Part shown: in pieces, positions 1 through 36,790 of the stretch
Position numbering within the stretch: the stretch's first letter is position 1
Layout of the letters: every line of letters begins with the position of its first letter
NCBI GenBank assembly: GCA_031179845.1
Contig: JAPSHM010000005.1
Location: 1-36,790 of the forward strand
DNA: 36,790 nucleotides
Origin: Pedobacter sp.
GTDB taxonomy: Bacteria; Bacteroidota; Bacteroidia; Sphingobacteriales; Sphingobacteriaceae
Direction: 5' to 3'
The notes under the pieces: model-generated
Told to the model about the DNA's origin: nothing
The model's database searches: none
What the model saw: only the letters and a program-made list of their open reading frames with translations
Made by a program: the position numbers and the translations under genes

Positions 1-2
1 CA

Positions 3-938
3 ATGGCAGTAACACCTGGTACGATCGCAGAATTTATTTTATACATCAATATGCTTTTCAGACCGATTAGAGAGCTTGCTGATAAATTCAATACTTTGCA
101 AATGGGGATGGTGGGTGCAGAACGTGTTTTCAAGGTGCTGGATACAAATGAAAAAACAGAGAATAGAGGTTCGTTCGTCCCCCTTAGAATGAAAGGTGAA
201 ATCACTTTCGATAAAGTTTGGTTTGCATATAACGACAGTAACTATGTTTTAAAAGACATATCTTTTCAAGTGCCGGCAGGTCAGACTATAGCCCTAGTCG
301 GCGCTACAGGTGCCGGTAAGTCATCGACCATCAATATCTTGAACCGGTTTTATGAAATTCAAAAGGGAGAGATTAAAATAGACGGATTTAAGATACAAGA
401 TTACGAACTCAACTATTTACGAGGGAAAATAGCTACAGTTCTACAAGACGTTTTTCTCTTTTCAGACACAATATTCAATAATATTACGCTTAACAATCCC
501 GAAATTCAAATGGAGCAAGTGGTTGACGCTGCTAAAAAAGTTGGTGCACACGACTTCATTGAGCGTCTCCCCGGTGGATACCAGTATAACGTGATGGAAA
601 GAGGAGCAACACTTTCTGGAGGACAGGCACAGCTCATTTCTTTCATCCGCGCACTTGTCTATAATCCGTCAATCTTAATTTTAGATGAGGCTACATCATC
701 CGTTGATACAGAAACTGAACTCCTTATTCAAAGAGCAATTGAAAATCTGATGAAAGGAAGGACTTCGATCGTAATTGCGCACCGCCTGTCAACCATACAG
801 AAAGCAAATAAAATTTTAGTTCTTGATAAGGGAGAGATTAAAGAAGTGGGTACACATCAGGAACTACTTAAGCTAAATGGGTATTATAAAAAACTGTACG
901 ACTTACAATTGACTTCCGGTGGGATTACAACGCTTTAG
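3..938 (+). CDS. ABC exporter, fused permease-ATPase, C-terminal part (5' end outside window)
   Basis: This is the 3' end of a type I ABC exporter half-transporter (MsbA/LmrA-like), an inner-membrane protein that uses ATP to export lipids, drugs or peptides. The first ~45 visible residues are the end of the membrane domain (PIRELADKFN...GAERVF). The ATPase follows: Walker A GATGAGKSS at ~100, Q-loop VLQDVFLF, signature LSGGQ, Walker B ILILDEATSS and H-loop IVIAHRLST. The residue after LSGGQ is Ala where Arg is usual. The ATG at 3 is an internal methionine because the transmembrane domain is cut off. The substrate cannot be told. The gap to the iron-uptake genes is 333 bp, so co-transcription is doubtful. 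Confidence 0.93.
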   Translation: MAVTPGTIAEFILYINMLFRPIRELADKFNTLQMGMVGAERVFKVLDTNEKTENRGSFVPLRMKGEITFDKVWFAYNDSNYVLKDISFQVPAGQTIALVGATGAGKSSTINILNRFYEIQKGEIKIDGFKIQDYELNYLRGKIATVLQDVFLFSDTIFNNITLNNPEIQMEQVVDAAKKVGAHDFIERLPGGYQYNVMERGATLSGGQAQLISFIRALVYNPSILILDEATSSVDTETELLIQRAIENLMKGRTSIVIAHRLSTIQKANKILVLDKGEIKEVGTHQELLKLNGYYKKLYDLQLTSGGITTL

Positions 939-1225
939 CCATGCAGCTCAGGTTCGTCCGAGACAACAATTGCCCCAATGTAGTTTTCACATATTGGGCA
1001 TTTACAAAATCTTTCAAGGCAAAATGTCAGTGCCTACTTGTTGTAAGAGAAGTTTCTGGAAGCGTTTCTCATCATAAGGTGTTTTAGTTCGTCCGTCGAA
1101 CTAAAAATGCTATCACTCATGCTTTTATAGCTCGATAAAAGATCACCTTGACTCCGTCCTTAATCCTCCGTTAACGAACCCGAGCCAGTTTTGCTCGAGG
1201 TTGACTTTTGTCAAATAAATCGTTA
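939..1225. other. Intergenic region with hairpins, no gene seen
   Basis: About 290 bp without a supportable ORF. An imperfect hairpin (TGCCC...GGGCA, 971-1000) may end the exporter transcript but has no clean T-run. A perfect 10-bp inverted repeat lies at 1082-1106. Shorter hairpins follow: CGAGC/GCTCG at 1181-1197 and TTGAC/GTCAA at 1201-1214. The short word GTTCGTCCG occurs twice (near 954 and 1088). Confidence 0.6.
1082..1106. repeat. Perfect 10-bp inverted repeat
   Basis: TTTTAGTTCG (1082-1091), a 5-nt spacer, then CGAACTAAAA (1097-1106). There is no T-run directly after it on the plus strand, so it is not a standard terminator for the exporter. It lies ~165 bp upstream of the TonB-receptor start and could be an operator or an RNA hairpin. 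Confidence 0.7.
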
Positions 1226-1256
1226 TTTGTATTTAGTCTAAATAGTTATATATTTG
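1226..1256 (+). promoter_or_regulatory. Consensus Bacteroidota promoter of the TonB receptor operon
   Basis: TTTG at 1226-1229, exactly 19 bases, then TATATTTG at 1249-1256, which fits TTTG-N19-TAnnTTTG. Transcription should start near 1262, leaving a ~10-nt leader before ATG 1272. The spacer contains the perfect palindrome ATTTAGTCTAAAT (1231-1243), so a repressor bound there would block the promoter. Confidence 0.85.
1231..1243. promoter_or_regulatory. Candidate operator: palindrome in promoter spacer
   Basis: ATTTAG-T-CTAAAT is a perfect 6-1-6 palindrome lying wholly between the -33 and -7 boxes of an iron-uptake-type operon. That position suits a metal-responsive repressor (Fur- or DtxR-family), but no regulator can be assigned from this window. 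Confidence 0.5.
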
Positions 1257-1271
1257 CGCAAAAAAATAAGT

Positions 1272-3623
1272 ATGCTAAGACCTTTACAATTTGTCACGCT
1301 CATTCTAATGTTAATTTTACCACTATGCATTTCTGCGCAGGATCGAAAGGGAGTCGTCAGCGGTATAGTCACGGACTCATTGCATAAGAAAATCGCCTTC
1401 GCAAATGTTCAAATTCGCAAACTCAGTGTTAAAACAATATCAGATAGGAATGGGAAATTTTTATTACGGGGAATACCTATCGGAAGTTATCTTATTGAAA
1501 TTTCAATGACCGGTTTCGAAAAGCGACAAAAAGAAGTGTCGGTTTTTGAAAATGACACTACTTTTTTAAACATCGAACTAAAAGATCAAAGCTCCGATTT
1601 GTCGGAAGTAATTGTTTCTGCAAGTAGAAGAGCAGAGTCATTGTCCCAAACACCTTCGTCTGTTACGATACTTACTGCAAAAGATATCAACACCCAGTCT
1701 GTTATCAGTCCTAACCTTGCGAATATTTTAGCTTACAGTGTCCCGGGACTTGGTGCGTCCACTAATCAAACTGGTAACTCAGGGCAAACCCTAAGGGGGA
1801 GGAACGTGCTTGTGCTGATTGACGGAGTGCCACAATCTACGCCTCTTAGAGCTGGAGGACGGGACATACGTAGCGTAGACCCTTCGGTGATCGAGCGAGT
1901 GGAAGTGATTAAAGGTGCCACTGCAATTTACGGTAATGGAGCTGAAGGCGGGTTAATTAATTATATTACTAAAAAAGCAAACAACGGTAAAAATTTTGGT
2001 GGTTATTCCCAGGCTGGGTTAACCGGAAATCTGGAAGGTGACAGCACAATTGGCTATCGGGTAGTCCAACAATTTTACGGAAAAGCAAAGAAATTTGATT
2101 TCATAGTAAGTGGTATGTTTGAAAAAACGGGCGTATATCGCGATGCCGAAAGCCTGGTAGTTTCACCTGATTATGGATTGGGAGAAACAAAGTCCTATAA
2201 TGGATTTGCCAAAATTGGTTATGATTTATCGGAGAAGCAAAGATTCGAAATGATGTATAACTATTTTAGTTCCAGACAGGACTCTCGGTATGTTTCGAAG
2301 GATGGTATCTTTGGTCAAATTCCTGCAATCGGGATTCCCGGCGAAAGACTGGGTGTTGACGAAGGAACGCGCTTCAATCACAATGCTAATCTTCAGTATG
2401 CCCATCGCGAGATCTTTGGAAATACAGATTTGACAACTAACGCCTATTATCAGGACTTTTATACCATATACTCGAATTCGGCATCTTTTTATGGAAGTGG
2501 ACAATCGGCCATTACATCAACAAAAAAAGGCGCTAGGTTGAGTTTAAATACTCCTTTTAGAATTACACCCCAGGTACCTACACAGGTCACTTATGGGGTG
2601 GACCTAATGAATGATAAAACTGCCCAAAAGCTGGTTGATGGGAGATCCTGGGTGCCTAAAATGAATATGATCAATTTTGCGCCATACCTACAGGCGTCGG
2701 CAAATTTGTTCACTGATCTTACACTTAAAGCCGGGCTCAGAGCAGAAAATATCAACATTGATATAGATGATTATAAGACTTTGGCTACAGGCGCTGACGG
2801 CAAAGGGAGCATTGACGTCGAAGGTGGAGTATTAAATTATAACGCTTTTGTTGTCAATGCCGGAGCCAGGTATTCTAAATTTAAGATTTTCAATCCTTTT
2901 ATTAGCTACGCGCAATCGTTTTCTGTATACGATTTGGGAAGAGTACTAAGGGCGGCAAAAAGTAGCTCTTTACCGCAATTGGAAACTAAACCGATTATTG
3001 TTAATAACTATGAAATTGGTTTTAGCAGTGCATTTGATAAGTTAAATCTAAGTGCTGCATACTATTACAGTACCTCTAAATTAGGTGCTAATTTGCTGGA
3101 AGTAGACGGAGTGTACATCTCTCAAAGAATTCCCGAGCGTGTTTATGGATTTGAAATTCAAGCCGACTATCAAATTTTACCGGCCTTGGCTATAGGAGGT
3201 AATTACGCCTACGTAGAAGGTAGAGGTGATGTAGACAATGATGGTCGTTTTGAAGGAGAGGCTGATGTATATTTAAATACAACTCGTATTCCTCCATCAA
3301 AGACCACCGTATATCTAAAATATTCAGGTGTTAGGCACTTACTTATTGACGTAAACTGGATGCGTGTTGGCAATAGGGACAGATTCAATACCCAGCCGAC
3401 TACCGGTAAATATTTAATTGGCGAGGGTCCTGTGCGTGCTTTTGATTTGTTCAATATGGCAGCTTCCTATCAGGTAAGTAAACCTTTAAATGTCCTTTTG
3501 GGTATAGAAAACGTGATAAATAAGACTTATTACCCAGCGATCTCTCAGTTTTATGGAAGTAATTCGAACTACATAAGAGGAAATGGTCGCCGGTTTAACC
3601 TTGCTGTTGGATACGCGTTTTAA
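1272..3623 (+). CDS. TonB-dependent siderophore-type receptor
   Basis: Outer-membrane TonB-dependent receptor, probably importing a ferric siderophore. The order is: signal peptide (MLRPLQF...CISAQ); a carboxypeptidase-D-like beta-sandwich typical of Bacteroidota receptors (GVVSGIVTDSLHKK onward, to ~100); a plug (SEVIVSASRRAESLSQTPSSV, NVLVLIDGVPQS, IERVEVIKGATAIYGNGAEGG); and a 22-strand-type barrel ending in RRFNLAVGYAF with a terminal Phe. At 783 aa it has normal length. The track start TTG 1254 sits inside the -7 promoter box, so ATG 1272 is chosen. A PepSY membrane gene starts 5 bp after the stop, a pairing common for siderophore uptake and iron release. The substrate is inferred, not shown. 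Confidence 0.9.
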   Translation: MLRPLQFVTLILMLILPLCISAQDRKGVVSGIVTDSLHKKIAFANVQIRKLSVKTISDRNGKFLLRGIPIGSYLIEISMTGFEKRQKEVSVFENDTTFLNIELKDQSSDLSEVIVSASRRAESLSQTPSSVTILTAKDINTQSVISPNLANILAYSVPGLGASTNQTGNSGQTLRGRNVLVLIDGVPQSTPLRAGGRDIRSVDPSVIERVEVIKGATAIYGNGAEGGLINYITKKANNGKNFGGYSQAGLTGNLEGDSTIGYRVVQQFYGKAKKFDFIVSGMFEKTGVYRDAESLVVSPDYGLGETKSYNGFAKIGYDLSEKQRFEMMYNYFSSRQDSRYVSKDGIFGQIPAIGIPGERLGVDEGTRFNHNANLQYAHREIFGNTDLTTNAYYQDFYTIYSNSASFYGSGQSAITSTKKGARLSLNTPFRITPQVPTQVTYGVDLMNDKTAQKLVDGRSWVPKMNMINFAPYLQASANLFTDLTLKAGLRAENINIDIDDYKTLATGADGKGSIDVEGGVLNYNAFVVNAGARYSKFKIFNPFISYAQSFSVYDLGRVLRAAKSSSLPQLETKPIIVNNYEIGFSSAFDKLNLSAAYYYSTSKLGANLLEVDGVYISQRIPERVYGFEIQADYQILPALAIGGNYAYVEGRGDVDNDGRFEGEADVYLNTTRIPPSKTTVYLKYSGVRHLLIDVNWMRVGNRDRFNTQPTTGKYLIGEGPVRAFDLFNMAASYQVSKPLNVLLGIENVINKTYYPAISQFYGSNSNYIRGNGRRFNLAVGYAF

Positions 3624-3628
3624 CTTAG

Positions 3629-4708
3629 ATGAAGAAGGCCTTCAAAAAGATTGTAAGAGTAATACATTTATGGCTGGGGCTCGGCTCCGGCCTTGTTGTA
3701 TTTATAGTAAGTATCACTGGCTGTTTATACGTCTTTGAAGAAGAGATCAGGAGTGCTACCCAATATGAAAATCTATACGTTGCTCCTCAGAGCAAACCTT
3801 TCATAGGACTCGAAAAAATCCTGATTAACTTTGAGCATATTGCAGCTGGAGAAATGATACGTTTAATCAGAACACACGAAGGAAGGACGAATGCTACGGT
3901 TCAAATATCAGTGGAAAAGGATAAGGTGTATTATTTCAATCCTTATGACGGCTCTTTAATTAATAAAAGCGCTCCCGACTGGTTGGATACTGTGGAAGAA
4001 ATTCATATCTCCTTACTTTTGGGAGAGTGGGGTAAGTTTCTACAACGCTGGTCAGTTGTAGTTTTTGTGCTCCTACTAATTACTGGTTTGATATTGTGGT
4101 TTCCACGCAACTTGCGGATGCTTAAACAGGCTTTGACGATAAAGAAAAGGGCGTCGGTCAAACGGATAAATTTCGATCTGCACAACGTATTGGGCTTTTA
4201 TGCTTCCAGTATTCTCATAATAATTGCACTCAGTGGATTATTCTTTGCCTTCAAAGGCGTTAAAACAGCTGTAGCATTTGTGGTTGGAGCTCAACTGAAC
4301 GACGGAGAAAAGCTGATTACTGCTAGTCCAGTCCTTGCTGGTTCAATGTCGTCACGATACGCGAGTATTTATCGCAATGCGATGATTGAATATCCAGGGG
4401 CAACAGCGACTAGCTTATCTGTTAGAAAAAATGGAGAACTTCGCTTAAGGTTAATCTACCCCTATAAATGGGCCCGTAATCAAAATACTTTTTATTTTAA
4501 TGAGCCAACGGGAAAATTATTGCGTGCCAAGTTGTATAGAGAATTTAACCGATCAGATTTTATCGCAGCAACAAATTATGACCTGCATACTGGGAAATTA
4601 TTTGGTCTCTTTGGGAAAATCATTGCTTTTATGGCCAGCTTTATCGCGGCAACGCTCCCAGTCACCGGCTTGATCATATGGCTTAAAAAGAAAAAAAGAA
4701 CAATTTGA
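3629..4708 (+). CDS. PepSY-associated TM protein, putative siderophore iron reductase
   Basis: Inner-membrane protein of the PepSY_TM family. About four membrane spans are visible: HLWLGLGSGLVVFIVSITG near the N-terminus, WSVVVFVLLLITGLILW, VLGFYASSILIIIALSG, and a last one before the KKKKR tail. The N-terminal 'His-Leu-Trp-Leu-Gly' helix and the conserved His residues (LHNVLGFYA, YDLHTGKLFG) are typical and may bind haem. Proteins of this type beside TonB receptors are thought to reduce or release iron from imported siderophores; that role is inferred here. It starts 5 bp after the receptor stop and is followed by a terminator, so the two genes form a complete operon. Confidence 0.85.
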   Translation: MKKAFKKIVRVIHLWLGLGSGLVVFIVSITGCLYVFEEEIRSATQYENLYVAPQSKPFIGLEKILINFEHIAAGEMIRLIRTHEGRTNATVQISVEKDKVYYFNPYDGSLINKSAPDWLDTVEEIHISLLLGEWGKFLQRWSVVVFVLLLITGLILWFPRNLRMLKQALTIKKRASVKRINFDLHNVLGFYASSILIIIALSGLFFAFKGVKTAVAFVVGAQLNDGEKLITASPVLAGSMSSRYASIYRNAMIEYPGATATSLSVRKNGELRLRLIYPYKWARNQNTFYFNEPTGKLLRAKLYREFNRSDFIAATNYDLHTGKLFGLFGKIIAFMASFIAATLPVTGLIIWLKKKKRTI

Positions 4709-4728
4709 TAACTTGATGCTGTCCTAAT

Positions 4729-4767
4729 AAAACGACTCGCTCAATACAGCGGGCCGTTTTATTTTTT
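4729..4767. terminator. Intrinsic terminator after the iron-uptake operon
   Basis: AAAACGACTCGC (4729-4740), 8-nt loop, GCGGGCCGTTTT (4749-4760), then ATTTTTT. The 12-bp stem has one mismatch and one G-U pair. The A-run on the other side lets it also serve the convergent gene that ends at 4783. Confidence 0.8.
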
Positions 4768-4782
4768 ATCTTGAAGTTTCCA

Positions 4783-6012
4783 TCATTGCGTAGCCAATTC
4801 TCGTTTCTTTTTCATGTGCCTTTGTAGCCCAGAGCCAGTATAATGCGGATGTTTACGCAGTTCATTGATGTTTATCCTGAGTTGCTGACCTTTGCGCCAT
4901 AGAAAACCTCCGGCAGTTAGCGTATGGCCATTTACCGCCAGGTGAATGTTCGTATTGTCTATTTGAGTTGCTCTGGCCGCCGCAACGCAATTTTTGAATG
5001 TCTTTATCCAGCGTCCGTCTAAGTCATACTGCGATATGCCCGACCTGCTGATGGTGATTTTTGGGTCAACTACAATTTTCTTTTTGATGACTTTACTCCA
5101 TATAAAACCGCCGTAGGTTAAACCTCTTCCGTTTATTACGTTTCGGATTCCGTTTTTATGGACCCTGACTGCTTTTGCGGCTTCTACAGTGTTGATATAT
5201 GTGTTGACAAGATTTCCATCCAGGTCATATTGCCCAATAATGTGTTGCTGTTTGGCTAACGGTGAATGGCCATACCACCTCTCCTTCAAAATCGGTTTGA
5301 GATCAAGCTCCGGTTCGCTGCCACGCCTCCAAAGATAACCGCATGCAGTAACAACTTTGCCAGTGTCTCTGGCAGCAATTGAAATGTATCCCTGTGCGGT
5401 GTTCATCGCTTCTGCTGCGATTCTTGCGTTAGAATAGGTTTCCAGCAATTGACCTGTTAACGAATATCGGCTGACATTATATGTGCCCTTCGCCTTTTTG
5501 GTTGCCTTTATTTTCTCACGACTTTTTTGCTTTGATTCCTCGCTGAATTCCGGGAAGAAGGATCTCCTCCTACCTGAAGCCATCATCCGTGCAGCTTTGT
5601 CTTTTGGCGTGCCTAATAGTAGATTCTCCGCGCGCAAATTCAGATTATCTCCATCCTTAGGAAATACCAGAAGTTGTTTGTTAGAAAGATCAAAGGCTTC
5701 CACAAAGCAATAGTAAACCAGTCGCGCTATACTCAGATAATGTCTTTTATTCGCTGAAGATAGTGTGATCCCGGCATACTTCGCCGTATCTCCGGTCTGC
5801 AAGTTCTGGCTTTCGGAGATAATTGTCTTGATGATCATGCAAGGTTTGTGCCTTGCAATGCCTTTTTTATCGATGGAGGTTTTCTCCAATCTGCGTACTC
5901 TCCCTAGATTTGAAACCTCATATGGCGCATCCAGTTTTGGAATGGGTGCCCATAATTCGCCTGGGAGAGCATCAGGCGAAAGGTTTTCGTATGGATAATT
6001 CATATTTGGCAT
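4783..6012 (-). CDS. NUMOD4 protein with degenerate HNH region and three NUMOD1-like repeats
   Basis: Free-standing protein built like an HNH homing endonuclease. A NUMOD4 motif lies at 17-45 (ELWAPIP...YEVSNLGRVRRL) and an HNH_3-like stretch at ~94-136 (ARLVYYCFVEAF...FPKDGDNLNLRAENL). Three repeats of ~50 residues follow at 179-231, 258-306 and 326-374, each of the form YxLxG...AA...GGFLW; such repeats bind DNA in NUMOD1-type nucleases. The histidines expected in HRLV and NHxDGN are Ala and Pro here, so cutting activity is probably lost while DNA binding may remain. It starts MPNMNY; Met4 is an alternative. A near-consensus -7 box (TATATTTA, minus strand, 6021-6028) lies just upstream. It is divergent from the 6496 gene. 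It may be a relict mobile gene or a domesticated DNA-binding protein. Confidence 0.8.
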   Translation of the reverse strand: MPNMNYPYENLSPDALPGELWAPIPKLDAPYEVSNLGRVRRLEKTSIDKKGIARHKPCMIIKTIISESQNLQTGDTAKYAGITLSSANKRHYLSIARLVYYCFVEAFDLSNKQLLVFPKDGDNLNLRAENLLLGTPKDKAARMMASGRRRSFFPEFSEESKQKSREKIKATKKAKGTYNVSRYSLTGQLLETYSNARIAAEAMNTAQGYISIAARDTGKVVTACGYLWRRGSEPELDLKPILKERWYGHSPLAKQQHIIGQYDLDGNLVNTYINTVEAAKAVRVHKNGIRNVINGRGLTYGGFIWSKVIKKKIVVDPKITISRSGISQYDLDGRWIKTFKNCVAAARATQIDNTNIHLAVNGHTLTAGGFLWRKGQQLRININELRKHPHYTGSGLQRHMKKKRELATQ

Positions 6013-6495
6013 TTTGGATGTAAATATATTAGTTTAGATATTTATTTGGTTAATTAAATTTCGTTTTATTTTTATTCGTATCGTAATGATCGCTTATAAC
6101 AATCCAAATAGCTTTTGGTTTATTTTTATTGTTAATTTATACAGTCTAGATAAATAAATTTGGATAGGACTAATGGTTTGTATTCAGCTTCTTGTAACGC
6201 TTTTATCTCTGGTTCTATTCTAAATTTTAGACGAAAAAGTGTAAAGGCTGTTAGATTTTCTGAATAAAAAATCAAGTTGGTGTCAATTTTGTATGCATTT
6301 TTCAATTACACTTGTCTAAATAAGTGATATTTGATCGTTAGTCATCTTATGATCAGATATAGCATTAAATTATTGCTTTTTTTAACTTAAATTGTTCGAA
6401 ATTGTGTTCGATTTTATTTTGTTTTGCTGTTATTTGCAGTGTGTTTAGAAGATTTAATTTTTTTTTAGATATTTCAGGATATTAAATCTCATTGT
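6013..6495. other. AT-rich divergent intergenic region, no gene seen
   Basis: About 480 bp, clearly more AT-rich than its neighbours, between two divergent genes. No ORF or RNA gene is recognisable. The words TAGTTTAGATA, AGTCTAGATAAAT and TGTCTAAATAAG recur (near 6030, 6142 and 6314) and resemble half of the palindrome in the 1226 promoter. CACTT/AAGTG (6309-6326) and TGATC/GATCA (near 6332-6355) form small inverted repeats. No full TTTG-N19-TAnnTTTG promoter was found for the 6496 gene. Confidence 0.5.
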
Positions 6496-7182
6496 ATGGC
6501 CAATAAAAAGATTTTGAAAGTCGGATTAGATTCTGCAGCACCGTTTCCTATGCACTCGAATTATAATTCCAAAATTTTTGAGGGTTTCGAGGTCGATTTA
6601 CTCCAGGCGATAGCAACTTACCTTAACTTAAATATTCAATATGAAGTTTCTTTATGGTCAAATATATTGGAGAAGTTATTCAAAGGTGAATTAGACACCA
6701 TCTGTTCGGCGGTAACAGTTACACCTTCCCGTCAGCATATACTTGAGTTTAGCAACCCCTATCTGTATTTCCGCTTATGTGCTATTGTCGCTGACAATGT
6801 TTTCTTAACCAATCTTCAGGACTTTAAAAATAAAACCATCGGAGTACGGGAGGCTACAGAGGCAGAAAAATATGTGCGTACACAGTTTCCTTCAAATACA
6901 ATCGTATTTGCGGCTACTAATAAGGAATTATATCGTAAGCTGCAGGCCGGGAAAATTGATTTGTTGGTAGATGATTCCCCAATAGCAGGGGGGTTCCTGC
7001 AAAAGAATAAGAATTTAAGAATTGGGATGTTTCTACCGAATACGGATTCCGCCTACGCGATTGCTATGAAAAAGGGAGATAAACAACTTAAACTGCAGTT
7101 CAATGAAGCTTTGACCTTTCTTAGAGAGAATGGAACCTATCAGAAACTTTATAAAAAGTGGTTTGAAGAGATCCAGTTTTAA
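6496..7182 (+). CDS. Family 3 solute-binding-like protein without signal peptide
   Basis: The whole 228-aa protein has the fold pattern of amino-acid-type periplasmic binding proteins (SBP_bac_3): EGFEVDLLQAIATYLNL, the lobe-1 ligand motif TVTPSRQ (Arg79), FSNPYLYF, the lobe-2 GVREATEAEKYVR and LLVDDSPIAGG (Asp159/160). These positions normally hold the carboxylate and amino groups of an amino acid. It has no signal peptide: the N-terminus is MANKKILKVGLD, and an in-frame TAG at 6466-6468 leaves no room upstream. It should therefore be cytosolic unless exported unusually. No transporter permease or ATPase is adjacent, so a sensory or enzymatic role (cyclohexadienyl-dehydratase-like folds exist) is possible. 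Its 3' end overlaps the next gene by 4 bp, tail to tail. Confidence 0.8.
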   Translation: MANKKILKVGLDSAAPFPMHSNYNSKIFEGFEVDLLQAIATYLNLNIQYEVSLWSNILEKLFKGELDTICSAVTVTPSRQHILEFSNPYLYFRLCAIVADNVFLTNLQDFKNKTIGVREATEAEKYVRTQFPSNTIVFAATNKELYRKLQAGKIDLLVDDSPIAGGFLQKNKNLRIGMFLPNTDSAYAIAMKKGDKQLKLQFNEALTFLRENGTYQKLYKKWFEEIQF

Positions 7183-7610
7183 TCTTGGTCGGCAACAATT
7201 GTTATTTCTTTACTTAATTTAACGGTATGGAGAACTCCGGTTCTCTCACTGTATACGACTACCCTTTGCTCATCTAAAAATTGTACCAACCGATAGGGCG
7301 AAGAGCGTTGTACATACCTCCATTGTGTGTAAAATTGCTCCTGTAATGATTTTTCTTCCGGCAAAAAAGTAATGGCTATCTCGATGTCCGTAACATTGCT
7401 GATAAAAAAAATATTGTTCATTTCAGTGATTTGTTTTCCAGCAGAGGTATTTGATAGCTCATTGATGGCTTGTTTCCTTATGTTTTCAACCGGTTCGGAA
7501 GGGTTTCTTTTGATGAAATCTACAATGAAGTTGTTGACTTCATCCTTGTTTTTTAGAAGCTTACCGTTTCCAATCTTTATAATTTTAAAATAGATCTTGA
7601 GTGGTTTCAT
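7179..7610 (-). CDS. Hypothetical protein, 143 aa
   Basis: I do not recognise this protein. It is soluble, charged at the N-terminus (MKPLKIYFKIIKIGNGKLL), helical in the middle (NNFIVDFIKRNPSEPVENIRKQAINEL), with a beta-rich second half (IFFISNVTDIEIAITFLP, RLVQFLDEQRVVVYSERTG). It has no signal peptide or membrane span. It converges on the binding-protein gene, with a 4-bp overlap of the stop codons. The coherent amino-acid composition and lack of a competing plus-strand gene support it as real. The upstream 165 bp shared with sucD shows no clear promoter for it. Confidence 0.6.
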   Translation of the reverse strand: MKPLKIYFKIIKIGNGKLLKNKDEVNNFIVDFIKRNPSEPVENIRKQAINELSNTSAGKQITEMNNIFFISNVTDIEIAITFLPEEKSLQEQFYTQWRYVQRSSPYRLVQFLDEQRVVVYSERTGVLHTVKLSKEITIVADQD

Positions 7611-7725
7611 GTGCGGTCATTCGGGATGTAAGATGGTCGCCTTCGTTTAATTGCGCCCGATACAAGGATAAAGAAAATGATTCAAATGCCAGTGTTCGAA
7701 TAAATATAATAAAATATAGATTGCA

Positions 7726-7757
7726 TTTGATATTGCATCTCATTTAGTTTAGCTTTG
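7726..7757 (+). promoter_or_regulatory. Promoter of sucD
   Basis: TTTG (7726-7729), 20 bases, TAGCTTTG (7750-7757). The predicted start of transcription is near 7763, giving a leader of ~13 nt to ATG 7776. Confidence 0.75.
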
Positions 7758-7775
7758 CACAAAAAAAAAAGATAC

Positions 7776-8648
7776 ATGAGTGTTTTAGTAAATAAAGATT
7801 CAAAAGTTATTGTTCAGGGTTTTACTGGAAATGAGGGTACTTATCACGCTTCTCAAATGATAGATTATGGAACTAATATTGTTGGCGGTGTAACCCCTGG
7901 CAAAGGCGGTCAAACTCATTTAGACAAACCGGTATTTAATACGGTAAAAGATGCGGTTGATCAAGCCGGCGCAAATGTATCTATTATTTTCGTTCCACCT
8001 GCATTCGCAGCAGATGCCATTATGGAAGCTGCTGAAGCTGGAATTAAAGTTATTGTTTGTATCACTGAAGGTATTCCAACTAAGGATATGATTCAGGTAA
8101 AAGAATATATTTCCGACAAAGATTGTCGTTTGATCGGTCCAAACTGTCCCGGTGTGATTACAGCTGACGAGGCTAAAATAGGTATCATGCCAGGTTTTAT
8201 CTTCAAGAAAGGTACTGTAGGGGTAGTTTCTAAATCAGGTACTTTGACTTACGAAGCCGTTGATCAGGTTGTGAAAGCAGGACTGGGTATCACTACAGCT
8301 ATTGGTATCGGAGGTGACCCGATCATTGGAACTACTACCAAAGAGGCAGTAGAATTACTAATGAACGATCCGGAAACTGAAGGCATTATTATGATTGGTG
8401 AGATCGGTGGTGGTATGGAAGCTGAAGCAGCTCACTGGATTAAAGAAAATGGCACTAAGCCGGTTGTTGGATTCATTGCTGGTCAAACAGCTCCTGCGGG
8501 ACGTAGAATGGGTCACGCTGGTGCAATTGTTGGTGGTGCCGACGATACAGCTGCTGCTAAAATGAAAATCATGGCTGAATGCGGAATTCGCGTGGTAGAA
8601 AGCCCTGCGGAAATCGGTGCAGCAATGGCTGAATTATTAAAGAAATAA
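7776..8648 (+). CDS. sucD: Succinyl-CoA synthetase (ADP/GDP-forming) alpha subunit
   Basis: Converts succinyl-CoA to succinate with substrate-level phosphorylation in the TCA cycle, as a complex with SucC, which is not in this window. The CoA-binding Rossmann domain starts at [31 protein letters not shown] and the phosphohistidine motif [13 protein letters not shown] (His247) are intact. From ATG 7776 it is 290 aa, the family length; the track's TTG at 7755 is part of the -7 promoter box and cannot be the start. It appears to be transcribed alone and is followed by a hairpin with a T-run. Confidence 0.97.
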
Positions 8649-8668
8649 AACTTACAAAAAAGACCTTC

Positions 8669-8833
8669 TTGCATAAATTCGGAGCTCCGGTGATCAAATT
8701 CATCGGAGCTTTTTTTATCGCTTCCCAGGTCGAACATTGGTTGGCAGATGAATACTGGCTTTATTACAATTTCATGATGCTCATTTTAGCGCTTTTGCAA
8801 ACCAATATGATTTTTAGGGCGTATATTGTATAA
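8669..8833 (+). CDS. Possible small membrane peptide, 54 codons
   Basis: Below the ORF-track cut-off. The frame is open from 8633 to a TAA at 8831-8833 and reads [15 protein letters not shown], then [12 protein letters not shown], then a hydrophobic helix [15 protein letters not shown], ending RAYIV. It looks like a genuine one- or two-span membrane peptide. The only plausible start near the front is TTG 8669; an ATG pair comes at 8798. It sits between sucD and msrB in the same direction. The sucD terminator-like hairpin (8683-8716) lies inside its first codons, which is odd: either the peptide is not translated, or the hairpin is not a terminator, or read-through is regulated. I do not recognise a family. 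Confidence 0.4.
8683..8716 (+). terminator. Intrinsic terminator after sucD
   Basis: AGCTCCGGTGA (8683-8693), 6-nt loop, TCATCGGAGCT (8700-8710), 11 bp with one G-U pair, followed by six more T after the final stem T. It overlaps the possible small ORF at 8669. Confidence 0.75.
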
Positions 8834-8846
8834 CAAACGTAACCGT

Positions 8847-9326
8847 ATGAATACGCTGATTAATAAGTCTCTGGGGCTCGCAGGACTGCTAGTATTTTTT
8901 AACCTGGCAGCTTGTGCACAAAAGCAGGAAAAGAAGGAAACAACCAATACAATTAAGAATATGGAATGGAATAAATTATCGAAAGAAGAGGAGGACGTGA
9001 TTGTACGCAAAGGTACTGAATATCCAGGCACAGGAAAGTTGTTGAACAACACTGAAAAAGGCACATATGTCTGCAGGCGATGTAACGCGCCACTTTATAG
9101 ATCTGAGTCTAAATTTGAATCGCATTGCGGATGGCCAAGTTTTGACGATGAAATCAAAGGTGCTGTTGACAGGGTAATCGATGCCGATGGCACGCGTACC
9201 GAGATTGTATGTGCGAACTGCAAGGCTCATCTTGGACACGTGTTTATAGGAGAAGGTTTTACAGATAAAAATACACGGAATTGCGTTAATTCAATCTCCA
9301 TGAGCTTTGTGCCTGATAAGAAATGA
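8847..9326 (+). CDS. msrB: Peptide-methionine (R)-S-oxide reductase MsrB, lipoprotein form
   Basis: Reduces methionine-R-sulfoxide in oxidised proteins. From ATG 8847 the 159-aa protein begins with a lipoprotein signal ([10 protein letters not shown]...FFNLAAC, lipid Cys23), so it should act at the periplasmic face of a membrane rather than in the cytosol. The MsrB domain follows from ~40: zinc pairs CRRC (76/79) and CANC (122/125), [13 protein letters not shown] and the catalytic Cys146 in RNCVNS. No resolving Cys in the usual upstream position is obvious, so recycling may use another donor. The track's TTG at 8826 would add residues before the signal peptide and is rejected. Confidence 0.93.
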
Positions 9327-9404
9327 TTTGTTTTATGAAGATATTATTTTAGTTCATTGCGATAACTTGCTTCACAGTTCTTGTTTTTAAGTACTTTGTT
9401 TACT

Positions 9405-9412
9405 TATGTTTG
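9405..9412 (+). promoter_or_regulatory. -7 promoter element of the RlpA-like gene
   Basis: TATGTTTG matches TAnnTTTG. The -33 box is weak: a TTG at 9381-9383 with a 21-base spacer. The track's ATG at 9406 lies inside this box, supporting ATG 9436 as the start with a leader of ~18 nt. Confidence 0.55.
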
Positions 9413-9435
9413 TTGGCTCACCAACTATAGTAAAT

Positions 9436-9870
9436 ATGAAGTATTGTTTATTGTTATGCGGTATGCTAGTTTCTTCAATGGGTTTTTCCCAGGATATGTC
9501 GCCAGAACCAGGTTTAAACACTGTTCCTGACAATTCGGAACCATACACATCCAATCGCTCTTCTAAATTAATCTCTAAAACGGTTTATGCAACATATTAC
9601 GCCAGAAAATTTGAAGGCCGGAGAACGGCAAGTGGAGTAAGATATAGGGCGAATAAAATGACAGCAGCACATATGAAATTGCCTTTTGGAACTATTGTTA
9701 CCGTGACCAATCCTGAAAATGGAGAATCTGTCGATGTAGAAGTGAACGACAGAGGGCCGCATTCCAAAAAGTTCAAAATAGATTTGTCGGAAGCTGCGGC
9801 GAAAGCGTTGGGTTTTTTTGGAAAAGGGGTAGCGAAGTTGGAAATCAGTTATCTTCCCGAGGATGAATAG
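9436..9870 (+). CDS. RlpA-like double-psi beta-barrel protein
   Basis: Secreted protein with a signal peptide (MKYCLLLCGM...MGFSQ) and one RlpA/DPBB domain at ~48-137: TVYATYYARKFEGRRTASG, MTAAHMKLPFGT, VEVNDRGPHSKKFKIDLSEAA, ALGF. RlpA proteins bind septal peptidoglycan and some cleave glycans lacking stem peptides. The segment normally reading TASGExYD is TASGVRYR here, so two acidic residues of the usual motif are Val68 and Arg71, while His79 and Asp105 remain. Glycan cleavage is therefore uncertain and it may be a binding protein only. There is no SPOR domain. At 144 aa it is near the minimal size. It appears to be transcribed alone. Confidence 0.85.
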   Translation: MKYCLLLCGMLVSSMGFSQDMSPEPGLNTVPDNSEPYTSNRSSKLISKTVYATYYARKFEGRRTASGVRYRANKMTAAHMKLPFGTIVTVTNPENGESVDVEVNDRGPHSKKFKIDLSEAAAKALGFFGKGVAKLEISYLPEDE

Positions 9871-10238
9871 GTTTTTTTTTTAATACTTTTATAGTCAGCT
9901 TTTTGAATTTATTAACATTTTTCCATCGTTCTTTACAACTGCCAAAAGAAATAAATACCAACTTTCCACGGTAATTTATGTGTCAATTTCTCCTTTTATT
10001 GTTGATAAAATTACCCGCTTGTTAACAACTATTGTACGCTTCTCAGGGCTTCAGCGTTTATCTTTGTTGTATAATGTTCTTTAATAAATCGCACCTAATT
10101 TTTTTTAGTTAAGGTTTTAATACTAAGTCATTTAGTCAGACTATTCGCAGTCACTAAAAAGATTATAGTAAGAATGTCTGGCTGATCGATTTAATAATAC
10201 ATTATAGTTTCAATATCCACGTTACCCTAGTTAAATAG
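9871..10238. other. Leader and upstream region of nrdB, no gene seen
   Basis: About 370 bp. TTGTTAACAA (10019-10028) is a perfect palindrome. TATCTTTG (10059-10066) matches the -7 consensus but has no good -33 partner. If it is used, the mRNA leader would be ~165 nt and would contain the hairpin at 10131-10158. No NrdR-box pair of the ACACnATATnTnGTGT type was seen. Confidence 0.5.
10131..10158 (+). promoter_or_regulatory. Hairpin in the nrdB leader
   Basis: TTTAGT-CA-GACT (10131-10142), loop ATTCGC, AGTC-ACTAAA (10149-10158): ten base pairs with a two-base bulge. It lies ~80 nt before ATG 10239 and could be an mRNA structure or a DNA operator. Confidence 0.45.
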
Positions 10239-11219
10239 ATGCTTATGCAAGAAGAAGAAGTATTATTAAAAGAAAACAAAGACAGGTTTGTTCTTTTGCC
10301 GATTAAATACCCTGCAATCTGGGATATGTATAAGAAGAGTGAAGCAAGTTTTTGGACTGCTGAGGAAATTGATCTGTCGGACGACCAGAAACACTGGGAT
10401 AATCTAAACGACGGAGAAAGACATTTTATCTCTCATATTCTTGCTTTCTTTTCCGCCAGTGATGGGATAGTAAATGAAAATCTTGCCGTAAATTTCATGA
10501 GCGAGGTGCAATTACCTGAAGCTCGTTGCTTTTATGGTTTTCAAATCATGATGGAGAACATCCATTCTGAGACCTATGCTTTATTGATTGACACTTATAT
10601 TAAAGATCCTGACGAAAAAGATAGATTGTTTCATGCCATAGAAACTGTTCCATGTGTAAAAAAGAAGGCAGAATGGGCTTTGCGTTGGATTGACAATGGC
10701 AATTTTGCTGAACGTTTAGTAGCATTTGCTGCAGTTGAAGGTATATTTTTTAGTGGAAGTTTCTGTTCGATCTTCTGGTTGAAGAAACGAGGATTAATGC
10801 CAGGCCTTACTTTTAGCAATGAACTTATTTCCAGAGATGAGGGTTCACATTGCGAATTTGCATGCTTATTGTACGGTATGCTTAAAAATAAACTCAGCGA
10901 AGAACAGGTCCATGGAATCATTAAAGACGCTGTTGAAATAGAGAAAGAATTTGTTACTGATGCACTGCCAGTTGCTTTAATTGGAATGAATGCTAAATTG
11001 ATGTCACAGTATATTGAGTTTGTGGCTGACAGATGGTTACAGGAATTGGGTTATACTAAAATTTACAATGCGACCAATCCTTTTGATTTTATGGAGATGA
11101 TTTCTTTGCAAGGAAAAACCAATTTCTTTGAGAAGAGAGTAGGTGACTACCAAAAAAGCGGAGTGTTGACTTCAACGGAAGATAAGGCGGCAGCATTCTC
11201 ATTGGATGACGATTTCTAA
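10239..11219 (+). CDS. nrdB: Ribonucleotide reductase class I, beta (radical) subunit
   Basis: Small subunit of aerobic ribonucleotide reductase. It holds the dinuclear metal and tyrosyl radical that NrdA needs to make deoxynucleotides. All metal ligands are visible: Asp75 (ASDGIVNEN), Glu106 and His109 (MENIHSETY), Glu167 (VEGIFFSG), Glu201 and His204 (RDEGSHCEF). The radical tyrosine is present at Tyr113. The C-terminal FSLDDDF is the typical tail that docks into NrdA. At 326 aa the length is normal. ATG 10239 is used, with ATG 10245 as an alternative. nrdA follows after 103 bp with a hairpin between them. Confidence 0.96.
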
Positions 11220-11274
11220 TACTTGTCGAGGTTAGACGATAAGTAAATAACAAAAATTATAATTGGTGCCTACC

Positions 11275-11299
11275 TTGGGTTTGCCGCTCTCAAACCCAA
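11275..11299 (+). promoter_or_regulatory. Perfect hairpin between nrdB and nrdA
   Basis: TTGGGTTTG (11275-11283), 7-nt loop, CAAACCCAA (11291-11299), 9 bp without mismatch and no T-run. It ends 23 nt before the nrdA ATG. An intercistronic RNA hairpin could protect or separate the nrdB mRNA and set subunit ratio; this is inference. Confidence 0.6.
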
Positions 11300-11322
11300 A
11301 TGCACTTTAAACTCCCCGAAAT

Positions 11323-13701
11323 ATGTTTGTAATAAAAAGAGATGGCCGCAAAGAAGCGGTAAGATTCGACAAAATAACTGCTCGTATTGAGAAGTTATGC
11401 TATGGTTTCAATGCTGAGCTCGTAGATCCGATTGATGTTGCCAAGAAGGTGATCGAAGGGTTATATGACGGCGTTACGACTTCAGAGCTGGACAATCTTG
11501 CTGCGGAGACTGCTGCCTCTTTAACTACAAAGCATCCGGATTATGCCCTGCTGGCTTCACGAATAGCAGTGTCTAACCTACATAAAAATACGACCAAGTC
11601 CTTCTCCAAAACTATGGAGATGTTATATAATTATATCGATTCTAAAACTGGTAAACCAGCATCGTTGATCGCAGATGATGTTTGGGAAGTGATTGAGAAG
11701 AATGCAGATATCCTTGACAGTACAATTATTTACGACAGAGACTTTGGTTTTGACTATTTTGGTTTCAAAACGCTTGAAAAATCCTACTTGTTGAAGGTAG
11801 AAGGACAGATTGTTGAACGCCCACAACATTTATTTATGCGTGTGGCCGTTGGTATACATAAAGGTGATATCGACAGCGCGATCGAAACCTATAATTTGAT
11901 GAGCGAACGTTGGTTTACGCATGCCACACCAACCCTGTTCAATGCTGCTACACCTAAGCCACAAATGTCATCCTGCTTTTTGTTAACGATGCAGGACGAT
12001 AGTATTGAAGGCATTTACGATACCTTGAAACAAACAGCGAAGATTTCTCAGAGCGCAGGCGGTATTGGATTGAGCATTCATAATATCCGGGCTACCGGCT
12101 CCTATATCGGAGGTACTAACGGTACCAGTAATGGTATAGTGCCCATGTTGAAAGTTTTCAATGATACCGCGCGTTATGTTGATCAGGGTGGAGGCAAACG
12201 TAAGGGAGCTTTTGCAATTTACCTTGAGCCATGGCATGCAGACGTTTTTAGCTTCCTTGATTTACGTAAAAATCATGGTAAGGAAGAGTTGCGTGCACGT
12301 GATCTGTTCTATGCACTTTGGGTTTGTGATTTGTTCATGAGACGCGTGGAAGAGAATGGAGACTGGAGTTTATTCTGTCCGCATGAAGCACCGGGTTTGG
12401 CCGATTGCTTTGGTGAAGAGTTTGATGCTTTATATCAGCGTTACGAAAATGAAGGGCGCGCCCGCAAAACGGTAAAAGCACAGGAATTATGGTTTGCAAT
12501 CCTTGATTCACAAATTGAAACCGGTACCCCCTACCTGCTGTATAAAGATGCTGCAAACAGCAAGTCCAATCAGCAAAACCTTGGAACAATAAAAAGCTCC
12601 AACCTTTGTACTGAGATCATCGAGTATACTTCTAAAGATGAAGTGGCCGTTTGTAACCTGGCATCGCTGGCATTACCAAGATATGTGATCAATGGAGAAT
12701 TCGATCATCAGAGATTATATGATGTAACTTATCAGGCGACTTTGAACCTGAACAAAATCATAGATTACAATTACTACCCGGTTGAGGAAGCTAAAAACTC
12801 CAATATGCGTCATAGACCAATCGGATTAGGTGTTCAGGGTTTAGCAGATGCGTTTATCTTAATGCGGATGCCTTTCGAAAGTGAAGGTGCGCGGATATTA
12901 AACAAAGAGATTTTTGAGACGATCTATTTTGCTGCCATGAATGCTTCTCATGACCTGGCTGTAAAAAATGGCCCTTATCAAACTTTTGAAGGCTCTCCGT
13001 TATCGAAAGGTAAATTTCAATTCGATCTATGGAATGTAAAGCCTGACAGTGGACGTTGGGACTGGGAAACTTTACGTGAGAAAGTAGTAAAAGATGGTGT
13101 TTACAACTCTCTACTTGTTGCACCTATGCCTACCGCTTCTACATCGCAGATCCTGGGTAACAACGAATGTTTTGAGCCTTATACCTCTAACATCTATACA
13201 AGAAGAGTGTTAAGTGGTGAATTCATTGTAGTCAACAAGCACCTACTGAAGGACCTGGTAGCTTTAGGATTATGGACACCAGCAATGAAAGACAGGATTA
13301 TCCTTGCAAATGGTTCAATCCAGGACATAGCAGAAATCCCTGACTATATCAAAGAATTATACAAAACAGTTTGGGAGATCAAAATGCGTAGTATCATTGA
13401 TATGGCGGCTGATAGAGGTGCCTATATCTGCCAATCACAATCCCTGAACTTATTTATCAATGCGCCAAATACTTCAAAACTAACCTCAATGCATTTTTAC
13501 GCATGGAAAAAAGGATTGAAAACAGGTATGTATTACCTTCGTACTCAAGCCGCATCTCAAGCAGTGAAGTTCACTGTTGAAAACCAGGCAGGTAAAAATA
13601 TGGAGCCAGTGATTCCGGAGCATATCGAGCAAAGTGCTGAAGAGATAGCTGAAGGTCCGGTTTGTTCAATGGAGGAAGGCTGCATTAGCTGCTCAGGATA
13701 A
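11323..13701 (+). CDS. nrdA: Ribonucleotide reductase class I, alpha (catalytic) subunit
   Basis: Large subunit that reduces ribonucleoside diphosphates. The N-terminus is an ATP-cone regulatory domain ([19 protein letters not shown], to ~95), so dATP inhibition is expected. The active site has the first redox Cys in PQMSSCFLL, the NxCxE motif SNLCTEI, the second redox Cys in VAVCNLASL, and the Tyr pair GMYYLR for radical transfer. The C-terminal shuttle cysteines lie in [12 protein letters not shown] (787 and 790), reduced by thioredoxin or glutaredoxin. At 792 aa it is full length. It shares the transcript with nrdB and ends at a strong terminator. Confidence 0.97.
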
Positions 13702-13723
13702 AAATTAGATTAAATTTCCATAG

Positions 13724-13761
13724 AAAGGAGTAAGCGCACATGGCGCTTACTCCTTTTTTTT
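13724..13761 (+). terminator. Strong intrinsic terminator after nrdA
   Basis: AAAGGAGTAAGCGC (13724-13737), 5-nt loop, GCGCTTACTCCTTT (13743-13756), a perfect 14-bp stem running into a long T-run. Confidence 0.92.
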
Positions 13762-13964
13762 ATAAAATCTGATCGTAGTCTGGCATCGGTCAGGAAACGC
13801 TTCTTATACCGTTCTTATACGAATACTATACGGGTTTATCCGTAAAGCAGCCAATTAAGAGGCGTTCAATATCCGTGAAGTATCCGCAGAGTCACTAGAT
13901 GCTATCCAAAAAATATTACCTGGCGGTGAAACGCAACTCAGGAACTTGCGCTATCTTTACCGCG

Positions 13965-14168
13965 ATGCCAAAACATGAAATCATACCATGCGAGCGTTGT
14001 GGAACCCCGATAGAATGTAAAGCAAATTCCTACACTAAATGCCAGTGTAGTGTTATTCAGCTTGATCTAAATGAGGTGCAGTATATTAGTGAAAACTATG
14101 ATGGCTGCCTGTGTGCCAAATGTCTGTTTGAGTTGCAACAAGAGTACCGGGAAAGTATTACATCCTGA
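13965..14168 (+). CDS. Small cysteine-rich CWC-family-like protein
   Basis: A 67-aa protein from ATG 13965 (MPKHEIIPCERCGTPIECKA). Paired cysteines CxxC, CQC and CLCAKC followed by LFEL match the cysteine-rich CWC family, a group of small proteins of unknown role that probably bind zinc. The track start at 13899 adds 22 residues with no resemblance to the family and is not used. It lies between the nrdA terminator and the promoter of aguB, so it is likely its own short transcript. A weak -7-like TATCTTTA lies just before the start (13952-13959). Confidence 0.7.
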   Translation: MPKHEIIPCERCGTPIECKANSYTKCQCSVIQLDLNEVQYISENYDGCLCAKCLFELQQEYRESITS

Positions 14169-14183
14169 TTTATTTTTTTTGGC

Positions 14184-14191
14184 TAACTTTG
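14184..14191 (+). promoter_or_regulatory. -7 element upstream of aguB operon
   Basis: TAACTTTG matches TAnnTTTG 24 bases before ATG 14216. No clear TTTG is found 19-21 bases upstream, where the sequence is a T-run region. Probable promoter for aguB-bla-aguA-fabG. Confidence 0.5.
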
Positions 14192-14215
14192 CACGAAATT
14201 ATTAGTTGATAAGAA

Positions 14216-15091
14216 ATGGCTAAAGTAAATGTGGGAATGGTGCAAATGAATTGCACCGGAAATAAACAAGAAAATCTAGATAAGGCAATCCTAAAAATCA
14301 GAGAGGCGGCAGCTAAAGGTGCACAGATTGTGTGCTTACAGGAGCTTTTTACCTCGCTTTATTTTTGCGATGTGGAAGATTATGATAATTTTGATTTAGC
14401 GGAAGCAATTCCTGGCCCTTCAACTGACGCATTACAAACTGTAGCAAAAGAGTTGGGCGTTGTCATTATAGCTTCTTTGTTTGAGAAGCGTGCAGCGGGG
14501 TTATATCATAATACCACGGCAGTTTTGGATGCTGATGGTGCATATTTGGGAAAGTACCGAAAGATGCACATCCCAGATGATCCTGCTTTTTATGAAAAAT
14601 TCTATTTTACTCCCGGAGATTTGGGTTATAAAGTATTTCAAACAAAATTTGCTAAAATCGGCATATTGATCTGCTGGGATCAATGGTACCCCGAGGCTTC
14701 GAGGATTACCGCATTAATGGGGGCAGAAATTATGTTTTATCCGACTGCCATAGGATGGTCGACCGACCAGGATGAGCAAACAAATAATGATCAATATAGT
14801 GCCTGGCAGACTGTTCAGCGTTCACATGCTATAGCCAATGGTGTTCCGGTAGTGAGTGTCAACCGCGTAGGCTTAGAGCAAAATGGAGCGATGAAGTTTT
14901 GGGGTGGTAGTTTTGCAACAAATGCCCAGGGGAGAATTCTTTACTTAGGTTCGCACGACAACGAGGAAACTGAAGTAGTAGCGCTGGACTTGTCGGAGTC
15001 AGATTTTTACCGCAAGCACTGGCCTTTTTTACGGGATCGCAGAATTGATTCCTATCAACCTATCACTAAAAGATTTATAGATGAAGACTAG
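14216..15091 (+). CDS. aguB: N-carbamoylputrescine amidase
   Basis: Nitrilase-superfamily enzyme that hydrolyses N-carbamoylputrescine to putrescine, the last step of the plant/bacterial agmatine route. The Glu-Lys-Cys triad is intact: Glu43 (LQELF), Lys116 (YRKMHIPDD), Cys153 (ILICWDQWYPE). MHIPDDPAFYEKFYFTPGD and FWGGSF are typical of this subgroup. At 291 aa it is full length. The partner enzyme aguA lies two genes on, which supports the assignment. Its last codons overlap the start of the beta-lactamase gene by 11 bp. Confidence 0.94.
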   Translation: MAKVNVGMVQMNCTGNKQENLDKAILKIREAAAKGAQIVCLQELFTSLYFCDVEDYDNFDLAEAIPGPSTDALQTVAKELGVVIIASLFEKRAAGLYHNTTAVLDADGAYLGKYRKMHIPDDPAFYEKFYFTPGDLGYKVFQTKFAKIGILICWDQWYPEASRITALMGAEIMFYPTAIGWSTDQDEQTNNDQYSAWQTVQRSHAIANGVPVVSVNRVGLEQNGAMKFWGGSFATNAQGRILYLGSHDNEETEVVALDLSESDFYRKHWPFLRDRRIDSYQPITKRFIDED

Positions 15092-15788
15092 TCTATTAGT
15101 AACCCTACTTTTCCTGAGCCTTTCTGTTTGTGGACAAACATTGGAGATTACTCGCCTTAACGAAAAGCTTTATGTTTACACCACGTATCATACCTATAAG
15201 GGGAAAAAAGTTTCGGCAAATGCGATGTATCTAATAACCAGCAGAGGTGTGGTGCTGTTTGATTCGCCCTGGGACCAGTCTCAGAATCAGCCGTTATTAG
15301 ATTCGATCGAAAAAAAGCATCAGTTAAAAGTAATTAGCGTTTTTGCTACACATTCGCACGAAGATCGTGCAGGGGGATTTGGTTTCTTCAATAAAGTAGG
15401 AATTCCGACCTATGCATCGGAAGAAACGAACGCAATTTTAAAACGGGAAGGCAAACCTACTGCGTTAAAGATCATTGATAAGAGATCGAAATATAAAATT
15501 GGAGGGGAAAAATTCTATGTAGAATATTTCGGCCCGGGCCATACCAAAGATAATTTAGTAGTGTGGTTTCCTAAATACAAGGTGCTGAATGGTGGGTGTT
15601 TGATTAAAAGCGCTGAATCTAAAGACCTGGGTTTTGTGGGCGAGGCTGATGTAGAAGCATGGCCAGGCACGATCATGGCAATCAAAAACAAACATAAGCA
15701 AATCAATAGTGTAATTGCCGGTCATGATAACTGGGAAACACCCGGTGCTTTGGACAAAACTTTGGAACTATTAAAATATAAAAATTGA
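15081..15788 (+). CDS. Subclass B1 metallo-beta-lactamase
   Basis: Secreted zinc hydrolase with the complete B1 ligand set. The first zinc site is His91, His93 (HSHEDRAGG) and His154 (GPGHTKDN). The second is Asp95, Cys173 (NGGCLIKS) and His215 (AGHDNW). The NGGCLIKS and GPGHTKDNLVVW blocks resemble chromosomal B1 enzymes of Flavobacteria/Sphingobacteria (BlaB/IND/CfiA type), so hydrolysis of beta-lactams including carbapenems is expected but unproven. A signal peptide is present (MKTSLLVTLLFLSLSVCG), giving periplasmic location; 235 aa is normal. It overlaps aguB by 11 bp and aguA by 4 bp, so it is probably translationally coupled inside the polyamine operon. It has no own promoter or regulator. 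Confidence 0.92.
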   Translation: MKTSLLVTLLFLSLSVCGQTLEITRLNEKLYVYTTYHTYKGKKVSANAMYLITSRGVVLFDSPWDQSQNQPLLDSIEKKHQLKVISVFATHSHEDRAGGFGFFNKVGIPTYASEETNAILKREGKPTALKIIDKRSKYKIGGEKFYVEYFGPGHTKDNLVVWFPKYKVLNGGCLIKSAESKDLGFVGEADVEAWPGTIMAIKNKHKQINSVIAGHDNWETPGALDKTLELLKYKN

Positions 15789-16846
15789 TTCATATAGACT
15801 TTTCAGCATCTCCGAAGAGACAAGGTTATTCATTTCCCGCAGAATGGGAAAAACATGAAGCTACATGGTTAAGCTGGCCACATAAAGAAGCTTCATGGCC
15901 AGGCAAACTGGAAACTATTTATGCACCCTATAGTAATTTCATCAAAATAATAGCAGAAGGGGAAAAGGTTCGCATCAATGTAAAGGATGAGGCGATGGAA
16001 TCCGATGCAAGGGCACACCTGCAAAAAGCTGGTGCAGATTTAGATCAGATCGAGTTTTATTTTAACGAGAGCAATGACGCCTGGTGCAGAGATCATGGTC
16101 CTGCTTTCTTATTGAATAAATCCGGGGATAAAAAGGTGGTCGTCGATTGGGACTACAATGCCTGGGGAGATAAATATCCTCCTTATGATTTGGACGACAT
16201 TATTCCAACGAAAATTGCGGATCAGTTCCATCTACCGGTCTTTCATCCCAAAATAGTTATGGAGGGTGGCTCTGTGGAATTCAATGGCGCAGGTACCATC
16301 CTAACTACTACTGCGTGCTTGTTAAATGAAAACAGGAACCCACATTTAAGCAAATCGCAAATTGAACAGTATTTGCTCGAGTTCTACGGGGCGGAACAAG
16401 TACTATGGCTAGGTGAGGGAATTGTTGGCGATGATACGGACGGACACATTGACGACATTACCCGGTTTGTCAATGAAGACACCGTACTCACTGTAGTCGA
16501 AAACGACCCTTCAGATGATAACTTTCTTCTTTTGCAGGAAAATCTTGAATCTTTGAAATCGATGCGTTTGCGGAACGGCAAAGCACTTAATATTGTGCAG
16601 CTTCCTATGCCCTCAGCAGTTATTTACGATGGAACACGTTTACCGGCATCTTATGCAAATTTCTATATCGCAAATTCGGCTGTAATCGTACCTACTTTCA
16701 GAGATAATAATGATGAGGTAGCACTAAAAATAATTCAAGAAATTTTTCCAGATAGGAAAGTGGTAGGAATAGATTCCACGGACATTATTTGGGGATTGGG
16801 AAGCTTTCATTGCTTAAGTCAGCAAGAGCCCGCATTAAAGAAGTAA
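15785..16846 (+). CDS. aguA: Agmatine deiminase
   Basis: Converts agmatine to N-carbamoylputrescine and ammonia, feeding AguB. It belongs to the guanidino-group-modifying (PAD-like) family. NDAWCRDHGP, GGSVEFNGAG, DDTDGHIDD (His221) and the C-terminal catalytic Cys343 in SFHCLSQQEP are present. Few alternatives exist for the start: TTG 15785, overlapping the beta-lactamase TGA as TTGA, gives MIHIDFSASPKRQGYSFPAEWE, which covers the whole family N-terminus. At 353 aa it is full length. fabG follows 20 bp after the stop. Confidence 0.94.
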   Translation: MIHIDFSASPKRQGYSFPAEWEKHEATWLSWPHKEASWPGKLETIYAPYSNFIKIIAEGEKVRINVKDEAMESDARAHLQKAGADLDQIEFYFNESNDAWCRDHGPAFLLNKSGDKKVVVDWDYNAWGDKYPPYDLDDIIPTKIADQFHLPVFHPKIVMEGGSVEFNGAGTILTTTACLLNENRNPHLSKSQIEQYLLEFYGAEQVLWLGEGIVGDDTDGHIDDITRFVNEDTVLTVVENDPSDDNFLLLQENLESLKSMRLRNGKALNIVQLPMPSAVIYDGTRLPASYANFYIANSAVIVPTFRDNNDEVALKIIQEIFPDRKVVGIDSTDIIWGLGSFHCLSQQEPALKK

Positions 16847-16866
16847 AAGATCATAACCAAACATAT

Positions 16867-17610
16867 ATGAAATTATTAGAAGGAAAAACAGCACTCATTA
16901 CCGGTGCTTCTAAAGGGATAGGCCGTAAAATAGCGGAAAAATTTGCAGAACAAGGGGCTAATGTAGCTTTCACTTACCTTTCATCTGTTGAAAAAGGACA
17001 AGCATTGGAACAGGAATTACAAATTTTTGGTACGAAAATCAAAGGATACCGTTCGGACGCTTCAAAGTTTGGCGAGGCAGAACAATTAATCAATGACATA
17101 GTAGCGGATTTCGGCACGTTAGATGTCATCGTAAACAATGCCGGTATCACTAAAGATGGCTTATTGATGCGCATGAGCGAGGAGAACTGGGATGACGTGA
17201 TCAATGTGAACTTAAAGTCGGTATTTAACGTATGTAAAGCGGCTTCGAAAGTGATGATGAAGGCGCGTAAAGGCTCTATTATCAACATGAGTTCGGTTGT
17301 TGGTGTACAAGGTAATGCAGGACAAGCCAATTACGCGGCTTCGAAAGCAGGCATCATCGGCTTTTCAAAGTCATTAGCTAAAGAGCTCGGTTCGCGTAAC
17401 ATCCGTACCAATGTCGTAGCGCCCGGATTCATCCGTACAGAAATGACTGAGGTTCTTGATCCCAAGGCTGTAAAAGGCTGGGAAGAAGGTATTCCCTTAA
17501 AAAGAGTGGGTGAAACCGAAGATGTAGCAAACGTTTGTGTGTTTTTGGCTTCAGATATGAGTGCTTATGTAACCGGACAGGTCTTGTCTGTTTGTGGCGG
17601 ATTGTTGTAG
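16867..17610 (+). CDS. fabG: 3-oxoacyl-ACP reductase
   Basis: Short-chain dehydrogenase that reduces 3-oxoacyl-ACP with NADPH in fatty-acid elongation. The cofactor motif TGASKGIG is at 12-19, NNAG at 100-103, the catalytic Ser in MSSVVG (~152), Tyr166 and Lys170 in YAASKAG, and the C-terminal YVTGQVLSVCGGLL is typical of FabG. From ATG 16867 it is 247 aa, matching the family; the track start 16789 lies inside aguA. It is 20 bp downstream of aguA and precedes a terminator, so it closes the operon. Other SDR substrates cannot be fully excluded. Confidence 0.88.
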   Translation: MKLLEGKTALITGASKGIGRKIAEKFAEQGANVAFTYLSSVEKGQALEQELQIFGTKIKGYRSDASKFGEAEQLINDIVADFGTLDVIVNNAGITKDGLLMRMSEENWDDVINVNLKSVFNVCKAASKVMMKARKGSIINMSSVVGVQGNAGQANYAASKAGIIGFSKSLAKELGSRNIRTNVVAPGFIRTEMTEVLDPKAVKGWEEGIPLKRVGETEDVANVCVFLASDMSAYVTGQVLSVCGGLL

Positions 17611-17641
17611 ATACTTTAAAGCATACAACTGCTGAATATTA

Positions 17642-17681
17642 AAAATGCCCCTATGAAGTGATTTGCTTTTTAGGGCATTTT
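17642..17681 (+). terminator. Terminator after fabG
   Basis: AAAATGCCC (17642-17650) and GGGCATTTT (17673-17681) form a 9-bp stem with a ~22-nt loop, followed by TGTATAAA. It closes the aguB-bla-aguA-fabG unit. Confidence 0.65.
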
Positions 17682-17762
17682 GTATAAACACGTATTCCAA
17701 AAAGAATCTTAGCCAAATGCTTAGTAGGTTATTTGAAAATTTAGCATCTTTATCAAATACCT

Positions 17763-19850
17763 ATGGGCGATTTTTTTAACCTTTACACCTGCTTGTCAAT
17801 TTTTCTCTGCCTACTTACAGGTGGACTATTTGCCTGGTTATTGTATGGGAAATCGAAGCATATGGAGCCGAAATGGCGCCTTGTATTAGCCCTGATTCGT
17901 ACGCTGGTAGTCGCGTTAATTGGATTCCTGGTGTTTGCTCCCTTGGTCAAAACCGTTTCTTATAAGGTTGAGAAGCCGATTATCGTCATCGGGCAGGATA
18001 ACTCTCTTTCCGTCGGTAATTTCACACCAGCGAATTTTAACAAGCGTCTTTACGAACAACAAATGCAAAAGTTGGCCGATCTGCTGGCTCAGGATTTTGA
18101 GGTGAGAAGTTATAATTTTAGCGATAGTGTCAGAACTGGTTTTGACTTTTCAAATAAAGGTAGATTAAGCAATGCGGCTTCGCTGCTCAGCAGGTTAAAT
18201 GATGAATATTTAACTCGAAATGTGGGCGCAGTGATCCTTGCATCCGATGGAATCTTTAACCGGGGAGGGGACCCACTCCACGAACTGAATAAATTGAAAG
18301 CTACGGTTTACACCATCGCCCTCGGTGATACCGTTCCTAAAAAAGATTTGCTCATTACCAATATCAATCACAACAGCCTTGCTTACCTTGACAATGAATT
18401 TATGATAGAGGTGCAAGTACAAGCTTTTGAAGCAGGAGCAGCCGAAAGTTTACTTTCAGTATCAGCTAATGGTCGACAACTATATCAGACACGTCTGTCG
18501 ATCAACTCCAATGCCTTCGTTAAAAATGTTCCCATAAAGCTCAAAGCAACGAAGCCTGGGTTGCAAAAATATACGGTCAAAATTGGTGCTGTAAATCAAG
18601 AAGTCTCCCAAAAGAACAATGTAAAAAGCTTTTTTGTCGATGTTATTGACTCAAAACAGAAAGTTCTAATTGCAGCCGCAACCCCACATCCAGATATTAC
18701 TGCGTTGAAACAGGCCATTTCTTTAAATAAAAACCATGAGACAAAGCTTGTTCTTGCAGAAGAATTGAAATCAATAAACCCTGGGGAATTTAATTTAGTC
18801 GTTCTTTATCAGCTGCCTTCAACTGTATATGATGGAACGGCATTTCTTAATAAATTAGGATCGGTAGATGCCGCTTTGTGGTATATTGTTGGCGCCCAAA
18901 CCGATCTAATCGGATTAAACAAGTCTCAAAGTCTGGTGTCTTTCAGTTCAGGCAATAAGACACTGAAGGAAACCTTTAGTTACGTCAATAGCAGGTTCAC
19001 GCAATTTGACATGAACCAGGAAACTGTCAGGCGCATCGAAGCGTTTGATCCGTTGCAAACACCTTTGGGTAAGGTCGCTTTGAATGGCAGCAACTCGACT
19101 GTACTGAACCAGCGTGTCGGAAAAACCAACACCGATCACCCGCAGCTGTTTTTCATGCAGGACAAAGGTCGAAAGATGGGTTTTTTATTGGGCGAGGGAG
19201 TCTGGAGATGGAAGCTTTCTGAAGCCGAAGCGTCACAGGAAGAACCATTTGCATTCAATAGTTTAATTTCAAAAGTAGTTCAATATCTTTCGGTCAAGGA
19301 TGACAAACGGAAATTCAAAGTTTATACATCTAGAAATACTTTTGATGAAGGCGAAAAGGTAGTGTTAAATGCAGTTCTGTATAATGACAGTTATATTCCG
19401 ACCAATACTCCAGACGTAAATATTATCATAGTAAATGAAGCGGGGGCGAGGTTTAATTATCTTTTTTCAAGAACAGATGCCGCTTATCAGCTTGATGCTG
19501 GCGTGCTGCCTCCAGGTAATTATGCTTATACGGCAACAACCTTTCTCGGAGAAAATAAGCACCTGGCGAAGGGGAACTTTTATGTGGATCCGGTGATTGC
19601 TGAATACCAGCAAACAGTAGCAAATCATCGGCTATTGAATACGATGGCTACACAGACCAGTGGAAAGATGTACATGCCAGCGGATTTGTTGAAAATAGCT
19701 GACGCCATAAGAGCGAATGATGAAATCAAAACTTTGAGCCATGAAGATCGACGATACGAAGAAATGGTTAACTTTAAATGGCTGTTTGCGTTAATCCTGC
19801 TCTTGCTTTCTACCGAATGGCTATTTCGTAAAAGAAACGGAGAAATTTAA
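17763..19850 (+). CDS. Membrane-anchored vWA-like protein
   Basis: Large (695 aa) membrane protein of unknown role. Two N-terminal spans are visible (CLSIFLCLLTGGLFAWLLYG; LVLALIRTLVVALIGFLVFAP), then a von Willebrand A-like domain with a MIDAS-like DxSxS at Asp79-Ser83 (GQDNSLSVG) and LASDGIFNRGG further on. Long beta-rich extracytoplasmic segments follow (NVKSFFVDVID, NVIIVNEAGARFNYL-like region), and a last span, FKWLFALILLLLSTEWLF, lies before RKRNGEI. The layout resembles BatA/BatB-type vWA and membrane proteins of Bacteroidota with an inner Ig-like/GATase-like region. None of the usual bat operon genes (MoxR ATPase, DUF58, TPR) are adjacent. ATG 17763 is used. The TRIC gene begins 11 bp after the stop. 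Confidence 0.7.
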   Translation: MGDFFNLYTCLSIFLCLLTGGLFAWLLYGKSKHMEPKWRLVLALIRTLVVALIGFLVFAPLVKTVSYKVEKPIIVIGQDNSLSVGNFTPANFNKRLYEQQMQKLADLLAQDFEVRSYNFSDSVRTGFDFSNKGRLSNAASLLSRLNDEYLTRNVGAVILASDGIFNRGGDPLHELNKLKATVYTIALGDTVPKKDLLITNINHNSLAYLDNEFMIEVQVQAFEAGAAESLLSVSANGRQLYQTRLSINSNAFVKNVPIKLKATKPGLQKYTVKIGAVNQEVSQKNNVKSFFVDVIDSKQKVLIAAATPHPDITALKQAISLNKNHETKLVLAEELKSINPGEFNLVVLYQLPSTVYDGTAFLNKLGSVDAALWYIVGAQTDLIGLNKSQSLVSFSSGNKTLKETFSYVNSRFTQFDMNQETVRRIEAFDPLQTPLGKVALNGSNSTVLNQRVGKTNTDHPQLFFMQDKGRKMGFLLGEGVWRWKLSEAEASQEEPFAFNSLISKVVQYLSVKDDKRKFKVYTSRNTFDEGEKVVLNAVLYNDSYIPTNTPDVNIIIVNEAGARFNYLFSRTDAAYQLDAGVLPPGNYAYTATTFLGENKHLAKGNFYVDPVIAEYQQTVANHRLLNTMATQTSGKMYMPADLLKIADAIRANDEIKTLSHEDRRYEEMVNFKWLFALILLLLSTEWLFRKRNGEI

Positions 19851-19861
19851 CCCTGGACGCT

Positions 19862-20473
19862 ATGCAAATTGATACAATTAAAACTATTGAGATCCTGGGG
19901 ACAGTTTCATTTGCAATATCGGGGACATTCGCCGCCATGCAGAGAAGATTGGATCCGTTTGGTGTATTGATCATTGCTTTTGTAACGTCAATTGGGGGAG
20001 GGACATTGAGGGACCTTTTATTGGGTGATACACCTGTTGCCTGGATGAGAGATGTAAATTATTGTCTGCTGATCTTATTAACCAGCATAGCAACCATCTT
20101 TTTCAAAACTCACATCAAAAAGTTTAAGGTTACACTTTTTTTGTTCGACTCGCTGGGCCTGGGCTTGTTTACAATGCTTGGTATTCAAAAGGGGATTGCG
20201 TTTGGTTTAGGCCCCGGTATTTGCGTAGCACTTGGCACGATTACGGGATGTTTCGGCGGAGTGATCAGGGACACATTATTGAATACCATCCCGCTTATCT
20301 TTCACAAAGAAATATATGCCACCGCTTGCATATTAGGAGGTGTGCTGTATTATACTTTAACTTATTTTGATTTTACTGATAATGTTGCTACGATTGTAGT
20401 CATTGCCTTTATCTTTATATTGAGGATATTAGTAGTCCGATTTAAGCTGGCCTTACCAAAGTTTGGTTATTAA
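19862..20473 (+). CDS. TRIC/UPF0126-family cation channel
   Basis: Inner-membrane protein of ~7 spans from the UPF0126 (YadS/YicG) family, related to trimeric intracellular cation channels. It is an internal duplication: the signature GGGTLRDLLLG near 44 is repeated as GGVIRDTLLN near 137, as expected. At 203 aa it has family length. Prokaryotic members conduct K+/Na+; some members are annotated as glycine transporters, so the substrate stays open. It lies 11 bp after the vWA gene and probably shares its transcript. Its stop overlaps that of divIC by 4 bp, tail to tail. Confidence 0.88.
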   Translation: MQIDTIKTIEILGTVSFAISGTFAAMQRRLDPFGVLIIAFVTSIGGGTLRDLLLGDTPVAWMRDVNYCLLILLTSIATIFFKTHIKKFKVTLFLFDSLGLGLFTMLGIQKGIAFGLGPGICVALGTITGCFGGVIRDTLLNTIPLIFHKEIYATACILGGVLYYTLTYFDFTDNVATIVVIAFIFILRILVVRFKLALPKFGY

Positions 20474-20769
20474 TCCTTCTTGGCCTCTTTAATGATGACA
20501 AAGACATCTTCATTGTCTTTCTTCATAAAATACTTCTCCCGGGCAAATTTTTCCGCGGTATTTAAATTGGTATTCAGCTCATTCAGATCCGTCTTAACCT
20601 GGGAAATTTCCTTGACATAAAAGTCTTTTTCTTCCTGTAGTTTGTCTACTTCAGACTTGAACTCATATTGGGATATCATATCGTTCCTGTCAAAAAATAA
20701 CATCCATACAACGAAAGCTGCAACCGAAAGGAAGTATTTATTGCGAACAAGTTCTAGAATACGATTCAT
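20470..20769 (-). CDS. Septum formation initiator, DivIC/FtsB family
   Basis: Small bitopic division protein. It has a short cytosolic N-terminus, one membrane span (~13-25, FLSVAAFVVWMLFF), then a coiled coil (FKSEVDKLQEEKDFYVKEISQVKTDLNELNTNLN) and the family tail AEKFAREKYFMKKDNEDVFVI. Such proteins join FtsL and FtsQ/DivIB at the septum. At 99 aa the length is normal. It lies downstream of eno in the same direction but behind eno's terminator, with its own -7 box at 20777-20784. It overlaps the TRIC gene by 4 bp at the stops. Confidence 0.9.
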   Translation of the reverse strand: MNRILELVRNKYFLSVAAFVVWMLFFDRNDMISQYEFKSEVDKLQEEKDFYVKEISQVKTDLNELNTNLNTAEKFAREKYFMKKDNEDVFVIIKEAKKD

Positions 20770-20776
20770 GATACAA

Positions 20777-20810
20777 CAAATATATAAAAAAATAACTGTT
20801 GGTTTTCAAA
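20777..20810 (-). promoter_or_regulatory. Promoter of divIC/ftsB-like gene
   Basis: On the minus strand TTTG (20807-20810), a 22-base spacer, then TATATTTG (20777-20784). The -7 box is perfect and the spacer slightly long. The predicted leader is only a few nucleotides before the ATG at 20769. Confidence 0.55.
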
Positions 20811-20842
20811 TAAAAAGCCCCGTCCAGTAAAGGCCGGGGCTT
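20811..20842 (-). terminator. Intrinsic terminator of eno
   Basis: On the minus strand AAGCCCCG (20842-20835), 12-nt loop, CGGGGCTT (20822-20815), then TTTA. It separates eno from the divIC gene. Confidence 0.8.
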
Positions 20843-20861
20843 CCTATCTTATATTGTTTGC

Positions 20862-22169
<1,308 letters not shown>

Positions 22170-22184
22170 TTATTAGTAAATCAG

Positions 22185-22213
22185 CCTTAGTGTATAAAGT
22201 ACAATTACTAAGG
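22185..22213 (-). promoter_or_regulatory. 5'-terminal stem-loop in the eno leader
   Basis: CCTTAGT (22185-22191) and ACTAAGG (22207-22213) form a perfect 7-bp stem with a 15-nt loop. The predicted transcription start from the -7 box at 22221-22228 falls at ~22215, so the stem would be at the extreme 5' end of the eno mRNA. Confidence 0.5.
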
Positions 22214-22220
22214 CAACATC

Positions 22221-22253
22221 CAAAGTTATAATAAATTTTAAATTATCAGCAAA
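22221..22253 (-). promoter_or_regulatory. Promoter of eno
   Basis: Minus strand: TTTG (22250-22253), 21-base spacer, TAACTTTG (22221-22228). It overlaps the downstream side of the aqpZ terminator. The leader would be ~57 nt. Confidence 0.6.
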
Positions 22254-22280
22254 AAAGGCCGTAATTACTTACGGCCCTTT
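22253..22280 (-). terminator. Intrinsic terminator after aqpZ
   Basis: GGCCGTAA (22257-22264), TTAC loop, TTACGGCC (22269-22276). On the minus strand it runs into a TTTTTT stretch (22256-22251), and A/T runs on both sides make it usable in both directions. Confidence 0.8.
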
Positions 22281-22324
22281 TGTTTAAGCTTTTGTTAAGA
22301 AATATGTTGATCTTTTACTGCGTG

Positions 22325-23017
22325 TTATACAGTTTCAGATTTCTCAGCAAAAAATGATTTATATACGATTCCGGCTAGAATTGCTCCTGCAATTGGGGCT
22401 ACCCAAAAAAGCCAAAGCTGACCTAAAGCATCGCCACCGGCAAATATTGCCTGACTTGTACTTCTTGCTGGGTTAACTGAAGTATTGGTTACTGGAATAC
22501 TGATGAGGTGTATTAAAGTTAAGCACAGGCCAATTGCTAATCCTGCAAATCCTTTTGGTGCCCTACTGTCTGTAGCGCCAAGTATCACCAGCAAAAAGAT
22601 AAAGGTCATAACGATTTCACATACTAAAGCGGCCATCATGCTGTATTTACCAGGTGAAAGTGCTCCATAACCGTTACTCGCAAATCCGCCAATTGCACTT
22701 CCATTGCCCGTTGCAATGACGTAAAGGACTCCAGCCGCAGCAATTCCTCCTAAAACCTGAGCAACGATATAACCAACCAATTCCCGAGCATCGAAACGCC
22801 CGCCAATCCACAAACCTATAGAAACTGCTGGATTCAAATGTGCACCGGAAATGTGTCCAAGGCCGTAGGCTATCGTTACGACTGTTAAACCAAAGGCAAG
22901 GGAAACACCCAAAAAGCCAATGCCGGCGTCGGGGAAATTACATGCTAATACGGCACTGCCACAACCGCCTAACACCAACCAGAAGGTTCCAATAAATTCT
23001 GCTGCTAATTTTTTCAT
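22325..23017 (-). CDS. aqpZ: Aquaporin Z
   Basis: Inner-membrane water channel of the MIP family, six spans plus two half-helices. Both pore motifs are intact: HLNPAVSIG and SVNPARS. The selectivity filter looks water-type: the Arg in NPAR, a His in [10 protein letters not shown], and Phe in an early helix ([22 protein letters not shown]). At 230 aa it matches AqpZ. The start [18 protein letters not shown] is the family N-terminus. It is transcribed alone, between the ABC transporter pair and eno, with a terminator after it and a 14-bp inverted repeat upstream. Confidence 0.95.
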
Positions 23018-23088
23018 AAAAAGTTTTTTAATCTTTGAAGCAGTTGTTCAGTGCCGCTTAAAATGGCCACCTACAAACCGCCTCGAGC

Positions 23089-23142
23089 TTAATTTGTTTT
23101 GATAATTGTTAATGAAATGAACATTTTTTCAAAACAAATTAA
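23089..23142. repeat. Perfect 14-bp AT-rich inverted repeat upstream of aqpZ
   Basis: TTAATTTGTTTTGA (23089-23102), 26-nt spacer, TCAAAACAAATTAA (23129-23142). The spacer holds TGTT/AACA that could extend the fold. There is no T-run on the minus strand after it, so it is a weak terminator candidate for the ABC operon; a cruciform or operator is as likely. Confidence 0.7.
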
Positions 23143-23187
23143 CCACAAATATTTTTAAATCCTAATACGAAAATGCACTAAACTGTT

Positions 23188-24279
23188 CTATTCCCACTTA
23201 AATACCTTAACGGCAGCGGCATATATAACTACACCCCAGATCAACAAAATCAAGATCTGCTGTTTTACGTCCCATAAACCTGCACCTTCGAATGCCACTT
23301 TTCTCATCGCATCATTTAAGTAAGTTAAGGGTAACATATGACTGATCTGTTGTAACCAGGAAGGGAAAGCATCGACCGAGAAAAATGTTCCAGACAGTAA
23401 GAATTGAGGTAGCGTAATGATGTTTGAAATGGGTGGAATGGTACTTTCACTTTTAGCGAGGCCTGAAACCACAAAGCCAAAGCCCATGAAAACGATTAGC
23501 CCGATAATGGAAAGTAAAAGCATATTCAATACCGTTACCACGCCGTTAATCAGCGTAAACTTGAAAAAGAAATGTCCAAGGAGTATGATAAAGATCGCAC
23601 CCAATAAGGCAAACCCGATCCGGGCAAGACCTTCACCGAAAACAATACTCGACTTTTTTACAGGTGTAGCAAAAAAGCGTTTGATCACCAGGTTTTGCCG
23701 TAAATTGAAAAAAACGAAGGCGGTACCAAAAACGCCTGTACTCAGCAATGAAAACCCTAGTTGTCCGGGTAAAATAAAGTCAATAGTTCGATAAACTCTG
23801 CCCTGTACGGTGCTTTCCCGCAATTTAGCAATTGCCGGATCTGAATCTTTGGTGTTGATGGTGTAAAGGAGGTCGTGCAACAGCGATTTGACAATGCTTC
23901 CTTTATCTATTGAAGCAGAGGTGTACTGAGCTTCTGCCAGATAAGCAGGTATACCAGTGGGGTTTTTCTGTACGGTGATTACCGCATCAATCTGTCCCTT
24001 TTCCAGTTCTGTTCTGATATATTCATCGGGTTTGTCTAAGATGAGATGTACCAGGCTATGATTCTTCAATCCCTTTATTACCGGGTTGTCAAGGTCAGAT
24101 CCAGAAGCGATCGCTACGTCAACTTTTATGCCGTTTCCACCTAAAAACCCGAAAACAAGGATGAAAATCAATGGGAAAGCCAATGTGAAAACAACGGCTG
24201 AGGGACTGCGTGTGATTGAACGGAAACTCGCTTTGGCAAGTGCCAGCGTGGCTCTTGTATTATTATATCGTTTACTCAT
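23188..24279 (-). CDS. ABC-2 type transporter permease
   Basis: Inner-membrane permease of an ABC-2 exporter. The first span is SAVVFTLAFPLIFILVFGFLG, followed by a long extracytoplasmic loop (~60-180), then five more spans (FSLLSTGVFGTAFVFFNLR, IGFALLGAIFIILLGHFFF, MLLLSIIGLIVFMGFGFVVSG, LPQFLLSGTFFSV, ILILLIWGVVIYAAAV). The signature around MLPLTYLNDAMRKVAFEG is typical of drug/Na+-type ABC-2 permeases (YbhS/DrrB-like). ATG 24279 (MSKRYNNTRATLALAKASF) is chosen, 5 bp after the ATPase stop; the track's ATG 24303 would overlap it by 19 bp. The substrate is unknown. Confidence 0.88.
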   Translation of the reverse strand: MSKRYNNTRATLALAKASFRSITRSPSAVVFTLAFPLIFILVFGFLGGNGIKVDVAIASGSDLDNPVIKGLKNHSLVHLILDKPDEYIRTELEKGQIDAVITVQKNPTGIPAYLAEAQYTSASIDKGSIVKSLLHDLLYTINTKDSDPAIAKLRESTVQGRVYRTIDFILPGQLGFSLLSTGVFGTAFVFFNLRQNLVIKRFFATPVKKSSIVFGEGLARIGFALLGAIFIILLGHFFFKFTLINGVVTVLNMLLLSIIGLIVFMGFGFVVSGLAKSESTIPPISNIITLPQFLLSGTFFSVDAFPSWLQQISHMLPLTYLNDAMRKVAFEGAGLWDVKQQILILLIWGVVIYAAAVKVFKWE

Positions 24280-24284
24280 ATGAT

Positions 24285-25055
24285 CTAATTGTCTTCGCGC
24301 CATTCTTTGCCGGTCAGGTTAATAAAGACATCTTCAAGATTGGCTTTTTTAACCTCTTTTTTCCTTTCAAAGCCGCTATTCACCAGAGCGTCAATTAAAC
24401 TGTCGGGCGAATCTAAAGCAATTATTTTTCCGCGTTCTACAAATGCAACGCGGTCACATAGTTGTTCAGCTTCATCCATGTAGTGGGTAGTGATCACAAC
24501 TGTCGTCCCATTATTCCGGATTGTACTAATCAAGTCCCATAAATTACGGCGTGCCTGAGGATCCAGTCCGGTAGTCGGTTCATCCAAAAATATGATCTTG
24601 GGTGCATTGATGAGCGTCGTGGCTATGGAAAAACGTTGTTTTTGTCCCCCGGAAAGTGCTTTATATTTTGCTTTGGCCTTATCCTGTAGATTTACTTTTT
24701 CAAGCATCTCCATGGGTTTGATACGCACGCCATATAGGCCTGAAAATAATTCCATCAGTTCAATGAGGTTAAGGTTCGGGTAATATCCAGCTGCCTGGAG
24801 CTGCACACCTATAATCCTTTTAATTTTATTGGCCTCTTTTTCAATAGAGAAACCGTCTACAAAAATTTCCCCGGAAGTTTTTTCGCGAAGTGTCTCTAAG
24901 ATCTCCAGGGTTGTGGTTTTTCCTGCTCCGTTAGGCCCTAATAGCCCAAAGATCTCATTTTCGTAAACATCAAAACTAATACCCTGAACCGCTGTAAAGT
25001 CGTCATATTTTTTTACCAGGTCCCTTACACTGATAATGGCATTTTTGTGATCCAT
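24285..25055 (-). CDS. ABC transporter ATP-binding protein
   Basis: Cytosolic ATPase partner of the downstream ABC-2 permease. Walker A is GPNGAGKTTTLE, Q-loop VQLQAAGYYPNL, signature LSGGQKQR, Walker B KIIFLDEPTTGLD, H-loop ITTHYMDEAE. The C-terminal ANLEDVFINLTGKEWRED is the usual end of drug-export (DrrA/YbhF-type) ATPases. The start MDHKNAIISVRDLVKKYDDF at 25055 is chosen: the track's 25082 start lies in the arm of the 12-bp inverted repeat and adds MAKPSYIYN, which does not fit the family. It is co-transcribed with the permease. Confidence 0.92.
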   Translation of the reverse strand: MDHKNAIISVRDLVKKYDDFTAVQGISFDVYENEIFGLLGPNGAGKTTTLEILETLREKTSGEIFVDGFSIEKEANKIKRIIGVQLQAAGYYPNLNLIELMELFSGLYGVRIKPMEMLEKVNLQDKAKAKYKALSGGQKQRFSIATTLINAPKIIFLDEPTTGLDPQARRNLWDLISTIRNNGTTVVITTHYMDEAEQLCDRVAFVERGKIIALDSPDSLIDALVNSGFERKKEVKKANLEDVFINLTGKEWREDN

Positions 25056-25067
25056 GTTATAAATGTA

Positions 25068-25111
25068 AGAAGGTTTAGCCAAATAGGAAATACTATCCTG
25101 CTAAACCTTCT
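25068..25111. repeat. Perfect 12-bp inverted repeat between carA and the ABC genes
   Basis: AGAAGGTTTAGC (25068-25079) and GCTAAACCTTCT (25100-25111), with inner AGGA/TCCT pairing across a 7-nt loop. It is 13 bp upstream of the ATPase ATG and ~57 bp after carA. No T-run follows on the minus strand, so it may be an operator or RNA element rather than a simple terminator. Confidence 0.75.
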
Positions 25112-25168
25112 AAAATGTCAAAGATATAATATTTTGATGGGTGAAATGGTACGATCAGCTCAAACTGA

Positions 25169-26281
25169 TTACCAGTTCAGTTCACCTTTGATCATGCTGA
25201 TGAAATCATCAAAAAGATACCTTGAATCATGTGGGCCAGGAGAGGATTCCGGGTGGTATTGTACGGAGAATGCCTTTTTACCTTTTACACGAATTCCTTC
25301 GATCGACTGGTCGTTTAGATTAAGGTGCGTGATCTCAACCTTATCAGATTTTCTTACCTCGTCTGGAATTACTCCAAAACCATGGTTTTGAGAAGTTACT
25401 TCGCAGTGATTTTTAATGATATTTTTTACTGGATGATTCAAACCCCTGTGGCCATTAAACATTTTCATCGTTCCAATATCGTTGGCTTCAGCTAACAACT
25501 GATGGCCAAGACAGATGCCAAACATAGGTTTGTCTGCCGCTAAAACATTTTTAACCGTTTCAATAGCATAAGGCATCGCCGATGGATCGCCAGGACCGTT
25601 GGATATGAAATAACCATCAGCACCCCACTTATCCATTTCTTCGAAGCTTGTTTGCGCGGGAAATACCTGTACATAAGCATCTCTTCCATCAAAATTGCGA
25701 AGAATATTCTTTTTGATACCAAGGTCCAGTGCTGCAATTTTATAAGTTGCTTCTGGAGAGCCGTAGAAGTAAGGCGTTTTGGTCGACACCTGTGATGACA
25801 ATTCCAGACCGTCCATTGATGGTACCTGAGCCAACTTCTGCTTCAACTCTTCCAGGTCTGTGATCTCTGAAGAAATGATCGCATTCATTGCACCTTTGTG
25901 TCTGATGTGACGAACTAACGCACGGGTGTCAATGTCTGAGATGCCAACAATATTTTCATTTTGAAAATAATCCTGAATCGATTCAGAAGCTTCTTTCCTG
26001 CTATAACCAATGTTGTAATTTTTACAAACCAGACCAGCTATTTTAATGCTTTCTGATTCGGTCTCTTCTCTATGTATCCCGTAATTCCCTATGTGAGAAT
26101 TGGTGGTCACCATAATTTGACCAAAATAGGAGGGGTCAGTGAAAATTTCCTGATACCCTGTCATGCCAGTATTGAAACAGATCTCGCCTGTAGTGGTACC
26201 TATTTTTCCGGCAGCTTTACCATAATATACGGTGCCATCGGCAAGTAGCAGGATAGCTGGTAACTTGGTGTAATTAGTCAT
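25169..26281 (-). CDS. carA: Carbamoyl-phosphate synthase small subunit
   Basis: Glutamine amidotransferase subunit that feeds ammonia to CarB for carbamoyl phosphate, used in pyrimidine and arginine synthesis. The N-terminal CPSase_sm_chain domain (LLLADGTVYYGKAAG, TGMTGYQE, GVIS-like DTRALVRHIR) is followed by a class I GATase domain with oxyanion loop ISNGPGDPS, nucleophile Cys257 (GICLGHQ), and His343/Glu345 (QYHPESSPGP). At 370 aa it is full length. carB is not in the window. A -7 box lies ~120 bp upstream, implying a long leader. Confidence 0.97.
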   Translation of the reverse strand: MTNYTKLPAILLLADGTVYYGKAAGKIGTTTGEICFNTGMTGYQEIFTDPSYFGQIMVTTNSHIGNYGIHREETESESIKIAGLVCKNYNIGYSRKEASESIQDYFQNENIVGISDIDTRALVRHIRHKGAMNAIISSEITDLEELKQKLAQVPSMDGLELSSQVSTKTPYFYGSPEATYKIAALDLGIKKNILRNFDGRDAYVQVFPAQTSFEEMDKWGADGYFISNGPGDPSAMPYAIETVKNVLAADKPMFGICLGHQLLAEANDIGTMKMFNGHRGLNHPVKNIIKNHCEVTSQNHGFGVIPDEVRKSDKVEITHLNLNDQSIEGIRVKGKKAFSVQYHPESSPGPHDSRYLFDDFISMIKGELNW

Positions 26282-26375
26282 TGTATTTATAATGAGAAAT
26301 AATTGGTTTAAAAAAAGGGGAAAAAGGGGATTTGACTGCGGTTTTAATACCGTTTATGATTTTAACAAATGTGCT

Positions 26376-26434
26376 GTTAATTAACCCCTTCATTTCAGGG
26401 TACAAAGATAGGAGTTTAGCCGGTTTTTTTCAAG
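26376..26434 (-). promoter_or_regulatory. carA promoter and palindromes at the start of its leader
   Basis: On the minus strand CTTG, 20 bases, TATCTTTG (26403-26410). Transcription would begin near 26397. Directly downstream are CCCT/AGGG (26386-26400) and the perfect palindrome GTTAATTAAC (26376-26385). The ~115-nt leader also has CGGT/ACCG (26339-26352). Confidence 0.5.
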
Positions 26435-26505
26435 ATATTTTTTGAGTTTGTCAAATGGAGAATGTCACAAAAAGAATAAAAACTCTATATTCCAATTGTA
26501 AAACC

Positions 26506-26513
26506 TAATTTTG
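26506..26513 (+). promoter_or_regulatory. -7 element of panB
   Basis: TAATTTTG matches TAnnTTTG and ends 20 bases before the ATG at 26534. No clear -33 box is found at the expected distance. Confidence 0.45.
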
Positions 26514-26533
26514 CTTTAACAAATAACTAAATC

Positions 26534-27349
26534 ATGTCGGTAAACAAGGAAGTTAAAAGAATCACTACCCATATATTACAGGAAATGAAACAGCGAGGCG
26601 AGAAGATCTCTATGCTAACAGCATATGACTATTCTATGGCTACCATACTGGATGATGCCGGTTTGGATGTGCTGCTTGTAGGCGATTCTGCTTCCAATGT
26701 GATGGCCGGTCATGAAACAACGCTTCCCATTACGCTCGACCAAATGATCTATCATGCACAAGGTGTTGTGCGCGGTGCATCCCGTGCTTTTGTAGTAGTA
26801 GATTTACCTTTTGGCTCTTACCAGGGCAATTCAAAAGAAGCGCTGAATTCAGCGATTCGCATCATGAAAGAATCGGGCGCTCATGGAGTAAAGCTGGAAG
26901 GCGGTGCCGAAGTCGCAGATTCTATACAACGGATCATTACAGCAGGTATTCCAGTAATGGGACACCTCGGACTAACCCCGCAGTCTATCTATAAATTTGG
27001 CACCTATACGGTTAGGGCAAAGGGAGAAGAAGAGGCAGACAAATTGAAAAGTGACGCACTGGCGTTACAGGACGCCGGTTGCTTTGGAATCGTCCTGGAG
27101 AAAATCCCGGCTAAATTGGGTAAAGAAGTTTCCCAGAACCTACATGTTCCAACTATTGGAATTGGTGCAGGCCCCGATTGTGATGGGCAGGTTTTAGTGG
27201 TAAATGATATGATCGGTTTAACAAAAGGGTTTAAACCTCGTTTTTTACGTCAATACCTGGATCTATACGAAGGGATCAAAGGTGCTGCGGAAGCCTATAT
27301 CAGGGATGTGAAAGGAAATGACTTTCCAAATGAAAAAGAACAATATTAA
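26534..27349 (+). CDS. panB: 3-methyl-2-oxobutanoate hydroxymethyltransferase (ketopantoate synthase)
   Basis: Transfers a hydroxymethyl group from 5,10-methylene-THF to 2-oxoisovalerate, the first committed step to pantothenate and CoA. Family motifs run in order: [87 protein letters not shown]. The metal and substrate residues in these blocks are all present. At 271 aa it is full length. Its TAA overlaps the ATG of the pseudouridine synthase gene by one base (TAATG), so the two are probably translationally coupled. Confidence 0.97.
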
Positions 27350-28035
27350 TGCCGGTAACTGATAGGGATATACTTTACGAGGACAACCACCTGATCGCTG
27401 TAATGAAACGTGCGGGGGATATCGTTCAAATTGATGAAACGGGTGATGAGCCATTGGATGAACAGGTAAAAAAATACCTGGCGGTTAAATATGATAAGCC
27501 CAATAGTGCATTTCTAGGTGTTGTACACCGGCTGGATCGACCGGTAAGTGGCGTCATACTTTTTGCAAAGACCAGTAAGGCCCTGGAAAGGATGAATGCC
27601 ATGTTTAAAAACCGTGAAATAAAGAAAACATATTGGGCAGTAGTCCGGAATAAACCTGCAAAACCTTCTGGCACTTTGGTTCATTGGTTGATTAAGAATC
27701 CACAGAAAAACGTAGTTACGCCTTACAACACTGAGGTGCCAGGTAGTCAGCGTTCAGAATTGAGCTATAGACTTATTGCTGAATTAAACGGCTATTATCT
27801 TATTGAAGTGGATCCGCTAACCGGGCGTTCCCACCAAATCAGAGTTCAGCTTTCCACTTTGGGTTGTCCAATTGTGGGTGACAACAAGTATGGCTATCCC
27901 AGGGGTAGTCGGAAAGGCAGTATATGTCTGCATGCACGCCGCCTACAATTTATCCACCCGGTAAAAAAAGAACCTATTAACATCTTTGCAGAACTTCCAA
28001 TTGATGGGTTTTGGGAAAAGTTCGAGAGTTTTTAA
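27349..28035 (+). CDS. RluA-family pseudouridine synthase
   Basis: Converts uridine to pseudouridine in rRNA or tRNA. The catalytic Asp63 is in VVHRLDRPVSGVILFAKT; later blocks are KTYWAVV, TGRSHQIRVQLSTLGCPIVGDNKYG and LHARRLQF. It has no N-terminal S4 domain, so it is a short RluA/TruC-type enzyme (228 aa), and the exact target base cannot be assigned. It starts on the panB stop (TAATG), a coupling with no obvious metabolic reason. It converges on the lipoprotein gene with a 12-bp gap. Confidence 0.92.
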   Translation: MPVTDRDILYEDNHLIAVMKRAGDIVQIDETGDEPLDEQVKKYLAVKYDKPNSAFLGVVHRLDRPVSGVILFAKTSKALERMNAMFKNREIKKTYWAVVRNKPAKPSGTLVHWLIKNPQKNVVTPYNTEVPGSQRSELSYRLIAELNGYYLIEVDPLTGRSHQIRVQLSTLGCPIVGDNKYGYPRGSRKGSICLHARRLQFIHPVKKEPINIFAELPIDGFWEKFESF

Positions 28036-28047
28036 TTAATTGCCTGA

Positions 28048-28536
28048 TTATTTACAAGATGTCTTAACAAACATCATTGTTGGATTAAACTTCAAAGCCG
28101 AACGGTCTTTAAATACCATTTTACCCTGTTTTTCTATTACCTCACCCGTACCTTCATAGATATTTCCATCGTCTTTCTTCACAAAAATCACCTCCCTCAC
28201 CGATCTCAGGCCTTCTGAGTCGAAGATATATTCTGCAATGATGGTGTCACCTTTTAATTCTCCAGCAATTTTACCAGTGTTGCTATCCTTCTCGAAGAAT
28301 TTGTAAGCCAGTAGTCCTGTAAGTTCTTCGCCAGCTATATTTAGTTCCAAAGTTGCAGTGTCCCTGTTTTTAGTGTAGATATAACAATTCGGACCGACTT
28401 CTTTAGGTGTCGCTGCTGTAAATGTGGTGTCGACCGCTATTACGCTTGTGCTATCACCTGTTTTTGTTTTGGGCTCACTGGTACAGGATGCGGTAATAAT
28501 GATCAGCAAAGCTGACGTTGCAAGGGATAGTTTCAT
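28048..28536 (-). CDS. Hypothetical lipoprotein
   Basis: Unknown secreted lipoprotein of 162 aa from ATG 28536. The signal MKLSLATSALLIIITASC ends in a lipobox with Cys18, followed by a Thr/Ser/Lys-rich linker and a beta-rich domain (CYIYTKNRDTATLELNIAGEELTGLLAYKFFEKD, GKIAGELKGDTIIAEYIFDSEG). It resembles the small beta-barrel lipoproteins common in Bacteroidota but I cannot name a family. The track's start 28557 is a TTG before the signal peptide and is rejected. It is divergent from the histidine kinase gene. Confidence 0.75.
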   Translation of the reverse strand: MKLSLATSALLIIITASCTSEPKTKTGDSTSVIAVDTTFTAATPKEVGPNCYIYTKNRDTATLELNIAGEELTGLLAYKFFEKDSNTGKIAGELKGDTIIAEYIFDSEGLRSVREVIFVKKDDGNIYEGTGEVIEKQGKMVFKDRSALKFNPTMMFVKTSCK

Positions 28537-28701
28537 ATAATTGTTCTTCTTCTGCAAGTTAACAATAGTTTGGACAGATTGTTTAACCGGCTGCGTAAAA
28601 AGCGTGCTAAAAACAAGTATATCGCCGCTGTATTTAGGTAGTTACCGCAGGCTTGGTTAATTGTAAACTTGCTATCTTTCACCAAATAGAATTATAAGAT
28701 A

Positions 28702-30339
28702 ATGGATCTAAAAATGCTATGGAAAATAGAGAACGATCACAAAACCAGTGTGGTTGCGCTTAGTAATGCAACTGAAATTGCGGCCACACAGCACCACTGC
28801 AAGGAGTACATGTTAATCAGTTCGGATCGCTCAGTTGGTACAGAAGTATTACACGCTCACGGTCTTCGCGACGTTTCGGCAATACTTGAGGAAAACCAAA
28901 AGAAATCCGATCTGCTACTGGATCTCGAAAAAAGCGAAGCCCGGTTGAGGATGGCAATTGCTTCTGCAAGTTTGGGTACCTGGGATTGGGATCCGTCAAC
29001 AAATAGTCTATATGCTTCAGATGAATGTAAGAAGATTCATGGTCTTCATTTTTGGCAGTTAGTTGATCTTGATGCTTTCGAAAGTTGTGTCCATCCGGAT
29101 GACAGACTTTATGTACATCAGGAAATACAGAAGTCATTGATACGAAACAGCGACAAACAATACAGTATCATTTACCGCATTATACGGTTTAATGATTATA
29201 CCGTTAGATGGGTCAAAGTACAAGGCAAGATCTATATAGACGATGAGGGAATGATCAAAAGGTTTATTGGTACGGTAATGGACGTGACGGATCTGAAGGA
29301 AGCAGAGGGGAAAAGCGCAAAACTGGCCGCAATTATTGAATCCAGCGACGATGCCATCATGAGCAATACGCTTGATGGAGTTATTACAAGTTGGAACAAC
29401 TCCGCCGAAAGGATCTTTGGCTATAAAGCGGAAGAAGTAATTGGGCAGACGATTTTGCGATTAATTCCGTACGACCGCCAGCACGAAGAAGCCTATATAG
29501 TTTCGAGGCTTAAGAAAGGTGAGCGGGTGGAGCATTTTGAAACCAAGAGATTAACCAGATCTGGAAAATTGTTAGATATCTCCCTCACTATTTCGCCGAT
29601 CAAGGACCCGCACGGCGCCATCATTGGCCTGTCAAAAGTAGCCCGGGATATCAGCGAGAAAAAACAAGAAGAGCAAAGAAAAAACGACTTTGTTGCTATG
29701 GTCAGCCATGAACTGAAAACACCATTGACCTCTATATCAGCCTATCTTCAGTTGCTGGCAAGGAGAGACACAGATGAACACAATAGAAATACCATACTTA
29801 GGGCTCAGGGACAGACTAAGAAAATGATAGCGATGATCCAGGATTTCCTAAATGTTGCCAGGCTGGAAGAAGGCCGGATGCAGATTAATAAGGAAGTATT
29901 TGCATTACAGCCGCTAATGGAGGAAATTGCAAAAGATGCGGAATTTTTAACAACAAGGCATGCTATAAGTCTGCTGGATTGTCAGGGGATAACGTTGAAT
30001 GCAGATCGGGATAAATTGGGTCAGGTATTGACAAACCTTCTAAGTAATGCGATTAAGTATTCTCCTAACGGAGGTTCCATTGCAATAGGTTGTGAGAAGC
30101 ATAATGGAAAGGTTAAGATCTTTGTAACTGATCAAGGTATAGGGATCAGTAAAGTACATCAGCAACGACTTTTCGAGCGATTCTACAGAGTGAAGGATGA
30201 GCGCATGAAAACCATTTCGGGATTTGGCATAGGGCTTTACCTCGTTTCAGAAATTTTGCGGTATCACAACAGTAAAATAGAAGTAGAAAGCAAAGAAGGG
30301 TTAGGCTCAACATTCCACTTCTGCCTGGCGGTAAATTGA
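28702..30339 (+). CDS. Soluble PAS-PAS hybrid-less sensor histidine kinase
   Basis: Two-component kinase without membrane spans, so it senses a cytosolic signal. An N-terminal ~75 residues of unknown type end in a short coiled region. PAS domain 1 is at ~80-200 (GTWDWDPSTNSLYAS, HPDDR, GTVMDVTDLKEAE) and PAS 2 at ~205-320 (IIESSDDAIMSNTLDGVITSWN, GLSKVARDISEKK). The HisKA domain carries His336 in MVSHELKTPLTS, and the ATPase has N-box NLLSNAIKYSP, G1 DQGIGIS, F-box LFERFYRV and G2 GFGIGLYL. No response regulator is adjacent, so it is an orphan. At 545 aa it looks complete. Confidence 0.92.
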   Translation: MDLKMLWKIENDHKTSVVALSNATEIAATQHHCKEYMLISSDRSVGTEVLHAHGLRDVSAILEENQKKSDLLLDLEKSEARLRMAIASASLGTWDWDPSTNSLYASDECKKIHGLHFWQLVDLDAFESCVHPDDRLYVHQEIQKSLIRNSDKQYSIIYRIIRFNDYTVRWVKVQGKIYIDDEGMIKRFIGTVMDVTDLKEAEGKSAKLAAIIESSDDAIMSNTLDGVITSWNNSAERIFGYKAEEVIGQTILRLIPYDRQHEEAYIVSRLKKGERVEHFETKRLTRSGKLLDISLTISPIKDPHGAIIGLSKVARDISEKKQEEQRKNDFVAMVSHELKTPLTSISAYLQLLARRDTDEHNRNTILRAQGQTKKMIAMIQDFLNVARLEEGRMQINKEVFALQPLMEEIAKDAEFLTTRHAISLLDCQGITLNADRDKLGQVLTNLLSNAIKYSPNGGSIAIGCEKHNGKVKIFVTDQGIGISKVHQQRLFERFYRVKDERMKTISGFGIGLYLVSEILRYHNSKIEVESKEGLGSTFHFCLAVN

Positions 30340-30408
30340 AGGGCATCTAATGCAAACAAATTCTCTTGATAGGCTGCTTTAGCATTTCTTGTATCTAAGA
30401 TATTGTGT

Positions 30409-30416
30409 TAGTTTTG
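30409..30416 (+). promoter_or_regulatory. -7 element of the HPP gene
   Basis: TAGTTTTG matches TAnnTTTG, 19 bases before ATG 30436. A CTTG lies upstream at 30388-30391 with a 17-base spacer. It overlaps the inverted repeat TTTGCA-tcaat-TGCAAA (30413-30429). Confidence 0.45.
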
Positions 30417-30435
30417 CATCAATTGCAAATTGACG

Positions 30436-31008
30436 ATGCCTAGAAAAATCATTAGAAAACAATATCGTAGAGCGCGATATATACTATACAGGGAAACATT
30501 AATTGACGCAAAAGAACACATACTCACCTTTTTTGGTTCTTTTGTTGGTGTTGGATTAATTGGATTGTTAAATAGCAAATATCTTATTGCCAGTGACAAC
30601 CTGTTTCTTATCGGCTCCTTCGGAGCTTCGTCGGTTCTGGTATACGGCCTTATCAATAGCCCGCTTGCTCAACCTCGCAACCTTATAGGCGGTCACGTCA
30701 TTTGTGCAATAATAGGTGTTAGCGTTTTTAAGTTATTTTCCGAGGAACTCTGGTTTGCCTGCGCCTTGGCGGTATCGTTATCTATTGTGGCTATGCAGAT
30801 TACCAAAACACTACATCCACCGGGTGGGGCAACCGCTTTAATTGCGGTTACCGGTGGCGATAAAATAAAAGATCTGGGCTATTTCTATGTGTTATCGCCT
30901 GTGCTATCCGGAGTCTTGATTTTATTTGCGGTAGCACTGGTGTTTAACAATTTAAGACACCGGAGGTATCCGGCAAAAACGGCTTATCGACGAAAGGCTC
31001 GATTGTGA
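30436..31008 (+). CDS. HPP-family membrane protein
   Basis: Inner-membrane protein of the HPP family, four spans, named for the His-Pro-Pro motif seen here in KTLHPPGGATALIAVTGG. The other signature, SPLAQPRNLIGGH, is also present, as is FGSFVGVGLIGLL for the first span. Plant and cyanobacterial relatives transport nitrite across membranes; the bacterial role is uncertain. The start is ATG 30436 (MPRKIIRKQYRRARY); the track's TTG 30430 lies two codons earlier. It is probably transcribed alone. The C-terminus is basic and cytosolic. Confidence 0.88.
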   Translation: MPRKIIRKQYRRARYILYRETLIDAKEHILTFFGSFVGVGLIGLLNSKYLIASDNLFLIGSFGASSVLVYGLINSPLAQPRNLIGGHVICAIIGVSVFKLFSEELWFACALAVSLSIVAMQITKTLHPPGGATALIAVTGGDKIKDLGYFYVLSPVLSGVLILFAVALVFNNLRHRRYPAKTAYRRKARL

Positions 31009-31080
31009 TCGGGACTACAGCAACCGTTTCTATTCGGGTTAAGAGTTTTTACAGCCCGTTACGATTGATCAGCTGGGTTT

Positions 31081-31821
31081 TTAGAGGGCCATTTGCTTCA
31101 AACCCATGGCATATTCGATTCCGCCCAGAATGTGTTTTATAAAAAGTGGATCAGAAAAAGATTCGTCAACATGACCAAGCGCCGTATAAAACGCGCGTCC
31201 ACCATCAAAGGCATGATACCAGGACATTGGGTGATTGTCTCCATTTTCACCGCCTTTGTAACTATTTTCGTCTATCTTAATCAACACGTTCAGGTCCTTA
31301 CTGATCTCTTTGAAGTTGTACCATTCGTCTTTTCTTTTCCAGACTTCCGGTAAATGTTTTGTCGCAATGGTATTGCTATTGACCACATTCAAAATAGCCT
31401 CTTGTTGGGCCGGGTGATTGATAAACCAGGCTCCAGCCAGCTTGCCATACCATGGCCAGCCATATTCAGTATCTGTAGCTGCATGAATCCCTGCATATCC
31501 ACCACCAGACCGGATGTACTTTTCGAAGGCGCTTTGCTGTTCTTCATTGAATACGTCACCAGTGGTACCCAAAAATATAATAGCAGCGTATTTTTTAAGG
31601 TTTTTGGTGTTGAACAAAGCAGCATTTTTTGTAGTATCCACTTCAAATCCATTCTCTATTCCAAGTTTCTGAATCGCGGCAATGCCTGCAGGGATAGAAG
31701 TATGATAAAAACCTGCAGTCTTTGAGAAAACAAGAACTCTTTTCTTTTTTGCGGCTACTGGGTTAATAAAAAATAAGGTCAGTAAGACAGTGCAAAATAA
31801 GTACAATATTTTTTTAGGCAT
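31081..31821 (-). CDS. ThuA-like secreted protein
   Basis: Secreted protein with a ThuA domain, a class I glutamine-amidotransferase-like fold common in Bacteroidota sugar and polysaccharide loci. The signal is MPKKILYLFCTVLLTLFFINPVAA. The domain shows VLVFSKTAGFYHTSIPAGI, YAAIIFLGTTGDVFN, GGGYAGIHAATDTEYGWPWYGKLAGAWF and NHPMSWYHAFDGGRAFYTALGHVDES. It lacks the catalytic Cys of true GATases, as usual for ThuA. A -7 box (TAGCTTTG, minus, 31835-31842) is so close that ATG 31827 would be almost leaderless; ATG 31821 is preferred but both fit. No glycan genes are nearby. Confidence 0.85.
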   Translation of the reverse strand: MPKKILYLFCTVLLTLFFINPVAAKKKRVLVFSKTAGFYHTSIPAGIAAIQKLGIENGFEVDTTKNAALFNTKNLKKYAAIIFLGTTGDVFNEEQQSAFEKYIRSGGGYAGIHAATDTEYGWPWYGKLAGAWFINHPAQQEAILNVVNSNTIATKHLPEVWKRKDEWYNFKEISKDLNVLIKIDENSYKGGENGDNHPMSWYHAFDGGRAFYTALGHVDESFSDPLFIKHILGGIEYAMGLKQMAL

Positions 31822-31895
31822 GATCATATATTTTCAAAGCTAAGATAATAAATAATACGTTCCTTGATGAATACTCCCTTGAGAAAACCCTTACA

Positions 31896-32252
31896 TTACT
31901 TTGCGTCAGAGTTTTTGATCAGCAAAAATTCATCGTTATTTAACGCTCTGAAACCATAATCATAGCAAAAGCTGTATGATTCTCCTTTTTGGTTTTGATA
32001 GGTATGGGTATGAAAGTGGAGGGCAAATCCGGCAATCAGTAATTCTACACGAGTTAATTTTGTCTCCCCATTCAAGATACAATTATGCAGAATATTTCGG
32101 TTTCGTTTCAAAACTTGATTAACTGACTTAACGATATTGTTGGATTCAGCCTTGATCTGATTGTTGAAATTACTCCTGCACTGATCATTACAAAATTTTT
32201 TGTCAATTCTTCCAAATAGTGGATTCCTGCAGTCAAAACATATACGATCCAT
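31896..32252 (-). CDS. Small zinc-ribbon-like hypothetical protein
   Basis: A 118-aa protein with an N-terminal metal-binding-like motif, CFDCRNPLFGRIDKKFCNDQCRSNFNN (CxxC...CxxxC), followed by a helical middle (IVKSVNQVLKRNRNILHNCIL) and a C-terminal beta part ending YDYGFRALNNDEFLLIKNS. No family name can be given with confidence. The motif suggests nucleic-acid or protein contact. It is divergent from the ssb gene with ~275 bp between them, and a -7-like TACCTTTA (minus, 32267-32274) precedes it. Confidence 0.65.
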   Translation of the reverse strand: MDRICFDCRNPLFGRIDKKFCNDQCRSNFNNQIKAESNNIVKSVNQVLKRNRNILHNCILNGETKLTRVELLIAGFALHFHTHTYQNQKGESYSFCYDYGFRALNNDEFLLIKNSDAK

Positions 32253-32401
32253 CGCTAAAATTGCTTTTAAAGGTACAAGTGAAATGTGATGGCACTTAAT
32301 TAAATGCGGTTAGTGCTAAGTTATATTAAACTCAAATGTAATTGGTTAAAAATGTTTGTCGCTCTCTTTCTATCGTGAATGGAAAATAAGATCAGTTAGT
32401 T

Positions 32402-32433
32402 TACCCGGATATAAACGGATATATCCGGGTAAT
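32402..32433. promoter_or_regulatory. Perfect 13-bp inverted repeat upstream of ssb, candidate operator
   Basis: TTACCCGGATATA (32402-32414), six bases, TATATCCGGGTAA (32421-32433). CGGATATA also occurs as a direct repeat at 32407 and 32417, exactly 10 bp apart, and CGGATATATCCG (32417-32428) is itself a perfect palindrome. No T-run follows, so an operator is more likely than a terminator. It lies ~95 bp before the ssb ATG. Confidence 0.65.
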
Positions 32434-32528
32434 AAAGGGGTAAATGTGCCGATCCTTATCACATTTGTCTCGTTGGCTAAAGAACATATTAGTGTTGCCG
32501 ATTAAGTAGTAACTATTATATCAAAAAA

Positions 32529-32879
32529 ATGGAAAATGTAAAGAACAGTGTTCGCTTAACAGGATTTGCAGGTGCTGACCCGGTAATTATCACTTTTGCA
32601 AATGAAAAAAGAATGGCGCGGATCAGTATTGCGGTGAATGAATACTATAAAAATAACGCCGGGGAACCCATTGATCAAACCCAATGGTTTAGTTTGGTTT
32701 TTTGGAACAGGAAGGTCGAGTTGGTGGAGCACGTGGTCAAAAAAGGCACCCGGTTTAGCATTGAAGGGAAGCTCAACATGCAAAGCTATACCGATAAAAA
32801 AGGGGAGCAGCGATATACCACCGAAATCGTTGTGAATACAATAGCGTTGTTTGACAGCGCGGAAGAAAATCCAAAGTAA
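32529..32879 (+). CDS. ssb: Single-stranded DNA-binding protein, short form
   Basis: OB-fold protein that binds single-stranded DNA in replication, repair or recombination. The N-terminal strand is NSVRLTGFAGADP; later blocks are RMARISIAVNEYY, TQWFSLVFWNRKVELVEHVVKKGTRFSIEGKLNMQSYTDKKGEQRYTTEIVV. Length is 116 aa. It ends DSAEENPK and has neither the flexible linker nor the acidic tip (DDDIPF-type) used to recruit partner proteins, so this may be an accessory paralogue rather than the main SSB. It stands alone and converges on the TonB-receptor gene with a 10-bp gap. A weak promoter (TAGTGTTG near 32495) lies upstream. Confidence 0.9.
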   Translation: MENVKNSVRLTGFAGADPVIITFANEKRMARISIAVNEYYKNNAGEPIDQTQWFSLVFWNRKVELVEHVVKKGTRFSIEGKLNMQSYTDKKGEQRYTTEIVVNTIALFDSAEENPK

Positions 32880-32889
32880 TTGTCTGCTA

Positions 32890-34956
32890 TCATTTTCGGT
32901 TCAAGCGTACGGTTAAGCCTGCATAGAAACTTCGTTTTGCTGCTGCATTGAAATACCGCCCACCCATCGCATTAAGGTCGTTGCCCAGACTGTAACTTTC
33001 GTTTAACAGGTTGTCTGCCCCAGCGAAAACTTCAAATGGAATCCGACCAAGTCGGAGGTTCTTACATCCAACTTTCATTTGCAAAATATGGTATGCTTTA
33101 GCATAAACTGTATTCGCATCATTCAGCGGGATCCGGGAGGTGAAATTGTGTTGCAGAAAAAGATAAAAATCCTTGGGTAATTGTAAGTCAGCGCTGCTTA
33201 CCAGTACTCTTTTTGGAACACCGGTAAGGTGATTCCCTGAGTAGTTCGCTGTATTGTCCAGGTAACGATCGAATTTGAAGTGAGAAAGGGTGAATGCATT
33301 TCGCAGTTCCAAACCTCTAAGCAGATTCGACATATTTTTGGGAATGATCCAAAATGATAATGTACTTTCCAACCCCCATTGTTTAGTCCCCCCGGCGTTA
33401 ATAAAGTAATCAGAATCATCGTCATTCAGGCGCCTTACAATAGCACTTTTGAGGTGGTAATAAAATCCTGAAACATCGAGATAGAGCCTGCGATCAAGGG
33501 ATTGGTATCTCATTCCAGTCTCATAATTCCAACCATATTCTGGTTGCAGATCGACATTGATCAGGTTGTCTGAAGCCCTGACTTCCGGGAGCGTAGGTGG
33601 AGAATAACCTTTGCTGACAGAAGTACGGATAGATAAACGGGTATTTGCCAGATAGGAGAGCGCGGCTCTGGGCATGACCTGAACATTGAAGCTGTTTGTT
33701 TTCTTTGCAATAACTTCCGGAAATAGGCTTTTATAACTATATTCATATAGATTGGCACTTGCAGAAAGTTCCAATAACCACCGATCGAAAAGGTCCGCAT
33801 TGAAATGTGCAAATGCAAAATTAGAGGCGGCCTTGAGTTCATCAGATACCCTCAACGCTGCTCTATTACCCGAATTATTTGCATAATTATCGAAATCTGT
33901 CGCTGTTTGCATACTTTCAGCACCAATATCTAACTTCCATTTCAAATATTCGTGTTTCCGTTCATATTCCAGATAGGTTCTAACGCCAAGAGTTAACTCT
34001 TTACGCTTTTCATAATTTGTAATGAAGGGGTTTTTAAAGTCGGTATAAGACGAAAATACCGCCACTACATGTTTAAAGTTTTTGTTGATTTGCCAGTCGT
34101 GTGAAAGGCCTGCATATGCGGTCTTACTGTAAATTCCTGCATTTTGTTCGATTGCACTTTTCAATCCATTCGCACCGGGCCGGGACATTTTAGGATTTTG
34201 CTCGTATTGCGCAGCCGTTAAACCTCCAGGAGTATTGTAATGTAAGTCTGAATAAAATAGCAGTGCCTTTAATGCAGCGTTTTTTGCATACTCCCATTTA
34301 TGATAGGTTTGAAAGTATTTGCGGTTCATTCCACTGTGGTCACGATACCCATCACTACGATGATAGGCTTGTGTAAAGTTCAAACTATATTTTTCGAAAC
34401 GCTGGTTAAGTACAAGGTTTTCCCTGAATGTACCATAGGAGCCACCTTCAATTTTAAGCGCGAAGTCTGTACTGTCGGTCAACGATCCCTGAGGCTGGAT
34501 CAATATCACACCACCAGAATTGGCACCAAATATATTCCCATGAGGACCTTTTAAAACCTGTATGTTCCCAGCTGCTGAAATATCCAATGCATTAAAATAC
34601 GTGTTTCCTCCAGCATCAGTCAAGGGGAATTCGTCAAAGTAGACCTTCACATTTCTTACACCAAAAGGAGAGCGGAGCAAGCTGCCACGGATCGAAAGGC
34701 GGTAACTTCCTGGAGACCGTTCTTCCATGCGTACACCAGGCAATGTGTTCATGGCCGAAACAAATGAAGTTGCAGGTTGTTTGTCCAACGATGCCTGATC
34801 AATCAAACCTATTGTGGCGGTCGACCTTAAAAGAGGTTGGGCAGAAAAATACGGTCGGATCACAACCTCACCAAGTTTTTTTGTCGTATCAACGTTTATC
34901 TGTGCAAAGCCCGAAAAACATAGTAACGTCAGACCGCTGGTAAAAAATTTTTTCAT
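32890..34956 (-). CDS. TonB-dependent receptor
   Basis: Outer-membrane TonB-dependent receptor of 688 aa. The signal MKKFFTSGLTLLCFSGFAQ is followed directly by a TonB-box/plug region (LGEVVIRPYFSAQPLLRSTATIGLID, TLPGVRMEERSPGSYRLSIRG, VKVYFDEFPLTDAGGNTYFN, IQVLKGPHGNIFGANSGGVI), with no carboxypeptidase-D-like N-terminal domain. The barrel ends RSFYAGLTVRLNRK. The plug resembles FecA/siderophore-type receptors; no SusD partner is nearby, so it is not a glycan receptor. ATG 34956 is chosen because the track's 34980 start lies upstream of a -7 box (TAGCTTTG, minus, 34962-34969). With that box the mRNA would be close to leaderless. Confidence 0.9.
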   Translation of the reverse strand: MKKFFTSGLTLLCFSGFAQINVDTTKKLGEVVIRPYFSAQPLLRSTATIGLIDQASLDKQPATSFVSAMNTLPGVRMEERSPGSYRLSIRGSLLRSPFGVRNVKVYFDEFPLTDAGGNTYFNALDISAAGNIQVLKGPHGNIFGANSGGVILIQPQGSLTDSTDFALKIEGGSYGTFRENLVLNQRFEKYSLNFTQAYHRSDGYRDHSGMNRKYFQTYHKWEYAKNAALKALLFYSDLHYNTPGGLTAAQYEQNPKMSRPGANGLKSAIEQNAGIYSKTAYAGLSHDWQINKNFKHVVAVFSSYTDFKNPFITNYEKRKELTLGVRTYLEYERKHEYLKWKLDIGAESMQTATDFDNYANNSGNRAALRVSDELKAASNFAFAHFNADLFDRWLLELSASANLYEYSYKSLFPEVIAKKTNSFNVQVMPRAALSYLANTRLSIRTSVSKGYSPPTLPEVRASDNLINVDLQPEYGWNYETGMRYQSLDRRLYLDVSGFYYHLKSAIVRRLNDDDSDYFINAGGTKQWGLESTLSFWIIPKNMSNLLRGLELRNAFTLSHFKFDRYLDNTANYSGNHLTGVPKRVLVSSADLQLPKDFYLFLQHNFTSRIPLNDANTVYAKAYHILQMKVGCKNLRLGRIPFEVFAGADNLLNESYSLGNDLNAMGGRYFNAAAKRSFYAGLTVRLNRK

Positions 34957-34961
34957 CGGGG

Positions 34962-34969
34962 CAAAGCTA
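34962..34969 (-). promoter_or_regulatory. -7 element of the second TonB receptor
   Basis: TAGCTTTG on the minus strand matches TAnnTTTG and ends only 5 bases before the ATG at 34956. No good -33 box is seen, so it may be a regulated or weak promoter. Confidence 0.4.
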
Positions 34970-34975
34970 TAGATT

Positions 34976-34999
34976 ATCATGTAAACTGCAGTTCATGAT
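34976..34999. promoter_or_regulatory. Palindrome upstream of the second TonB receptor, candidate operator
   Basis: ATCATG-TA-AACTGCAGTT-CATGAT: eleven paired positions around CTGCAG with a two-base insertion on one side. It lies in the 47-bp gap between the two outer-membrane genes, just upstream of the -7 box. Confidence 0.5.
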
Positions 35000-35003
35000 T
35001 TGG

Positions 35004-36788
35004 CTATTTGCTCTTAAATATATTCAATTTATATTGATAGGTTAATAGTATATATCTTTTTAAAACTTCCTGTTGATTTACCCTAACTGCATTAGCGTGA
35101 GCATATCGCCACACGGAGATGTTTTCGTCAAGCAAATCATACACCGACAGCTTAATTTGCCCACGATCTTTCTTTTGCATCTGCAGGGCTACGGAAAGGT
35201 TTAAAATGTTTGAACTTTTTGCAAAGCCTTCTGCCACCTGTGGATTATAATTGAAGCTATATTTCCCATCGATAATCATTTTTTTTGGCCATCGCAAGCT
35301 CATGTCCGCACTTAACGTATGAACATTGGTGTTGATCGTACTGTAATCAACTTCTTTATAAGCTGTTATTGATTTTCTGAAAGAATAGCTACTACTGATG
35401 CTTAAAAGTTCGTGATAATTGAAAAATATACTTTGATTTGCATTTATGTCGTAATTGTATTGTATTCCTTCATCTGCATTTAAAAAAAACGCGCTTTTCC
35501 GTATATAGCTATTAAAATTTGTGTTCATACCGATCTGCCAGTTTTGTGATTTTTTCAATTGTTTACCCACATTTCCCCCGAAAGAAGCACGCATGCCGCC
35601 ATTTCTATTTACAAAGGTAGTTGTAGTGGCATCGTTACCATCAATAGTCGATCTTTGTACAATATTGTTTTCCAAAAGCGTAATGGAAGCGTTAGCGTTG
35701 TAGTTAAGCTGCTTACTGTGAATATATTTATAGAGATTTCCTGAAAACTCATAAACGCGTCCAGCTTTAAGGTCAGGGTTCCCGATATATTTGTATAGTT
35801 GGCTATATTGCCTCACGATTGGTTGCATCTGCGATATGGCTGGAAGCTCCAGACGCTGGCTATAACTTATCGAAAAGCCTGGACCACGCATTTGAAGAGA
35901 AGGAAAGAAATTATAATACTTCTTTTTGATATCACTTATTGTACTGTTAAACTGATTGTTAATCCGTTGATATTCTATATTCAGACCCATTCGGAAGCTA
36001 TATTTTTGGCTTAGCTGATAATTCAATTGACTGTGTAAAGATTGCAAAAATGCGTCCCTGACCAACTCATTACTTTGGTTGGATAGAAATAGATCGTATA
36101 CCCCCGTCTCTTTATTCTTATCAAACGTCTTCAAAAGTTCCGTACTTGACGAGAACCGGCTGTTTGACGTAATTTCTGCTGTTAACTTTTTATCAATTGG
36201 GTAATTGATGTTAACAGAGATGTTTCCTGTGTTGTTTTTCGTAGAATTATCGGCAAATCGATCAAGTTCTTCAGACTCGAGGTTACTCGTGAAAGAGATT
36301 AAATCGTTATAGGAGTAGTTATTGGAAACGTTGCTGTTTAGGTTCAATCCCTGATTGATGTTAAATGATGCGCCTTTTTTCTTTAGTCGCCGGTGATAGG
36401 AGAAATTGTGTGAGAAACTGTTATTGCTTGTTTTACTACTTTCGTTTCGATTGGTCTCATTAAGTTTTGGAACGAAATTATTGGATGTGCTACTGAAACC
36501 GGAATTTGAACTGTTGACATCACTAATGTTCATTCTGGGTTCATACCTCAATCTTGCAGTTGTATCCGGATTCCATTCGAAAAGTCCACCGATACTATGT
36601 TTACCTTGAGTTTGGTTTGAATTATAGTTGGATGAAGTGGACAGAACTGTATCGGTAATTGTTCTTTCCTGAAGATTATATTGGTTGTTTACTGTATTGG
36701 TATTCGTGTAAAAATACACCAGGTTTAATTTAAGTTGTGTGCCATAGTTATTATTAATGTTAAACCCTCCAGATGCTACCTTTTCCAA
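35004..36788 (-). CDS. Outer-membrane beta-barrel family protein, C-terminal part (5' end outside window)
   Basis: C-terminal ~595 residues of a TonB-receptor-like barrel protein of the Bacteroidota outer-membrane beta-barrel family (OMP_b-brl_3 type). It is rich in Asn, Ser and Tyr, with alternating strands (e.g. SFRMGLNIEYQRINNQF, FSISYSQRLELPAISQMQP, GRVYEFSGNLYKYI, QIKLSVYDLLDENISVWRYA). The NPDLKAGRVYEF and VYDLLDEN blocks are characteristic of the family. The track's first codon is TTG at the window edge, not a real start. In full-length members an N-terminal carboxypeptidase-D-like domain and plug are usual. It lies 47 bp upstream of the second TonB receptor on the same strand; the substrate is unknown. 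Confidence 0.85.
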   Translation of the reverse strand: MEKVASGGFNINNNYGTQLKLNLVYFYTNTNTVNNQYNLQERTITDTVLSTSSNYNSNQTQGKHSIGGLFEWNPDTTARLRYEPRMNISDVNSSNSGFSSTSNNFVPKLNETNRNESSKTSNNSFSHNFSYHRRLKKKGASFNINQGLNLNSNVSNNYSYNDLISFTSNLESEELDRFADNSTKNNTGNISVNINYPIDKKLTAEITSNSRFSSSTELLKTFDKNKETGVYDLFLSNQSNELVRDAFLQSLHSQLNYQLSQKYSFRMGLNIEYQRINNQFNSTISDIKKKYYNFFPSLQMRGPGFSISYSQRLELPAISQMQPIVRQYSQLYKYIGNPDLKAGRVYEFSGNLYKYIHSKQLNYNANASITLLENNIVQRSTIDGNDATTTTFVNRNGGMRASFGGNVGKQLKKSQNWQIGMNTNFNSYIRKSAFFLNADEGIQYNYDINANQSIFFNYHELLSISSSYSFRKSITAYKEVDYSTINTNVHTLSADMSLRWPKKMIIDGKYSFNYNPQVAEGFAKSSNILNLSVALQMQKKDRGQIKLSVYDLLDENISVWRYAHANAVRVNQQEVLKRYILLTYQYKLNIFKSK

Positions 36789-36790
36789 AC

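Follow-up and report, generated by a model that had tools for sequence, protein, structure and literature searches.

The gene at positions 4783-6012 of the window, which is the whole stretch of 36,790 nucleotides analysed here from the Pedobacter sp. contig JAPSHM010000005.1, codes for a protein that resembles a homing endonuclease and from which the catalytic residues of the nuclease have disappeared. The usual expectation for a selfish nuclease is that it spreads, degenerates and is lost; such a gene could be a remnant on its way out or a protein that the host has put to use.

The gene is a single unbroken frame of 409 codons, with the ATG at 6012 and the stop at 4783, and is present in one copy in its own genome assembly (Table 1). 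The first-pass annotation, made from the sequence, had described it as NUMOD4, an HNH-like part and three NUMOD1-like repeats; Pfam agrees with this architecture, which is common to six orthologues. The NUMOD4 match has an E-value of 1e-6, NUMOD1 (PF07453) is matched in three stretches (E 1.7e-13, 50.8 bits versus a curated cut-off of 22.8), and HNH_3 leaves a sub-threshold trace only, at residues 119-139 (E 0.06); the PHROGs matches are the HNH endonuclease families phrog_59 and phrog_1492. In the predicted fold, the NUMOD4/HNH block is confident (pLDDT mostly about 77-91) and is followed by three strand-helix-turn-helix-strand repeats, the linkers and the relative placement of the parts being of low confidence (pTM 0.36). 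The sole significant PDB match of this fold, found with Foldseek, is I-HmuI bound to DNA (1u3e, E 2e-9). Since the same parts occur in six orthologues and the three repeats are predicted as three such units, the architecture is far from chance.

Table 1. Features of the gene, its 5′ end and its divergent neighbour, in window coordinates
Feature	Positions	Strand	Remarks
Full ORF	4783-6012	-	409 aa: NUMOD4, inactivated HNH, three NUMOD1, basic C-terminal tail; six syntenic orthologues
NUMOD4 motif	5854-5958	-	residues 19-53; Pfam PF07463 above cut-off
HNH-like region without catalytic residues	5593-5742	-	residues 91-140; phage alignment, family survey, predicted fold (pLDDT about 79-90, I-HmuI match)
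NUMOD1 repeat 1	5320-5478	-	residues 179-231; pN/pS 0.047
NUMOD1 repeat 2	5092-5241	-	residues 258-307; pN/pS 0.041
NUMOD1 repeat 3	4888-5037	-	residues 326-375; pN/pS 0.051
C-terminal tail	4786-4887	-	residues 376-409; short paralogues keep the tail too
SBP_bac_3-domain protein, divergent neighbour	6496-7182	+	adjoins the gene at all six orthologous loci
Nucleotide-level conserved element	5863-6108	-	spans codons 1-50 and about 95 nt ahead of the ATG; may be an operator or an RNA element
Perfect 8-bp inverted repeat TTCGCCTG-N9-CAGGCGAA	5956-5980		arms 5956-5963 and 5973-5980; one pair covaries

Alignment with 13 phage NUMOD4-HNH proteins places A96, F117, P118 and L126 at the H, N, H and N positions of the HNH centre, the motif HRLV..VNHxD..NN..NL having become ARLV..VFPKD..NL..NL, with N125 and N130 kept; the two histidines reported as missing from ARLV and FPKDGD thus correspond to A96 and P118. 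The general base of I-HmuI and one of its metal ligands are presumably among the replaced positions. All four replacements are identical across the six orthologues, and a search for an intact HNH motif at the same locus yielded none, the six syntenic copies all being dead. In four remoter long Pedobacter members (38-48% identity) the first H is changed to A or P and the NH to FP or LY, and the catalytic positions are replaced in all 10 long members of this genus. A survey of 31 pseudo-HNH domains, taken from Sphingobacteriaceae and from a small number of other genomes in the class, found the NH histidine in none and the first H in a single one (L070), with replacements that vary from subgroup to subgroup; the histidines are therefore absent throughout the clade, the point that the first-pass annotation had proposed to examine, and in the family likewise, save for that one residue. 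Both are kept in 18/18 distinct phage HNH domains and in the three unrelated Pedobacter HNH proteins (L079, L081 and L084), and the loss, being found throughout the relatives and outside them nowhere in these two sets, is old and family-wide. A 389-aa protein of a genome from the same class and another family (G057; L006/L192) carries two tandem pseudo-HNH domains, and histidines are absent in both.

Orthologues of about 90% identity are found in five further species, including copies 89-91% identical in P. hiemivivus, P. nyackensis and Pedobacter sp. ok626. The locus is common to all six species: an SBP_bac_3-domain gene and a hypothetical gene adjoin, and sucD comes next where the contig extends that far. 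No mark of mobility or recent invasion was seen, the gene lying outside introns, inteins and phages, at a fixed place in six species at saturated dS. The window-type long form is present in 6/147 Pedobacter genomes and any member of the family in 20/147, which makes the gene dispensable. The SBP gene was considered as a bound partner and rejected, since it is present in 56/147 Pedobacter genomes, many of them without the NUMOD gene, yet stands beside that gene in the six only; in three genomes the SBP-sucD cluster is kept and the NUMOD gene is absent there. The SBP_bac_3 protein shows no obvious signal peptide at its predicted start. Between its gene and sucD, the orthologous loci contain a conserved 143-aa protein without a Pfam family (7179-7610, minus strand), with about 64% identity and faster evolving than its neighbours. 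Outside the window-type clade, no conserved neighbour points to a regulon.

Phage and plasmid searches returned distant and partial matches only, with no near copy, and these elements were ruled out as recent donors. A dead, patchily distributed protein that is predicted to bind DNA and is derived from homing enzymes could serve as a protective blocker, occupying a homing site against active relatives (anti-homing) or limiting other mobile elements, and the PADLOC models for homing endonucleases match it; however, searches of Pedobacter, phages, plasmids and the sampled genomes of the class yielded no close relative that is intact, and the intact relatives are distant (20-30% identity), which makes such a role unlikely.

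The family also includes ten distinct short Pedobacter proteins (about 240-290 aa), located at other loci, which are devoid of the NUMOD4-HNH part and keep the three repeats and the C-terminal tail; these repeats-only paralogues are conserved too. A tree of the part common to long and short forms puts the window type among the short ones and long forms on the deeper branches, and monophyly of all short forms is weakly rejected (p 0.034). On these sequences, the best reading is that of a long ancestor that would have lost its N-terminal part, probably more than once; loss and regain of this part is a possible alternative history. In other genera of Sphingobacteriaceae, the number of repeats in the long forms varies, reaching five in L066. 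Each subgroup has its own locus, indicating that the gene moved between subgroups in the past, and it is stable inside the window-type clade. No operon partner of the short paralogues is constant, the neighbours changing from locus to locus. In L035, L044 and L045 (Pedobacter G104, G074 and G075), which look syntenic from gene order, a short NUMOD1-triplet paralogue comes immediately after a gene of the same direction, which in L035 is cdaA, a di-adenylate cyclase with CdaA_N and DAC domains; a long paralogue adjoins recA in L047 (G073), with the same gene order in L048 (G114). The long relatives L058 and L067 have an extra helical C-terminal tail, GFEKGKI...NLI..FGFSNEEAARAAGVP, which is apparently similar to the end of Rpn-type transposases.

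Between the window type and the short paralogues, repeat 2 is the best kept (74% identity), and the HTH identity to the short forms is 69% in this middle repeat versus 49% in repeat 3. Modular repeats could bind without specificity, as expected of an RNA-binding, maturase-like protein or of a nucleoid-structuring one rather than of a specific regulator, and some homing endonucleases became maturases (PMC3943268); against this, the conservation of the middle-repeat HTH across paralogues, while the other repeats vary, suits the reading of a sequence, and no Rfam match was present at the 5′ end of the gene or in its upstream region, so that this explanation too appears improbable. A protein that is still a nuclease, by means of other ligands or of the active site of a partner, is very unlikely: the HNH-like domain has a conserved fold that is predicted with good confidence, and acidic residues are available in KDGD, but all four catalytic positions are replaced in the six orthologues, the NH histidine is retained by no family member, the replacements differ by subgroup, and the paralogues persist without the entire domain.

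Selection was estimated as pN/pS, by a simple Nei-Gojobori count over the six orthologues and for each domain. The pooled pS is 0.71, i.e., saturated, and the pooled pN is 0.056, giving an overall pN/pS of 0.08 that is conservative because of this saturation; by part, the ratio is 0.04-0.05 in the repeats and 0.07 in the HNH-like region, and no frameshift or stop occurs in any of the six genes. The repeats had been described as well kept and evenly spaced: the conservation stands, as the dN/dS-type comparison proposed at the time bears out, while their spacing, about 78 and then about 68 residues, is regular and not exactly even. The low value in the HNH-like region means that the inactive domain is selected for and is not drifting, and the conservation of this nuclease-like domain itself indicates replacement, not decay; the word "decayed", under which the gene had been entered, has to be dropped. 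Ordinary decay of a stranded homing endonuclease, which would account for the lost catalytic residues and for the patchy presence among Pedobacter, is hardly credible in the face of six uninterrupted orthologues, of such ratios across saturated synonymous divergence and of the substituted A96, F117 and P118 fixed in 6/6. The proposal of a domesticated DNA-binding protein, as opposed to random decay, thus gains support from the absent histidines and the conserved repeats, its DNA binding and host function being putative.

Binding to the region 6013-6495 had also been suggested; this region is mostly not conserved, and what is conserved are the approximately 95 nt adjoining the gene and then 150 nt of coding sequence. 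Within codons 1-50, 25 of the 37 comparable codons are invariant over six species, and few are past codon 50. As a control, 19 neighbouring genes were compared in five of the six genomes: since many of them are often equally conserved in codons 1-30, this portion is not special, whereas in codons 31-50 the mismatch of 0.17 is below that of every control gene (0.27-0.60, apart from a gene at 0.20 in which just two codons could be compared). The inverted repeat has the consensus TTCRCCTG-N9-CAGGYGAA across orthologues, and at one of its pairs two species have G-C and the other four A-T, via synonymous, compensatory changes. The nucleotide conservation is not seen in other pairs of family members, and was rejected as a general feature of the family; a second copy of the element in the genome was sought, and none was significant. 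A conserved RNA structure was likewise rejected, with single-sequence z-scores of only -0.7 to -2.3 and little covariation beyond the one stem pair. An antisense ORF (5765-5998, plus strand) overlaps the 5′ end of the gene, and the antisense frame is open in 6/6 orthologues over codons ~8-50, which probably just follows from how little this stretch has diverged; it was discarded as the cause of the conservation, because its third codon positions coincide with those of the sense frame and it would not suppress synonymous change. The element with its inverted repeat suits an operator or an mRNA hairpin, and is a lead in this direction. There are precedents for both in homing endonuclease genes, namely the autorepression of I-TevI, for an operator (PMC3943268), and RNA structures at translation starts (PMC3014915).

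Taken together, the catalytic residues that align are replaced family-wide, the six species share one locus for the gene, and strong purifying selection acts on the entire protein, the dead HNH domain included. A dead gene kept at one chromosomal place under such selection suggests a use by the host as a protein that binds DNA and is probably regulatory. Judging from sequence and fold comparisons, it is rather likely to be a domesticated descendant of an I-HmuI-like HNH enzyme, a non-cleaving DNA-binding protein that would act as a regulator or a road-block and would possibly be self-limiting. The extended protein would still lie along a long DNA site, through its NUMOD4/HNH part and the three NUMOD1 HTH units, and, being unable to cut this site, would act by occupying it, the simplest form of which would be transcriptional regulation or a road-block. 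More weakly, the promoter of the gene together with codons 1-50 (5863-6108) may be one of its binding sites, and binding there would limit its own expression. A broader and doubtful version of this proposal is that Sphingobacteriaceae possess an old, distinct pseudo-HNH/NUMOD family of modular DNA-reading regulators, variable in repeat number and in some cases reduced to the repeats, of which the window member would regulate itself via an operator or RNA hairpin over the promoter and first 50 codons. In the collection of papers searched in full text, NUMOD1 is mentioned in six, none of which deals with this family in its title or abstract. With cutting lost, and the dead fold and the DNA-binding repeats kept over a long divergence, the family would represent a clean case of a homing endonuclease turned host protein, and the series of long forms, forms with other repeat numbers and repeats-only forms could reveal the way in which DNA is read by modular NUMOD1 units.

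Compared with the known systems, the protein is above the cut-offs of both the NUMOD1 and NUMOD4 families of Pfam, and scores 31.1 bits with TIGR01453, the group I intron endonuclease model, below the curated cut-off of 56.05. Viral NUMOD4-HNH-NUMOD1 and GIY-YIG-NUMOD1x3 proteins (L112-L145) have homologous domains, with a triple NUMOD1 in L113; unlike the Pedobacter protein, to which they are 20-30% identical, their HRLV...VNH motif is intact in each of the 18 distinct HNH domains compared. The T4 autorepressor I-TevI offers a similar arrangement, in which the DNA-binding region of a homing endonuclease, by binding close to the 5′ end of the gene that encodes it, would repress that gene (PMC3943268); however, I-TevI lies in an intron and is active as a GIY-YIG nuclease, whereas the Pedobacter protein has no nuclease and its binding is putative. 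The phage HNH homing endonuclease I-HmuI shares the order of the parts, i.e., a NUMOD4-type segment, the HNH, linker helices and the NUMOD1 HTH; the Pedobacter protein differs from it in the replaced catalytic H, N, H and N and in having three NUMOD1 repeats, and its gene is chromosomal and resides at a fixed locus, outside any intron or phage.
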